DNA from: Hungatella sp.
Lineage (GTDB): Bacteria > Bacillota > Clostridia > Lachnospirales > Lachnospiraceae
Assembly (NCBI GenBank): GCA_022792815.1
Contig: JAAWBS010000033.1
Coordinates: 1 to 64,000, forward strand
Reading direction: 5' to 3'
Length of the DNA stretch: 64,000 bases
The stretch's first letter is position 1, and every line of letters starts with the position of its first letter. Of the stretch, positions 1 through 64,000 are shown piece after piece. Under the pieces are notes generated by a model. That model worked only from the letters and a program-made list of their open reading frames with translations. It ran no database searches and was not told the origin of the DNA. The position numbers and the translations under genes were made by a program.

Positions 1-84
1 AATGAGACGGACAGAGGTCCTAAGATACTTTAAAGCCTGCCGGAGCTGCCGGAAAACCACTCAACTGATGGAAAGGAAACCATT

Positions 85-360
85 ATGGGAGAAAGAGCAT
101 TGCAGAATCGTGTCATGAAACTGAGGGAGATTGAGGTTCAGCAGAAGGCCCTGGAAGAACAGGCCGAGAAGATCAGGCAGGAGATCAAGGCCGACATGGA
201 GACAAAGCAGGTTGAGGAAATGAAGGCCGGCTCCTTTGTCATCAGGTGGAAGACCATCTTAAGCAGCCGCCTGGACGGGAAAGCCCTGAAAGCGGCTCTT
301 CCGGAGATTTACAGCCAGTACTGTAAGTCCAGCGAAAGCCGCCGATTCACCGTCGCATAA
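85..360 (+). CDS. hypothetical small coiled-coil protein, integrative-element associated
   Basis: ORF with upstream SD-like aaggaaa; charged helical sequence; next to integrase remnant. Confidence 0.55.
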   Translation: MGERALQNRVMKLREIEVQQKALEEQAEKIRQEIKADMETKQVEEMKAGSFVIRWKTILSSRLDGKALKAALPEIYSQYCKSSESRRFTVA

Positions 361-483
361 GAAAACGCCCTTGTCAGAGCGGCAACTCCGGCAGGGGCCA
401 GTAACCTGTAGACCTGATAAAGGGGATATGAGAGGATTATACCATTCCCTCTGCCCTCTGTAAAGAAGGGAGTATAAAAGAAT

Positions 484-759
484 ATGATAAAAGATTTATT
501 AAAGACCCTGAAAGCTCTGGCAAGCAAGCGCCGGGAGCTTTCTCTGATCGACATGGGGAAGCATGATCCCGACTATGCAGAAGCAATGAGCCGGGTCGTG
601 GAGCTGAGGGACCGATATGAGGAGATGGAGTTGAGGACGGAGGATAGAAAGACCATCGATTCATGTCAAAACTTAAAAATAAGTCATTGCTTAAGAGGAT
701 TTATAACCTGGCTGAATACTTGTATATTTATGTGGATGGAGGTGCGGCATGAATTATAA
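484..759 (+). CDS. hypothetical small protein (C-terminal part overlaps a separate micro-ORF)
   Basis: ORF track; location in element remnant. Confidence 0.35.
   Translation: MIKDLLKTLKALASKRRELSLIDMGKHDPDYAEAMSRVVELRDRYEEMELRTEDRKTIDSCQNLKISHCLRGFITWLNTCIFMWMEVRHEL
663..752 (+). CDS. micro-ORF 29 aa MSKLKNKSLLKRIYNLAEYLYIYVDGGAA
   Basis: read from sequence; ATGA overlap with the next micro-ORF; similar to the two following micro-ORFs. Confidence 0.45.
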   Translation: MSKLKNKSLLKRIYNLAEYLYIYVDGGAA

Positions 760-865
760 AGCCATGATTACAGGCCTCTTAATGAGGATAGACAACGAGA
801 AGTTCCTGCGGAGGATTTGGATATCACTTAGAGAATATGTGAAAGAAAACGAGGGTTTGGCATGA
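749..865 (+). CDS. micro-ORF 38 aa MNYKAMITGLLMRIDNEKFLRRIWISLREYVKENEGLA
   Basis: read from sequence; upstream GGAGG; ATGA overlap at both ends; NEKFL motif shared with the next ORF. Confidence 0.55.
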   Translation: MNYKAMITGLLMRIDNEKFLRRIWISLREYVKENEGLA

Positions 866-987
866 AAAAGGACGTTTACAAAGAGGACATTGCCCTTATG
901 CTGGAAAACATCAATAACGAGAAGTTCCTCTATCAGATACGAATAATACTTAAAAACCACATCAAAAAGAAAGGAGAAGCAGCATGA
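862..987 (+). CDS. micro-ORF 41 aa MKKDVYKEDIALMLENINNEKFLYQIRIILKNHIKKKGEAA
   Basis: read from sequence; ATGA overlap with both neighbours; NEKFL motif. Confidence 0.55.
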   Translation: MKKDVYKEDIALMLENINNEKFLYQIRIILKNHIKKKGEAA

Positions 988-1095
988 AAGACGAGAGAAA
1001 CTTCAAGGAAGTTATCCACACAATCAAGGGGGCCGAGAAGGACAAGGACAAGTTCCTCCGGGCCTCCCGGCTGTCCAGGAACGAGAGAAAGCCGA

Positions 1096-1779
1096 TGGAA
1101 AATCATTTCGAAAAGCCCGGCAGACGGAATCAAGGCCTTGAAGGAGACGGAAAAGGCCACGGAGACCTACCACAGGGCCCTGACAGAGCAGGAGCAGAAG
1201 GACTTCATGCAGGAGATGGAAACGGATTATTATTATGAGTTTGTGGCCCTTCTTCTGTGTACGGGCATGAGATCAGGAGAGGCGGCGGCTCTCACATGGA
1301 GCGACGTGGATTATAAACAGAACGCGATCCACATCACCAAAACCGTCACTTACAATGAGGACGGAACAATAGGAGTAGGGAGCCCAAAAAGTGAATCCGG
1401 GAAACGGGATATTCCCTTGAATGATACAATTAAGAGCGTTCTATCAAGCCAGAGAAAAAAGTTGGGGAATGTCCTGCCGATGAATGACAACAGAGTCTTT
1501 GTGTCTGTCTATGGCGGCATAATACACAACAGCGCAGTGAACAAGGCAATCAGCGGCGCACTCTCCAGGCTGAGAGCCCAGGGCAAGCCGATCGAACATT
1601 TCACGGCTCATGCATTAAGGGATACGTTCGCAACCCGGTTCATAGAACAGGGAGGCAACCCGCAGACATTAAAGGTGATTTTGGGTCACAGCAGTCTGTC
1701 AATGACCATGGACCTGTATAGTCATGTTCTTCCCAATACCAAGCAGCAGGAAATGGATAATCTGAGGATCGTGCTATAG
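1096..1779 (+). pseudogene. truncated tyrosine site-specific recombinase (catalytic domain only)
   Basis: Translation contains CTGMRSGEAAALTW, HALRDTFATRF, LGHSSLSMTMDLYSHV (R..HxxR..H..Y). N-terminal arm and core-binding region are absent, and upstream sequence is a different ORF (984..) in another frame. Confidence 0.8.
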
Positions 1780-1785
1780 TAGCAG

Positions 1786-1810
1786 GGGCGGCATTGTGAC
1801 CGCCCTTTTT
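1786..1810 (+). terminator. intrinsic terminator after integrase
   Basis: GGGCGGcattgtgaCCGCCC followed by TTTTT. Confidence 0.75.
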
Positions 1811-2323
1811 GCTACCCCACTTTTACCCCAATTTCCACCCCAAATGAAAGCAGTTCATGTATGAATAAAGACGAAACCTGACAAACCATATAGAAGGGAG
1901 TGATGTTGAATAATCCCGGTAAAATCGGCATTTTTAAGAGACAGCCATGAGTAACGATGAACGGTGACAAAATGTATAAAATTTACCGGGCAGATAAAAA
2001 ACTAAAACAGGGCGGCGGGGAAGATATTGACTATCCTGCCGCTCTGTCTGTTATCGTTCCATATCCTGAGCCCTGTGGGGGCTTGTTCCCGCTGTTCTTG
2101 CCGCAAGATATGGTAAACGCTCTTGCGGATTTGCTCGGCTTCTTTCATTTCCTCCTTCAGTGCATTCTTTCTCTCCGACGAGCTGGGCCGAAGAACCTAT
2201 GGGGTGCTGGAACTGCTGCGCCTGTAGACAGTGCCCAGGGAACCGAGACAAGCAATTTACCTATGGGACGGATATCTGAATATGTATTAGACAGAGGCTT
2301 CTTTTTTCACTATACTGGCTGTA

Positions 2324-2537
2324 GGTAATTTCGAAAGTCAAAGCTGAGAGAATATTCTGACAATATATTCCATACAAAGCCTTCGTACGCCGGGCATTTC
2401 ACTGAGCCCAGTAGGACAAAAAACACTGGGGCAGAGGGTCCTCCTGTTTTTTATGGTCTCAGCTCCATGGCGTAATGGCTTTTCCTGGAATATATTGTCA
2501 GAATATTAGGCCAAGTTTTGAGTTTCGCAAATGCCTA
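2324..2537. repeat. palindromic MITE-like element, copy 1
   Basis: Inverted arms (AATATTCTGACAATATATTCC / GGAATATATTGTCAGAATATT; TTTCGAAAGTCAAA.. / ..TTTTGAGTTTCGCAAA). Flanked by direct repeat ATACTGGCTGTA at 2312-2323 and 2538-2549. Homologous to 54518-54728. Confidence 0.85.
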
Positions 2538-2573
2538 ATACTGGCTGTAAGAAAAGGAGAGAGGAGCGAGAGG

Positions 2574-3170
2574 ATGTATTTCTGTGCCGGCTGCGACATG
2601 AAAACCTGTGCGAGGGAGATGGGGAAGGAGGGGACTTATCCCAGGCTGTGCCCTACCTTGTCACCGGAGATGAAAGAGTATTTGAGACAGTATGAGGTCC
2701 CGGAGGATCGCCGTCTGGCCAGAGCCGCTGCTATCTGCGGCCCGGACCACAGTGAGTGCAGGATCCTCAAGACCATCCGATTTGCCCATGAATGTGGGTT
2801 TCAGAAGCTTGGTCTGGCCTTTTGTTCCGCTGTTCGGGAACAGGCAAAGGCCATCGATCGGCTTTTGCGGGCAGAAGGGTTTGCGGTGGAGAGCGTCATC
2901 TGCAAGGTGGGCCATGAGGACAAGTCCTTTCTGGATGTGCCCCCCAGCTGTAAGGCCATGTGCAACCCTGTGGCGCAGGCCGAGCTGATGAACCGGCAGG
3001 GTACGGAACTGAATCTGGTGGTCGGACTGTGTGTGGGTCATGACTCCCTGTTTATCCGGCACTCCAATGCCCCGGTTACGGTGCTGGCGGCCAAGGACCA
3101 TGTGTATCATCATGCGCCTTTGGAATATTTAAAGGAAAAAAAACTTGACAAAGATGCCCGGATGGAGTAG
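2574..3170 (+). CDS. DUF1847-type Cys-rich putative metal-binding protein
   Basis: MYFCAGCDMKTCAREM.. N-terminus with several Cys; start placed after the repeat element at the RBS-linked ATG. Confidence 0.75.
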   Translation: MYFCAGCDMKTCAREMGKEGTYPRLCPTLSPEMKEYLRQYEVPEDRRLARAAAICGPDHSECRILKTIRFAHECGFQKLGLAFCSAVREQAKAIDRLLRAEGFAVESVICKVGHEDKSFLDVPPSCKAMCNPVAQAELMNRQGTELNLVVGLCVGHDSLFIRHSNAPVTVLAAKDHVYHHAPLEYLKEKKLDKDARME

Positions 3171-3173
3171 AAT
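3145..3173 (+). promoter_or_regulatory. promoter for met leader/metNIQ
   Basis: TTGACA-N17-TAGAAT. Confidence 0.8.
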
Positions 3174-3233
3174 ACCACACATAGAAGGACTCTTTCGACA
3201 GTTTGGAAGAGAGATTAAGACGGAGGAACTGCA

Positions 3234-3317
3234 ATGTACAATTCAAAGTCCATGATGATGAATATGTATATGGCAAACGGCATGATGTTCATGTGCCGTG
3301 TGTTCATGTGCGTATAA
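3234..3317 (+). CDS. Met-rich 27-aa candidate leader peptide MYNSKSMMMNMYMANGMMFMCRVFMCV
   Basis: Read from sequence: SD GGAGG then ATG; 10 Met + 2 Cys of 27 residues; between a promoter and a terminator upstream of metN. Confidence 0.75.
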   Translation: MYNSKSMMMNMYMANGMMFMCRVFMCV

Positions 3318-3399
3318 TCCAGTGGAATTTGAAGGTCTTGTAGGGACAGAGCTTACAGAGGAGATGCCGTCATAGGTATATTGTCTGTGTTGGGAATTT

Positions 3400-3431
3400 A
3401 AGCCGTGAGTCTATGAGACTTGCGGCTTTTT
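3400..3431 (+). terminator. intrinsic terminator in the metN leader (candidate attenuator)
   Basis: AAGCCGTGAGTCT-ATG-AGACTTGCGGCTT followed by TTT. Confidence 0.8.
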
Positions 3432-3523
3432 GGTTTGCGCGAAGATACGGGAAGGAATCCGGTGCGCCGATCTCAAAGCAGCCGCGGCCTCTGTCTGTGA
3501 GTGGGAAAAGAATGGAGGAGATT

Positions 3524-4537
3524 ATGGAACAGCCGATTATCCAGATCAGCCATCTGGGAAAAGAGTTTCAGACCGCAGAAGGGACGGTTCGGGCTCTTCA
3601 TGATATCAATCTGGACATCTCTCAGGGCGAGATCTTTGGCATCATAGGGTTAAGCGGGGCAGGGAAAAGTACGCTGGTGCGCTGTATCAACTATCTGGAA
3701 GTCCCCACGGAGGGCGATGTGCTGTTTGAGGGGAACCGCCTGGGTCAGATGAGTCCGGTCGAACTCAGAAAGACCAGACAGTCTATGGGGATGATCTTTC
3801 AGCAGTTTAATCTGCTGGCTCAGAGAACCGTTCTTCGAAATGTGTGCTTTCCCCTGGAGCTGGTCGGTACGCCGAAGGCCCAGGCAAAAGCCAGAGCCAT
3901 GGAGCTTTTGAAGACCGTAGGGCTGGAGGATCGGGCCGGCGCTTATCCGGCACAGCTTTCCGGCGGACAGAAGCAGAGAGTGGCCATCGCCAGGGCGCTG
4001 GCGACCAACCCCAAGGTGATTTTGTGCGACGAGGCCACCAGTGCGCTGGATCCCAACACTACCAAATCCATCTTGGGATTGTTGAAAGAGATCAACCGGA
4101 CCATGAAGGTGACGGTCATCGTCATCACCCATGAGATGGCGGTGATCGAGGCCATCTGCGACCGGGTGGCCATCATCGACCAGAGCCGGATCGTGGAGTT
4201 CGGAAAGGTGTCAGAGATCTTCTCGGAGCCTAAGTCTAAGATCGGCCGGCAGCTGATCCTGGGAGATGCCGCCGAACAGGTGAAATTCGGCGATTCCAGG
4301 CAGATTCGTATTATCTTCGACGGACGGGAGTCCACGGAGCCGGTGATCTCCAATATGGTGCTGGCCTGCAAAGCGCCGGTCAATATCATGTATGCCCAGA
4401 CGAGAGACGTGGGAGGCACTGCCATGGGACAGATGATCATCCAGCTTCCCCAGGATGAGGAAGACAGTGCCAGAGTGCTCCACTACTTAGAGAACGTGAA
4501 GATTCCATATGAGGAGGTAACGGAACATGACATTTGA
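3524..4537 (+). CDS. metN: methionine ABC transporter ATP-binding protein
   Basis: Walker A GLSGAGKST, LSGGQKQRVAIARAL signature, C-terminal NIL-like domain; start MEQPIIQ after GGAGGAG. Confidence 0.93.
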   Translation: MEQPIIQISHLGKEFQTAEGTVRALHDINLDISQGEIFGIIGLSGAGKSTLVRCINYLEVPTEGDVLFEGNRLGQMSPVELRKTRQSMGMIFQQFNLLAQRTVLRNVCFPLELVGTPKAQAKARAMELLKTVGLEDRAGAYPAQLSGGQKQRVAIARALATNPKVILCDEATSALDPNTTKSILGLLKEINRTMKVTVIVITHEMAVIEAICDRVAIIDQSRIVEFGKVSEIFSEPKSKIGRQLILGDAAEQVKFGDSRQIRIIFDGRESTEPVISNMVLACKAPVNIMYAQTRDVGGTAMGQMIIQLPQDEEDSARVLHYLENVKIPYEEVTEHDI

Positions 4538-5192
4538 TGCGGCGACCATAGCGATGCTGAAGACCGGCATCTGGGAGACTTTTTATATGGTGTTTCTGTC
4601 CTCCCTCTTTGCCTATCTCATAGGACTTCCCCTGGGGATCGTCCTGGTGGTCACGGATACGGACGGGATCCATCCGATCCCATGGCTTTCCAAGGCTCTG
4701 GGAGCAGTGATCAACCTGCTGCGCTCCGTGCCGTTTCTGATTCTGCTGTTTATCGTCCTGCCTTTATCCAAGATGGTTATCGGAACCCGGATCGGTTCCC
4801 CGGCCATGGTGATCCCCCTGACCATCGCCGCAGGTCCCTATGTGGCCAGAGTGGTGGAGTCATCCCTGAGAGAGATCGATGGCGGGGTGGTGGAGGCGGC
4901 CAAATCCATGGGCGCTTCGGACTGGCAGATCATCTGGAAAGTGCTTCTTCCAGAGTGCAGGCCTTCCCTTCTGGTAGGAGGAGCCCTGGCAGTTACCACC
5001 ATCTTAAGCTATTCGGCCATGGCAGGCTTTGTGGGCGGCGGCGGCGTGGGTGCCATCGCCATCAACTACGGGTATTACCGGTATGAGGCAGGTCTGATGT
5101 GGGTGTCCGTGATCCTTCTGGTGGTGATGGTCCAGATCATTCAGGAGGCAGGGATGCGGCTGTCCCGAAAGGGAGACAAGAGGATCCGGTAA
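4527..5192 (+). CDS. metI: methionine ABC transporter permease
   Basis: MetI-like sequence, adjacent to metN and metQ. Confidence 0.92.
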   Translation: MTFDAATIAMLKTGIWETFYMVFLSSLFAYLIGLPLGIVLVVTDTDGIHPIPWLSKALGAVINLLRSVPFLILLFIVLPLSKMVIGTRIGSPAMVIPLTIAAGPYVARVVESSLREIDGGVVEAAKSMGASDWQIIWKVLLPECRPSLLVGGALAVTTILSYSAMAGFVGGGGVGAIAINYGYYRYEAGLMWVSVILLVVMVQIIQEAGMRLSRKGDKRIR

Positions 5193-5321
5193 AAGGCGGA
5201 TCTTTCCAAATGCAGATTATAGGGGCTTGCGGCCTTTATAATAGAAGCACACCGATGTGTGCGGGCCGCTCCCAGAGAGCGGTCCCAAAAAAGAAAAGAA
5301 CCTGTGAGAGGAGACAAGGGT

Positions 5322-6206
5322 ATGAGAAAAACAATCTGTGTAATCGCGGCGGCAGCTCTGCTGGCAGGAAGCCTGGCCGGCTGCAAGGGTAACGGGAAAG
5401 AGGAGACGACAACAGCAGCCCAGACGGAGGCCGGACAGGCTTCGAACGGAGAGACCGGCACAGCGGCGTCGGGAGAGCTGAAAAAGATCGTCATCGGTGC
5501 AAGTCCGGCGCCCCACGCCGAGATCTTAAAGGCAGCCTCCCAGGTGCTGGCCCAGAAGGGATACGAGCTGGACATCAAGGAGTATGTGGACTATATTCAG
5601 CCGAACCTGGCCTTAGAGTCCGGCGACTTAGACGCCAATTATTTCCAGCACCTTCCCTATCTGGAGTCCTTCAATGCGGAGAATGGCACCAAGCTGGTAT
5701 CGGCAGCAGCCATCCACTATGAGCCTTTCGGGATCTATGCAGGCAAGACCAAGGCTTTGGCAGACCTTGCAGACGGAGCGACAGTGGCAGTTCCCAATGA
5801 CACCAGCAACGAGGCCAGGGCGCTTCTTCTTCTGGAGGCTCAGGGGCTGATCAAGTTAAAAGAAGGCGCCGGTCTGACAGCCACCAAGAACGATATCGTG
5901 GAGAATCCCAAAAATATCAAGCTCTACGAGGTGGAGGCCGCCCAGATTCCCAGGTCCATCGATGATGTGGATGTGGCGGTTATCAACGGCAACTATGCCA
6001 TCGATGCCGGGTTCAAGATGTCCGACGCCCTTGCGGTGGAAGACTCCCAGTCCATCGCGGCGACCACCTACGGCAATGTGATCGCGGTCAGGGAAGGCCA
6101 GGAGAACGACGAGGCCATCAAAGCCCTGGTGGAGGCGCTGGAGAGCGACGAGGTAAAACAGTATATGGAGACCACCTATGAGGGAGCCGTGGTTCCTCTG
6201 AAGTGA
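5322..6206 (+). CDS. metQ: methionine-binding lipoprotein (NlpA/MetQ family)
   Basis: lipoprotein signal LLAGSLAGC; DANYFQHLPYLESFN motif. Confidence 0.92.
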   Translation: MRKTICVIAAAALLAGSLAGCKGNGKEETTTAAQTEAGQASNGETGTAASGELKKIVIGASPAPHAEILKAASQVLAQKGYELDIKEYVDYIQPNLALESGDLDANYFQHLPYLESFNAENGTKLVSAAAIHYEPFGIYAGKTKALADLADGATVAVPNDTSNEARALLLLEAQGLIKLKEGAGLTATKNDIVENPKNIKLYEVEAAQIPRSIDDVDVAVINGNYAIDAGFKMSDALAVEDSQSIAATTYGNVIAVREGQENDEAIKALVEALESDEVKQYMETTYEGAVVPLK

Positions 6207-6214
6207 TGACACTC

Positions 6215-6244
6215 AAAAAGAGTCCGGTGTGCCGGACTCTTTTT
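6215..6244 (+). terminator. terminator of metNIQ
   Basis: AAAAAGAGTCCGG-tgtg-CCGGACTCTTTTT. Confidence 0.9.
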
Positions 6245-6250
6245 CTGAAT

Positions 6251-6817
6251 TCAGTCAGCCCCGTGAAAATCTTCCAGTTGCCGTGGGGGGAGATTCTCTT
6301 TTAAGGATTCTTTTTTCTGATGAAACAGTTTCCATCCGGCCCAGATGATGAAGGCGGCCACCGCCAGCTGGGGGATGGACTGAACCCAGTACCGGAGGAC
6401 GGAGAGCAGGGTGGGGGAGAACGCAAACAGCTTGGACAGCCACCAGAAACCATGGATGATATGGTTCCAGATGATACTTAATCCCAGAAGGATCAGCAGG
6501 ATGGACAGAGGCTTCTGATATTGGATGGCCAGGCTTTTCAGCTGGGCAGGCTGCAGATGGAACAGGTAGTCATCTTCCAGGGCATAGAATTCTTCGTTGG
6601 ACATGCCGTTTAAGTTGTGGGTGTGGAAGAAGCTGTAAAACCAGAATACAGGGAGTAAGTAAACAAGCGGCGGAAACAGGGAGCCAAACAGGGCGATTCC
6701 CCCGCCGAACATCACCATGATGCTGACTCCTGCCTTGTAGAAGCCCAGATACATCTCCCCGGCCCCCGGGATTAAGGAAAAGAAAAATGTAAATAGTTTA
6801 TTTTTTTTATTAGTCAT
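6251..6817 (-). CDS. multi-pass membrane protein (TM2-like), ECF sigma operon
   Basis: MTNKKNKLFTFFFSLIPGAGEMYLGFYKAG..; overlaps the upstream gene by a few nt. Confidence 0.7.
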   Translation of the reverse strand: MTNKKNKLFTFFFSLIPGAGEMYLGFYKAGVSIMVMFGGGIALFGSLFPPLVYLLPVFWFYSFFHTHNLNGMSNEEFYALEDDYLFHLQPAQLKSLAIQYQKPLSILLILLGLSIIWNHIIHGFWWLSKLFAFSPTLLSVLRYWVQSIPQLAVAAFIIWAGWKLFHQKKESLKENLPPRQLEDFHGAD

Positions 6818-7226
6818 AGATAGACACCTCCAGATGAAATAATGATTTAGAAAATCTGTCAATTTTTCCATTCCATTCCTGCAGTTTTTCGTATGCTTCC
6901 ACATGAAACGGCGTATGTTCCCGGATCGGGAAAAAGGGACGGGACGTGCCCAGGGGAGGTATGGCAGCTATGGCAAATACACAGCAGGCCACGGCAAATC
7001 CTACTTTCAGACCATAAAAAAACAGCTCGGCTTTCTGTGAGAGACGTCTCTTTTTGGCCTCAAGTCCTATATCCATCCGGCGGCTCTGCTCCAAGATGGA
7101 AGATTTAAGATTCTGGGGAGCGCACAGGAGTCCCCTGTTTTCCAGATAATCGGCGAACCGCTCCGCCTCCGAGGTTTTTTGGGCCATTTCCTCCAGAGAA
7201 AAGATCTTTTGCAGCGTGTTATCCAT
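6810..7226 (-). CDS. putative anti-sigma factor, single TM
   Basis: position directly after sigma gene; soluble N-terminal part plus TM segment. Confidence 0.6.
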   Translation of the reverse strand: MDNTLQKIFSLEEMAQKTSEAERFADYLENRGLLCAPQNLKSSILEQSRRMDIGLEAKKRRLSQKAELFFYGLKVGFAVACCVFAIAAIPPLGTSRPFFPIREHTPFHVEAYEKLQEWNGKIDRFSKSLFHLEVSIYD

Positions 7227-7743
7227 CGAATAAATCCTCCTTCCTGTAAAGTCTGCGCAGCATGGCTTTGGCCCGGTAGATCTGTGTCTGGACAGTCTTT
7301 AAATTTTTACCGGTCTTTGCCGCGATCTCTCCGGCATCGATCTCGTGGTAGAAATAATCCAGAGCCGTCTCCCGGTAAGGAGACTTTAGCTTCATGCAGC
7401 AGTCGTAGAGCTGCTTTTGCAGTGCCTCTTCCATAATCCTTTTGTCTGCGGCCGGTTCCTGAGGAGAGCAGGTGACGAGAAACTGTTCTTCCGAGGGAAT
7501 CAGCCTCCTGCCGGAGTTCTTCAGATAATCCAGGCATTTGCGGGAGGCGATTTTGCAGAGCCAGGCCCGCTCGTTTTGGCCGTCAAAGGCAGATGCATGC
7601 CGGTAGGCGGAAAGGAAGGTTTCCTGAGTCAGATCCTGGGCATCGAAATAGTCTTTTGTCAGTTGGAAACAGATGGAAAAAATAAGGTTCTGATATCGGT
7701 CGATCCACTGTTCCAGTAGTCTGTCTGCGTTAATCCTGCTCAC
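7219..7743 (-). CDS. ECF RNA polymerase sigma factor
   Basis: sigma70 region 2 (DAQDLTQETFLSAYRH) and region 4 (IAAKTGKNLKTVQTQIYRAKAMLRR). Confidence 0.88.
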   Translation of the reverse strand: MSRINADRLLEQWIDRYQNLIFSICFQLTKDYFDAQDLTQETFLSAYRHASAFDGQNERAWLCKIASRKCLDYLKNSGRRLIPSEEQFLVTCSPQEPAADKRIMEEALQKQLYDCCMKLKSPYRETALDYFYHEIDAGEIAAKTGKNLKTVQTQIYRAKAMLRRLYRKEDLFDG

Positions 7744-7868
7744 CTCCTCGCTTATCTATTATAACGCTCTGTGGAAACAATTGTCTTCAAAAAAGATGGA
7801 ATTCTTTAAAGATGTATGGTAAAATAAGAAGGCATACAAAAGGGTTCGTCAGGTCAGGAGGGAGTCTT

Positions 7869-8660
7869 ATGATGATTGAGTTGGGAAGAGCAAAACGTCA
7901 GAGCATCAGAGCGATCTGTGAGGGAAGCAGTGAGGTGCTGATCCGAGGAGCCGTGGAGGGAACCATGGGACGCGTGTGGGTGCCTGATCTAACCAGTGCT
8001 CCTTTCTGCCTGATCGTGGTGGGAGATTTCGCCTATCTCATGGGCCTTCCCCCAAAGGGAGCCGGGGCGCTGGAGCTGAAGAGTCAGATCTACGACAGCG
8101 CAGGCCGAGCCTTCCTGTACCCTCAGAACGAACGGTGGAGGGAGTGGCTGGAGGCAGAGTTTGTCGGCCGGTTCCGGACCTCTGCCCGATACGCGCTGAA
8201 ACAGGGTGAAGGTGGTTTTGACAGAGAGCTGCTGCAAGATGCCAGAACCGTGCCTCAGGGGTTTCGGATCCGCAGGATGGACGAGCGGCTGTACCGCTTG
8301 GCCATGAAAGAGGAGTGGAGCAGGGATCTGTGTGCCAGCTTTGAGGACTACCGGCATTTTGAGACCCATGGATTTGGATATGCGGCTATGAAGGGCCACA
8401 GGATGGCTGCCGGATGTCTGGCCTACGGAGTCAGCCAGGGGATGATGGAGGTTCAGGTAAAGACGAAAAAGGAGTATCGCCGTCAGGGTCTGGCTCTGGC
8501 CTGCAGCGCCTCGTTTGTGCTGGAGTGTCTGGAGAAGGAGATTACCCCTAACTGGGAGGCTGCCAACCAGCAGTCGGTGGAGCTGGCTCTGAAGCTGGGG
8601 TATGTATATGAGAGGGAATACCAGGTGTATCAGCTGGTAGAACAGGAGGATGGAAGATGA
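7869..8660 (+). CDS. GNAT family acetyltransferase
   Basis: EYRRQGLALACSASFVLECLEKEITPNWEAANQQSVELALKLGYV. Confidence 0.75.
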   Translation: MMIELGRAKRQSIRAICEGSSEVLIRGAVEGTMGRVWVPDLTSAPFCLIVVGDFAYLMGLPPKGAGALELKSQIYDSAGRAFLYPQNERWREWLEAEFVGRFRTSARYALKQGEGGFDRELLQDARTVPQGFRIRRMDERLYRLAMKEEWSRDLCASFEDYRHFETHGFGYAAMKGHRMAAGCLAYGVSQGMMEVQVKTKKEYRRQGLALACSASFVLECLEKEITPNWEAANQQSVELALKLGYVYEREYQVYQLVEQEDGR

Positions 8661-9070
8661 CAGACAAAAAAGCATTGATCAGAGCGGCCATTGAGGCCCT
8701 GCCGGGTTCCTATGTGCCCTACTCCCACTTTCATGTGGCGGCAGCGCTGCTGTGTGCGGACGGGAGTGTCTACACAGGCATCAACATCGAGAATGCCTCC
8801 TATACGCCCACCATATGCGCGGAGCGGAGTGCGTTCTTCCGGGCAGTCAACGAGGGCAGACGAGAATTTGAGGCCATCGTGATCTGCGGCGGCAAGGAGG
8901 GAGTCATTACCGATTACTGTGCTCCCTGCGGTGTGTGCAGGCAGGTGATGCGGGAGTTTTGTGACCCGGAGACATTTCAGATCATACTGGCAAAGTCGGA
9001 GGAGGAGTATCGGGAGTTTACCTTAAAAGAGCTGCTTCCCATGGGATTCGGCCCTGAAAATCTGATGTGA
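8657..9070 (+). CDS. cdd: cytidine deaminase
   Basis: PTICAERSAFFRA, CAPCGVCRQVM. Confidence 0.9.
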   Translation: MTDKKALIRAAIEALPGSYVPYSHFHVAAALLCADGSVYTGINIENASYTPTICAERSAFFRAVNEGRREFEAIVICGGKEGVITDYCAPCGVCRQVMREFCDPETFQIILAKSEEEYREFTLKELLPMGFGPENLM

Positions 9071-9214
9071 CAGATGGGTGTGACGGATCATGGCGCCGCC
9101 GGTCGCTAAAGGAGCTGTGAACAGTAACTTGGTGGACGCATTTTCCTGGAAAGTAAAAAATATAGGATTGAAAAACAGAAGAGAGTATTGTATAATAAGA
9201 TCATCTTGATAGAA

Positions 9215-9402
9215 GCGGGTTGTAATTCCTGGAATGTTCGACAATCTTACGTATCTTTGAACCTACATTATGACATAAGGGATTCCGATATTTTCTGGTG
9301 GATGTCAGGCCTCCTGCGAGTGGAAGGCAGAAGCCAGAGTGAGGTTACCCACCTAGCATGGCTAGGCGTCAAATTGTAAGAACCGGCATTTTGGGATTAC
9401 AA
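9215..9402 (+). ncRNA. ssrS: 6S-like RNA
   Basis: Closing stem TTGTAATTCC..GGGATTACAA; ends GGAATGTTCG..CCGGCATTTTGGG resemble the 6S ends (E. coli GAGATGTTCG..GCGGCATCTCGG); upstream TATAATA and downstream terminator; no ORF. Confidence 0.7.
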
Positions 9403-9438
9403 AAGATGAAAGCAGCGAGAAATCGCTGCTTTATCTTT
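9403..9438 (+). terminator. terminator of 6S-like RNA
   Basis: AAAGCAGCGAgaaaTCGCTGCTTT then ATCTTTT. Confidence 0.85.
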
Positions 9439-9520
9439 TGCTGAAGTTGTGGTAAGCTATAGAGAGATGGCAGGGATACAGGTATCATTACATAGAGTCA
9501 GATAACAGAGAGGGATACAG

Positions 9521-10759
9521 ATGAGAGAGCATCATAAATTTTGGGATTTTGTCTATTGGGGGATCACGGCGGTTCTTGTGATCATCACCTGCATCGCGGC
9601 TGCGCTGGTGTTTATCCGCTGGCAGTCCGTTTGGAGTACACTGCATTTTGTGGGGCGGATTTTGGCGCCGGTCACTTACGGTGCCGTGCTGGCCTATCTG
9701 CTGGCCCCGGTGTACAACCGCGCGGACAGATGGACAGACCGGGTGCTTGCGCCCTATGTAAAGCAGGAGAGGCGGCGGAGCCTGGCCAAGGCCATGGCTA
9801 CCCTGGTAAGCCTCCTGTTTCTGGTGGCTGTGGTCACCGGCTTGATCTGGATGATCCTTCCGAGAGTCCTGGAGAGTGTGATGGGAATCATCAATTCCAT
9901 CCCCAGCAGTGCGGCCAGAGTGGCCCTGTGGATCGAGACCTTGTTCGCAGATTATCCGGATATCGAGATCGCCGTCTTGAACGTATACAACCAGGGGGTG
10001 GAGCAATTGGTCTCCTGGGTCCAGTCCACCACGGATCTGATCCCCAACATTGAGAAGGTGATCACCGGTGTCTATACCAGCGTGGTAGGTGTGGTGAACC
10101 TGGTGAAGAACACACTGATCGGAATCATCGTCATGCTCTATCTTCTGAACATCAAGGATACCCTCACGGCACAGGGCAAGAAGATCATCTACAGCCTCTT
10201 TCCGCTGGCCGGGGCCAATGAGATCGTGGAGAAGCTGCGGTTTATCCACAGGGTGTTCGGCGGGTTTATCATCGGCAAGCTGGTGGATTCCCTGATTATT
10301 GGTATTCTGACCTTCGTATGGCTGAGTATCATCAAGATGCCCTACACCGTCCTGATCAGCGTCATCGTGGGAGTGACCAATATCATCCCATTTTTCGGCC
10401 CCTTCATCGGAGCGGTGCCAAGCGCTCTTCTGGTGCTTTTGGTGAACCCGAGGAAATGCCTGTGGTTCCTCTTATCCATCCTGGTGATCCAGCAGCTGGA
10501 CGGCAATGTGATCGGACCTAAGATTCTCGGCAATTCTACAGGAGTTTCCAGTTTCTGGGTGCTGTTTTCCATCTTGTTTTTCGGAGGGATCCTGGGACCG
10601 GTGGGGATGATCATAGGAGTCCCCACTTTTGCGGTGATCTACCGACTGACGGCAGAATGGGTCAATAAGAGACTGAAGAAAAAAGAATTGTCTACTGTGA
10701 CAGATGACTATGGAGACCTGGATTACATTGATGAGGAAAATAAAACATATGTCAGGTAG
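9521..10759 (+). CDS. AI-2E family transporter / YtvI-PerM-like permease
   Basis: multi-TM; GVTNIIPFFGPFIGAVPSALLVLL motif. Confidence 0.85.
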   Translation: MREHHKFWDFVYWGITAVLVIITCIAAALVFIRWQSVWSTLHFVGRILAPVTYGAVLAYLLAPVYNRADRWTDRVLAPYVKQERRRSLAKAMATLVSLLFLVAVVTGLIWMILPRVLESVMGIINSIPSSAARVALWIETLFADYPDIEIAVLNVYNQGVEQLVSWVQSTTDLIPNIEKVITGVYTSVVGVVNLVKNTLIGIIVMLYLLNIKDTLTAQGKKIIYSLFPLAGANEIVEKLRFIHRVFGGFIIGKLVDSLIIGILTFVWLSIIKMPYTVLISVIVGVTNIIPFFGPFIGAVPSALLVLLVNPRKCLWFLLSILVIQQLDGNVIGPKILGNSTGVSSFWVLFSILFFGGILGPVGMIIGVPTFAVIYRLTAEWVNKRLKKKELSTVTDDYGDLDYIDEENKTYVR

Positions 10760-10765
10760 GGCGAT

Positions 10766-13039
10766 ATGAGAAGAAAGAGAATGATTCGATGGATGCTTGG
10801 CATCCCTGTGATTGTGGTTGTGCTGATTGTCATTATACTTCTGGGAGAGTCTGAGAAACATGGGATCACCAGGGCCGCCGCTTACAAGGCGGCGGCCCTT
10901 TCTGCGGCGACGGTAGAAGAGTGTAAACAGGCTTCCGGGGAAGCCTCGGCTTTTCCCGCCGCCAGTCAGAGCCAGTGGTATGTAAAATATATGGATTTTC
11001 TGTACCAGAGCCAGTGGATCACCCAGGAACTGACCCCTGCCACAGAAGAGAGCGCCGAGGGGTTCCTGACCTACGCCGAGGCAGACTATCTGGCCAGGCA
11101 GGTGTCGGACAATTTAAAGAACCGGGTTGCACTCACCGAAAAGAATCGTTCCAAAGTCTATCCGCCGGAAGAATGGTGGACCCTTTACGAGGACATGTGC
11201 AGGCAGCTGGGGGCTTGGCAGGGAGAGGGGGAAGTGCAGATCGAGACCCTTATGATCTACGGAACCTTTGAGGATGTGGAGGGAGCCGCGGCCTGGCAGG
11301 CCTACACCAGCCAGGGGGGAAGAGGCTTTGAGGGCCTTGGTATCGGAGCTTACCGGGATAAGGAGATCCAGGTTTTGGTCAGCGGAAAAGAGATTATTCG
11401 GGTGATCGAGAAATTGTCCGATTCCGTGGTATATAAAAATATCTGGATCAAGGAAGCGGGAGAGGATCAGATCAGCGGATATGTGGGCTCGCTGACCAGG
11501 CAGCTTCCCGTGAGCAGCAGACTGAAAAGCCCGGAGGAGATGACAGGCCAGGTGGCAGATGTGTATCTGACCAATGGCCAGGTGAAAAAGATCGTCCTGA
11601 AGAAGGAGAGGATTCAGGGGAAGGTGCTGGAGGTTCGGGAGGATGCCATCGAGATCGAGGGATACGGGGAGGTTCCCATGGACAGCGATTTCCGTGTCTA
11701 TCGGCTCTACGGAGAGTTTCGGAGGCAGAGTCTTTCCGATGTGTTGGTGGGCTATGATGTTCAGGAGTTTGCGGTGGCAGACGGACGCATCTGCGCAGCC
11801 CTGACGCTCCGGCCCGTGGATGCCCAGCAGATCCGGGTTTTGATCATGGATACAGGCTTTGGCTCGATCTTTCATGACAGAGTGACCATGGAATTTTTAA
11901 GTTCCGGGGTCATAACGATAGGGGAGAAAGAGGAGCGGTTTCAGGCCGGTGAGATCAGGACATTTCAGGTGGGCGACTCCGCGCTTTCCGGAAACCGTGT
12001 GATTATCAGACCGGACGACAAAAATGCAGGGATTCGGATCCCCACCTTGAGCCGGGCAAACGGGACTCCCCAGTATCCGGGACATATGGAGATCAAAGAG
12101 GAATCCGAAGGGCTGGTGATCGTCAATGAGGTGTATCTGGAGGACTATCTCAAGAGGGTAGTGCCCAGCGAGATGCCGGCCAGCTACGGCAAAGAGGCGC
12201 TGAAGGCCCAGGCTGTCTGTGCCAGGACCTACGCCTGGAGGCAGATCATGGCCAACAGCTATAAGAACTATGGCGCCCATGTAGACGACAGCATAAACTT
12301 TCAGGTTTACAATAACACGGAGACCCACGGCTCCACCGACGAGGCGGTCAATGAGACTTACGGAAAGATGGTTATGTATCAGGGTGATGTGGCGGAGATC
12401 TACTATTTTTCCACATCCTGCGGCCACACCACCGACGGGACCATCTGGGGCGCGGATCCGTCAGCGTTTCCCTACCTGAAGGGAGTGGAGGTGAAGGAGG
12501 GGGGCAGCCGGCTGGATTTGACCGACAACCAGACATTTGCCGAGTACATAAAGAGCTGTCCGTCCGGTTATGAGTCCGATTTCTCCATGTACCGATGGAC
12601 CACCAAAGTGACCGGCCTCCAGGTCCAGCAAAAAGTCTCAGGCATCGGAAACATCACGGATATTACCATGAAGGAGCGCTCCGCAGGAGGAATCGGAAAG
12701 GTGCTGGCCATAGAGGGAACCGCCGGGACCAAGGAGATCCGCGGGGAAGGACAGATTCGGGGGATTTTGGGAAGTAAGGATCTGGTGATCGAGAAGCAGG
12801 ACGGGGAGACTGTCACAGGCTGGAGTTCTCTTCCCAGCGCATTCATCACCGTGGAGAAGGGGGAGACTGACTCCACGGGAGTCACTTCCTTCACGATCTA
12901 CGGCGGAGGCTACGGCCACGGTGTGGGCATGAGCCAAAACGGCGCCCAGGGTATGGCGAAGGCCGGGAAGAGTTATCGGCAGATTTTGGAATTATTTTAT
13001 CCGGGAACCGAGGTGGCGGAACTGGATGAGGCGTCATAA
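10766..13039 (+). CDS. SpoIID/LytB domain protein
   Basis: VVPSEMPASYGKEALKAQAVCARTYA, GHGVGMSQNGAQGMAKAGKSYRQILELFYPG. Confidence 0.9.
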   Translation: MRRKRMIRWMLGIPVIVVVLIVIILLGESEKHGITRAAAYKAAALSAATVEECKQASGEASAFPAASQSQWYVKYMDFLYQSQWITQELTPATEESAEGFLTYAEADYLARQVSDNLKNRVALTEKNRSKVYPPEEWWTLYEDMCRQLGAWQGEGEVQIETLMIYGTFEDVEGAAAWQAYTSQGGRGFEGLGIGAYRDKEIQVLVSGKEIIRVIEKLSDSVVYKNIWIKEAGEDQISGYVGSLTRQLPVSSRLKSPEEMTGQVADVYLTNGQVKKIVLKKERIQGKVLEVREDAIEIEGYGEVPMDSDFRVYRLYGEFRRQSLSDVLVGYDVQEFAVADGRICAALTLRPVDAQQIRVLIMDTGFGSIFHDRVTMEFLSSGVITIGEKEERFQAGEIRTFQVGDSALSGNRVIIRPDDKNAGIRIPTLSRANGTPQYPGHMEIKEESEGLVIVNEVYLEDYLKRVVPSEMPASYGKEALKAQAVCARTYAWRQIMANSYKNYGAHVDDSINFQVYNNTETHGSTDEAVNETYGKMVMYQGDVAEIYYFSTSCGHTTDGTIWGADPSAFPYLKGVEVKEGGSRLDLTDNQTFAEYIKSCPSGYESDFSMYRWTTKVTGLQVQQKVSGIGNITDITMKERSAGGIGKVLAIEGTAGTKEIRGEGQIRGILGSKDLVIEKQDGETVTGWSSLPSAFITVEKGETDSTGVTSFTIYGGGYGHGVGMSQNGAQGMAKAGKSYRQILELFYPGTEVAELDEAS

Positions 13040-14274
13040 GGCTGAGGGCCTGACGGTTTCCGGCGTGCATAGACGGGAAGGCCGTCCTTCATGGGATGGG
13101 CCGCCTCTCCCTGAATCAGGGGAAGCGCGTAACGGATGAAATCCTGGCCTACATCCGTCCCATGGCCGGTGATCCACTGAGCGGGAAAGGGCTTTTCTCT
13201 GTTGCACACCTGATTTACATCCACCAGAGAGCAGTCCATGGTATAGGGAGTGTCGCAGGTGCGCTCAAAAGCCACCATCTTGCCGGTGGCCCCCGAGAGA
13301 GCCGCCCTGACGCCGAAGGAACCGGCAAGAGAGGCCTCCTCGATGTCCGCGGCAGAGCTGATGAGGGCAGAACACCGCTGGCATACATTCAGCTCCACAG
13401 ATCGTGCCTTGATGCCGAAATGATTGTGGACGAAGTTTTCCAGCACCTTTCCGCAGCCGGTCAGCATCTTATGGCCGAAATTGTCCAGTTTCGCCTCGTC
13501 GTTGTACTCGCAAATCAGCCGTCCGCTGGAATCGCAGATCCCCTCGGACACACAGACCACCACATTGGGCTGCGTCTGAAGGGCAGCTGACAGGTCCCTG
13601 GCAAATGACTTGAAATCAAAGCCGGATTCCGGTAGATAGATGAGAAGAGGGTTATCCCCTTTGTCCTTTCTGGCCAGGACGCTGGCAGCGGTAAGCCATC
13701 CGGCATGGCGCCCCATAAGCTCGATGACCGTCACGGCAGGCTGATGATAGGCAGCGGCATCCAGGGCGATCTCCCGGACCGTGGAGGCTACGTACTTGGC
13801 AGCACTGCCGTATCCGGGTGTGTGGTCCGTGAGAAACAGATCATTGTCAATGGTCTTCGGAATCCCGACAAAGCGGATGGAAGACCCGATCTGAGCACCG
13901 TAGCGGGACAGCTTGCTGACCGTATCCATGGAGTCGTTGCCTCCTATATAGAAGAAATAACCGATATTCAGTGCCTCCAGTTTCTCAAATACGGTGGGGT
14001 AAGTGGGAGCGGTTAAGTCTGACGGCAGCTTATAGCGGCAGGAGCCTAAGTAAGCCGCCGGGGTCAGTTTGAGTAATTCCAGCTCTTTCTGGGTCAATTC
14101 TTCCGAAAGGTCCATATAGTCGTCCTTAAGAAATCCTTCCAGTCCATGAACCATACCGTATACATGGTCAATCTCGTCTAAATGATTCATTCCCTCGGCA
14201 ATGACGCCGTACAGACTGGCATTGATCACGGCAGTGGGACCGCCGGATTGTCCTACAAGGATATTTTTTGTCAT
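12997..14274 (-). CDS. pfp: 6-phosphofructokinase family (diphosphate-dependent type)
   Basis: GQSGGPTAVINASL, YIGGNDSMDTVSKLS, GIPKTIDNDLFLTDHTPGYGSAAKY. Confidence 0.88.
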   Translation of the reverse strand: MTKNILVGQSGGPTAVINASLYGVIAEGMNHLDEIDHVYGMVHGLEGFLKDDYMDLSEELTQKELELLKLTPAAYLGSCRYKLPSDLTAPTYPTVFEKLEALNIGYFFYIGGNDSMDTVSKLSRYGAQIGSSIRFVGIPKTIDNDLFLTDHTPGYGSAAKYVASTVREIALDAAAYHQPAVTVIELMGRHAGWLTAASVLARKDKGDNPLLIYLPESGFDFKSFARDLSAALQTQPNVVVCVSEGICDSSGRLICEYNDEAKLDNFGHKMLTGCGKVLENFVHNHFGIKARSVELNVCQRCSALISSAADIEEASLAGSFGVRAALSGATGKMVAFERTCDTPYTMDCSLVDVNQVCNREKPFPAQWITGHGTDVGQDFIRYALPLIQGEAAHPMKDGLPVYARRKPSGPQPYDASSSSATSVPG

Positions 14275-14500
14275 GTCAGAATCTCCTCTGTGGTGTATTC
14301 AAACGCTTTTGCGTGATGTTTAGGCAAAAGGATACTTAAGCCCGGTATCATTGTATAATAGTTGCCCGGTGTTGGCAAGCCGGAAACATGGTTTTTTTGT
14401 TTTTTTCAGAAAAATCAGAATTTCATGTATAGATTACCCCGGATGGGCAATAATGAGATTAGTACCAAAGAGAAAATAAATACTTATCCTCCCCTTTTTA

Positions 14501-14543
14501 ATACCCTGTTTGTTGGCCTAGTGCAGCAGACGGGGTATTTTTT
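14501..14543 (+). terminator. strong hairpin/terminator upstream of histidine kinase gene
   Basis: ATACCCTGTTTGTTG-gcctagtg-CAGCAGACGGGGTAT-TTTTTG (15-bp stem counting G.U). Confidence 0.75.
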
Positions 14544-14655
14544 GCTTTCTGGGAAAGTACGGGAAATGCTGCCGCTTTTTCGTGTATTGACAGCTAACCA
14601 GATCGATGATATTCTGAAACTGATTACTTAAGAGAGGATTCAGGGGGAAGAGCGG

Positions 14656-16614
14656 ATGAGGGGAGGCAGGATCAAGGTTATAAAAACAGCATTTCACAGC
14701 ATCAGCTGGAAATTGTCGGTGGGAGTGGCTCTGCCTACGCTGGCGGCCATGATCTTTTCTCTCAGCTACTTTACCGTATCCTCCCGAAACAATTCTGTCA
14801 AACAATATGAGAGGCAGACGGAGGCTGTTTTTCAGACCTCCATGAAAAATATTGATTACTATCTGTCCAGTTGTATCTCCTCCTCTAAAAGTGTCTATGT
14901 CAACGATGCTCTGCTGACCTTTTTCAGACAGTCCAACAAGAGTTATACCACATCCAAGGAGAGGGAGATGATTTTTTCTTATCTGAAGACCGTATACTAC
15001 TCCATCTCCAAGGCCAGGCAGATCTATCTGGCAATTCCTAACATGGAGACTTCTTTTTTATATATCACAGACAGCCTGTGGACTTCCACGGCGAGTCTGA
15101 GGATATCAGAAGATCAGTTTCCCCGGTTTTACACCCCGAGAGATGTGGTGGTGGAGCCAACCCATAGGATGGAAGCCTATGGCCATGTGGTGAGGGCCGG
15201 GGGTGTGCCTTCGACACAGACGGATGATCTGGTGTTCACCATCTGGCTGCCGGTCTGCGATCTTCCCTATTCCAATACAGTGGCCGCTTATCTGGCCATC
15301 GATATGCCCATGGAATTTATCATGGAAAACTGTCAGCTGGCATACGACGAGACGGAGACGGTCTACATCACTGACGAGGATGGCATCGTCATCGCCTCCA
15401 GCGACGAGGAGACCATACACCAGGATATCCGTGAGATTTATCCTATCATGGGAAAGCTGGATTCGTCGAAGTTTGACAGCATGACCGATGACGGCCTTCT
15501 TCTGATGCAGGCGCCTATGGAATCCGATTATACTGACTGGAACATCGTTAAGACAGTGCCTGTTGACAATCTTTTCGGCGGGACCTGGGGGCAGGAGAAG
15601 GTCCTGATGCTCACCATGCTGACGATTCTGGTGCTCATCCTTGTCATCAATATCTGTCAGATACTGTACTATATGATCCCCATCAAACAGGTCACCTCCT
15701 ACATGTCTCTGATCGTGAAGTCCAGATCCTGGAAAAAGGATATCCGACTCTCAGACTACGTCACCTATAAGGCCAATGATGAGATCGGTATTCTGATTGA
15801 GACTTTTGGCACGATGATGGAGTCGATCAATAACTATACCATACGGGAATTTGAACTGGAACTGGCCTATATCAAGTCTGCCATGAAGATGTTTCAGGCA
15901 CAGATCAATCCCCACTTTATCTATAACACGATCCAGTACTTTGCCACCAATGCATTAAAAAAAGAAGACTTAGAACAGTATCACCACATATCGTCTTTCG
16001 GCCAGATGCTTCACTATGCCATGATCCTGGAGCCGGCACTGGTGCCTTTTTCCAAGGAGACGAACTATGTAAAGCGATATATCGAACTGCAGAAGATGAG
16101 GTTCGGCAGCACAGGCCAAGTCCTTATTTCCGTCAGTGAGGACGCGGACAGAGTCATGGTACCCAGGATGATCCTGCAGCCGGTGGTGGAAAACTCCTTT
16201 ACTCACGGAAGGATATTTCATGATCCTCACAGCATTCTGAGGATAAGTGCAGAGGTGGAGGACAAAACCATGCGGGTGTGTGTGGAAGACAACGGGATCC
16301 CGATTTCACAGGAAGATGTAAAAGCCATCATAAGAAAGCTTTCCTACATTGAGGCGATCTGCGTGAAACCGGGGCAGCGTCTCCCCATCATTCCGGGGGA
16401 GACGCCGCCAAAAGCAGGGGGAGGGGAGGGGATCGGGCTGGAAAATGTCTATACAAGGCTTCTGCTGTCCCATCGTACCTGTGACTTTACAATCTGCGCC
16501 AATGAGATGGGAGGGACGACTACCACCATCTGCTTTCCTGTTCAGGTGGAGTATCATACCATATTGGCCGATGAAAAGAGAGGAGAGATCAATGAAGGTA
16601 CTGATCGTAGATGA
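14656..16614 (+). CDS. sensor histidine kinase, YesM-type
   Basis: INPHFIYNTIQYFA (His_kinase), HATPase GGEGIGLENVYTRL. Confidence 0.88.
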   Translation: MRGGRIKVIKTAFHSISWKLSVGVALPTLAAMIFSLSYFTVSSRNNSVKQYERQTEAVFQTSMKNIDYYLSSCISSSKSVYVNDALLTFFRQSNKSYTTSKEREMIFSYLKTVYYSISKARQIYLAIPNMETSFLYITDSLWTSTASLRISEDQFPRFYTPRDVVVEPTHRMEAYGHVVRAGGVPSTQTDDLVFTIWLPVCDLPYSNTVAAYLAIDMPMEFIMENCQLAYDETETVYITDEDGIVIASSDEETIHQDIREIYPIMGKLDSSKFDSMTDDGLLLMQAPMESDYTDWNIVKTVPVDNLFGGTWGQEKVLMLTMLTILVLILVINICQILYYMIPIKQVTSYMSLIVKSRSWKKDIRLSDYVTYKANDEIGILIETFGTMMESINNYTIREFELELAYIKSAMKMFQAQINPHFIYNTIQYFATNALKKEDLEQYHHISSFGQMLHYAMILEPALVPFSKETNYVKRYIELQKMRFGSTGQVLISVSEDADRVMVPRMILQPVVENSFTHGRIFHDPHSILRISAEVEDKTMRVCVEDNGIPISQEDVKAIIRKLSYIEAICVKPGQRLPIIPGETPPKAGGGEGIGLENVYTRLLLSHRTCDFTICANEMGGTTTTICFPVQVEYHTILADEKRGEINEGTDRR

Positions 16615-18175
16615 TGAGCGTCATGTGGTGGATGCCATCGTTTTGCTGGTTCCGTGGAAAGCTTTGGGGATCGAAACGGTGCTGACTGCATGCTCCGTAG
16701 AGAAGGCCAATGGGATCTTGAGACAGGAGCGTCCTCAGATCGCGATCATAGATGTGGTGATCGATGACCGACTGGGAACAGAGATTCTCTCCTTTATAAA
16801 TGAACTGGGCCTCGACACGAAGGCCATCGTGATATCCGGTTATGATGACTATCAGTATATCCGAAATATGTTTGTCCTGGGCGGTATTGACTATCTGCTG
16901 AAACCCATTGAGCAGGGGCCTCTGATCCAGGCGATCAAGACGGCCATGGGACAGATTAGAAGGGAGTCTGAACGGGAGGAGAGGACGTCTTTGTCGGATT
17001 ATCAGAGAAACCTGTACCGGAGTCTGATCCTTATGGCCTCCCACGACGAGATCTACCGACAGATCTGCGAGGATGACGAGAGGATGAGGGAAGTGTCCCG
17101 GTGCCGGATTTTGTATGCAGACTGCTTTATGCTTCCCTTGTGCCAGGAGGGATATTTTTTGGAGCTGAATCGGCTGCTGGATGTGCTTCGCCAGAAATTG
17201 GAGAGCACAAGAAGCGGGACCTTGTTTTCTCTCAACACCTCCATAACCGATGTCGTGATCCTTCTCTATGAGGAGTCTGACCGATCTCTGGAATTTATCG
17301 CCAAAAAAGTCAGAGGGTTTAACCGGGATAAATCCCTCCCCCTATGTTTCGGCTGCAGCGAGTCCCAGCCCTTTCCCCATGGCGTATCCCGCGGGCTGGA
17401 CGAGGCAAGGGCCGGGGCCGACTCGGCTAAGAGGATGGAAAAACGAGAGATCATCTTTCCCGGAGAGTTCTCTCCCGCTCCAAAGCTTACGGCTGACGCT
17501 GACAGGGAGAATGCTCTGTTTTCCGCGGTTTTTGTGGGAGCGGATCCGGATGTCCCTCTGTCCGAGCTGCTTTCCTCCCTGCTGCGGGATCCGCTGCCTA
17601 AAAGAGGAGAGATTAAACGGGTATGGGACTACTTAGGACAGCTTTATGAGACATGGAACAGCTATTTTTTGAGTCAGTACCCGGATTATCGGTCCGTAAC
17701 TTTTTGCGGGGAGGAGACACTGGAGTCCCTGGCAGGCTCACAGGAAGACATGAGAGAGATCCTTCGGTGCATATTCCGTGAACGGCTGGAGACAATGTCC
17801 GCAGAAAAAAGGAGAATCCAAAATCCCAAAAGCAAGATGCAGGAAATAGCGGATTACCTGAAACTGAATTACAATAAAAAGATACAGCAGGCAGAATGCG
17901 CCCGACTTTTTTACTTAAATAAGGATCACATGTGCCGGAAGTTTAAGGAGGAGATGGGCATCGGCATGGTGGATTACGTCAACAGGATCCGCATTGAGAA
18001 GGCCAAGGAACTGCTGCGCAATACCGGCAAAACCATACAGGAGATATCCGATGTAATCGGATTTGTAGACCAGAAGTATTTTTCCAGACAGTTTAAAAAG
18101 GAGACATCGCTGTCACCCACCGAATATCGGATGCAGAACAGCCAACCAGAAACCCGTCCAGAGGGCCATGCATGA
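16592..18175 (+). CDS. response regulator with AraC-type DNA-binding domain, YesN-type
   Basis: MKVLIVDDERHVVDAI.. receiver; IRIEKAKELLRNTGKTIQEISDVIGFVDQKYFSRQFKKETSLSPTEYR. Confidence 0.92.
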   Translation: MKVLIVDDERHVVDAIVLLVPWKALGIETVLTACSVEKANGILRQERPQIAIIDVVIDDRLGTEILSFINELGLDTKAIVISGYDDYQYIRNMFVLGGIDYLLKPIEQGPLIQAIKTAMGQIRRESEREERTSLSDYQRNLYRSLILMASHDEIYRQICEDDERMREVSRCRILYADCFMLPLCQEGYFLELNRLLDVLRQKLESTRSGTLFSLNTSITDVVILLYEESDRSLEFIAKKVRGFNRDKSLPLCFGCSESQPFPHGVSRGLDEARAGADSAKRMEKREIIFPGEFSPAPKLTADADRENALFSAVFVGADPDVPLSELLSSLLRDPLPKRGEIKRVWDYLGQLYETWNSYFLSQYPDYRSVTFCGEETLESLAGSQEDMREILRCIFRERLETMSAEKRRIQNPKSKMQEIADYLKLNYNKKIQQAECARLFYLNKDHMCRKFKEEMGIGMVDYVNRIRIEKAKELLRNTGKTIQEISDVIGFVDQKYFSRQFKKETSLSPTEYRMQNSQPETRPEGHA

Positions 18176-18352
18176 GTCAATCCACCCGTGCAGGGCCTTT
18201 TTTTATGCACAGGGCAGAATCAAAATTGTCCACATAAAGCTCAAAATAATTAGTCGCATTTAATAGGGCAATTATGCTATAAAAATAGATAAGAAAATAA
18301 AAAATATAATAAAAAATCACAATGACAAACAGGAGGGGAGAGAGAAACACAA

Positions 18353-19249
18353 GTGAAAAAGAGAAAAAGTAGACAATTAATAAAATTTAAACAAATCACA
18401 AACTATCTGATTTTTATGGGGCCGTCCATTCTGATGTTTACCGCCCTGTTTCTGATCCCTCTGGCGGGGGAGATCCTGTATTCCTTTACGGACTGGGACG
18501 GGGTGTCGCCGCAGTTTTCCCTGGTAGGGCTATACAATTATGTCCGTACCATTAAGGACGGTACCTATTGGAGTTCCATGTGGTTTACCCTGAAATTTTC
18601 CTTTTTCGTGGTGGTGATCTCCAATCTGCTGGCATTTGTATGGGCGTATATTCTGGCCAGGGACATTCCCCTTCGGAATTTCTGGAGAGCCCTCATCTAT
18701 GTTCCGCGGATCATAGGAGGTGTGATTCTGGGATTTTTGTGGAGGTTTATCTTTCAGAATGTGTTTGTGCAGTTTGGCAGATGGAGCGGCATCGCCTGGT
18801 TTTCTCAGAATTGGTTTACGACGCCGGAATCCTCCTTTTGGGCTTTGGTGATCGTCATGACGTGGACCTTGTCCGGATATCTGATGATCATCTACGGCGC
18901 CGGATTCGCCTCCATCCCATCGGATTATATTGAGGTGGCCAGGATCGACGGGGCTTCCCCGCTGCAGATCCTTTTTAAAATCACTATTCCTATGTTGACA
19001 GCCACCATCACCCGGTGTTTGTTTATCGCCATCAACTGGGCCATGCTGCTCTATGACACCAACATCTCCCTGACCAACGGCAATCCGTTTCGCTCGTCAG
19101 AAGGTGTGACCATGAATATCTATGCCACTGCATTTAAAAGCGATCAGATGGCCTTCGGAGCGGCAAAATCGGTGATTTTCATCTTGATCGTGGGGGCGAT
19201 CTCCTTCGGACAGTTTGCCCTGACATCCAGAAAGGAGGTGGAACTCTGA
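18353..19249 (+). CDS. carbohydrate ABC transporter permease
   Basis: MalF/UgpA-like permease, EVARIDGASPLQILFKITIPML; GTG start. Confidence 0.9.
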   Translation: MKKRKSRQLIKFKQITNYLIFMGPSILMFTALFLIPLAGEILYSFTDWDGVSPQFSLVGLYNYVRTIKDGTYWSSMWFTLKFSFFVVVISNLLAFVWAYILARDIPLRNFWRALIYVPRIIGGVILGFLWRFIFQNVFVQFGRWSGIAWFSQNWFTTPESSFWALVIVMTWTLSGYLMIIYGAGFASIPSDYIEVARIDGASPLQILFKITIPMLTATITRCLFIAINWAMLLYDTNISLTNGNPFRSSEGVTMNIYATAFKSDQMAFGAAKSVIFILIVGAISFGQFALTSRKEVEL

Positions 19250-20079
19250 TGACAAGAAAAAAGCGGATCCATACGATGATACGGCTGGTGCTGATCGGGC
19301 TCAGTTCTCTGATCGTGATCATTCCCCTCTATTTTGTGGTGCTCAATTCCTTTAAGCCCTACTCGGAGATCGCGGCCAATATCGCCGCGTGGCCGAAGGC
19401 GCCTACTCTGGCCAATTTCAGAGAAGCGTTCAGGCGTCTGAATTTCTGGCTGGCGCTAAAAAATACGGTGATCATCACGGTATTTTCGTCCATAGGGTGT
19501 GTCGTGCTCTCGGGCATGTCCGGATACTGGATTGCCCGTCACCCAAATGTATTTACAAGGACATGGGAGATCCTGATCATGTGCGGCATGTGTATCCCAT
19601 TCCAGTGCATCATGATCACCTTTGCAAAGATGATAGGGTTGCTGAAATTAGGAAATCATCTATTTGGAGTGATCTTAAGCTTCTGGGTATTTTCGCTCCC
19701 CATGTCCATGTTTCTGGTCACCGGTACGGTCAAGTCCGTGCCCTATGAGATCGAGGAGGCGGCGGTTATCGACGGCTGCAGGCCCCTTTCTCTTTACTGG
19801 CTGGTGGTGTTTCCGCTGATTAAGGGGACCATGTTCACCATCGTGTCCTTAAATGTACTGACTTACTGGAACGATTACCTTATGACACAGTTTATCCTTA
19901 CGAAAAATGCATATCGGACTCTGCAGATCACCATGCAGTCCCTGTTTAATGAGGCGTTTTTCTCCTGGGATACGGCTGTAGCTGCGGTGACTCTCTCTAT
20001 CCTGCCTCTGTTTCTCTTCTTTGTCCTGGCTCAGAAACAGGTCTTAGACGGTGTGACTGCAGGTTCGGTGAAGGGATGA
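19249..20079 (+). CDS. carbohydrate ABC transporter permease
   Basis: MalG/UgpE-like, EEAAVIDGCRPLSLYWLVVFPLI. Confidence 0.9.
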   Translation: MTRKKRIHTMIRLVLIGLSSLIVIIPLYFVVLNSFKPYSEIAANIAAWPKAPTLANFREAFRRLNFWLALKNTVIITVFSSIGCVVLSGMSGYWIARHPNVFTRTWEILIMCGMCIPFQCIMITFAKMIGLLKLGNHLFGVILSFWVFSLPMSMFLVTGTVKSVPYEIEEAAVIDGCRPLSLYWLVVFPLIKGTMFTIVSLNVLTYWNDYLMTQFILTKNAYRTLQITMQSLFNEAFFSWDTAVAAVTLSILPLFLFFVLAQKQVLDGVTAGSVKG

Positions 20080-20128
20080 AACACAAAGATCGGCGTGAAA
20101 ACGCTGAAAATATGAAGGAGGAAAAAAC

Positions 20129-21505
20129 ATGAAAAAAAGGATCTCGTTTCTGATGGCAGCTGCCATGGCGCTGAGCTTGACAGCGTGTTCATCCCAAAGT
20201 GCTTCCAAGGATCCCGCTTCCGGGAATACGGAGACGACAGCCGGGAAGGCGTCGGAGCAAAAACAGGGAGAGGCCGTGGGGAATGAAGAGAAAGGGGCAG
20301 ACGGAGGCATCAATCTCACCGTCATGATGCCTCTCGGACAGTGGACCGACAATTTTAACACCCTGATTGACTCCTACAAGGAGGAACACCCGGAGATCGG
20401 AACCATCGAAGCAACATTTCCCAGCTCCGACAAATATGAGGATCTGATGCGGGCAGCTCTGTCTGCCGGCGAGCTGCCGGATATCATCTCTCTGTCCTAT
20501 GGTGTCATGCAGGAGCAATGGTTTCCCTATTGCGTGGATTTAAAGGAAGGCTGTCCGGCCTATGACCTTCTGACGGAGGACCAGGTAAAGCTGGGAACTA
20601 CGGAGTATGGTATGATCATTATGCCCATCTACGTGGAGGGCACAGGAATCCTGTATAATACCAAGCTTCTGGCAGATGCAGGCTGGGATCACACGCCTCA
20701 GACCAGGGATGAGCTGGCCAGCCTGTGCGCCGACTTAAAGGCAGCAGGCATCACACCTTTTATGCACCAGTGGGGTGAGACCTATTTGAACCTGTTCAAC
20801 TGGGTAGGTCCTACATGGCTGGGCAATAAGGAGGGCGGCGGCATGGATTTCCTCAATAGCATGCTGGCCGGTGAGAATATGAACTTAGCAGAGGACAAAG
20901 AGTGGAATGATTTTATGGAGACCTATGCCATCTTGATCGAGTATGCCCAGGAAGGAGCCATCGCCACAGACAAGTGGACCTGCCGCAACGCCTTTTTCCT
21001 GGAGGAGTGTGCCATGCTGGTGGGGGAGGGCTCCTGGGAGACGCCTAACATCAACAACACCAATCCGGCGCTGTTAGACCACGTAAAACAGGACGTTCTT
21101 CCCTGTTCCAATGATCCGAAAGAGAATTACCTGCAGCTGCAGACCATAGCGGCTTCTGTGACTGACAGCGGCGATCCTGCCCGGGTGGCTGCGGCCAAGG
21201 ATTTCTTAAGCTATATCGTGTCTTCCGAGGAGGCACGGGTCTGGCATCAGGATACCATGGGGAGTCCCACGTCCATCGTCACTCTGGAACTGTCCGAAAA
21301 CCTTCCGGCCATTGCCGCGGATGTGGTAAATCTGATGAAGGAGGGCAGGGCTTCCGAGTCCATGTACACCTACATCCCTTCGGTGCTGCAGACCGATTTG
21401 GAGGAAGCGTGGGCGAGATTTGTGGCGCAGAATTTCTCCAGGGAAGAGTTTACGAAACGCTACGAAGAGATTTTCTCGAATTATGCGGCAGGAACATATC
21501 AATAA
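20129..21505 (+). CDS. extracellular sugar-binding lipoprotein
   Basis: signal LSLTACSSQ; SBP family 1 features. Confidence 0.9.
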   Translation: MKKRISFLMAAAMALSLTACSSQSASKDPASGNTETTAGKASEQKQGEAVGNEEKGADGGINLTVMMPLGQWTDNFNTLIDSYKEEHPEIGTIEATFPSSDKYEDLMRAALSAGELPDIISLSYGVMQEQWFPYCVDLKEGCPAYDLLTEDQVKLGTTEYGMIIMPIYVEGTGILYNTKLLADAGWDHTPQTRDELASLCADLKAAGITPFMHQWGETYLNLFNWVGPTWLGNKEGGGMDFLNSMLAGENMNLAEDKEWNDFMETYAILIEYAQEGAIATDKWTCRNAFFLEECAMLVGEGSWETPNINNTNPALLDHVKQDVLPCSNDPKENYLQLQTIAASVTDSGDPARVAAAKDFLSYIVSSEEARVWHQDTMGSPTSIVTLELSENLPAIAADVVNLMKEGRASESMYTYIPSVLQTDLEEAWARFVAQNFSREEFTKRYEEIFSNYAAGTYQ

Positions 21506-21526
21506 CATTATAATCAGGAGGGACAT

Positions 21527-22276
21527 ATGAAGAAAAATGCCTACATCTATTATGACAGAAGCCATGTGTGTAATTACGATGAAAACGGCGTGGATATCAT
21601 CGAATTGCTGCCGGGGACCCATGACGAAGTGCGGGCCTACAAATATTTTATGAAGGCAGGAAGCATGATCAGGCCTGAGACTTACCGAGATCAGACCGTC
21701 TTCTATATCTTCGACGGAAAGGGGGAAGGGGTGCTGAGGGACGAAGAAAAAGAGTACCGCTTAGATACCGTCTGCTTTTATGCCCCCAACTATGAGAAGG
21801 CTTCCTATTCCATCTATGCAGCGGAAGATATGGCTTTTATAAAGGTAGTGGCCAATATGGATTCCCACGACAAAGAGATGATGGCAAACTGCAGGCTCCG
21901 ACTTCCGTTTTTCCGCAGGGAGAGCCAGTGTGACCGCTATGACCAGGACTGCAAGACGCCGGGAACCATCTCGAGGACCGTGCTCTTCGGTGAGTTTGAC
22001 CGTTTAGGCCGTCTGACATGCGGGATCTGTGAGGGCGGCAACTGCGGGGGGACCGTGGAAAAGGGCCATCCGGAGGTTCATCAGTGGAACTATGCCATCG
22101 GAGAGTCTGACTATCAGATGACTGTGGGAAGTGAGGAAGAGGCGGTGACCTATGACCGCAGGGCGGGAGACTGGGACTTTATCCCTGCCGGACCGGATCA
22201 CAAGCTCTATGCGGGAAGCGGAAAAAAGGTTCATTATGTGTGGGTGGAATTTAATACTTATAAGAGAGGACACTAA
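21527..22276 (+). CDS. cupin-fold protein, paralog A
   Basis: EKGHPEVHQWNY..GESDYQM and WDFIPAGPDHKLYA motifs; shared with the next gene. Confidence 0.65.
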   Translation: MKKNAYIYYDRSHVCNYDENGVDIIELLPGTHDEVRAYKYFMKAGSMIRPETYRDQTVFYIFDGKGEGVLRDEEKEYRLDTVCFYAPNYEKASYSIYAAEDMAFIKVVANMDSHDKEMMANCRLRLPFFRRESQCDRYDQDCKTPGTISRTVLFGEFDRLGRLTCGICEGGNCGGTVEKGHPEVHQWNYAIGESDYQMTVGSEEEAVTYDRRAGDWDFIPAGPDHKLYAGSGKKVHYVWVEFNTYKRGH

Positions 22277-22290
22277 AAGGAGGAGAAATC

Positions 22291-23094
22291 ATGGCATATC
22301 CATATGTTTGCAAGGCGGATGTAGAGAAGAACTATGACGAGAAGGGATATTCTCAGATCGAGATGCCTCTGGACGCTGATTTTGAGGAGATCAAGCGCAG
22401 TGACATCAAATTCTACCGGTGCAGCCTAAAAGCAGGCTGCAGCGTCACTCCCAAGCTGGAGGAGGACCGCATCGTCATGCTGATCTTTAACGGAAAGAGA
22501 GCCTGCATCCGCTGCGGAGAGGACGTGTTCCATGTGACCCAGCCGGCCTTCTTTCTCCCGGATTTCGCAAAGCAGTCCTATGACATCGGGGCCTTGGAGG
22601 ACGTGGAATTTATCATGGGCGTGTTCGGGATGAATGACTGGGATCGGGAGAACTATCTCAAGTGGCATAAGCATTTGCCGTTTTTTGTTATGTATACCGA
22701 CGGGGTACAGTATGATCAGGACTGTAAAAAGCCGGGGACCCGGTCCTGGAGTATCTTACAGGGCATGCAGCTGGGACATGTGACAGCCGGAGTCGTACGG
22801 GCTGTGGGAGCAGGTACGGACGAGAAAGGCCACCCGGAGGTTCACCAGTGGAATTACTGTCTGGGAGATTCTGACTTTGACCTGGATGTGGAGGGAGAGA
22901 CTACCCCTCAGAGACCCGGTGATTTTTCCTTCATCTATGCAGGAAAAGATCACAAGCTGCTGGCGAAGCCGAATAAAGAGGTGTTCTACGTCTGGATCGA
23001 GTGGTATACATCGGACGATCTGACGGAATACTGGCTGTCCAGCGTACATAACGAGACGGCAAAAGAAGCTTATGCCAGAATCATGGAGAAATAG
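22291..23094 (+). CDS. cupin-fold protein, paralog B
   Basis: EKGHPEVHQWNYCLGDSDFDL and FSFIYAGKDHKLLA motifs. Confidence 0.65.
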   Translation: MAYPYVCKADVEKNYDEKGYSQIEMPLDADFEEIKRSDIKFYRCSLKAGCSVTPKLEEDRIVMLIFNGKRACIRCGEDVFHVTQPAFFLPDFAKQSYDIGALEDVEFIMGVFGMNDWDRENYLKWHKHLPFFVMYTDGVQYDQDCKKPGTRSWSILQGMQLGHVTAGVVRAVGAGTDEKGHPEVHQWNYCLGDSDFDLDVEGETTPQRPGDFSFIYAGKDHKLLAKPNKEVFYVWIEWYTSDDLTEYWLSSVHNETAKEAYARIMEK

Positions 23095-23107
23095 AAAAGC
23101 ACCTGCG

Positions 23108-23150
23108 GCCGCGCTCACTGCTGATTGGTTTTTTTAGCAGTGGGCGCGGC
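23108..23150 (+). terminator. terminator-like hairpin at end of sugar operon
   Basis: GCCGCGCTCACTGCT / AGCAGTGGGCGCGGC (one G.U). Confidence 0.65.
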
Positions 23151-23232
23151 TCTTGTCATTTCCCTGTTCCCATGATAGAATAGGACACAGAATCGTCTGA
23201 GCAGAAATTTATTAAGGAAGAGAGACCAAACA

Positions 23233-23808
23233 TTGAGAAACCTAAGACAGCAAATCGAACAATTTACCCCATGGAATCCGCAGGAGCAAAGGGACAGGGA
23301 TGTGATCGCCGCCTGCCTCGGCACCTATCCGGATATTTTTTTTCGAACCAATCTGACTATGCATATGACGGCATCGGCCTGGACCGTGAACCGGCAGAGG
23401 GACAAGGTCCTGATGGTCTATCACAATCTATACGATTCCTGGTCCTGGATGGGAGGGCATGCGGACGGGGAGGAGGATCTTTTAGCCGTCGCTCTTCGTG
23501 AGGTGAAGGAAGAGAGCGGGATCGAGTCCCTAAAACCGGTTATGGAAGAGATCTTTTCCCTGGAGGTGCTGACTGTGGACGGTCATGAGAAGAGAGGGGA
23601 GTATGTGCCCAGCCATCTCCACTTAAATGTGACCTATCTTCTGGAGGCCGATGACACGGAAGATCTGAGGGTGAAACCGGATGAGAACAGCGGGGTGGCA
23701 TGGTTCGGGCGCAATGAGGCTGTCGCCGCCTCTTCGGAACCGTGGTTTCGGCAGCGGATCTACGGGAAGCTGAATGAGAAATTGAACGTGGCGGACAAAA
23801 AGAGGTAG
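23233..23808 (+). CDS. NUDIX hydrolase
   Basis: [24 protein letters not shown] Nudix box. Confidence 0.9.
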
Positions 23809-23900
23809 CAGGGGACGGACAGGGGACAAATATCCCATTGCAAAATAGGGAAAGTTGTTATATACTATTAGGGATTTGTATAGGAAACCAAGAGAAAAGG

Positions 23901-24422
23901 ATGGATAGAGACATGGCATTACTGGAAACATGGCGGAATTTAGCCTATGGCGACGGCCTGAACGATAAAGAGAGAGAGAATCTCTGGTCCGGATATTTTG
24001 CAATCGAGAAGGGGATCTACGAGAAGATTCTGTCCGACCCGACCCAGGTGATCGAGGGAACGGTGAAGGAGCTGGCAGAGAGGTATGGGACAGAGCTTCT
24101 GATCATGACCGGTTTTCTGGACGGGATCAACGAGAGCCTGAAGGGCTATCAGAATCCCATCGACACCATGGAAGAGGACACGGCGGTGAAGATCGAGATC
24201 GATCCGGAGAAGCTCTATTACAACATGGTGGAGGCCAAGGCGGACTGGCTTTATAATCTTCCTATGTGGGATGAGATCCTGACTCCGGATAAGAGAAAGG
24301 AGCTCTATAAGACCCAGAAGGCTTCCGGAACCGTGGTAAAGGGAGCAAAGATCGGGAGAAACGACCCCTGTCCCTGCGGCAGCGGATTAAAGTATAAGAA
24401 GTGCTGCGGCAAGAATCAGTAA
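23901..24422 (+). CDS. SEC-C metal-binding motif protein
   Basis: C-terminal [19 protein letters not shown]. Confidence 0.85.
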
Positions 24423-24516
24423 GTCTGACCGGTGCGGGGATCAAGGTGCACGAAAGTTAACGAGAGCAGAGACATCGTCAAGGTGGCCTCTGCTTTTCTA
24501 TCATGGAGGAAAAACA

Positions 24517-25272
24517 TTGGACGCATATACAAGCTTTGCGGAGGTGTACGATCGGTTTATGGACAATATTCCCTATGGGGAATGGGCAGACTATGTGGAG
24601 AGCCTCCTGCAGGAATATAACATCCGGGACGGGCTGGTGCTGGAATTGGGATGCGGGACAGGGAGCTTTACGGAGATCCTGTCGGAGAAAGGCTATGATA
24701 TGATCGGTGTGGACAGCTCCGGCGATATGCTTCAGACGGCCATGGAAAAGAGGGCACAGTCCGGCCGTGATATCCTGTATCTCCTGCAGGACATGCGGGA
24801 ATTTGAGCTGTACGGGACTGTCCGGGCTGTGGTCAGCATCTGTGATTCTATGAACTATATCACGGAATATGAAGACCTGGTACAGGTGTTTCGGCTGGCC
24901 AACAATTACCTGGATCCCGGCGGCCTCCTGATCTTTGACCTGAATACGGAGTACAAGTATAAGAGGATCCTGGGAGATCATACCATCGCCGAGTGCAGGG
25001 ATGAGGTCAGCTTTATCTGGGACAACCATTACGACCGGGAGTCCAGGATCAATGAGTATGATCTGACTCTCTTTATCCAGGAGGAGGATGACCGGTACCG
25101 AAGGTTTGACGAGACCCATTATCAGAAGGCATACAGGACAGAGGAGATCGAACAGGCCATAAGAGATGCGGGGATGGAGCTGGCGGCTATGTATGATGCA
25201 TTTACCAGACAGCCGGTGAGAGAAGACAGCGAGCGGATCTATGTGATCGCGAGGGAGCGGGGGAAGCGGTGA
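24517..25272 (+). CDS. class I SAM-dependent methyltransferase
   Basis: VLELGCGTGSFTEILSEKGYDMIGVDSS. Confidence 0.88.
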   Translation: MDAYTSFAEVYDRFMDNIPYGEWADYVESLLQEYNIRDGLVLELGCGTGSFTEILSEKGYDMIGVDSSGDMLQTAMEKRAQSGRDILYLLQDMREFELYGTVRAVVSICDSMNYITEYEDLVQVFRLANNYLDPGGLLIFDLNTEYKYKRILGDHTIAECRDEVSFIWDNHYDRESRINEYDLTLFIQEEDDRYRRFDETHYQKAYRTEEIEQAIRDAGMELAAMYDAFTRQPVREDSERIYVIARERGKR

Positions 25273-25383
25273 CAGAAATCGGTGTGGTTAAATGCCATGC
25301 ATAAGGAAAACATAGTGACAGAGGCCACATGGAGGGGAAAAACCGGCCATGGGGCTGTATCGTGAGAAAGGACGAAATCAGAG

Positions 25384-26265
25384 ATGACAGATTATATCAT
25401 CAGAGGGACAGCTGCAGGAGGGCAGATTCGGGCATTTGCGGCCACCACGAGAGAACTGGTGGAAAAGGCCAGGCAGAGTCACAATACCAGTCCGGTGGCC
25501 ACGGCGGCTCTGGGACGGCTTCTGACAGCGGGAGCCATGATGGGGAGTATGATGAAGAATGAGGACGATTTGCTGACCTTGAAGATCGAGGGGGACGGCC
25601 CTATCGGAGGGCTGACGGTGACGGCGGACAGCAGAGGGGCGGTGAAGGGATATGTGAACAATCCCATGATGGTACTTCCCTGCAATGATAAGGGGAAGCT
25701 GGATGTGGGAGGTGCATTGGGACTGGGGGTGCTCAGCGTGATCCAGGATATCGGGCTGAAGGAGCCCTATGTGGGGCAGACTATCCTGGTGACCGGAGAG
25801 ATCGGGGAGGATCTGACCTATTATTATGCCACCTCGGAACAGACTCCCTCCAGTGTGGCCCTGGGTGTGCTGATGAACAGGGACAATACGGTGAGGCAGG
25901 CAGGCGGCTTCATCCTCCAGCTGATGCCGGGGGCAGAGGAAAGCGTCGTCGCGGCTCTTGAGACAAAGCTTGGGGAGGTCTCTTCCGTCACCGCTCTTCT
26001 GGATGAGGGGATGACACCGGAGGATATCTTAAACAGGATTCTGGGAGACATGGAACCGGAGATCACAGACCGGATGGACACGGCTTTTGTGTGCAACTGT
26101 GACAAACAGAGGGTGGAGAAGGCTCTCTTAAGCATCGGAAAGCAGGAATTGAAGGCCATGATCGACGACGGGAAACCGGTGGAGTGCAGCTGCCATTTCT
26201 GCAATACCAATTATGAGTTTTCTGTGGAGGAACTGAAAGAGCTCTATGAGAGAGCCATAAGGTGA
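25384..26265 (+). CDS. hslO: Hsp33 redox-regulated chaperone
   Basis: C-terminal FVCNCDKQRVEKAL.. ECSCHFCNTNYEFS zinc motif. Confidence 0.93.
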   Translation: MTDYIIRGTAAGGQIRAFAATTRELVEKARQSHNTSPVATAALGRLLTAGAMMGSMMKNEDDLLTLKIEGDGPIGGLTVTADSRGAVKGYVNNPMMVLPCNDKGKLDVGGALGLGVLSVIQDIGLKEPYVGQTILVTGEIGEDLTYYYATSEQTPSSVALGVLMNRDNTVRQAGGFILQLMPGAEESVVAALETKLGEVSSVTALLDEGMTPEDILNRILGDMEPEITDRMDTAFVCNCDKQRVEKALLSIGKQELKAMIDDGKPVECSCHFCNTNYEFSVEELKELYERAIR

Positions 26266-26287
26266 ATTCGGTTGACGGAAAAGACAA

Positions 26288-26320
26288 AAAACGCGCCCTC
26301 CCGGCGCGTTTTCCGTTTAA
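26288..26320 (+). terminator. terminator after hslO
   Basis: AAAACGCGCCctcccGGCGCGTTTT. Confidence 0.8.
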
Positions 26321-26451
26321 TCAAAGTACGGTGTAGAGCTCTCTTCTTTTACATAATTCAAGTCCCCCCAGGCATACAGCCGCAGGCTTTATCCCCTCGA
26401 TGAAAAGATCGATCTATATAAAATGAAAAAGGTACACTGATAACTAGTTGA

Positions 26452-26652
26452 TTATAATTTGGTCACGTTCGTGGCCTGTGGTCCCTTTGCGCCTTCGATG
26501 ACGTCAAATTCAACAGCAGCTCCCTCATCCAGTGACTTGTAGCCTTCCATGTTCAGGCCGGAGTAGTGAACGAATACATCGTTGCCTTCCTCGTCACAGA
26601 TGAAGCCATAACCTTTCTGATTGTTGAACCACTTTACGGTACCCTTGCTCAT
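26452..26652 (-). CDS. cspA: cold shock protein
   Basis: [31 protein letters not shown]. Confidence 0.95.
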
Positions 26653-26831
26653 GATGCCTACCTCCAAATAGATATAAAAAATATGTTTGTACTGCAGGAT
26701 ATTCTGCAGCTGACATAAGAATAGCATAATCGGGAAACACTGTCAAATGGTTTTCATGGAAATTCTTGCGAAACTCACCAATCCATGTTACGATGAAATC
26801 ATATGACGGATTCAGGCCAGGAGGAGAGAAG

Positions 26832-27380
26832 ATGGTACCATTTCACAATATCAAAAACCATGTTAAGACCATCACGGAGCACAAGCTGTTGGTCATGAAA
26901 TACTGCTTTCAGGTAGGGCTGTACCGCCAGGGGCTGCTCCATGATCTGTCCAAGTACGGGGCGGAGGAATTCTGCAGCGGCGTGTATTACTATCAGGGCA
27001 ATCGGAGCCCTCACGCGGCAGCCAGGGAGATCTGCGGCTTCTCGGAGGCGTGGCTCCACCATAAGGGGCGGAACAAACACCATTTTGAATACTGGATCGA
27101 CTACACAGCCAGGAAGGAGGAGGGGCTGGTGGGCCACAAGATGCCTTTAAAGTACGTGGTCGAGATGGTGATGGACCGGATTGCCGCCAGCAAGGTCTAC
27201 AAGGGGAAGGAATATACCTCCGGATCTCCGCTGGAATACTATGAGAGGGAGAAACCTTTTATCCTGATGGACCGGCAGACGAAAGCGCTTTTGGAGACCT
27301 TGCTCCGCATGCTGGCCGAGAAGGGGGAGAAGAGGACATTTGCTTATATAAGGAAGCTGCTTAGAAAAGGGAGCTACTGA
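26832..27380 (+). CDS. DUF5662-like protein
   Basis: HDLSKYGAEEF..AWLHHKGRNKHHFEYWIDY. Confidence 0.65.
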   Translation: MVPFHNIKNHVKTITEHKLLVMKYCFQVGLYRQGLLHDLSKYGAEEFCSGVYYYQGNRSPHAAAREICGFSEAWLHHKGRNKHHFEYWIDYTARKEEGLVGHKMPLKYVVEMVMDRIAASKVYKGKEYTSGSPLEYYEREKPFILMDRQTKALLETLLRMLAEKGEKRTFAYIRKLLRKGSY

Positions 27381-27451
27381 GATGCATAGAAACCGGGCTT
27401 TCGGCACAGACTGATGACAAAAAGACAATGTGTGCAAAGGAGCAGGGGACT

Positions 27452-28156
27452 ATGAATCGAGACGAGAAGAAGACGGAGAAAGAGATCGAGCAGAAGGAAG
27501 ACGAGAAGCTGGAAGAATACGGGCAGATGACTTTGGAGGAGAACCAGAAAAAGAGAAAGATCCATCTGCTGTCCATCATCGGGGAAGTGGAAGGGCATGA
27601 GAATGCTCCGGGAAACTCCAAGACCACGAAATACGATCATGTGCTGCCTCAGCTGGCGGCTTTGGAGGACAACGACCAGGTGGAGGGCATGCTGGTTCTT
27701 CTCAACACCTCCGGAGGAGATGTGGACGCAGGGCTTGCCATCGCGGAGATGATCTCTTCCCTGTCCATGCCTACGGTGTCCCTGGTCCTGGGAGGCAGCC
27801 ATTCCATCGGCGTGCCCCTGGCGGTGTGCACGGATTATTCCTTTATCGTGCCCACGGGGACCATGATGGTTCACCCGGTTCGGATGACCGGTATGGTCAT
27901 CGGTGCCGCTCAGACTTACGAGTATTTTGAGATGATTCAGGATCGAATCTTAAGCTTTGTGTCCGGTCACTCGGATATCGCCTACGACCAGGTGAAGCGC
28001 CTCATGCTGAACACGGAGATGCTCACCAGAGATCTGGGAACGGTTCTCGTGGGAAAGGAGGCGGTGGACCAAGGGCTGATCAATGAGGTGGGAGGGATCC
28101 GGGAGGCGCTGGGAAAGCTCCATCAGCTGATCGATGAGAAGAGAGGGGGCTCATAA
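27452..28156 (+). CDS. ClpP-like protease (TepA type)
   Basis: LLNTSGGDVDAGLAIAEMI..LGGSHSIGVPLAV. Confidence 0.82.
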   Translation: MNRDEKKTEKEIEQKEDEKLEEYGQMTLEENQKKRKIHLLSIIGEVEGHENAPGNSKTTKYDHVLPQLAALEDNDQVEGMLVLLNTSGGDVDAGLAIAEMISSLSMPTVSLVLGGSHSIGVPLAVCTDYSFIVPTGTMMVHPVRMTGMVIGAAQTYEYFEMIQDRILSFVSGHSDIAYDQVKRLMLNTEMLTRDLGTVLVGKEAVDQGLINEVGGIREALGKLHQLIDEKRGGS

Positions 28157-28272
28157 CCCACTTGTGAATACCCTGACGGAACCGGAGAGGTATGTCCTTG
28201 CAATTTCTCTTGTTTTTTTGTATACTATCCTCATTGAGAAAAAAGCAGAGATTGTAAGGAGGCAGAGAATCG

Positions 28273-31209
28273 GTGGCTCAGGGAGCAAAAAAGGGAAAGC
28301 AGACGGCAAAAAAGCCGTCTCGGTCAAATACAAAACGACAGACTCAGACAAAAAAGCAGGAGCCGCAGAGTGAATTTATCAGGGGAGAAGTGCTGCTGAT
28401 CGCATCCTTTGCCCTGGCGGTCCTGTTATTTTTAAGTAACTTTCATTTGTGTGGTGTGGCAGGAGATTATTTGAGAAAGGTACAGCTGGGAATCTTCGGA
28501 ATGATCGGTTTTGTTGCACCTGTTCTTTTGTTTGTAGGTACCTGTTTCTGTATGTCCAACCAGGGCAATCCCATCGCCACGCTGAAGATGACGGCGGCTG
28601 TGGCCGGGACGCTGACTCTGTGCGGGTTGGCGGAGATGCTGTTCGGAGGCGGATACAAGGACGGCCAGAAGATCATGGACGCATTTGCCAGAGCCGCGGA
28701 CAAGGGGATGGGAGGCGGTCTCATCGGAGGCTTTCTCGCCCAGGGCCTGGGCTCTGTGGTGGGAGTGGTGGGAACTTACCTGATCCTTCTGGTGGTTTTC
28801 ATCATCTGCTGCGTCTGTGTCACGGAGAAGTCTCTGGTGGCAGCGGTGAAGAGAGGCGGAGGAAAGGCCTACCAGTACGCCAGAGAGGATGCAGACCGGA
28901 GAAGGATCATCCACGAGGAGCGGAGAGAAGAGAGGAGACGGCTGAGGGAAGAACAGAGGGTGAGGGGGGTCAATCTGGACTCGACCCGGCTGGGCTTTGA
29001 GGAGCCGGAGGAAGAATTCTATGAGGAAGCCTCCTGTCAGCAGGAGTATGATGACAGCGCTTACTCAGACGGTGGGTATTCTGATCCGAAAGAGGCCGGG
29101 GCAGATGAGGTGAAGGAGGAATATGAAGAGCCGGTGAGAAAGGCAGTCCCGGAGACCGCCCTGAACGATATGCCCCGGGAGCGGAGGGAGGACGTGTTTA
29201 CAGGCAGGATCTCCCTTCCTCCGGAGTACATAGAGGAGGACGACAGCGCGCCATTTGATGCCGACGATGTGATCACGGTTCAGGAGGCCCTTCGGTTGGC
29301 GTGGCAGGAGGAAGCCGAAGCGGCGGCTGCCGGGGACTGGGAAGAGGATTTTGCCGGCGAGGAGACACCGGAGGAAGCCAGATTCCCGGAGCCGCCTGTG
29401 TATGAAGCGCCTGTCAGAGAACCGGAGAGGGGCGGGAGTCGCCCTGGCGGCTCGGTGTTTGACCGGGATTTGATTTCGCCGGGAGAGGAACCGGTTTTTG
29501 GCGGGGCAGCAAAAGAGGAGTCGGACAGTGAGCCTCCGGAGTACTTGAGCACGGAGATCGTGGACGATTTTGAGATTCCCCAGGAGACCAAGCGGGTGGT
29601 GACAAGCACAGGCAAGATTATAGAGAACGACACGGAGGCATTAAAGAAGAAGCTGGAGTCCAGAAGGAAGGAGATTCGAGAGGAGAAAGGCGATCCGGCT
29701 CTGGCGGTGGCGGCTCAGATTCAGGAGAAGAAGGCGGAGAAGAAAGAGTACCAGTTTCCTCCGGTGACTCTTCTGAAGCGGGGAAGCCGGCCCTCTGGGG
29801 CTTACTCGGAGCAGGAGTATAAGGAGACCGCCATCAAGCTGCAGCAGACTCTGAAGAATTTCGGCGTGGGAGTGACGGTGACCAACATCAGCTGCGGTCC
29901 GGCGGTAACCCGGTATGAACTGCACCCGGAGCAGGGAGTGAAGGTGAGCAAGATCGTAGGGCTGGCAGATGACATCAAATTAAGCCTGGCAGCCGCGGAT
30001 ATCCGCATCGAGGCCCCGATCCCCGGCAAGTCCGCCGTGGGAATCGAGGTCCCCAACAAGGAGAATGTCACCGTGTACTTAAGGGAGATCTTTGAGGCCG
30101 AGGAGTTTAAAAAGGCCTCCTCCAAGCTGTCCTTTGCGGTGGGAAAAGATATCGGAGGCCAGGTGGTGGTGACGGATATCGCCAAGATGCCCCATCTTCT
30201 CATCGCGGGAGCCACCGGCTCCGGCAAGTCGGTGTGTATCAATACCCTGATCATGAGCATCATCTTCAAGGCCAGCCCGGATGACGTGAAGATGATCATG
30301 GTGGATCCCAAGGTGGTGGAGTTAAGCGCCTACAACGGTATCCCCCACCTGCTGATCCCGGTAGTCACGGATCCCAAGAAGGCATCGGGGGCATTAAACT
30401 GGGCCGTGGCGGAGATGATGAGCCGCTATGACAAGTTCGCCCAGTACAATGTGAGGAATTTAAGCGGGTACAATGCCAAGATCGACAGCATAAAGGACAT
30501 TGAGGATGAGAACAAGCCGGAGAAGATGCCCCAGATCATCATTATCATCGATGAGCTGGCCGATCTCATGATGGTGTCCCCGGGGGAGGTGGAGGATGCC
30601 ATCTGCCGTCTGGCTCAGCTTGCCAGGGCGGCGGGGATCCATCTGGTCATCGCCACTCAGAGACCGTCGGTGAATGTCATCACCGGTCTGATCAAGGCCA
30701 ATGTTCCGTCCAGAATCGCCTTTGCCGTGTCATCAGGCGTGGATTCCCGAACCATCATCGACATGTACGGCGCGGAGAAGCTGCTGGGCAAGGGGGACAT
30801 GCTGTTCTACCCGTCAGGAGTCCCCAAGCCTCAGAGAGTCCAGGGCGCCTTTGTGTCCGACTCGGAGGTGGCGGCCGTGGTGGAATTTCTCGCCGCCCAG
30901 GACATGACGGCCGAGTATCGGCCGGACATCGAGAGCAGGATTGCGGTTCCTGCCGCGGGACCGGCCTCAGAGCCTAAGGGCAGCGGCAGAGACGAGTATT
31001 TTGAGCAGGCCGGCCGGTTTATCATAGAGAAAGAGAAGGCATCCATCGGCATGCTGCAGCGGATGTACAAAATCGGTTTTAACCGGGCAGCCAGGATCAT
31101 GGATCAGCTGGCAGAGGCCGGAGTGGTCGGCGAGGAGGAAGGGACCAAGCCTCGGAGAGTGCAGATGACGATGGAAGAGTTCGACGAGTTTTTGAGACAG
31201 GAGCAGTGA
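28273..31209 (+). CDS. ftsK: DNA translocase FtsK/SpoIIIE
   Basis: [20 protein letters not shown] gamma domain, four N-terminal TMs; GTG start. Confidence 0.93.
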
Positions 31210-31281
31210 GTATCACAGGGGACAGGATACCTTTTGCCCCCCGATATGATAAAATAAGCTACAGGAGACGAAAAGGAGGAA

Positions 31282-32958
31282 ATGCACATGAAGACAGATA
31301 TTCAGATCGCCCAGGAAGCCGAGATGAAACCCATCAAGGAGGTGGCTGCCGCCTACGGGATCAGGGAAGATGATTTGGAGCTTTATGGAAAGTATAAGGC
31401 CAAGCTGACGGATGAGCTGTGGGAGGAAGTGAAAGACCGCCTGGACGCAAAGCTGGTGCTTGTGACGGCCATCAACCCGACCCCGGCAGGTGAGGGAAAG
31501 ACCACCACCAGCGTCGGTCTGGGAGATGCCCTGTCAAGACTTGGCAGGAAGACGCTGATCGCCCTGCGGGAGCCCTCCCTGGGTCCCTGTTTCGGAATCA
31601 AAGGCGGAGCGGCAGGCGGCGGATATGCCCAGGTAGTTCCCATGGAGGATTTGAATCTTCACTTTACGGGAGATTTCCATGCCATCACCTCGGCCAACAA
31701 TCTTCTGGCGGCTCTTCTGGACAACCATATTCAGCAGGGCAACACGCTGAACATTGACACCAGGCAGATTCTGTGGAAGCGCTGCCTGGATATGAACGAC
31801 CGGGTCCTGAGAAATGTGGTGGTAGGCCTTGGCGCCAAGGCGGACGGCGTGGTGAGAGAGGACCATTTTGTCATCACGGTGGCATCGGAGATCATGGCCA
31901 TCCTCTGCCTGGCCGATGATATGGCTGATTTGAAGGAGAGGCTGGGAAGAATCATCGTGGCTTACAACTACGCGGGAGAGCCGGTGACCGCCAGAGAGTT
32001 AAACGCGGTGGGAGCCATGGCGGCCCTGTTAAAGGATGCCATCAAGCCCAATCTGATCCAGACGCTGGAGCACACCGGTGCAGTGGTCCACGGCGGGCCC
32101 TTTGCCAACATCGCCCACGGCTGCAACAGTGTCCGCGCCACGAAGACAGCCATGAAGCTGGCAGACATCGTGGTGACGGAGGCAGGTTTCGGCGCCGATC
32201 TGGGAGCCGAGAAGTTCCTGGATATCAAGTGCCGCAAGGCAGGGCTGAAGCCGGATGCGGTGGTTTTGGTGGCCACGGTGCGGGCCTTGAAGTACAACGG
32301 CGGTGTGCCGAAGGCGGAGCTTGGAAGTGAGAACCTGGAGGCTCTTGCGAAGGGGATCGTCAACCTGGAGAAGCACATCGAGAATATCCACAAGTACGGC
32401 GTTCCGGTGGTGGTGACACTGAATTCCTTCACCACGGATACGGAAGCGGAATATGCATATATTAAACGGTTCTGTGAGGAGAAGGGCTGCGAGTTTGCTC
32501 TGTCCGAGGTGTGGGCAAAAGGCGGAGAGGGCGGAGAGGCCCTGGCAGAGAAAGTCCTTGAGACCCTGGAGAAGAAGGAGAGCCACTATAAGCCTCTGTA
32601 TCCGGATGAGATGGGCCTGGAGGATAAGATCGCCGCTGTGGCCCGGGAAATCTATGGGGCGGACGGGGTCACCTACGTCCCGGCGGCTAAAAAGGCGCTG
32701 CAGAAGATTACGGACATGGGCTTCGGAAACCTTCCGGTGTGTATGGCTAAGACCCAGTACTCTCTGTCCGACGATCAGAATAAGCTGGGCCGTCCCACAG
32801 GATTTTCCGTCAATGTGAGAGATGCCTACGTGTCGGCGGGCGCCGGGTTTGTGGTGGTGCTCACAGGCGCCATTATGACCATGCCCGGACTTCCCAAAAA
32901 GCCGGCGGCAGACAGCATCGATGTGAATGAGGACGGGGCGATCACAGGACTATTCTAA
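31282..32958 (+). CDS. fhs: formate--tetrahydrofolate ligase
   Basis: [54 protein letters not shown]. Confidence 0.96.
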
Positions 32959-32972
32959 ATTTGGAGGAAGGC

Positions 32973-34472
32973 ATGAACGTATCAGAAGCCTTAAAGAGCA
33001 TCGGCTGTACACTGCTTTTGGGAGACCCTGAGGCCGAGGTCAGGGAAGTGGTGTATGATTCCAGAAAAGCCGCCCCCGGCGCGGTGTTTGTGTGTATGAA
33101 GGGCACGAAGACAGACTCCCATGATTTCATTCCCCAGGCCGTAAAGGCAGGGGTCAGAGTCTTTGTGGTGGAGCGGGGGCTAAAGGAGCTTTCGGGGCCG
33201 CTGCCGGGAGAGACCACCGTGTTTCAGGTGAAGAGCGGAAGGCAGGCCTTAGCCCGCCTTTCCGCCGCCAGGTTCGGGCATCCGGCAGAGAAGATGACCT
33301 GTATCGGGGTCACGGGAACCAAAGGAAAGACTACCACCACCTACATGATCAAGGCGATCTTGGAGGCGGCGGGGAAAAAAGTGGGTCTTATCGGAACCGC
33401 AGGCGCCGTCATCGGGGGTCAGACCTATGCCACAGTCAATACGACGCCGGAGTCCTATGAGCTGCACCAGTATTTTGCCCGGATGGCGGAAGCTGGCTGT
33501 GAGTATATGATCATGGAGGTGTCCTCCCAGGGGCTTAAGATGCACCGGGTGGACGGGATTACGTTTGACTGCGGGATCTTCACCAATATCTCCAGAGATC
33601 ACATCGGGCCCGATGAACACGCGGATTTTGAAGAATATCTCTACTGCAAATCCAGCTTCCTGGATCTGTGCAGAGTGAGCCTGGTGAATCGGGATGACGA
33701 GCACTTTCAGCAGATCACAGAGGGACGCGGGGGGAAGATTCTGACCTACGGCCTAGAGAACCAGGCGGATTTCAAGGGGACTTCCATCCGCTATGTGGCA
33801 GAGCCCGACTTTGTAGGTCTGGAGTTTGCCGTAGAAGGGCAGATGGATCTGGACGTGAGGGTGAATATCCCGGGGAGATTCAACGTGTACAACGCCCTGG
33901 CGGCAGCCAGCGTGTGCGGCCTGTTTGAACTTCCGGGGGAGAGCATCTGTCACGGCCTGGAACACCTGTATGTCAACGGCCGGATGGAGATCGTCCACAC
34001 GTCGGCCAGATGCACAGTGATCGTAGACTATGCCCACAATGCGGTCAGCATGGAAAGCCTGTTAGAGACCTTGAGGGAGTATCAGCCCAGGCGTCTGGTG
34101 TGTGTCTTCGGCTGCGGAGGCAATCGGTCTAAGGACCGCAGGTATTCCATGGGGGAGATCGGCGGAAGACTGGCGGATCTGTGTATCCTGACAGCGGACA
34201 ATTCCAGGTACGAGAGGCCGGAGGATATCATCGAGGACATCCGGGGCAGCGTGGAGAAGACCGGAGGCGACTATGTGGTGATCCCGGACCGCCGGGAAGC
34301 CATCGAGTACAGCATCCGAAATGCCCGGCCGGGGGATATGATCGCGGTTATCGGCAAGGGACATGAGGACTATCAGGAGATAAACGGAGTCCGGTATCCG
34401 TTTCTGGACCGGCAGGTGATCGAGGAGACAGTGAGCAAATTGGAACAGGGAGGCCAAACATGGAACACATGA
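32973..34472 (+). CDS. murE: UDP-MurNAc-tripeptide synthetase
   Basis: GVTGTKGKTTTTYMI, Mur ligase architecture. Confidence 0.93.
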   Translation: MNVSEALKSIGCTLLLGDPEAEVREVVYDSRKAAPGAVFVCMKGTKTDSHDFIPQAVKAGVRVFVVERGLKELSGPLPGETTVFQVKSGRQALARLSAARFGHPAEKMTCIGVTGTKGKTTTTYMIKAILEAAGKKVGLIGTAGAVIGGQTYATVNTTPESYELHQYFARMAEAGCEYMIMEVSSQGLKMHRVDGITFDCGIFTNISRDHIGPDEHADFEEYLYCKSSFLDLCRVSLVNRDDEHFQQITEGRGGKILTYGLENQADFKGTSIRYVAEPDFVGLEFAVEGQMDLDVRVNIPGRFNVYNALAAASVCGLFELPGESICHGLEHLYVNGRMEIVHTSARCTVIVDYAHNAVSMESLLETLREYQPRRLVCVFGCGGNRSKDRRYSMGEIGGRLADLCILTADNSRYERPEDIIEDIRGSVEKTGGDYVVIPDRREAIEYSIRNARPGDMIAVIGKGHEDYQEINGVRYPFLDRQVIEETVSKLEQGGQTWNT

Positions 34473-35842
34473 CGGCAGGAGACATCGCAAAAGCATGCGG
34501 CGGGCATCTTCTCGCAGGAGATCCACAGACGCCTGTAGAGCACATCAGTCTGAATTCCAATGAGATGAAGGGGAACGATTTGTTCGTTCCCCTTATTGGG
34601 GAACGGGTGGATGCCCATCGGTTCATCGCCCAGGCCATGGAGAACGGGGCCGCGGCGGCTCTTACAAGCGAGCACTCCCGGGCGCCGGAGGGCGCCGTGG
34701 GAGTCTGGATCCAGGTGGAGGACACGAAGGCGGCTCTTCAGGCCCTGGGAACTTTCTGCCGCAGCCGCCTGCCCCTGCCTGTCATCGGAGTCACGGGCAG
34801 TGTGGGAAAAACCACCACCAGGGAGATGATCGCCGCGGCTCTGTCGGCCGGGAGGCGGGTGTTTAAGACACCGGGCAACTATAACAGCCAGGTGGGAGTT
34901 CCGGTTACCGTCTCCGAGATCAGCAGTTCCGACGAGATCGCGGTGGTGGAGCTGGGGATGAGCGAGCCGGGGGAGATGACCGTCATCGCCAGGATCGCCT
35001 GTCCGGACATGGCGGTGATTACCAACATCGGTGTGGCCCACATCGGCCAGCTGGGCAGTCGGGAGAACATCTATCGGGAGAAGATGGCTGTCCTGGACGG
35101 GCTGAGAGAGGGGGGAATCCTGGTTCTCAACGGGGATGACCCGTGGCTGAAAGAGAGCCGGGCAAAGGACGGCTGCCGGACCGTATATTACGGGCTGGGA
35201 GAACACTGTGAGTACCGGGCAGAGCAGGTCCGTATATCGGAAGGATATCCCTCCTTCACGGCGGTGTGCAGAGGGGTGAGGGTTCCTGTCACATTAAGGG
35301 TCATGGGCCTCCACCAGGTGGGCAATGCCCTGGCGGCTCTGGCGGCGGCGGACCTAAACGGTGTCTCCCTGACAGCGGCGGCCAAAGCCCTGGAGTCCTA
35401 TGTGGGATATCAGGGGAGGCAGCAGCAGTTTGAGAGCGGAGGGATCCTGTTTATCGACGATACCTACAACGCCAGTCCCGCCTCCATGACAGCAGCCATG
35501 GATCTGCTGTCCTCCCTGGACAGAGGGGGACGCCGGATCGCGGTGCTGGCGGATATGAAGGAACTGGGAGAGGAGGAGGTCCGGTTCCACAGGGAAGTGG
35601 GAACCCATGTGGGAAAAAGCCGGATTGACCTTCTTCTGACCTATGGGAACCTGGCAGAGGAGCTGGCAAAAGCGGCTCTGGAGGAGAGACCGGGACTGGC
35701 GGCTCTGCATTTTCGGGAGAGGCAGGCCCTGGAGAAGTATCTGACCGACCATTTGGAATCCGGAGATGCCGTTCTTCTCAAGGGCTCCAACAGCATGAAG
35801 TTAGGAGAAGTGGCACAGCATGTATGCCGATATTATCATTGA
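34460..35842 (+). CDS. murF: UDP-MurNAc-tripeptide-D-Ala-D-Ala ligase
   Basis: GVTGSVGKTTTREMI; DDTYNASPASM. Confidence 0.93.
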   Translation: MEHMTAGDIAKACGGHLLAGDPQTPVEHISLNSNEMKGNDLFVPLIGERVDAHRFIAQAMENGAAAALTSEHSRAPEGAVGVWIQVEDTKAALQALGTFCRSRLPLPVIGVTGSVGKTTTREMIAAALSAGRRVFKTPGNYNSQVGVPVTVSEISSSDEIAVVELGMSEPGEMTVIARIACPDMAVITNIGVAHIGQLGSRENIYREKMAVLDGLREGGILVLNGDDPWLKESRAKDGCRTVYYGLGEHCEYRAEQVRISEGYPSFTAVCRGVRVPVTLRVMGLHQVGNALAALAAADLNGVSLTAAAKALESYVGYQGRQQQFESGGILFIDDTYNASPASMTAAMDLLSSLDRGGRRIAVLADMKELGEEEVRFHREVGTHVGKSRIDLLLTYGNLAEELAKAALEERPGLAALHFRERQALEKYLTDHLESGDAVLLKGSNSMKLGEVAQHVCRYYH

Positions 35843-38036
35843 TATCTCCCATGAGAAGGTGGATAGGACCTTTCAGTATCGGGTCCCGGAAAGCCTGGCA
35901 GACCGGATCCAGGTGGGGACTCAGGTGGAGATCCCATTCGGAGCGGGAAATCATGTGAGAAAAGGCTATGTGGTGGGGCTCGGAGAGAAGGCGGAGTTTG
36001 ACCCTGGACGGATCAAGGACATCGCGGGAATCGCGGCCCGGGGCGTGACGGCCCAGTCCCGGCTGATCTCCCTGGCATGGTGGATGAAGGAGCGGTACGG
36101 TTCCACCATGAATCAGGCTCTGAAGACCGTGCTTCCGGTCAAACAGAAGATCAGGCAGAAGGAGACCCGTCTGATCCGCAGACTGATAAGTGCAGATGAG
36201 GCAAAGGAGGCGGCCGCCGAGGCGGGCAGAAAGCACTTTTCGGCCAGACAGAGGCTTCTTCTTGCGCTTGCAGACACGGAGGAGATCCCCTGGCAGGTGG
36301 CCGCAAATCAGATGAATGTGACCCTATCCACCGTAAAGCCTATGGTGGAGAAGAAAATGATCGCTCTGGAGTCGGAGACCGTGCTTCGCAATCCGGAAAT
36401 AGGAGGAGAAAAACAGGGGGTCAGGGTTGCCCTCAACGGGCAGCAGACCCGGATCGTCTCCGACTTTGCAGACCGGTATGACAAAGGGGTTCGGGAGGTC
36501 TCCCTGGTTTACGGAATCACAGGCAGCGGAAAGACGGAAGTGTATATGGAGATCATCGATCATGTCCTGAAAAGGGGCAGGCAGGTGGTGGTGCTGATCC
36601 CGGAGATCGCCTTGACCTATCAGACCGTGATGCGCTTTTACAGACGATTTGGGGGCCAGGTGTCCATCATCAATTCCAGGATGTCTGCCGGGGAGAGATA
36701 CGACCAGTTTCAGAGGGCCGAAGACGGCCAGGTGCGGATCATGATCGGCCCCAGGTCCGCGCTGTTTACCCCATTTTCCGACCTGGGGCTGATCATTATG
36801 GACGAGGAGCATGAGACTGCCTACAAAAGCGAGACTTCTCCCAGATATCATGCCCGGGAGGTGGCGGTCCATCTGGCCTCCATGACCGGCGCCTCGGTGG
36901 TGCTGGGCTCAGCCACCCCGTCGCTGGAAGCATATACCAGAGCTCTTCGGGGGGAGTACCGGCTGTACACCCTGTCTGTGAGAGCCAGGCCGGAGAGCCG
37001 CATGGCGGCTGTGCAGGTGATTGATCTCAGGGAGGAGTTAAAGAGCGGCAACAAGTCCATCTTCAGCCGCAGGCTTCAGGAGGCGATGGTACAGAGACTG
37101 GAATCCGGGCAGCAGATCATGCTGTTTATGAACCGTCGGGGCTATGCAAGCTTTATGTCCTGCCGTTCCTGCGGGGAAGCCATCCGGTGCCCCCACTGTG
37201 ATGTGACCCTGACTCTCCATTTCGGACAGAAGCTGGTGTGCCATTACTGCGGCCATGAAAGCCCGGTGCCCCAGCGCTGTCCTTCCTGCACTTCTCCCTA
37301 TATCGCCGGTTTCGGCACGGGGACTCAGAAGATCGAGGAGCTGACCAGGAAGATGTTTCCCCGAGCCAGAGTCCTTCGGATGGACATGGATACCACATCG
37401 AAGAAAGGCGGCCATGAAGAGATCTTGTCCGCCTTTGCCCAGGGGCAGGCGGATATCCTCATCGGAACTCAGATGATTGTAAAGGGACATGATTTCCCCA
37501 ATGTGACCCTGGTCGGAGTCCTGGCGGCGGACCTGTCTCTGTACACCTCGGATTTTCGGTGCGGGGAGAGGACCTTTCAGCTTCTGACTCAGGCGGCGGG
37601 CCGGGCGGGGAGAGACGAACTTTCCGGGGAGGTGCTGATCCAGACCTATAATCCGGAGCACTACAGCATATCCTGTGCCGCCGGACAGGACTACGAGTCG
37701 TTCTACCGGCAGGAGATGGTATATCGGGAGGTTCTTCGCTATCCTCCGGTGTGTCAGCTTTTGGCGGTTTTTGCCTCGTCTGGCGTGGAAGAGGAGCTGA
37801 ACCGGGCGATGGAAGATTTAAAGACGTGGGTAACCGAATGGACAGGAGACGGAGAACTTCAGCTCATCGGCCCTGCCCAGGCCACGATTTACAAAGTTAA
37901 TGATATCTATAGAAAAATTTTATACTTGAAACACGAAAATTATGATATACTAATACAATTAAAAAACAATATGGAGAACCGATGCAGGCAGGCAGGATGG
38001 CATGGCCAGGTGGCAGTCCAGTATGATTTCGCATGA
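35820..38036 (+). CDS. priA: primosomal protein N' helicase
   Basis: GITGSGKTEVY, DEEH, zinc cysteines CRSCGEAIRCPHCD..CHYCGH. Confidence 0.95.
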   Translation: MYADIIIDISHEKVDRTFQYRVPESLADRIQVGTQVEIPFGAGNHVRKGYVVGLGEKAEFDPGRIKDIAGIAARGVTAQSRLISLAWWMKERYGSTMNQALKTVLPVKQKIRQKETRLIRRLISADEAKEAAAEAGRKHFSARQRLLLALADTEEIPWQVAANQMNVTLSTVKPMVEKKMIALESETVLRNPEIGGEKQGVRVALNGQQTRIVSDFADRYDKGVREVSLVYGITGSGKTEVYMEIIDHVLKRGRQVVVLIPEIALTYQTVMRFYRRFGGQVSIINSRMSAGERYDQFQRAEDGQVRIMIGPRSALFTPFSDLGLIIMDEEHETAYKSETSPRYHAREVAVHLASMTGASVVLGSATPSLEAYTRALRGEYRLYTLSVRARPESRMAAVQVIDLREELKSGNKSIFSRRLQEAMVQRLESGQQIMLFMNRRGYASFMSCRSCGEAIRCPHCDVTLTLHFGQKLVCHYCGHESPVPQRCPSCTSPYIAGFGTGTQKIEELTRKMFPRARVLRMDMDTTSKKGGHEEILSAFAQGQADILIGTQMIVKGHDFPNVTLVGVLAADLSLYTSDFRCGERTFQLLTQAAGRAGRDELSGEVLIQTYNPEHYSISCAAGQDYESFYRQEMVYREVLRYPPVCQLLAVFASSGVEEELNRAMEDLKTWVTEWTGDGELQLIGPAQATIYKVNDIYRKILYLKHENYDILIQLKNNMENRCRQAGWHGQVAVQYDFA

Positions 38037-38088
38037 GAGGTTGAGGGTATAAGGTATCATCATAAACTAGGAGGATGGATAAAGGGAA

Positions 38089-38565
38089 ATGGCGCTGAGA
38101 AAAGTGAGGACGATCGGAGACGAGATATTATATAAGAAGTGCAAGCCGGTGAAAGAGATGACACCGAGACTGTCTCAGCTGGTAGATGACATGTTTGAGA
38201 CCATGTATGAGAACTGCGGTGTGGGGCTTGCGGCTCCTCAGGTGGGGATCTTAAAGCAGATCGTGGTCATCGATGTGGAGGACGGGGATCAGTATCTTCT
38301 GATCAACCCGGAGATTCTGGAGGAGGACGGGAGCCAGACCGGACAGGAAGGATGCTTAAGCGTCCCCGGTAAATCCGGCCAGGTCACCCGGCCCAACTGG
38401 GTCAAGGTGAAAGCTTTGGATGAGAACATGGAGGAGTATATCCTGGAGGCGGAGGGAATGCTGGCCAGAGCCATCTGCCATGAATGCGATCATCTGAAAG
38501 GGGAGCTGTATGTATCCCGGGTAGAGGGAGAACTGCAGGACGTGTCAGACTTGGAGGAAGATTGA
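38089..38565 (+). CDS. def: peptide deformylase
   Basis: GVGLAAPQVG, EGCLSVPG, HECDHLKG. Confidence 0.95.
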   Translation: MALRKVRTIGDEILYKKCKPVKEMTPRLSQLVDDMFETMYENCGVGLAAPQVGILKQIVVIDVEDGDQYLLINPEILEEDGSQTGQEGCLSVPGKSGQVTRPNWVKVKALDENMEEYILEAEGMLARAICHECDHLKGELYVSRVEGELQDVSDLEED

Positions 38566-38566
38566 G

Positions 38567-39517
38567 ATGAGAGTGATATTTATGGGAACCCCTGATTTCT
38601 CCGTACCCATACTGGAGGCCCTCGTGGAGGAAGGGCATCAGGTGGTCGGGGTGGTGACTCAGCCAGACAAGCCCAAGGGCAGAGGGAAGGCGATTCTCAT
38701 GACGCCGGTGAAGGAAAAGGCGCTGGAATATCAGCTTCCGGTCTACCAGCCAAAGAAGGTGAGAGACCCGGAGTTTGTCCGGGTATTAAAGGAGCAGAAG
38801 GCGGATATTATGGTAGTGGCTGCCTTTGGACAGATTCTCTCGAAAGAGGTGCTGGAGATTCCCCCCATGGGCTGTGTCAATGTCCACGCATCCCTCCTTC
38901 CCAAATACCGCGGGTCCGCGCCCATCCAGTGGGCGGTGATCAACGGGGAGAAGGAGACCGGGGTCACCACTATGATGATGGACGAGGGCATCGACACCGG
39001 TGATATGCTGGAGAAAGAGGTGGTTTTTCTGGACGCAGACGAGACAGGCGACAGTCTTCACCGGAAGCTGAGCCAGGCAGGCTCCCGTCTCATCATCTCC
39101 ACCTTAAAAAAGCTGGAGGAGAAAACCCTGGTTCCCACGCCTCAGCCGGAGGAGGGTTCCAGCTATGTAAAGATGCTTAAAAAAGAGATGGGAGACTTGG
39201 ATTGGACCATGGAGGCCCAGGCTCTGGAACGGCTGGTGAGAGGGCTTAACTCCTGGCCGGGGACCTATACCAGGTGGAAGGGAAAGACGCTGAAGATCTG
39301 GAAGGCGGCAGTGGTGGACCGGGAATATGAGGGAGTCTGCGGCCAGGTGGTCCACACGGATCAGAGTACGATCCTGGTGAAGACGGGGAAAGGAGCCCTG
39401 GCCCTGCTGGAGCTGCAGCCGGAGGGGAAAAAGCGGATGGATACCGCCGCGTTTCTCCGGGGCTATCCTGTGGAGGAAGGAACGGTGTTCGCGATGAGAG
39501 TCCCCGACGGCGGCTGA
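38567..39517 (+). CDS. fmt: methionyl-tRNA formyltransferase
   Basis: MGTPDFSVPIL, NVHASLLPKYRGSAPIQWA. Confidence 0.95.
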   Translation: MRVIFMGTPDFSVPILEALVEEGHQVVGVVTQPDKPKGRGKAILMTPVKEKALEYQLPVYQPKKVRDPEFVRVLKEQKADIMVVAAFGQILSKEVLEIPPMGCVNVHASLLPKYRGSAPIQWAVINGEKETGVTTMMMDEGIDTGDMLEKEVVFLDADETGDSLHRKLSQAGSRLIISTLKKLEEKTLVPTPQPEEGSSYVKMLKKEMGDLDWTMEAQALERLVRGLNSWPGTYTRWKGKTLKIWKAAVVDREYEGVCGQVVHTDQSTILVKTGKGALALLELQPEGKKRMDTAAFLRGYPVEEGTVFAMRVPDGG

Positions 39518-39561
39518 TACATGTCAAATGCCACATGAAGGTTTGGAAAGGAGTTGGTTTT

Positions 39562-40278
39562 ATGTTTGGCGGTTACTATGGATTTGGATTTTATGACCCT
39601 ACGATGATTCTGCTGATTATCGGCACCGTGCTGTCTCTTCTGGCCTCGTCCAGGGTCAACAGCACATTTGCAAGGTATTCCAGGGTGAGGAGCACCACGG
39701 GGATGACCGGAGAGGAGGCGGCCAGAAGGCTTCTGAATTCTCAGGGCATCTACGACGTGTCCGTGCGGCCGGTGCAGGGCAGTCTGACAGACCACTATGA
39801 TCCCAGAACCAGGACCGTGAATCTGTCGGAGGACGTGTACCGTTCCGCCTCGGTGGCGGCCATCGGTGTGGCGGCCCATGAGTGCGGCCATGCCATCCAG
39901 GATAACCGGGGCTATGTGCCGCTGAGACTGAGAGCCGCTTTCGTTCCTGTGGCGAATTTCGGAAGCAAGCTGTCCTGGCCGCTGATCATGCTGGGATTTT
40001 TGATGGGAGGCAACAATACTCTGATTCAGATCGGAATCTGGATGTTTCTGGCAGTGGTGCTGTTTCAGCTGATCACGCTGCCGGTGGAACTGAACGCCTC
40101 CAGCCGGGCCATAAAGCTTGTGGATCAGCTGGGCATCTTAAGCGGACAGGAGGTGGGCCAGACCAGAAGCGTTTTGGGAGCGGCAGCCCTCACCTATGTG
40201 GCGGCGGCAGCGGCTTCGATTCTGCAGCTGGCAAGGCTGATGCTGCTGTTTGGAGGAAACAGGAGAAGCAATGACTAA
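39562..40278 (+). CDS. zinc metallopeptidase, YugP type
   Basis: AAHECGHAIQ, multi-TM. Confidence 0.88.
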   Translation: MFGGYYGFGFYDPTMILLIIGTVLSLLASSRVNSTFARYSRVRSTTGMTGEEAARRLLNSQGIYDVSVRPVQGSLTDHYDPRTRTVNLSEDVYRSASVAAIGVAAHECGHAIQDNRGYVPLRLRAAFVPVANFGSKLSWPLIMLGFLMGGNNTLIQIGIWMFLAVVLFQLITLPVELNASSRAIKLVDQLGILSGQEVGQTRSVLGAAALTYVAAAAASILQLARLMLLFGGNRRSND

Positions 40279-41614
40279 GGAGAAAGAGGGAACCAGGGTC
40301 AATGCCAGGGAACTGACACTGGATATTCTCATGGAGATCCTGGAGCGGGGGGCTTTAAGTCATGTGGTGCTGAGACAGGCTCTGGACAAATACCAGTACC
40401 TGGATAAACAGGACCGCGCCCTGATCACCAGGCTGACAGACGGAACCCTGGAATATCTGATTCAGATCGATTATATCCTGGGACAGTACTCCCGGACTCC
40501 GGTTTCGGGTATGAAGCCTCTGATTCGGACTTTGCTTCGGATGTCCGTGTATCAGATCCTGTACATGGACCGGATTCCCGACAGCGCCGTCTGCAACGAG
40601 GCGGTGAAGTTGGCTCAGAAGCGGCATTTTCACGGGCTGAAGGGGTTTGTCAACGGCGTGCTGAGAACCGTCGCCAGAGAGAAAGGAAATCTGGAATTTC
40701 CGGATGAGAGCATCCGCTATGGGATGCCAAGATGGATCCTGGAGCTGTGGAGGGAGACCTATCCGGAGGAGACCGTGAGGGCTATGATGTCCTCGTTCTT
40801 AGAGAAGAGTCCGTTCACGGTCCGGCTCAGTGTGAACCGGGCCGGCAGGGCGCAGATTCTGGAGAGCCTGGCCAGGCAGGGAGTGACCGTGAAGGACAGC
40901 GGATACACGGATGATGTGGTGTTTCTGGAGGGCATCGATTATCTGGAAAAGCTGGAGGCGTTTTGCGAGGGCTGGATCCATGTTCAGGACTTGGGCGCAG
41001 CCATGATTGCCGCGGCTGCAGCCCCGCAGAAGGGGGATTACTGCATCGATGTCTGCGGTGCTCCCGGAGGAAAGAGCCTGCATGTGGCGGATCTTCTGGA
41101 CGGAACCGGGTTTGTGGAGGTGCGGGATCTGAGTCCGGCCAAGGTGGCCCTGATTCAGGAGAACATCGACAGATCCGGATATGCCAACATAAAGGCAGTG
41201 GAGTGGGACGCACTGGTCTTCAGCCCGGAGTCGGCAGAGAAGGCGGACCTTCTGATCGCGGATCTGCCATGTTCCGGCCTCGGCATCCTGGGGAGGAAAC
41301 CGGATATCAAGTACCGCATGACCCCCGAGGCGGTGGAGGAGTTAGTCAGGCTTCAGAGACGGATGCTCTCCGTGGTATGGCAGTATGTAAAGCCGGGCGG
41401 GACTCTGGTGTACAGCACCTGTACCGTGGATAAAAAGGAAAATGAAGAGAATGCCGCCTGGTTTGTCGAAAATTACCCGTTTCGGGCGGTGAATATAGAG
41501 GGAAGGTTAGGAGAAATGCTCCAGTCAGATACCATGAAGCAGGGATATCTCCAGCTTCTTCCAGGGACTTATCCGGGAGACGGCTTCTTTCTGGCAGTGT
41601 TTGAGAGGATATGA
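40271..41614 (+). CDS. rsmB: 16S rRNA m5C967 methyltransferase
   Basis: CGAPGGKSLHVADLL, DLPCSGLGILGRKPDIKY. Confidence 0.93.
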   Translation: MTKEKEGTRVNARELTLDILMEILERGALSHVVLRQALDKYQYLDKQDRALITRLTDGTLEYLIQIDYILGQYSRTPVSGMKPLIRTLLRMSVYQILYMDRIPDSAVCNEAVKLAQKRHFHGLKGFVNGVLRTVAREKGNLEFPDESIRYGMPRWILELWRETYPEETVRAMMSSFLEKSPFTVRLSVNRAGRAQILESLARQGVTVKDSGYTDDVVFLEGIDYLEKLEAFCEGWIHVQDLGAAMIAAAAAPQKGDYCIDVCGAPGGKSLHVADLLDGTGFVEVRDLSPAKVALIQENIDRSGYANIKAVEWDALVFSPESAEKADLLIADLPCSGLGILGRKPDIKYRMTPEAVEELVRLQRRMLSVVWQYVKPGGTLVYSTCTVDKKENEENAAWFVENYPFRAVNIEGRLGEMLQSDTMKQGYLQLLPGTYPGDGFFLAVFERI

Positions 41615-42675
41615 TGACAGAGAAGACAGAGATCAAATCCATGACATTGGAGGAGTTGGAACGGTTTTTTGAAGAACGGGGAGAGAAGCGGTTTCGGGCC
41701 GGGCAGACTTATCAGTGGATCCATGAGAAGCTGGCGGATTCATTTGATGATATGACAAACCTGTCCAGGGAACTGCGTCAGAAGCTTAAGGAGGACTGCA
41801 GCCTTCTGACTTTGTACATCGCAGATAAAAAAATATCGAAAATTGACGGCACCAGGAAGTATCTGTTTCGGCTTCCAGATGGTCATGTGATCGAGAGTGT
41901 GCTGATGAAATATAGACATGGCAACTCGGTCTGCATCTCCTCCCAGGTGGGATGTCGTATGGGGTGCCGTTTTTGTGCTTCCACGCTGGATGGACTGGAG
42001 AGAAATCTGCGTCCGTCGGAGATGCTGGATCAGGTTTATCGGATCCAGAAAGACTTGGGAGAGAGGATTTCTCATGTGGTGGTCATGGGGGCAGGAGAGC
42101 CTCTTGACAACTATGACAATCTGGTGCGGTTTATCCGCCTGCTGAGCCATGAGAGGGGACTTTCCATCAGCCAGAGAAATGTGACCGTGTCCACCTGCGG
42201 CATCGTCCCCGGCATCGAGAAGTTGTCCGAGGAGGGACTTTCTGTCACCCTGGCTCTGTCACTCCACGCTCCCAGTGATGAGGTGAGAAAGACTCTGATG
42301 CCGGTGGCCAACCGGTATGCATTGAAGGATGTGCTGAGGGCCTGTGATACTTATTTTCAAAAGACCGGAAGACGTCTGACTTTTGAGTACAGTCTGGTAA
42401 AGGGAGTCAACGACAATCTGACAGAAGCCAAAGCCCTGACAAATCTGCTTAAAGGGAAAGGGGCTCATGTGAATCTGATCCCGGTAAACCCTATTCGGGA
42501 GCGGGATTATGTCCAGTCAGATGATCGGGATATCAGGGCTTTTGTCCGTTATCTGGAGGAACACGGGATCAATGGGACGGTGAGGCGCGAGATGGGCCGG
42601 GATATTGGAGGAGCCTGCGGCCAGTTGAGAAAAAGCTTTATGGAGGAGAGAGAAGGATGGAAGCATACGCACTGA
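41611..42675 (+). CDS. rlmN: 23S rRNA/tRNA adenine C2-methyltransferase
   Basis: SQVGCRMGCRFCAST radical SAM motif. Confidence 0.95.
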   Translation: MMTEKTEIKSMTLEELERFFEERGEKRFRAGQTYQWIHEKLADSFDDMTNLSRELRQKLKEDCSLLTLYIADKKISKIDGTRKYLFRLPDGHVIESVLMKYRHGNSVCISSQVGCRMGCRFCASTLDGLERNLRPSEMLDQVYRIQKDLGERISHVVVMGAGEPLDNYDNLVRFIRLLSHERGLSISQRNVTVSTCGIVPGIEKLSEEGLSVTLALSLHAPSDEVRKTLMPVANRYALKDVLRACDTYFQKTGRRLTFEYSLVKGVNDNLTEAKALTNLLKGKGAHVNLIPVNPIRERDYVQSDDRDIRAFVRYLEEHGINGTVRREMGRDIGGACGQLRKSFMEEREGWKHTH

Positions 42676-43403
42676 CGGATACAGGGCAGGTCAGAGAATG
42701 CAATCAGGATTACATCCATGTGTCTTCAGACCCGGTGGGAGGCTTGGAGAATCTGCTTTTGGTGGCTGACGGCATGGGGGGACACAATGCCGGGGACTAT
42801 GCATCCCGATTTACGGTGGAAGAACTGACGGACTACGTGAAGCTGCACCGAGGCGGTTCTCCTGTGGAGCTTCTGAGGGACGGGATCGAGAGAGTAAACC
42901 GCAGACTGTATGAGAAATCCGTAGAATATGCCGCTCTCTCGGGGATGGGAACCACTCTGGTAGCCGCCACCACACGGAACAACACCTTGTATGTGGCCAA
43001 CATAGGAGACAGCAGGCTGTATTTGTTCCGGGACGGATGCCTGCGGCAGATCACAAGAGACCACTCCTATGTGGAGGAACTGGTCGCCAGGGGGGCGATC
43101 AAGAGGGACAGCGAGGATTACAGGCAGAAAAAAAACATCATCACCAGGGCATTGGGGGTCATGAGACAGGTGCAGGCGGATTTTTTTGAGGAACCTCTGT
43201 TTGCAGGGGACTTGATCCTCATGTGTTCCGACGGACTCAGCAATATGATGGAAGAGGAAGAGATGGCAGCCATCCTTGGGGACGGCACGGCTTTGACATA
43301 CAAGGCAGAGAAATTGGCGGGCCGGGCCAATGAACGAGGAGGGTATGACAATATTTCCGTGGTGGTGGCCGACCCACAGATAAGAGAGGTGAAGCCATGC
43401 TGA
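42657..43403 (+). CDS. PP2C-family Ser/Thr phosphatase
   Basis: VADGMGGHNAGDYAS, IGDSRLYLFR. Confidence 0.93.
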   Translation: MEAYALTDTGQVRECNQDYIHVSSDPVGGLENLLLVADGMGGHNAGDYASRFTVEELTDYVKLHRGGSPVELLRDGIERVNRRLYEKSVEYAALSGMGTTLVAATTRNNTLYVANIGDSRLYLFRDGCLRQITRDHSYVEELVARGAIKRDSEDYRQKKNIITRALGVMRQVQADFFEEPLFAGDLILMCSDGLSNMMEEEEMAAILGDGTALTYKAEKLAGRANERGGYDNISVVVADPQIREVKPC

Positions 43404-45514
43404 GAACGGGAGCTTATCTTCAGGGACGATATGAGATATTGAGTCTCATCGGTTCCGGCGGGATGTCTGATGTATACAAGGCGAAATGTCATAAGCTGAA
43501 CCGCCTGGTGGCGGTCAAAGTGCTGAAAGAGGAATTCAGCAATGACGAGGGATTTGTGGGCAAGTTTCAGATGGAAGCCCAGGCAGCGGCCAGACTGTCA
43601 CACCCCAACATCGTCAATGTCTACGACGTGGTGGACGAGGGGAATATCCACTGCATCGTCATGGAGCTGGTGGAAGGAATCACCCTGAAAAGCTATATTG
43701 CAAAAAAGGGCTTCCTGGACGTCAAGGAAGCCGTGACCATCGGGATCCAGGTGGCTCAGGGAATCGCCGCGGCTCATGAGCAGAAGATTATACATAGAGA
43801 CATCAAGCCTCAGAACATGCTGATCTCCAGGGACGGCAAGGTGAAGGTGGCGGATTTCGGCATCGCCAGGGCGGCGACGACCCAGACCATGACCTCCGAG
43901 GCCATGGGTTCTGTCCACTATATCTCACCGGAGCAGGCCAGAGGAGGATACAGCGATGCCAGGAGTGACATCTATTCTTTCGGCATCACCCTGTATGAGA
44001 TGGTCACGGGGATTTTGCCCTTTGAGGGGGACAATACGGTGGCAGTGGCCTTAGCTCAGCTTCAGGAACCGATCACCAGGCCCAGCATCTACAACTCGGA
44101 GATCCCCGTAAGCCTGGAAGGAATCATCCTCAAATGTACGGAGAAGAAGCCGGAGCGAAGATACAGTCAGATCACGGAGGTTATCGCGGATCTGCGCCGG
44201 GTATTGGTCTACCCGGACGACGATTTCGTCCAGCCGGCCTCTCAGGTAGATATGGGAGCAGGGACGGTGATTATCCGAAAGGATGAGCTGAAGGAGATCC
44301 GGGAGAGAGACAGCCGGGAGATCCGCGTACCCCGTCAGGACTGGGATGAGGAGGAAGAGGGCGAGGAAGACTGGGATGATGTGAGGGACAGAAAGAGACC
44401 CCGAAGGGGGGATTCCAGAGATAACGTGAACCGCAGCTTTGAGAGGCTGCTTTCGGCTCTGGGGGTGGTGATCGCCATCGTGGTGGTGGCGGTTCTCCTG
44501 GTGGTGTTTTCCAGGCTGGGAGGACTGTTTCAGTTCGGCACCGAGCCCACGACCTCCGCGATCCAGACCGAGACGGTGGAGCCGGAGAGCACTCTCAACG
44601 AGATGGAGGTGCCGGTGCCGGATGTGCTGGGTCTTCCGGCGGATATGGCGGAGGAGAAGCTGAAGGAGAGCACCCTGGTGATGAAGGTCAGCGGATATGA
44701 AGACTCGGACACCGTGGAGAAAGGGCGGATCATCTCCCAGAACATTCCGGAGAAAACGGTGGTGAAGAAGTATTCTTCCGTCCATGTGGTGGTCAGCAAC
44801 GGAAGTGATCTGATCAGACTGACGGATCTGTCCTTGGACGGCATGTCGGCGGAGGCAGCAAAGCTTCTGCTGGAGCAGAATAAGCTGGTAGTCAACCAGA
44901 GCCCCGAGTACCACGATACCATTCAGGAGGGACTGGTGATCCGGTTTGAGCCGGAGCAGGTCAGACCGGGTGAGGCAGTGACCATCTATATCAGTGCCGG
45001 ACCTCTCTCTGCCATGAAGAGGGTTCCTGAGCTTCGCAATATTACCCAGGAGGATGCCCTGGTCTGTCTGGCAGAGTACGGCTTAAAACCGGGGGAAGTG
45101 ACGGAGGAATTCCACGATACGGTTCCGGCCGGCTATGTCATCAGCCAGGCAGTGGAGGCGGAGACTCTCGTAAAAGAGGGGACGCCGATCTCCTATGTGG
45201 TCAGCAAAGGGCCCGAGGTGAAGCGGTTTGTGGCAGCCATCAACGAGACTTACAACTTAGGGGGAATGGTGGGCCCCGGAGCCCTGGCCTCCGATATCAC
45301 GGTGACGATCCGATTGAGACAGGAGGTAAATGGAGAGGTGGTATATCGGACTCTGATGGAGCCTACGTCCCTGTCCGGCCATACCCTTCTTCCGGTAAAC
45401 TTTACTAACATTGAGGGAGAACCGGGAGTGGAAGACGGTCTGGTGGAAGTGGTGGATGTGGCCACGGAGCAGATCCTGGTCAGCTATCCGTTAAAATTTA
45501 TTGAGACAGAGTAG
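43397..45514 (+). CDS. prkC: Ser/Thr protein kinase with PASTA domains
   Basis: HRDIKPQNMLIS, VKVADFGIARA, repeated PASTA-like VP.V segments. Confidence 0.95.
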   Translation: MLRTGAYLQGRYEILSLIGSGGMSDVYKAKCHKLNRLVAVKVLKEEFSNDEGFVGKFQMEAQAAARLSHPNIVNVYDVVDEGNIHCIVMELVEGITLKSYIAKKGFLDVKEAVTIGIQVAQGIAAAHEQKIIHRDIKPQNMLISRDGKVKVADFGIARAATTQTMTSEAMGSVHYISPEQARGGYSDARSDIYSFGITLYEMVTGILPFEGDNTVAVALAQLQEPITRPSIYNSEIPVSLEGIILKCTEKKPERRYSQITEVIADLRRVLVYPDDDFVQPASQVDMGAGTVIIRKDELKEIRERDSREIRVPRQDWDEEEEGEEDWDDVRDRKRPRRGDSRDNVNRSFERLLSALGVVIAIVVVAVLLVVFSRLGGLFQFGTEPTTSAIQTETVEPESTLNEMEVPVPDVLGLPADMAEEKLKESTLVMKVSGYEDSDTVEKGRIISQNIPEKTVVKKYSSVHVVVSNGSDLIRLTDLSLDGMSAEAAKLLLEQNKLVVNQSPEYHDTIQEGLVIRFEPEQVRPGEAVTIYISAGPLSAMKRVPELRNITQEDALVCLAEYGLKPGEVTEEFHDTVPAGYVISQAVEAETLVKEGTPISYVVSKGPEVKRFVAAINETYNLGGMVGPGALASDITVTIRLRQEVNGEVVYRTLMEPTSLSGHTLLPVNFTNIEGEPGVEDGLVEVVDVATEQILVSYPLKFIETE

Positions 45515-45524
45515 AGGGGGATAT

Positions 45525-46403
45525 GTGACAGGAAAGATTGTAAAAGGTATCGCAGGATTTTACTATGTTTACGGGGAAGACGGCCTGATCTATGCGTGCA
45601 GGGCAAAGGGAATCTTCCGAAACAGGAACATCAAGCCGCTGGTGGGAGACCGGGTAGAAATCTCGGTTCTCACGACAGAACCGCCGGAGGGCAGTATCGA
45701 CCGGATACTCCCCAGGGACAACACCCTGATCCGCCCGGCTGTGGCCAATGTGGATCAGGCGCTGGTCATGTTTGCCATGGCAGATCCGCAGCCCAACTTA
45801 AATCTCCTGGACCGATTTCTGGTGCTGATGGAGAGAAGCGGTTTGAAAGCCACTCTGGTGTTCAACAAGACGGACCTGGCGGACGAGAGGGCGAGGGAGA
45901 CATATCGGGCTGTCTATGAGAGTGCCGGGTATCCGGTAAGGTTTCTCAGCGCCCGGCAGGGCGAGGGAGTTCGGGAGCTGGATGGTCTGCTGGATGGCAA
46001 GACCACCGCTCTGGCGGGACCGTCAGGAGTGGGAAAATCCTCCCTGACCAATCTCCTCATGCCCAAGGCCAACATGGAGACCGGGGCTGTCAGCGAGAAG
46101 ATCCGCAGAGGACGCCATACCACCAGACACACGGAGCTGTTTTGTCTGAGAAAGGACACGTACCTGATGGACACGCCGGGATTCAGTTCGGTGTTCGTGG
46201 AAACCATGGAGCCGGAGGAGTTGAGAGACTGTTTTCCCGAGTTCGGGCCTTTGGAGGAAGCGTGCCGATTTCCGGGGTGCGTCCACATGGGAGAGAAGAT
46301 CTGCGGGGTGAAGCGGGCGGTGGAGGAGGGCAATGTCAGCCGAAGCCGCTATGAGAACTATCGGTTGTTTTATCAGGAACTGAAAGACAAGAGGAGATAT
46401 TAG
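45525..46403 (+). CDS. rsgA: ribosome small subunit-dependent GTPase
   Basis: GPSGVGKSSLTNLL (circularly permuted GTPase), C-terminal zinc motif CRFPGCVHMGEKICGVK. Confidence 0.94.
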   Translation: MTGKIVKGIAGFYYVYGEDGLIYACRAKGIFRNRNIKPLVGDRVEISVLTTEPPEGSIDRILPRDNTLIRPAVANVDQALVMFAMADPQPNLNLLDRFLVLMERSGLKATLVFNKTDLADERARETYRAVYESAGYPVRFLSARQGEGVRELDGLLDGKTTALAGPSGVGKSSLTNLLMPKANMETGAVSEKIRRGRHTTRHTELFCLRKDTYLMDTPGFSSVFVETMEPEELRDCFPEFGPLEEACRFPGCVHMGEKICGVKRAVEEGNVSRSRYENYRLFYQELKDKRRY

Positions 46404-46405
46404 CC

Positions 46406-47083
46406 ATGTATATACTTGCGCCTTCCCTGTTGGGAGCAGACTTTAGGAAGCTGGAGGATGAGATCAGAACGGTGGAGCAGGCGGGAGCCGGATACCTTCA
46501 TCTGGATGTGATGGACGGAGTCTTTGTGCCCAGCATCTCTTTCGGTATGCCGGTGATTGCCGCGCTGAGGAGATGCAGCGGGCTGACTTTTGATGTCCAC
46601 ATGATGGTGGAGGAACCTATCCGCTATGTGAGGGATGTGAGGGAGGCAGGAGCCGATCTGATCTGTGTCCACGCGGAGGCCTGCAGACATCTGGATTCGA
46701 CTCTGGAAGAGATCCGCCGGTCAGGGGCCAGGGTGGGAGTGGCTTTGAACCCGGCCACCCCCATCTCCGCCGTCGATCTGGTGCTTCCCCGGGTGGACAT
46801 GGTGTTGGTGATGACGGTGAATCCGGGATTCGGAGGCCAGAGACTGATCCCCTACACTGTGGAGAAGGTGAGAGGGCTGAGGGAGCGGATCCGGGAGCTG
46901 GGGCTTTCCACGGATATTCAGGTGGACGGAGGAGTGACGCCGGATAATACGGAGGAGCTTTTGGCGGCCGGGGCCAACGTGGTTGTGGCCGGCTCCGCGG
47001 TCTTTCGCGGTGAGGCAGGCAAAAATGTGAAGGAGTTTCTGGACATCTTCCGGGCATTTCAGGAAAGGGCCGGGGAGAGATGA
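46406..47083 (+). CDS. rpe: ribulose-phosphate 3-epimerase
   Basis: LAPSLLGADF, LHLDVMDGVFVPSISFG. Confidence 0.95.
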   Translation: MYILAPSLLGADFRKLEDEIRTVEQAGAGYLHLDVMDGVFVPSISFGMPVIAALRRCSGLTFDVHMMVEEPIRYVRDVREAGADLICVHAEACRHLDSTLEEIRRSGARVGVALNPATPISAVDLVLPRVDMVLVMTVNPGFGGQRLIPYTVEKVRGLRERIRELGLSTDIQVDGGVTPDNTEELLAAGANVVVAGSAVFRGEAGKNVKEFLDIFRAFQERAGER

Positions 47084-47742
47084 AACGAGGTCTGATTATC
47101 ACCGGAGGAGAGATTGATCTTGACTTTGCCAGCCGGCTGTTGCAGGAAAACACTTATGAATCCACGGTGGCTGTGGACAGAGGACTGGAGACTGCCAGGG
47201 CTCTGGGACTGACTCCCCATGGGGCGGTGGGAGATTTTGACTCCGTAACCCCCAAAGTGCTTGCCCACTATCGGAACACGCCGGGGATTCTCTGGGATAT
47301 CCGCAAGCCGGAGAAGGATGAGACGGACACGGAGCTTGGCATCCGCACGGCCATGAAGCTGAACTGCACGGACCTGACCATATTGGGGGCTACAGGGGGA
47401 AGGCTGGACCATGAGCTGTCCAACATCCACATGCTGAAGCTGTGTCTGGACAACCAGGTGGAGGCCTGTATCTGCGATCCTCAGAATCGGGTATATCTGC
47501 TGAACCGGGGGAAGACCTTTGAGAGACATGCTCTCTTCGGCAGTTATGTGTCCTTTATCCCTTTGACGGAGCAGGTGAGGGGCATCACCCTGACCGGGTT
47601 TAAGTACCCCCTGACAGGGAAAGACATCTCTGTGGGTGCCCAGGCAGGGCTCTGTATCAGCAACGAGGTCACAGAAGAGACGGCGGAGATTTCGTTTGCC
47701 AGCGGAATTCTCATCTGTGTCGAGTCCCGGGATCTGAGATGA
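47080..47742 (+). CDS. thiamine pyrophosphokinase
   Basis: GDFDSVTPKVL, GATGGRLDHELSNI. Confidence 0.92.
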   Translation: MKRGLIITGGEIDLDFASRLLQENTYESTVAVDRGLETARALGLTPHGAVGDFDSVTPKVLAHYRNTPGILWDIRKPEKDETDTELGIRTAMKLNCTDLTILGATGGRLDHELSNIHMLKLCLDNQVEACICDPQNRVYLLNRGKTFERHALFGSYVSFIPLTEQVRGITLTGFKYPLTGKDISVGAQAGLCISNEVTEETAEISFASGILICVESRDLR

Positions 47743-47902
47743 TTTTGGCACGTGACTAAAACTGGACTGGTTAAAAATATAAAAAGTGGCTATTTCTATC
47801 ACTCCACTTATGTGCTATGATTACGGCAATCCACAAGATATGCGCATAGAAACCGACAGCTGTACGGCGATGTGGAATTAAAACATGAGGGAGTGACAAG
47901 CT

Positions 47903-48496
47903 ATGAACGAAAACAACGAGAAAGTATATAAGATCGTAATCACCGGGCTGATGGCAGCTCTGTGCTATGTGGCATTTACCTACCTGAAGATTCCCATCCC
48001 CACATTCGGCGGGGACATGGTGGCTCTTCACATCGGCAACGCCTTCTGCGTCCTGGCGGCACTGCTGCTGGGAGGTCTCTACGGCGGTCTGGCAGGCTCT
48101 CTCGGCATGACCATCGCCGATCTCATCGACCCGGCCTATGTGACCAGTGCGCCCAAGACCTTTTTCCTGAAACTGTGCATCGGTCTGATCGCCGGGCTGG
48201 TGGCCCATAGGATCGCCCATATCACAGATAATCATGACAGCAGATATGTGTTTCGATGGACCCTGACCGCGTCTGTGGCCGGACTCGGGTTCAATGTGAT
48301 CATGGATCCTGTCGTGGGGTATTTCTATAAGAATTATATTTTAGGAGTGGAGTCCTCGGCAGCCAAGATCATGTCCACCTGGGCGGCAGGTGTCACCTTT
48401 ATCAACGCTGTGGCAGGGACTATGGTGGTGGTGGTGGTGTATATGGCGGTGAGGCCGGTGCTCAAGAAGGCAGGGCTGTTTTTCCACATCAAATAA
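47903..48496 (+). CDS. ECF transporter S component
   Basis: multi-TM small protein with ECF S-component-like GGLAGSLGMTIADLIDP. Confidence 0.8.
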   Translation: MNENNEKVYKIVITGLMAALCYVAFTYLKIPIPTFGGDMVALHIGNAFCVLAALLLGGLYGGLAGSLGMTIADLIDPAYVTSAPKTFFLKLCIGLIAGLVAHRIAHITDNHDSRYVFRWTLTASVAGLGFNVIMDPVVGYFYKNYILGVESSAAKIMSTWAAGVTFINAVAGTMVVVVVYMAVRPVLKKAGLFFHIK

Positions 48497-48677
48497 TGTG
48501 CCGGAGCCGGGCATGTCAGTTTCTGTATGTGGCAATTGAAAATCACGAGACATGAAAGGACATAAATATTGATAAAAAGGGGTTTCCTTTCCTGGGAATA
48601 TGAGGTATAATCACAAAAAGCAGAAATTCCAGATACAGAGGAATATCTGAGGAACTAGGACCATACAGGAGGAAATC

Positions 48678-49967
48678 ATGTTAGATATCAGATTTGTCAG
48701 AGAGAATCCGGAAGCGGTAAAGCAGAATATCCGGAATAAATTTCAGGAAGCCAAGGTTCCCTTGGTGGACGAGGTGATCGGGCTGGACGCGAGAAACCGC
48801 AGCGCCAAGGCAGAGGCAGATGACCTTAGGGCCTCCAGAAACAAGCTGTCCAAGCAGATCGGCGAGCTGATGAGGCAGGGCAAGAAGGAGGAGGCGGAGG
48901 CCGTAAAGGCTCAGGTCACTGCCAATGCCGCCCGCCTGGCAGAGTTGGAGGCTGAGGAGGGGGAACTGGAGGAGAGGATCTTAAAGATCATGATGACCAT
49001 TCCCAATATCATCGACCCCAGTGTCCCCATCGGAAAGGATGACAGCGAGAATGTGGAGCTGGAGAAGTTCGGCGACCCGGTGGTCCCTGACTTTGAGATT
49101 CCCTACCACACGGATATCATGAAGACGTTTGACGGCATTGATCTGGATGCGGCCGGAAGGGTGGCTGGAAACGGGTTTTACTATCTCATGGGAGATATCG
49201 CGAGACTTCACTCTGCAGTGATCTCTTATGCCAGAGACTTTATGATCGGCAGGGGCTTTACTTACTGTGTGCCTCCCTTTATGATCCGGAGCAATGTGGT
49301 TACCGGAGTGATGTCCTTTGCGGAGATGGATGCCATGATGTACAAGATTGAGGGGGAAGATCTGTATCTGATCGGAACCAGCGAGCACTCCATGATCGGT
49401 AAGTTTATCGACACCATCACACCGGAGGCAGAACTTCCCAAGACTCTCACCAGTTATTCTCCCTGTTTCCGCAAGGAGAAGGGCGCTCACGGCATCGAGG
49501 AGAGAGGGGTATATCGGATCCATCAGTTTGAGAAGCAGGAGATGATCGTGGTGTGTAAGCCGGAGGAGTCTCCTATGTGGTATGAGAAGCTGTGGAAGAA
49601 CACGGTAGATCTGTTCCGCTCTCTGGACATCCCGGTGAGGACGCTGGAGTGCTGTTCCGGTGATCTGGCAGACTTAAAAGTGAAGTCCTGCGATGTGGAG
49701 GCATGGTCTCCCCGCCAGAAAAAGTACTTTGAGGTAGGCTCCTGCTCCAACTTAGGAGATGCACAGGCCAGGAGATTAAAGATTCGTGTGGACGGTGAGA
49801 ACGGCAAATACTTTGCCCATACACTGAACAACACGGTGGTGGCTCCGCCCCGTATGCTGATCGCATTTCTGGAGAACAATCTGCAGGCAGACGGCAGTGT
49901 AAGGATCCCCAAGGTGCTGCAGCCCTACATGGGAGGCGTGACTGAGATCAGAAAGAAGGAGAATTAG
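48678..49967 (+). CDS. serS: seryl-tRNA synthetase
   Basis: MLDIRFVRENPEAVKQNI, class II motifs. Confidence 0.96.
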   Translation: MLDIRFVRENPEAVKQNIRNKFQEAKVPLVDEVIGLDARNRSAKAEADDLRASRNKLSKQIGELMRQGKKEEAEAVKAQVTANAARLAELEAEEGELEERILKIMMTIPNIIDPSVPIGKDDSENVELEKFGDPVVPDFEIPYHTDIMKTFDGIDLDAAGRVAGNGFYYLMGDIARLHSAVISYARDFMIGRGFTYCVPPFMIRSNVVTGVMSFAEMDAMMYKIEGEDLYLIGTSEHSMIGKFIDTITPEAELPKTLTSYSPCFRKEKGAHGIEERGVYRIHQFEKQEMIVVCKPEESPMWYEKLWKNTVDLFRSLDIPVRTLECCSGDLADLKVKSCDVEAWSPRQKKYFEVGSCSNLGDAQARRLKIRVDGENGKYFAHTLNNTVVAPPRMLIAFLENNLQADGSVRIPKVLQPYMGGVTEIRKKEN

Positions 49968-49975
49968 TCTATTCG

Positions 49976-50344
49976 ATGATAACGTTTAACCATTTTAACT
50001 TTAATGTACAAAACCTGGAGAAAAGCCTGAAGTTTTACAGGGAAGCCCTGAATCTGGAGGTGGTCCGGGAAAAGGAGGCCAGAGACGGTTCGTTCAAACT
50101 GGTGTATCTAGGGGACGGTGTCACCGGGTTTACCCTGGAGCTGACTTGGCTTAAGGATCGGACAGAACCCTATGATCTGGGAGAGTGTGAGTTTCATCTG
50201 GCTTTTCATGTGGACAACTTTGAGGAGCTTCACAGGAAGCATGATGAGATGGGCATCATCTGTTTTGAAAATCCGGGCATGGGGATCTACTTTATCGAGG
50301 ATCCGGACGGATACTGGATCGAGATCGTGCCGGAAGAAGACTGA
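49976..50344 (+). CDS. glyoxalase/VOC family protein
   Basis: HFNFNVQNLEKSLKFYREAL; YFIEDPDGYWIEIV. Confidence 0.9.
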   Translation: MITFNHFNFNVQNLEKSLKFYREALNLEVVREKEARDGSFKLVYLGDGVTGFTLELTWLKDRTEPYDLGECEFHLAFHVDNFEELHRKHDEMGIICFENPGMGIYFIEDPDGYWIEIVPEED

Positions 50345-50368
50345 CGGAGAAATCTGCTGCTGATTTGT

Positions 50369-50416
50369 GGAGCTGGTGCAAGATAGAGATGATTTTGCAC
50401 CGGCTCTCTTTTTTTC
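50369..50416 (+). terminator. terminator after VOC gene
   Basis: GAGCTGGTGCAA..TTGCACCGGCTC then TCTTTTTTT. Confidence 0.85.
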
Positions 50417-50446
50417 TTGACAAAATACTATGTATAATATAGTATT
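50417..50446 (+). promoter_or_regulatory. promoter with PadR-type operator
   Basis: TTGACA (50417-50422); palindrome AATACTAT-gtataat-ATAGTATT (50424-50446) covers the -10. Confidence 0.65.
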
Positions 50447-50524
50447 ATGTATTGAGTAGATTAGAAAAACGCGGCTGTTCCACACGGACAGCTGCTGTCA
50501 GAAAGAGGACACGGAGGTGATTGG

Positions 50525-50848
50525 TTGGAGGCACAGATGAAAAAAGGGCTGCTGGAGTTTGGTGTGCTGGCCTGTCTTTCCAGAGAGGAGTCTTATGGCT
50601 ATCAGATCATAAGGGATCTGTCAGAGTGGATCGAGATATCGGAATCTACCCTGTATCCGATCTTGAGACGCCTGGAGGGAAACAAGGATGTGGAGACAGA
50701 GAACAGAGAGTATCATAACAGGATTCGGCGATACTACCGGATTACAGACAAAGGCAGGGAACGTCTGGACGAGTTTAACCGGGATCAATGGCGACTTCAT
50801 CGTCTTTTAGCTTACATCGCAGGGAAGGAGAGTGGTATTGATGGATAA
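50525..50848 (+). CDS. PadR family transcriptional regulator
   Basis: SYGYQIIRDLSEWIEISESTLYPILRRLE. Confidence 0.9.
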   Translation: MEAQMKKGLLEFGVLACLSREESYGYQIIRDLSEWIEISESTLYPILRRLEGNKDVETENREYHNRIRRYYRITDKGRERLDEFNRDQWRLHRLLAYIAGKESGIDG

Positions 50849-51290
50849 AAAGACTTATTTGAGACGGCTCCGGCGAGAACTTCGCCCATTGAAGAGGGAG
50901 GAGAGGAAGCGGCAGACAGAGTATTTTGATGAGATGATATCAGACATGATGGAGGCTGGCATGAAGGAGGACGAGGCCATAAGAAAAATCGGAGATCCCA
51001 GGGCCACGGCCGAAACGATTCTGGATCAGCTGCCGGAGAAAGAGAGATCCGAGAAAGACAGGCTGGGACTGCTTCTGTCCGCAGCCAGTGCCCTGTGTCT
51101 GTGCGTCTCTATGGCAGCTTTCGTTGTCAGCTGTCTGGGCCATGGGTTTTCCTTTTATGTGGGAGGAGGAGATGGGGCGACCAGTGTTTTCCTGGCAGGA
51201 AAGATCGGACAGCCTACATGGCTTTACGGGCTCACAGCTCTGATGGTTGGGATAACCTTGGTCTATTTTTGGAAGAAGAGGGGGAGATGA
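50832..51290 (+). CDS. DUF1700-type membrane protein
   Basis: N-terminal YLRRLRRELRPLKREERKRQTEYFDEMISD..; coupled to PadR. Confidence 0.78.
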   Translation: MVLMDKKTYLRRLRRELRPLKREERKRQTEYFDEMISDMMEAGMKEDEAIRKIGDPRATAETILDQLPEKERSEKDRLGLLLSAASALCLCVSMAAFVVSCLGHGFSFYVGGGDGATSVFLAGKIGQPTWLYGLTALMVGITLVYFWKKRGR

Positions 51291-51330
51291 GAGGAGAAAG
51301 ACGCAACCTTTTACATCGAGGCATGAATAA

Positions 51331-51445
51331 TAGGTTAAAATACAACCTAAATTATCAGAAAACAATACAGGTTAACGAAACCTAATATAAAAATAAAGGT
51401 TAAAAACAACCTATTTGCGAAAAATAGAGCAGGTTTTTGCAACCT
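51331..51445 (+). repeat. four tandem AGGTT..AACCT inverted repeats
   Basis: TAGGTTaaaatacAACCTA; AGGTTaacgaAACCT; AGGTTaaaaacAACCT; AGGTTtttgcAACCT. Confidence 0.85.
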
Positions 51446-51479
51446 ATAAAATTTGGTTCACAGGACCTGCTCTATTTTT
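51420..51479 (+). terminator. perfect 15-bp stem terminator-like hairpin
   Basis: AAAAATAGAGCAGGT / ACCTGCTCTATTTTT. Confidence 0.8.
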
Positions 51480-51716
51480 GGAGTTGACAGTCATGGAAAA
51501 TTGGTATAGAATGATATCAGATCTCAGGAGGAAATTCTTTCCCCAGGAATCTAATGTTTGATCTGTTTTTTTATTTGCGTGTTCTGCAGATGATCCACAG
51601 CTGTGAGCTTCAAAGGAAAAGGATGGTGGTGTGTTTATGATTGTCTGAGCCTGCCTGCGTCTTGGGTGAGAGTGAATGTTTGAAATTTTTGAAAAAAATG
51701 GATTGTCAGGAGGAGA

Positions 51717-53506
51717 TTGATGAAGAGGAGAACCATCATAAATTCCGGTCTGAGGTGTTATGTAAAAGCCCGGGCCGTGCTGATGAGGCAGTGGCTGGAG
51801 GATGAAACCACCCATCAGCGGATCATGGACCTGATCGAGGCTACGGCTCTGAGCAGGGGGAGAACGAGAGATTTGATACTTCCTGGGCTGGGGGACTCCA
51901 TGTCCGGGATTTCCGTGTCCCTTCAGATCTTGGATGACGAGCTTTTGGAGGCGGCTTTTGAGGAGATGGTCGGAGGGAACAGTCTGGAGGAGCTTCGGAG
52001 CAGACTGTCCGAGACGGAACAGGTCGCCTTAGAGCCTGTAATCTCTATGGATCACAGGGAGGTCGCTGTGGACTGCACCGGTTTTTTGGTGTACGCAATC
52101 CTGAAAAATTCCAGGTGTCTTCAGGAGCTTCGGGCTTATCTGGAGGTGGGGAAGGACGATTGCTATGAGGCTTACCTGGCTTCCTCCTACACGGACACTC
52201 CCTTTCTGCAGTGGTTTCCAGTGCAGCTTCAGACAGAGGCCCGTCTGTGTCTGGGACTTTTGCAGCGGATTCGTCACAATGACGAGGAGGCCTATCATGT
52301 GTATATGAGGATTGCTTTTCAGGGATATAAGAGGATGCGCAATGAGTTAAAGCGCTGTGGGTGTGTGGATGGCAGTGTGCTGCGGACCCTATCTGAGGAG
52401 GAGGATATCGGATGCCGCCTCTCGATTTTGGTCTTGGGGCTGGTTATGGCTCAGGATATGGGGATCCCCATGGAGGAGGACTATATGTTCTATACGATTT
52501 TGTCCATGCTGCGCTGCTATGAAGAGAAGATGTTTCGCCCCATGGAGGAGGTGGAGATCACCGAGAGAGGAAGGCATCGTCAGGAAGAGTTTGAGAGGTA
52601 CTACAACTGCAATGATTTCCACCGCTGCTATGTGGAATCTGTGGGCAGGAGCCCGGATGGGACAAAGCTGGAGGCTTTGCATCTGGAGTATGAGGAGGAC
52701 TATGACCGGGTTTTCTCCACCTTCAGAATGAATCCCAGAGTCCTCCACGGGATTCGTCTGTCCCGGGAGGAGATTCAGAAGCTGTGCTCGACCGAGAAGG
52801 AGTGGACCTGGAAGGAGTATGAGCCGGTCCTTCTCATGGGGACACTCTGCAAATATATCACCAGGATTTCCAAGACCGAACAGGAGGAGGAAGTGCTGAA
52901 GCTTCGGGAACGGCTCAGAGACTTGCAGAGAGAGGTGCACAACAGCCGGAGACTGATTCAGGGCATGAGAGAACAGACGGCCAAGGCGGCGGCCGAGAGT
53001 GAAAAGTCTGTGAGAGAGCTGAGGGAGTGCAGGGAGGCGGTTCGAAAGAAAAAGGAGCAGATCGCTGCCATAGGAAAGCAGAGAGCGGCAGACAGAAGGG
53101 AGTTGGAGGAACTCCGCAGGTATGTGTACGCCGGGGCGGAGAAGGCCAAGGAGTTCACAGTGGACCCTATCGTGTCACCTCATCAGAGGGAATCCGGGAA
53201 AGACTCGGAGCAGTCTCTGAAGAGATTCTCTCTGAGAGGGAGATCGTGGTGGTGGGAGGCCATGAAAACTGGCAGAGAAGAATCCGGGAGCAGTTCCCTG
53301 GGTGGCAGTACTTATCCGCCGAGAAAAACAATTTTGATGTGAGGATGATTCAGAACAAGAGTATCATCATCATCAATACACTGGTGCTGAAACACAGCTG
53401 TTATTATCGGCTCATGGCCATGAGACGCCCGGAACAGAGGGTTCTGTATGTCAATGAGAACAACCTGGAGCGATTTCTGGAGGAGCTGGGCAGACAGCTT
53501 CTGTAG
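51717..53506 (+). pseudogene. large hypothetical protein, C-terminal DUF2325-like domain, apparently frameshifted near 53170-53200
   Basis: 541-aa ORF (frame 0) ends in atypical sequence. The adjacent frame (53027-53506) carries EEILSEREIVVVGGHENWQRRIREQFPG..LVLKHSCYYRLMA.. Confidence 0.55.
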
Positions 53507-53530
53507 GATATCCCACAGGCCTGGGCATAA

Positions 53531-53995
53531 TCAGTGGACAGAGAAGTCCAAGGTCAGCTGTTCATAGGGGTCAGGCTCCTTTTTGGGAGTCCCGATCCCT
53601 TCTGCCCGATGGGCGATCTCCATCTGTGCCTTATGGAATTCCATCCGGGCCCGGTTTAAGATGGCAGTCCGCCCTTCCTCTAAGGAGTTCTGATACCAAT
53701 AGAGAAGCAGGGATTCATCGGGACTTAAGAACTTGGTGATGGAATCTCCGGCCTCGTCAGGGCGGATAGCTAAAGAGAGGGGAAGCTGGATGGGGGAGCT
53801 CTCAAAGATAGAGGGGACATTGGTGCCCAAGGCTTTGGCGATGGCCTCCATCTGAGGCATCTTTACATGGAGAATCTGGCCGTTGATGATGCGGTTTAAG
53901 GTTGTAGCGGGAATTCCCGATGCAGCCGATAATTTGGCTCTGCTGATTCCTTTTGCGTTCATGAGTGCGAGCAATCTGTCGTTTTTCATGTCCAT
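53531..53995 (-). CDS. XRE-type helix-turn-helix regulator
   Basis: ISRAKLSAASGIPATTLNRIINGQ. Confidence 0.85.
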   Translation of the reverse strand: MDMKNDRLLALMNAKGISRAKLSAASGIPATTLNRIINGQILHVKMPQMEAIAKALGTNVPSIFESSPIQLPLSLAIRPDEAGDSITKFLSPDESLLLYWYQNSLEEGRTAILNRARMEFHKAQMEIAHRAEGIGTPKKEPDPYEQLTLDFSVH

Positions 53996-54114
53996 ATCCT
54001 CTGGCTTGTAAGGTTTCGTTTGGTCTGAATTTACTTGTATTTTACCATGAAAAAGCAGTACAGGCAAGGACTATAGTTATAGAGGTTGCAGACCGAAAAA
54101 GGTTAAAATATTTC

Positions 54115-54143
54115 TTGACTTTTCAGAAAAATTGTTTTATTCT
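54115..54143 (+). promoter_or_regulatory. promoter of trp T-box transcript
   Basis: TTGACT-N17-TATTCT. Confidence 0.6.
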
Positions 54144-54159
54144 ATCCACAAGTTCATAT

Positions 54160-54430
54160 GTCACAAACCGTTGATCAGGAGTAGTACCTGTGGGGAACAT
54201 GTACAGAGAGCGGCAGATGGTGGGACTGCAGCCATGGGAAAGACAGGGAATGGACCTGAGAGGGCGATCTGAAACTTGGGGAGTAGGTGAGACGTGGCTG
54301 CACGTTACAGCAGAGCGTGTATGGTTGTACACGGTGAGAGTGCATTCCCGGAAGGCCCGGGGATGAATTTAGGTGGCACCGCAGAGGTAACTTCTGTCCT
54401 AATCAGTGATTGGGATGGGAGTTTTTTGTT
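54160..54430 (+). promoter_or_regulatory. T-box riboswitch, likely tRNA-Trp specific (specifier UGG at 54251-54253)
   Basis: AGGTGGCACCGC T-box sequence at 54371; AGTA bulge region; GAA-TGG-ACCTG specifier context; terminator CTTCTGTCCTAATCA/TGATTGGGATGGGAG-TTTTTT. Confidence 0.88.
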
Positions 54431-54517
54431 TTATTAGGAAATTGTGTCCTATAAAGCGAAATCTCCGGGCTGTACACTTTGTGCTTGGGGAAAACGGCTG
54501 CACCTATACCACTAAGA

Positions 54518-54728
54518 TAGCTAATTGCGAAAGTCAAAGCCCGGAGAATATTCTGACCATATATTCCATACAAAGCCTTCGTACACCAAGCATTCCGCTG
54601 AGCCCAGTAGGACAAAAAACACTCGGGCAGAGGGCCCTCCTGTTTTTTATGGTCTCAGCTCCATGGTGTAATGGCTTTTCCTGGAACATATGGTCAGAAT
54701 ATTCAGCCAAGTTTTGAGTTTCGCAATT
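54518..54728. repeat. palindromic MITE-like element, copy 2
   Basis: Homologous to 2324-2537; flanked by direct repeat ACCTATACCACTAAGA at 54502-54517 and 54729-54744. Confidence 0.85.
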
Positions 54729-54761
54729 ACCTATACCACTAAGAGAAAGAAAGGAGTCAAC

Positions 54762-56135
54762 ATGAAAAAGGAAATCCCTTACAAGATCTATCTGGAAGAG
54801 CAGGAGATGCCAAAGGCATGGTACAATGTCCGCGCGGACATGAAGAAAAAGCCGGCCCCTCTCTTAAACCCGGAGACCTTAAAGCCAATCACAGTAAAGG
54901 AACTGTCCGGCATCTTCTGTGAGGAGTTGGCAAAGCAGGAGCTGGATGATGTCACCCCATATTTTGACATCCCGGAGGAGATCCGAAATTTCTACCGGAT
55001 GTACCGCCCGTCCCCTCTTGTTCGGGCTTACTGTTTGGAGGAGAAACTGGAAACTCCGGCTCACATATACTACAAGTTCGAGGGCAACAACACGTCGGGA
55101 AGCCACAAGCTGAATTCCGCCATCGCCCAGGCCTATTATGCCAAGAGACAGGGGCTGAGAGGAGTGACCACGGAGACAGGGGCAGGACAGTGGGGAACTG
55201 CGCTGTCTATGGCCTGCGCTTACTTAGGGCTGGACTGCCAGGTCTACATGGTGAAGTGCTCCTATGAGCAGAAGCCCTTCCGCCGCGAGGTGATGAGGAC
55301 TTACGGCGCCAATGTCACTCCGTCGCCGTCCATGACCACGGAGGTGGGAAGAAGGATTAATGCCCAGTTCCCGGGAACCTCGGGAAGCCTGGGTTGCGCC
55401 ATCTCCGAGGCGGTGGAGGCTGCCATGGGCCAGGAGGGATATCGCTATGTGCTGGGCTCTGTGCTGAATCAGGTGCTCCTGCACCAGTCTGTGATCGGCC
55501 TGGAGACCAAGGCGGCTCTGGATAAGTACGGCATCAAGGCAGACACCATCATCGGCTGTGCAGGCGGCGGTTCCAACCTGGGAGGACTGATCTCTCCCTT
55601 TGCCGGCCAGATGCTGAAAGGGGAGGCGGATTACGAGATCATCGCCGTGGAGCCGGCGTCCTGTCCCAGCCTGACAAGAGGAGTCTACGCCTATGATTTC
55701 TGCGACACCGGAAAGGTGTGTCCTCTGTCCAAAATGTATACGCTGGGGAGCAGCTTTATCCCGTCGGCAAACCATTCCGGCGGCCTCAGATACCACGGCA
55801 TGAGTTCCACCGTATCCGAGCTGTATGACCAGGGGCTTTTGATTGCCAGAAGCGTAGAGCAGACCGAGGTGTTCAAGGCGGCCCAGATGTTTGCGAAGGT
55901 GGAGGGAATCCTTCCCGCCCCGGAGAGCAGCCATGCCATCAAGGTGGCTGTCGATGAGGCTCTCAAGTGCAGGGAGACAGGGGAGGAGAGGACCATTGTC
56001 TTCGGACTTACGGGAACCGGATATTTTGACATGGTGGCTTATCAGAAGTTTAATGACGGTCAGATGTCCGACTATATCCCGACAGAGGAGGAGCTGGAGA
56101 AATCCTTTGCCGCACTGCCGCATATCCCGGTGTAG
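54762..56135 (+). CDS. trpB: tryptophan synthase beta-like, TrpB2 type
   Basis: KFEGNNTSGSHKLNSAIAQAYYAKRQG, ETGAGQWGTALS, CAGGGSNLGG. Confidence 0.92.
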   Translation: MKKEIPYKIYLEEQEMPKAWYNVRADMKKKPAPLLNPETLKPITVKELSGIFCEELAKQELDDVTPYFDIPEEIRNFYRMYRPSPLVRAYCLEEKLETPAHIYYKFEGNNTSGSHKLNSAIAQAYYAKRQGLRGVTTETGAGQWGTALSMACAYLGLDCQVYMVKCSYEQKPFRREVMRTYGANVTPSPSMTTEVGRRINAQFPGTSGSLGCAISEAVEAAMGQEGYRYVLGSVLNQVLLHQSVIGLETKAALDKYGIKADTIIGCAGGGSNLGGLISPFAGQMLKGEADYEIIAVEPASCPSLTRGVYAYDFCDTGKVCPLSKMYTLGSSFIPSANHSGGLRYHGMSSTVSELYDQGLLIARSVEQTEVFKAAQMFAKVEGILPAPESSHAIKVAVDEALKCRETGEERTIVFGLTGTGYFDMVAYQKFNDGQMSDYIPTEEELEKSFAALPHIPV

Positions 56136-56184
56136 TCACACTGCTGCCGTACAGAGTGTTCTAAATGGTTCTTGGATTCCGATC

Positions 56185-56238
56185 AAGGCCCAAGAAAGCG
56201 CCGCCTCTTGTCACGGAGACAGCGCTTTCTTGGGCCTT
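56185..56238. terminator. 17-bp perfect hairpin between convergent genes
   Basis: AAGGCCCAAGAAAGCGC / GCGCTTTCTTGGGCCTT; 20-nt loop; weak U-tract. Confidence 0.55.
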
Positions 56239-56244
56239 TGAAGT

Positions 56245-58005
56245 TCAGCCGCGATAGCGGTTGAGACAGGCATAAAGTTCCTGGATCCTGGGTTTGGCCA
56301 AGCCGCAGGGGACATAGGAGGAGCAGAAAGGCTCCCATCCTTTTTTTTCTAAGGTGTCATACAGCCAGCTTACCACCTGGCGCACCGTCTTCTTCCCGTC
56401 GATCACCTGCTCTACGCCGCAGCGCAGCAGATGAGCCAAGGCGTTTAACTGTTCTGAGTCTGCCAGTTGTTCCACATATCTCAGATCCACGGTCTCTCTG
56501 TCCAAAGAGAAGGAATCTCGTCCAAAGGTTTTGATCTTCTTGTGTTCCCGTTTGTTTTCCGAGCCGCGTCCCGAGTCGCCGCCGCGTCCCCGGCCGTATC
56601 CCCGGTCACCGCCTTCCCGTCCGTGGGAGGTCTGCCGCGGGGCAGAGGGAAGAGCCCGATGGAAATCGGGAATGTGGAAGTCAGGAGCCTGGATCCTGGG
56701 GGCAGTGTGATCTTTGCAGAGCTCTTTCACCCGGCCCGTGATGTCCATGGGGCGATAGCTGTCCATCTGCAGGATGGTGTCAGCGATGTAGAAGAAGGCG
56801 CCGGAGCTTCCCGCCACCAGGATGGTGGACACGCCTGCCTTCTCGTACAGATCTCTTGCCCGCTCCAAAAAGGGAGTAATAGGCTCTTTCTCCCGGCTGA
56901 TGACCTGCTGCATAAATTCATCCCGGACCATGAAGTTGGTGGCAGAGGTGTCCTCGTCGATGAGAAACAGGCCGCAGCCGGCTTCCATGCCCTCAATGAC
57001 TCCTGCCGCCTGGGAGGTGCTTCCGCTGGCATCCTCGGAGGAGAAGCAGAAGGTGTCCTTCTTGTTGGGCAGATCCCGGATAAACAGGGAGATATCTACC
57101 TGGCGGATGGAACGTCCGTCCTCTGCCCTCAGTTTCAGAGCCGTGTCGTCGGTGATCACATACTCCCGTCCGTCCCCGGCGATGTGGTTGTACACCCCCA
57201 TCTGCAGGGCCTCCAGGAGTGTGGACTTTCCGTGGTATCCGCCGCCTACAATGAGGGTGATCCCCCGGCGAAGCCCCATGCCTTTTATGACCCCTCTGTG
57301 GGGAAGCGTCAGGGTCACCTCCAGGGTATCAGGGGAGGTGAAGGGTACACTGCCCTTCATGGGAAGATCAGAGACACCGCTTTTTCTGGGGAGTATGGAG
57401 CCGTTGGCCACAAAGGCGGACAGATCATGGTCCCTTAGATAGCTACGGATATAGTCCTGATCCTCCGAGAGAAAGATGGCCTGTTCCACTTTCCTGCTAT
57501 CCAGTCTTTTATAGAAGAAACTGTTCTCCACACATCGGGGAAGAAAGTCAAAGAGGATCTTCTCCAGCTCACCTGCATTGATGGTGCGGCCGAAGGCGGG
57601 GAATCCTACGTGGAACCGGGCGATGATCTTCTGGTCCGTGATCTGGCAGGCACTCCGCGCCAGGACCTCCTGCCCGCACCTGGTGATGGAGAGAAGGCCG
57701 CTTTTCCCGGAACCCTTGGCCTTGAAATTGTAATCTTCAAATTGGGAAGAGAACTGTCTGGTCAGATGATCCTCCAGAGCCCTGCGGGCCGGGGCCTTCT
57801 CGTAGGTGGAGAGGGGGAAGCCGGCATCTTTGTGGAGAATCTCGACGTGGAGGCTGGAGGGGGAGGCAAAGGGGTCCCCCTGGACGTGGTCGATGGACAG
57901 CACAAAGCTGCCGAACTGCCAGGTGCCTGCCAGAGACTTGTAGGCAGGATAACTTTTATGGTCAACAGACCGCAGCAGAGTGCGAAGTTCGTTAGATGAT
58001 TTCAT
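56245..58005 (-). CDS. predicted ATPase of the ABC class (COG3044-like)
   Basis: GGGYHGKSTLLEALQMGVYNHIAGDGREYVIT; LIDEDTSATNFMVRD. Confidence 0.85.
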   Translation of the reverse strand: MKSSNELRTLLRSVDHKSYPAYKSLAGTWQFGSFVLSIDHVQGDPFASPSSLHVEILHKDAGFPLSTYEKAPARRALEDHLTRQFSSQFEDYNFKAKGSGKSGLLSITRCGQEVLARSACQITDQKIIARFHVGFPAFGRTINAGELEKILFDFLPRCVENSFFYKRLDSRKVEQAIFLSEDQDYIRSYLRDHDLSAFVANGSILPRKSGVSDLPMKGSVPFTSPDTLEVTLTLPHRGVIKGMGLRRGITLIVGGGYHGKSTLLEALQMGVYNHIAGDGREYVITDDTALKLRAEDGRSIRQVDISLFIRDLPNKKDTFCFSSEDASGSTSQAAGVIEGMEAGCGLFLIDEDTSATNFMVRDEFMQQVISREKEPITPFLERARDLYEKAGVSTILVAGSSGAFFYIADTILQMDSYRPMDITGRVKELCKDHTAPRIQAPDFHIPDFHRALPSAPRQTSHGREGGDRGYGRGRGGDSGRGSENKREHKKIKTFGRDSFSLDRETVDLRYVEQLADSEQLNALAHLLRCGVEQVIDGKKTVRQVVSWLYDTLEKKGWEPFCSSYVPCGLAKPRIQELYACLNRYRG

Positions 58006-58078
58006 ATCGGATTCACTCGTTCCTTTCTCAGAATTATGGATAAACTATACCATATGCCGGCCGCTGACTGCAATCCTT

Positions 58079-59323
58079 TTATGTCTCTTTGGCCTCTTCT
58101 TTGGCCAGGGCCTGCATATACCGATGCATGGATTCTGCCACCACCTTGCTGTGCGCCACGGCTTCCACCACGGTTCTGGCTCCGTTGACCACATCTCCGG
58201 AGGCGAAGATTCCCGGTCTGGTGGTATGGCCTGTCTCGTCCGCCACCAAAAGCCCCCGCGTGTTGGCCTTGAGACCCTCTGTGGTGCTGACGATCCGGTT
58301 CTGAGGTCCCTGGCTGATGGAGATGATGACACTGTCAGCGGGATAGAGCTTCTGGGAATTCGGAACATCTGCAAGGCTTCCGTCTTCCTGTTCCCGCACA
58401 TCCTTGAAGATGACGCCCTCATCGGTGATCTCCACAGGCGCCTTGTTGTACTCGAATCGGACACCTTCCAGCTGGGCATAGCTGAATTCGTGGTGACTTG
58501 CCGCCACGTTCCGGGTCAGGGAGAAGCAGGTGAGGGACCGGACTCCCTTGCGGATGGCGGTTCTCGCCACATCCATGGCGGCATTGCCTGCCCCGATGAC
58601 GATGACCCTCTCGCCCAAATCATAGCTGTCCGGATTGTTCAGATAATTGATGCCGAAGTGGACGTGTCCGAACGTCTCGCCCTTGATGTGGAGTGCATTG
58701 GGCTTCCACACGCCGGTTCCCACGAAAATAGCCTTGTAGCCGTCCCGAAGCAGATCGTCCACCCCGATAGCCCCGCCGATGTGGGTGTTTGGGCGGAACT
58801 TGATGCCTTTCAGATCCACATGGCGGTATTTGAAATCGTCGAGAACGGATTTGGGAAGCCGGAATTCCGGGATGCCGTAGCGGAGCACACCGCCGATTTT
58901 GTCCTTTCCCTCAAAAATGGTTACATCATATCCGTATCTGGCCAGGATCACGGCAATGGTCAGGCCTGCCGGGCCAGAACCGATGATGGCGGCCTTGATC
59001 CCGTTGGAGAGAGAGGGGCCCTTTGTCATCTTGCTGGCGTAGGTGGAGGAAATATAGTTTTCGATGGTGGAGAAATGGACCGGAGCCCCCTTTTTGCCCA
59101 GAACGCAGTGACCCTCGCACTGATTTTCGTGGTTGCACACAAGGCTGCACACCGTGGTTAGAGGATTGTTCTCAAAAAGGATTTTCCCGGCTTCGTCCAG
59201 TTTCTTGTCCTTCAACAGCCGGATGACCTCGGGGATGGGAGTGTGTATGGGACACCCCTTCTGACATTGAGGAACCTTGCATCCGAGACAGCGGTCTGCC
59301 TCGTCCATAACGTGTAATGCCAT
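58079..59323 (-). CDS. NAD(P)-binding oxidoreductase, glutamate synthase small subunit-like
   Basis: CLGCKVPQCQKGCPIHTPIPE; GSGPAGLTIAVILARYGYDVTIFE; GAGNAAMDVARTA. Confidence 0.88.
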   Translation of the reverse strand: MALHVMDEADRCLGCKVPQCQKGCPIHTPIPEVIRLLKDKKLDEAGKILFENNPLTTVCSLVCNHENQCEGHCVLGKKGAPVHFSTIENYISSTYASKMTKGPSLSNGIKAAIIGSGPAGLTIAVILARYGYDVTIFEGKDKIGGVLRYGIPEFRLPKSVLDDFKYRHVDLKGIKFRPNTHIGGAIGVDDLLRDGYKAIFVGTGVWKPNALHIKGETFGHVHFGINYLNNPDSYDLGERVIVIGAGNAAMDVARTAIRKGVRSLTCFSLTRNVAASHHEFSYAQLEGVRFEYNKAPVEITDEGVIFKDVREQEDGSLADVPNSQKLYPADSVIISISQGPQNRIVSTTEGLKANTRGLLVADETGHTTRPGIFASGDVVNGARTVVEAVAHSKVVAESMHRYMQALAKEEAKET

Positions 59324-59531
59324 AATAATAGAACCTTTCCTTTCGTATTGTAAGCGCTTTCCTTTTCAACTTCTCCAGTTTATCACAACAAGGACGGGAA
59401 TGCCATGGGGCTTCCTGCACTTTTTGAGATACAGCAGATGATTTTCTTAAGTTTGCGGAGTTGCACATCGGTCTGCTTCATGATAAAATCGACTTTACGA
59501 GACGACAATCTTTACAAGGAGGGGGTTAGCT

Positions 59532-62114
59532 ATGAAAGTATTGGTAATCGGAGGCGTGGCGGCCGGGACGAAGACAGCGGCAAAGTTAAAGAGGGAGGAT
59601 CGAAGCGCTCAGGTGACAGTCATCACCAAGGGCAAGGATATATCTTATGCCGGCTGCGGTCTTCCCTACTATGTGGGAGGCATGATCGAGACACCGGAGG
59701 AATTGATCGTCAATACGCCGGAGAAGTATTCGGCCCTCACAGGGGTTCATGTGATGACTCAAAAGGAGGCCATAGGCTTAAATCCGGCCCAAAAGACGGT
59801 GACGGTGAGAGATGAACAGACAGGGGAAGAAGAGTTTATCGCTTACGACAAGCTGGTCATCGCCACAGGAGCCTCGCCGGCGCTTCCGCCGGTAAAGGGC
59901 ATGGACCTTTCCGGCGTATTTACCATCCGGACGCCAAGGGACGCGGTGGATGTGCGCACCTGGGTGGAGGAAGGGCAGGTTAAGAAGGCAGTGGTAGTGG
60001 GGGCAGGCTTCATCGGCCTGGAGATGGCAGAGAACTTAAAACAGAAGGGAGTTGGGGTGACTGTCATCGATTTTGCCCCTCAGATCCTGTCCGGGATTCT
60101 GGATGGGGACATGGCCGCATATGCCAGGAGACATCTGCTGAAACAGGGAATTCCCGTCATCACCGGGGCCAAGGCGGAGGAGATCCTGGGCAGGGACCGT
60201 GTGGAGGCGGTGAAGACAACGGCGGGAACCTTAAGCTGCGGCCTTGTGATCATGGCAGCGGGGATCCGCCCCAACACCGGATTTTTGGAGGGAAGCGGTG
60301 TGGAGATGAACCGGGGTGCCATCGTGGTGGACCGGCAGCTAAGGACCAGCCTACCCGATGTGTATGCGGCAGGGGACTGCGCACAGGTGACAAACCGCAT
60401 CACCGGAAAACCTCAGTGGTCGCCCATGGGCTCTTCGGCCAACTTAGAGGGCCGCACTCTGGCCCAGATTCTCGGGGGAGAAGAGAAGGAGTATCCGGGT
60501 GTCCTGGGGACCGGAGTGGTGAAGCTTCCGGGTCTCAACTGCGGCCGGACCGGTCTGACGAAAGAACAGGCCCAGGCCGCGGGATATAAGGTGGAGACGG
60601 TTCTGGCGGTCACTGACGACAAGGCCCACTATTATCCGGATGCCGCATTTTTTGCCACCAAGCTCATCGCGGACAAGGACAGTCACAGACTTCTCGGCAT
60701 GCAGGTCTTTGGGCCGGGAGCGGTGGACAAGATGGTGGACATCGCCGTTATGGGTCTCGTCATGGGAGCCAGGCTGGAAGACTTTGAGAACGGGGATTTC
60801 GCCTATGCGCCGCCTTTCTCCACGGCCATTCATCCCTTTGTCCAGGCGGTCTATGTGCTTTTGAACAAGCTGAATGGATCCATGGTGAGTATGACTCCGG
60901 AGGAGTACGGCGCCGGGAAAGCCAGGGGATACCGGGTTCTGGATGTGAGCCCTGATTCGGCGATCCGGGGAGCCAGACACATTGATCTTGGCCGGGGGGA
61001 GCAGGCGCTGGAGGGCATAGGAAAGGAAGAAAAGCTTCTTTTAGTCTGTGCCAAGGGAAAGAGAGGGTATTTCCTCCAGAATCGTCTGCGTTTTCTGGGA
61101 TATACCAACACGGCGGTACTGGAGGGAGCGACCTTTTTCAATGACGTGAAGGTGGAGGGAGACCACAGCCAAGTGTCCAAAGAGGAGGAGACCAGAGTCA
61201 AGGCCCTTGGCTTTTTGAAGGACAAGAGGACTCCGGACAGATTCAACGGCAGGGTCATCACCAGAAACGGGAAGATCAATGCCCAGGAGGCCAAGGCCAT
61301 TGCGGAGGCGGCGGAGCGGTTCGGAAGCGGTGAGGTGACCATGACTTCCCGTCTCACCATGGAGATCCAGGGCGTGCCTTTGGAAAATATTGAGCCTCTG
61401 AGGGAGTTTCTGCTTCAGGCAGGGCTGGAGACGGGGGGAACCGGTTCCAAAGTAAGGCCGGTGGTCTCCTGCAAGGGAACTACCTGCCAGTATGGCCTCA
61501 TCGATACCTTTGCCCTGTCCGAGGAGATTCATGAGAGATTCTACCACGGTTATAGGGAGGTAAAGCTGCCCCACAAGTTTAAGATCGCCGTAGGCGGCTG
61601 TCCCAATAACTGTGTGAAGCCGGACCTAAACGACCTTGGCATCATCGGACAGAGGGTTCCTCAGCTTGACCCGGAGAGGTGCCGAGGCTGCAAGGTCTGC
61701 CAGGTGGTAAACAGCTGCCCTGTCAAAGTAGCGGCGCTGAGCGGCCAGACCATCACCCTCGATCAGTCGGCCTGCAATCACTGCGGACGATGTATCGGAC
61801 AGTGTCCCTTCGGCGCTGTATCGGAGTCGATGACAGGATACCGGGTGTACATTGGCGGACGCTGGGGCAAAAAGGTGGCCCAGGCCCGGTATTTGGACAA
61901 AATATTCACGGACAAGGAGGAAGTTCTCTCCGTCGTGGAGAAGGCTATCCTTCTGTTCCGGGAGCAGGGAATCACCGGAGAACGGTTTGCCGACACGGTG
62001 GCGAGAATCGGGTTTGAGGACGTGGAGAGACAGCTTCTGGCAGACGATCTCCTGGCGAGAAAACAGGAAAACATCGCCGCTCAAAAACACATGAAGGGCG
62101 GGGCCACCTGCTGA
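59532..62114 (+). CDS. multidomain FAD-dependent CoA-disulfide reductase-like / rhodanese-like / siroheme 4Fe-4S reductase / ferredoxin fusion
   Basis: MKVLVIGGVAAGTKTAAKL; AAGDCAQV; CKGTTCQYGL..GGCPNNCVKP; CRGCKVCQVVNSCP..CNHCGRCIGQCP. Confidence 0.85.
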   Translation: MKVLVIGGVAAGTKTAAKLKREDRSAQVTVITKGKDISYAGCGLPYYVGGMIETPEELIVNTPEKYSALTGVHVMTQKEAIGLNPAQKTVTVRDEQTGEEEFIAYDKLVIATGASPALPPVKGMDLSGVFTIRTPRDAVDVRTWVEEGQVKKAVVVGAGFIGLEMAENLKQKGVGVTVIDFAPQILSGILDGDMAAYARRHLLKQGIPVITGAKAEEILGRDRVEAVKTTAGTLSCGLVIMAAGIRPNTGFLEGSGVEMNRGAIVVDRQLRTSLPDVYAAGDCAQVTNRITGKPQWSPMGSSANLEGRTLAQILGGEEKEYPGVLGTGVVKLPGLNCGRTGLTKEQAQAAGYKVETVLAVTDDKAHYYPDAAFFATKLIADKDSHRLLGMQVFGPGAVDKMVDIAVMGLVMGARLEDFENGDFAYAPPFSTAIHPFVQAVYVLLNKLNGSMVSMTPEEYGAGKARGYRVLDVSPDSAIRGARHIDLGRGEQALEGIGKEEKLLLVCAKGKRGYFLQNRLRFLGYTNTAVLEGATFFNDVKVEGDHSQVSKEEETRVKALGFLKDKRTPDRFNGRVITRNGKINAQEAKAIAEAAERFGSGEVTMTSRLTMEIQGVPLENIEPLREFLLQAGLETGGTGSKVRPVVSCKGTTCQYGLIDTFALSEEIHERFYHGYREVKLPHKFKIAVGGCPNNCVKPDLNDLGIIGQRVPQLDPERCRGCKVCQVVNSCPVKVAALSGQTITLDQSACNHCGRCIGQCPFGAVSESMTGYRVYIGGRWGKKVAQARYLDKIFTDKEEVLSVVEKAILLFREQGITGERFADTVARIGFEDVERQLLADDLLARKQENIAAQKHMKGGATC

Positions 62115-62196
62115 CATATCACGGCTGCCGTTCACAGATGACTTGTGAACACAACAGCATAACCCCAATTTATGAGATGTATTCCTTTTACATAGT

Positions 62197-62225
62197 TGAC
62201 AAATACGGGGGGCGTTGATAAGATG
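62197..62225 (+). promoter_or_regulatory. promoter for ilvN-ilvC
   Basis: TTGACA-N17-TAAGAT. Confidence 0.65.
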
Positions 62226-62244
62226 ATGATACCAGGGTCGAAAG

Positions 62245-62468
62245 GTCCAAAATCCGATGCAAGCTTGCTTGCAGGAGGATTTTGGACTTTGAGACCCGCA
62301 AAAACATGAAAAAGCAGCCCGGGAGGGCGGATTTTGAATGTTTTTAGAATTGCGGGAGCACGGAGTGCGGAGCAATTCGCAGGTATCATCATGGCAGCGG
62401 GGGATTCAAGATCCGATTGGGGCTTGCTTGCAGGAGGATTTTGGACTTTGAGACCCGCAAAAACATGA
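62245..62468 (+). repeat. duplicated stem-loop repeat in ilvN leader
   Basis: Identical 47-nt GCTTGCTTGCAGGAGGATTTTGGACTTTGAGACCCGCAAAAACATGA at 62263-62309 and 62422-62468, with a nested hairpin between them. Confidence 0.85.
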
Positions 62469-62511
62469 GCATGAAAGGTCATTATACCAAAAAGAAAGCA
62501 GGACATGATGT

Positions 62512-63012
62512 ATGGATAGAATTGTGTTGTCGCTGCTGGTGGATAATACCGCCGGCGTGCTGGCCCGGGTGGCCGGTCTGTTCAGCCGCAGGGGCTACAA
62601 TATCGAGAGTCTGACCGTAGGAGTGACGGCGGACGAGAGATATTCCCGTATGACTGTGGTCTCTCTGGGTGATCAGAAGATTTTGGAGCAGATCGAGAAG
62701 CAGCTTCGCAAGCTGGAGGATGTGAGAGACATCAAGGAGTTAAAGCCGGGACAGTCTGTGTACCGGGAGCTGATTATGGTGAAAGTGCGGGCCAACGCGG
62801 CGCAGCGCCAGGCAGTCAGCGCGATCTCTGATATTTTCCGCGCGACGATTGTGGACGTAGGCAAGGAGTCTCTGACAGTCATGCTCACGGGAGATCAGTC
62901 CAAGCTGGATGCGCTGGTGAACCTGCTTGAGGATTACGAGATCCTGGAGCTGGCCAGGACAGGCCTTACGGGGCTGTCGAGAGGTGCGGAAGACATCCGT
63001 TATCTGCCGTAG
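62512..63012 (+). CDS. ilvN: acetolactate synthase small subunit
   Basis: VLSLLVDNTAGVLARVAGLFSRRGYNIESLTVG. Confidence 0.95.
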   Translation: MDRIVLSLLVDNTAGVLARVAGLFSRRGYNIESLTVGVTADERYSRMTVVSLGDQKILEQIEKQLRKLEDVRDIKELKPGQSVYRELIMVKVRANAAQRQAVSAISDIFRATIVDVGKESLTVMLTGDQSKLDALVNLLEDYEILELARTGLTGLSRGAEDIRYLP

Positions 63013-63074
63013 ACTTTTGCGGGCAGATGTCTTAAACATAGGGGGCAGACGGACGTTTGCCCCTGATATCATAA

Positions 63075-64000
<926 letters not shown>

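Follow-up and report, generated by a model that had tools for sequence, protein, structure and literature searches.

IS231 and its mobile cassettes combine duplications of 10-12 bp with non-autonomous derivatives and an IS4-family transposase. The RUP and BOX sequences of Streptococcus pneumoniae are MITEs of bacterial insertion sequences, and BOX is known alongside T-box leaders (PMC3049150). For IS1272, the replacement of inverted repeats without a duplication has been reported (PMC5678879). The element considered here was found in Hungatella sp., within a window comprising the first 64,000 nucleotides of contig JAAWBS010000033.1 (assembly GCA_022792815.1), and it resembles RUP and BOX in being short, present in many copies, bounded by IS-like terminal inverted repeats and target duplications, and devoid of coding capacity. 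Unlike RUP and BOX, it is placed at a fixed distance from the motif AAAGGAG and contains a covarying, strand-specific core that is common to several genera. IS231 has similar duplications and derivatives, but its transposase family and ends differ. On sequence grounds, the Hungatella element is very probably a MITE of an insertion sequence (IS) family whose DDE transposase would cut at a constant distance from AAAGGAG, and the large copies would carry a conserved fold-back structure as a passenger. The features of the first copy in the window, and of its surroundings, are as follows.

2312-2321, no strand: left target-site duplication ATACTGGCTG of copy 1, an exact repeat whose boundary comes from the alignment of all copies
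2322-2537, plus strand: MITE copy 1, TAGG...CCTA, 216 bp, delimited by the family-wide alignment
2322-2339, plus strand: IRR-type terminal repeat TAGGTAATTTCGAAAGTC, one mismatch to the end pattern, resembling the IS right end TAGGTAATTGCGAAACT
2381-2483, minus strand: conserved fold-back core of about 100 nt, with minus as the folded strand (covariance model R1, 115 bits, E 5e-30; covariation; strand analysis)
2520-2537, minus strand: IRL-type terminal repeat TAGGCATTTGCGAAACTC, no mismatches to the end pattern, resembling the IS left end TAGGCGTTTGCGAAACG; by its orientation, the gene-facing end
2538-2547, no strand: right target-site duplication ATACTGGCTG of copy 1, an exact repeat
2553-2559, plus strand: AAAGGAG Shine-Dalgarno motif marking the target, 5 nt past the duplication
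2574-3170, plus strand: gene for a DUF1847 protein (198 aa; PF08901, E 5e-46), the downstream neighbour, outside the element

The stretch from 2312 to 2549 is an imperfect palindrome with an exact ATACTGGCTGTA direct repeat on each side, in keeping with the initial annotation, which had placed a palindromic element of about 214 bp here and taken the repeats for a target-site duplication. Both dimensions are revised. Alignment of all copies, which have TAGG...CCTA in common and share nothing outside it, gives 216 bp (2322-2537). For the duplication, the preferred reading is the 10-bp ATACTGGCTG, because the TA that follows is also the first two bases of the element. The palindrome has 31-nt arms that are 90% complementary, and the strand folds at -102 kcal/mol, as against -64 +/- 5 for 200 shuffles (z = -7.7). 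The AAAAAACA/TGTTTTTT pairing, previously drawn as an apical stem, is a genuine helix but only one helix of the larger conserved minus-strand structure at 2381-2483. An open reading frame predicted at 2475-3170 had been suspected of only appearing to start inside the element, and indeed the start of the DUF1847 gene lies at 2574, with AAAAGGAGAGAGGAG in front of it. The neighbouring "integrase remnant" is, more precisely, a phage-integrase catalytic domain of 213 aa (PF00589, E 2e-25) at 1138-1779, upstream of copy 1, and the full N-terminal part is apparently missing.

A second copy lies near the far end of the window, with the following features.

54507-54517, no strand: left duplication TACCACTAAGA of copy 2
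54518-54733, plus strand: MITE copy 2, 91% identical to copy 1
54577-54679, minus strand: fold-back core of copy 2 (covariance model R1, 125 bits)
54734-54744, no strand: right duplication TACCACTAAGA of copy 2
54750-54756, plus strand: AAAGGAG, 5 nt past the copy 2 duplication, ahead of a PALP/TrpB-like gene that starts with ATG at 54762

This copy is situated between a T-box leader (54162-54404; Rfam, 96 bits) and the start of the PALP/TrpB-like gene at 54762, and the MITE has therefore inserted in a T-box-regulated leader, an association also known for BOX. Two further RNA genes are present in the window, those of 6S RNA (9223-9401; 73.8 bits) and Clostridiales-1 RNA (62227-62388; 144.5 bits).

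The count of two copies given earlier holds for the window only. Like most of the compared genomes, the host genome (G000; 3.8 Mb, 89% complete) is a draft assembly, and it contains at least 53 two-ended copies, obtained by pairing ends within the fetched host loci, plus truncated copies and copies at contig ends. The end sequence TAGGNAWTTGCGAAANTC, with up to three mismatches, occurs 178 times in the host genome, as against 42 times for a control pattern. By size, 24 of the 53 elements measure 65-102 bp and 29 measure 214-217 or 272-274 bp. The 65-bp class consists of little beyond the two ends, inner arms and the core of about 100 nt are additional in the 216-bp class, and the class of about 274 bp repeats the 216-bp layout with some 58 nt more. 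The duplications around host copies are mostly 9-12 bp and often exact. Many copies sharing terminal inverted repeats and lacking a transposase gene, here 53 with both ends, are expected of a MITE. At one host locus (L061, 983-1273, contig C50), two 65-bp elements lie 162 bp apart, one for each of two divergent genes, and form a natural composite. The plasmid and phage collections gave no DNA match to the MITE.

Movement is indicated by orthologous sites compared between species. The DUF1847 locus was set aside as an empty-site test since its congener orthologues are only about 41% identical, and the region upstream of valS was used instead. The host has an element there, and about 19 congeners have an empty site. 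In genome G022, a member of the family has inserted in this region independently, at another nucleotide and between copies of a different duplication, AGATGTAGAAAA. The prospect raised with the first description, that only two copies might exist at positions fixed in all relatives, is thus contradicted by both the copy number and the empty valS sites.

AAAGGAG, matched at six or more of its seven positions, begins 13-18 nt from the element edge in 43 of the 53 host copies, as against 3.1% of random window positions, and the same interval contains it in 22 of the 33 copies that came from G440, G224 and G022. When exact, outward-facing AAAGGAG motifs within 60 nt of host elements were counted, with no prior choice of element side, 30 of 31 started at 13-18 nt and 23 of 31 at 15 or 16 nt; the opposite-direction control yielded one. 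Reconstructed targets usually read duplication, 5 nt, AAAGGAG, and the offset is common to the 65-bp and the large copies. In a separate nearest-gene analysis, the element end lay 21-37 nt ahead of the start codon in 41 of 46 cases. The motif is absent from the expected place in 10 of the 53 host copies and in a third of the copies in other genomes. The large host MITEs turn their IRL-type end toward the motif in a ratio of 18:5 (p = 0.005), a bias that is absent (11:9) from the nearly symmetrical 65-bp class.

Such a distribution could also arise by selection, if insertion occurred anywhere and the only survivors were those between promoter and ribosome-binding site. In keeping with this, the copies are located outside genes and do not disrupt the ribosome-binding site. 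Selection would nonetheless leave room for a spread of distances, yet 23 of 31 exact motifs fall at two adjacent offsets; the same offset recurs, in one orientation and across genera, in the autonomous IS described below, and a promoter pattern at a fixed distance was not found. We consider selection alone very unlikely. Promoter targeting was discarded on similar observations, as upstream of the insertions there is no fixed -10/-35 pattern, only the Shine-Dalgarno offset. Pairing of the core with the Shine-Dalgarno sequence (CCTCC, plus strand) was rejected as well, since core-less 65-bp copies hit the same place and the cores of other genera have no CCTCC.

A reading of the entire element as a cis-regulatory leader RNA, retained for control of the downstream gene, is also highly improbable. 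Its location in 5' leaders, the very stable fold and the covarying core would all suit such a role, but core-less 65-bp copies occupy the same place, and the downstream genes, named from sequence only, are apparently unrelated to each other. Moreover, relative to the downstream gene, the core strand is usually antisense in the host and sense in G440 and G224, elsewhere cores are situated close to the 3' ends where genes converge, and sites are empty in relatives.

The targeting reading gains from a likely autonomous partner. A search for TAGGYAATTGCGAAACT with at most one mismatch found it in 81 of 397 genomes and 74 of 334 genera of the bacterial family, while the reversed control was almost silent; roughly one in five of the genomes sampled thus has the end pattern of the IS/MITE group. 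Following these places led to an IS, 1744-1769 bp long, whose left end is TAGGCGTTTGCGAAACG and whose right end is TAGGTAATTGCGAAACT; it has one open reading frame, of 487-490 aa where intact. An IS with these matching ends was seen in G367, G137, G077, G096, G172, G003 and G015. The transposase with matching terminal repeats that the initial annotation had suggested looking for therefore exists in relatives, as part of this IS of about 1.75 kb, and is absent from the host assembly. No transposase copy was found in that assembly (89% complete), and the congeners G003 and G015 have intact ones (76% and 71% identical, respectively). None of the host's own PF01609 transposases, considered as partners, has MITE ends, and when paired ends were used to look for a long autonomous version in the host, G440, G022 and G224, only MITEs were among the matches listed. 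The match between MITE and IS ends spans about 17 bp only, with 1-3 differences.

The predicted transposase matches DUF772 (PF05598) at 54 bits, above the cut-off, and PF01609 at 22.3 bits, just under the cut-off of 23; residues D149, D290 and E429 are invariant in eight relatives. It resembles the IS1182 family in its order of DUF772 followed by a probable DDE region, and the IS1182 transposase model NF033551 is its best NCBIfam match. Unlike members of that family, it scores far below the cut-off (82.8 against 270 bits), and the element has 9-12-bp duplications and a Shine-Dalgarno target. It would be a distant relative of IS1182. Plasmid-borne relatives occur in Roseburia sp. 831b, Butyrivibrio proteoclasticus (pCY360) and Clostridium felsineum. 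In the first set of 11 IS copies, the motif was 15-17 nt away in eight and absent there in three. With three added from G003 and G015, there are 11 motif-bearing copies; in each of them the motif lies to the 5' side of the transposase, at a distance of 13-17 nt, and nine of them have a 9-12-bp duplication.

In the proposed mechanism, a transposase acting in trans would bind the TAGG(T/C)A(A/T)TTGCGAAA ends, and a transposase of the congener type would move the MITE copies. Insertion would place the end of the 9-12-bp duplication about 5 bp ahead of AAAGGAG, the IRL-type end would preferentially face the gene, and AAAGGAG itself would be the recognised feature. The ribosome-binding site of the gene would be kept, and insertions would therefore probably be mild and accumulate. 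The larger copies would carry along a fold-back of about 100 nt, conserved in structure and strand, which is also present in other palindromes of the bacterial family; possible identities of this passenger are a hairpin recognised by a second mobilising system and a structured RNA. If confirmed, the IS/MITE group would land safely by means of a motif that marks most gene starts and stays intact after insertion. The 5' leaders of gut Lachnospiraceae would then be a systematic landing zone, the annotation of repeats and "leader RNAs" in them would change, and the transposase would have a directly testable target rule. In the literature searched, which covered few subscription papers, no Shine-Dalgarno-targeting IS or MITE was found. 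We give an even chance to the proposal that two undescribed entities are nested here, a transposon family targeting Shine-Dalgarno DNA and a class of strand-specific fold-backs of about 100 nt that spreads through Lachnospiraceae by way of differing palindromic mobile elements.

The fold-back core is a module separate from the MITE, since in G005 and G015 the central 90 nt or so are kept between quite different arms. The covariance model detects it, frequently as many copies, in 18 of the 397 genomes and 16 of the 334 genera of the family; it was not found within the IS loci. A first, model-free alignment of 21 sequences showed changes on both sides in 11 of 25 pairs, with 98.9% of cells paired, against a structure drawn from the same sequences. 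Among 68 distinct sequences, in an alignment fitted to the covariance model and so favouring the structure, 24 of 25 pairs have double changes and 97.9% of cells are paired. The covariation score was reached by no shuffle, and slid versions came nowhere near it. On the sequence evidence the structure of the core is firm, and the passenger is a well-supported conserved structure. On the window minus strand, G-U cells exceed A-C cells by 49 to 11, with 22 of the 49 from one pair, so that minus is probably the folded strand. The motifs AUGGARAUGAGAC and GGCUCAUYGGAAUG flank the inner hairpin, and the internal loops are purine-rich with tandem G-A. The element had first been read as either MITE-like or a structured RNA module: the MITE-like reading stands, and so does a structured, covarying and strand-specific centre, whether as RNA or as single-stranded DNA. 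Targeting to ribosome-binding sites, the 65-bp class and the core as a second module with a distribution of its own go beyond that first reading.

For the core alone, a tentative reading is that of a REP/REPIN-like recognition hairpin, captured by the MITE, that serves an IS200-like Y1 transposase as single-stranded DNA. Like the REP/REPIN sequences mobilised with RAYT (TnpA-REP) proteins, the core is a dispersed, strand-specific hairpin of high copy number (PMC3116915; PMC6006769). In the congeners G005 and G015, inverted core pairs surround an IS200-like Y1 transposase gene (Y1_Tnp), intact or decayed, as REPs do RAYT genes (PMC6006769), but the two cases may represent a single event. Unlike REP/REPIN, the core measures about 100 nt, beyond the typical REP size, and usually lies within longer palindromes. 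Most of the core-bearing genomes searched, 13 of 22, lack a Y1_Tnp match, and in G367 and the host no core lies close to the Y1 genes. Inverted core pairs were dismissed as general transposon ends, since some arise where two divergent genes have one MITE apiece (L141), and the G005 and G015 pairs alone were retained.

That the core is instead a structured RNA serving a function of its own, and multiplied together with mobile elements, appears somewhat unlikely. The doubly changed pairs, the G-U excess and the loop features would all fit an RNA, but folded DNA would also show G-T pairs, nearly half of the G-U cells come from the one pair, and the gene context is inconsistent. In addition, Rfam 15 gave no gathering match over the element and nothing credible up to E = 10. 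Some role other than these two is likewise a tentative prospect.

With a simple gene caller, the cores of G280 and G367 were found mostly near the 3' ends of converging genes. In the complete genome of G280, the long arms of the copies (L131-L135, L103 and L121) remain complementary while their sequences vary from copy to copy, which points to selection or palindrome correction. A different core subtype, resembling those of G280, lies beside a MITE copy in the host (L094, 1093-1194, contig C70).
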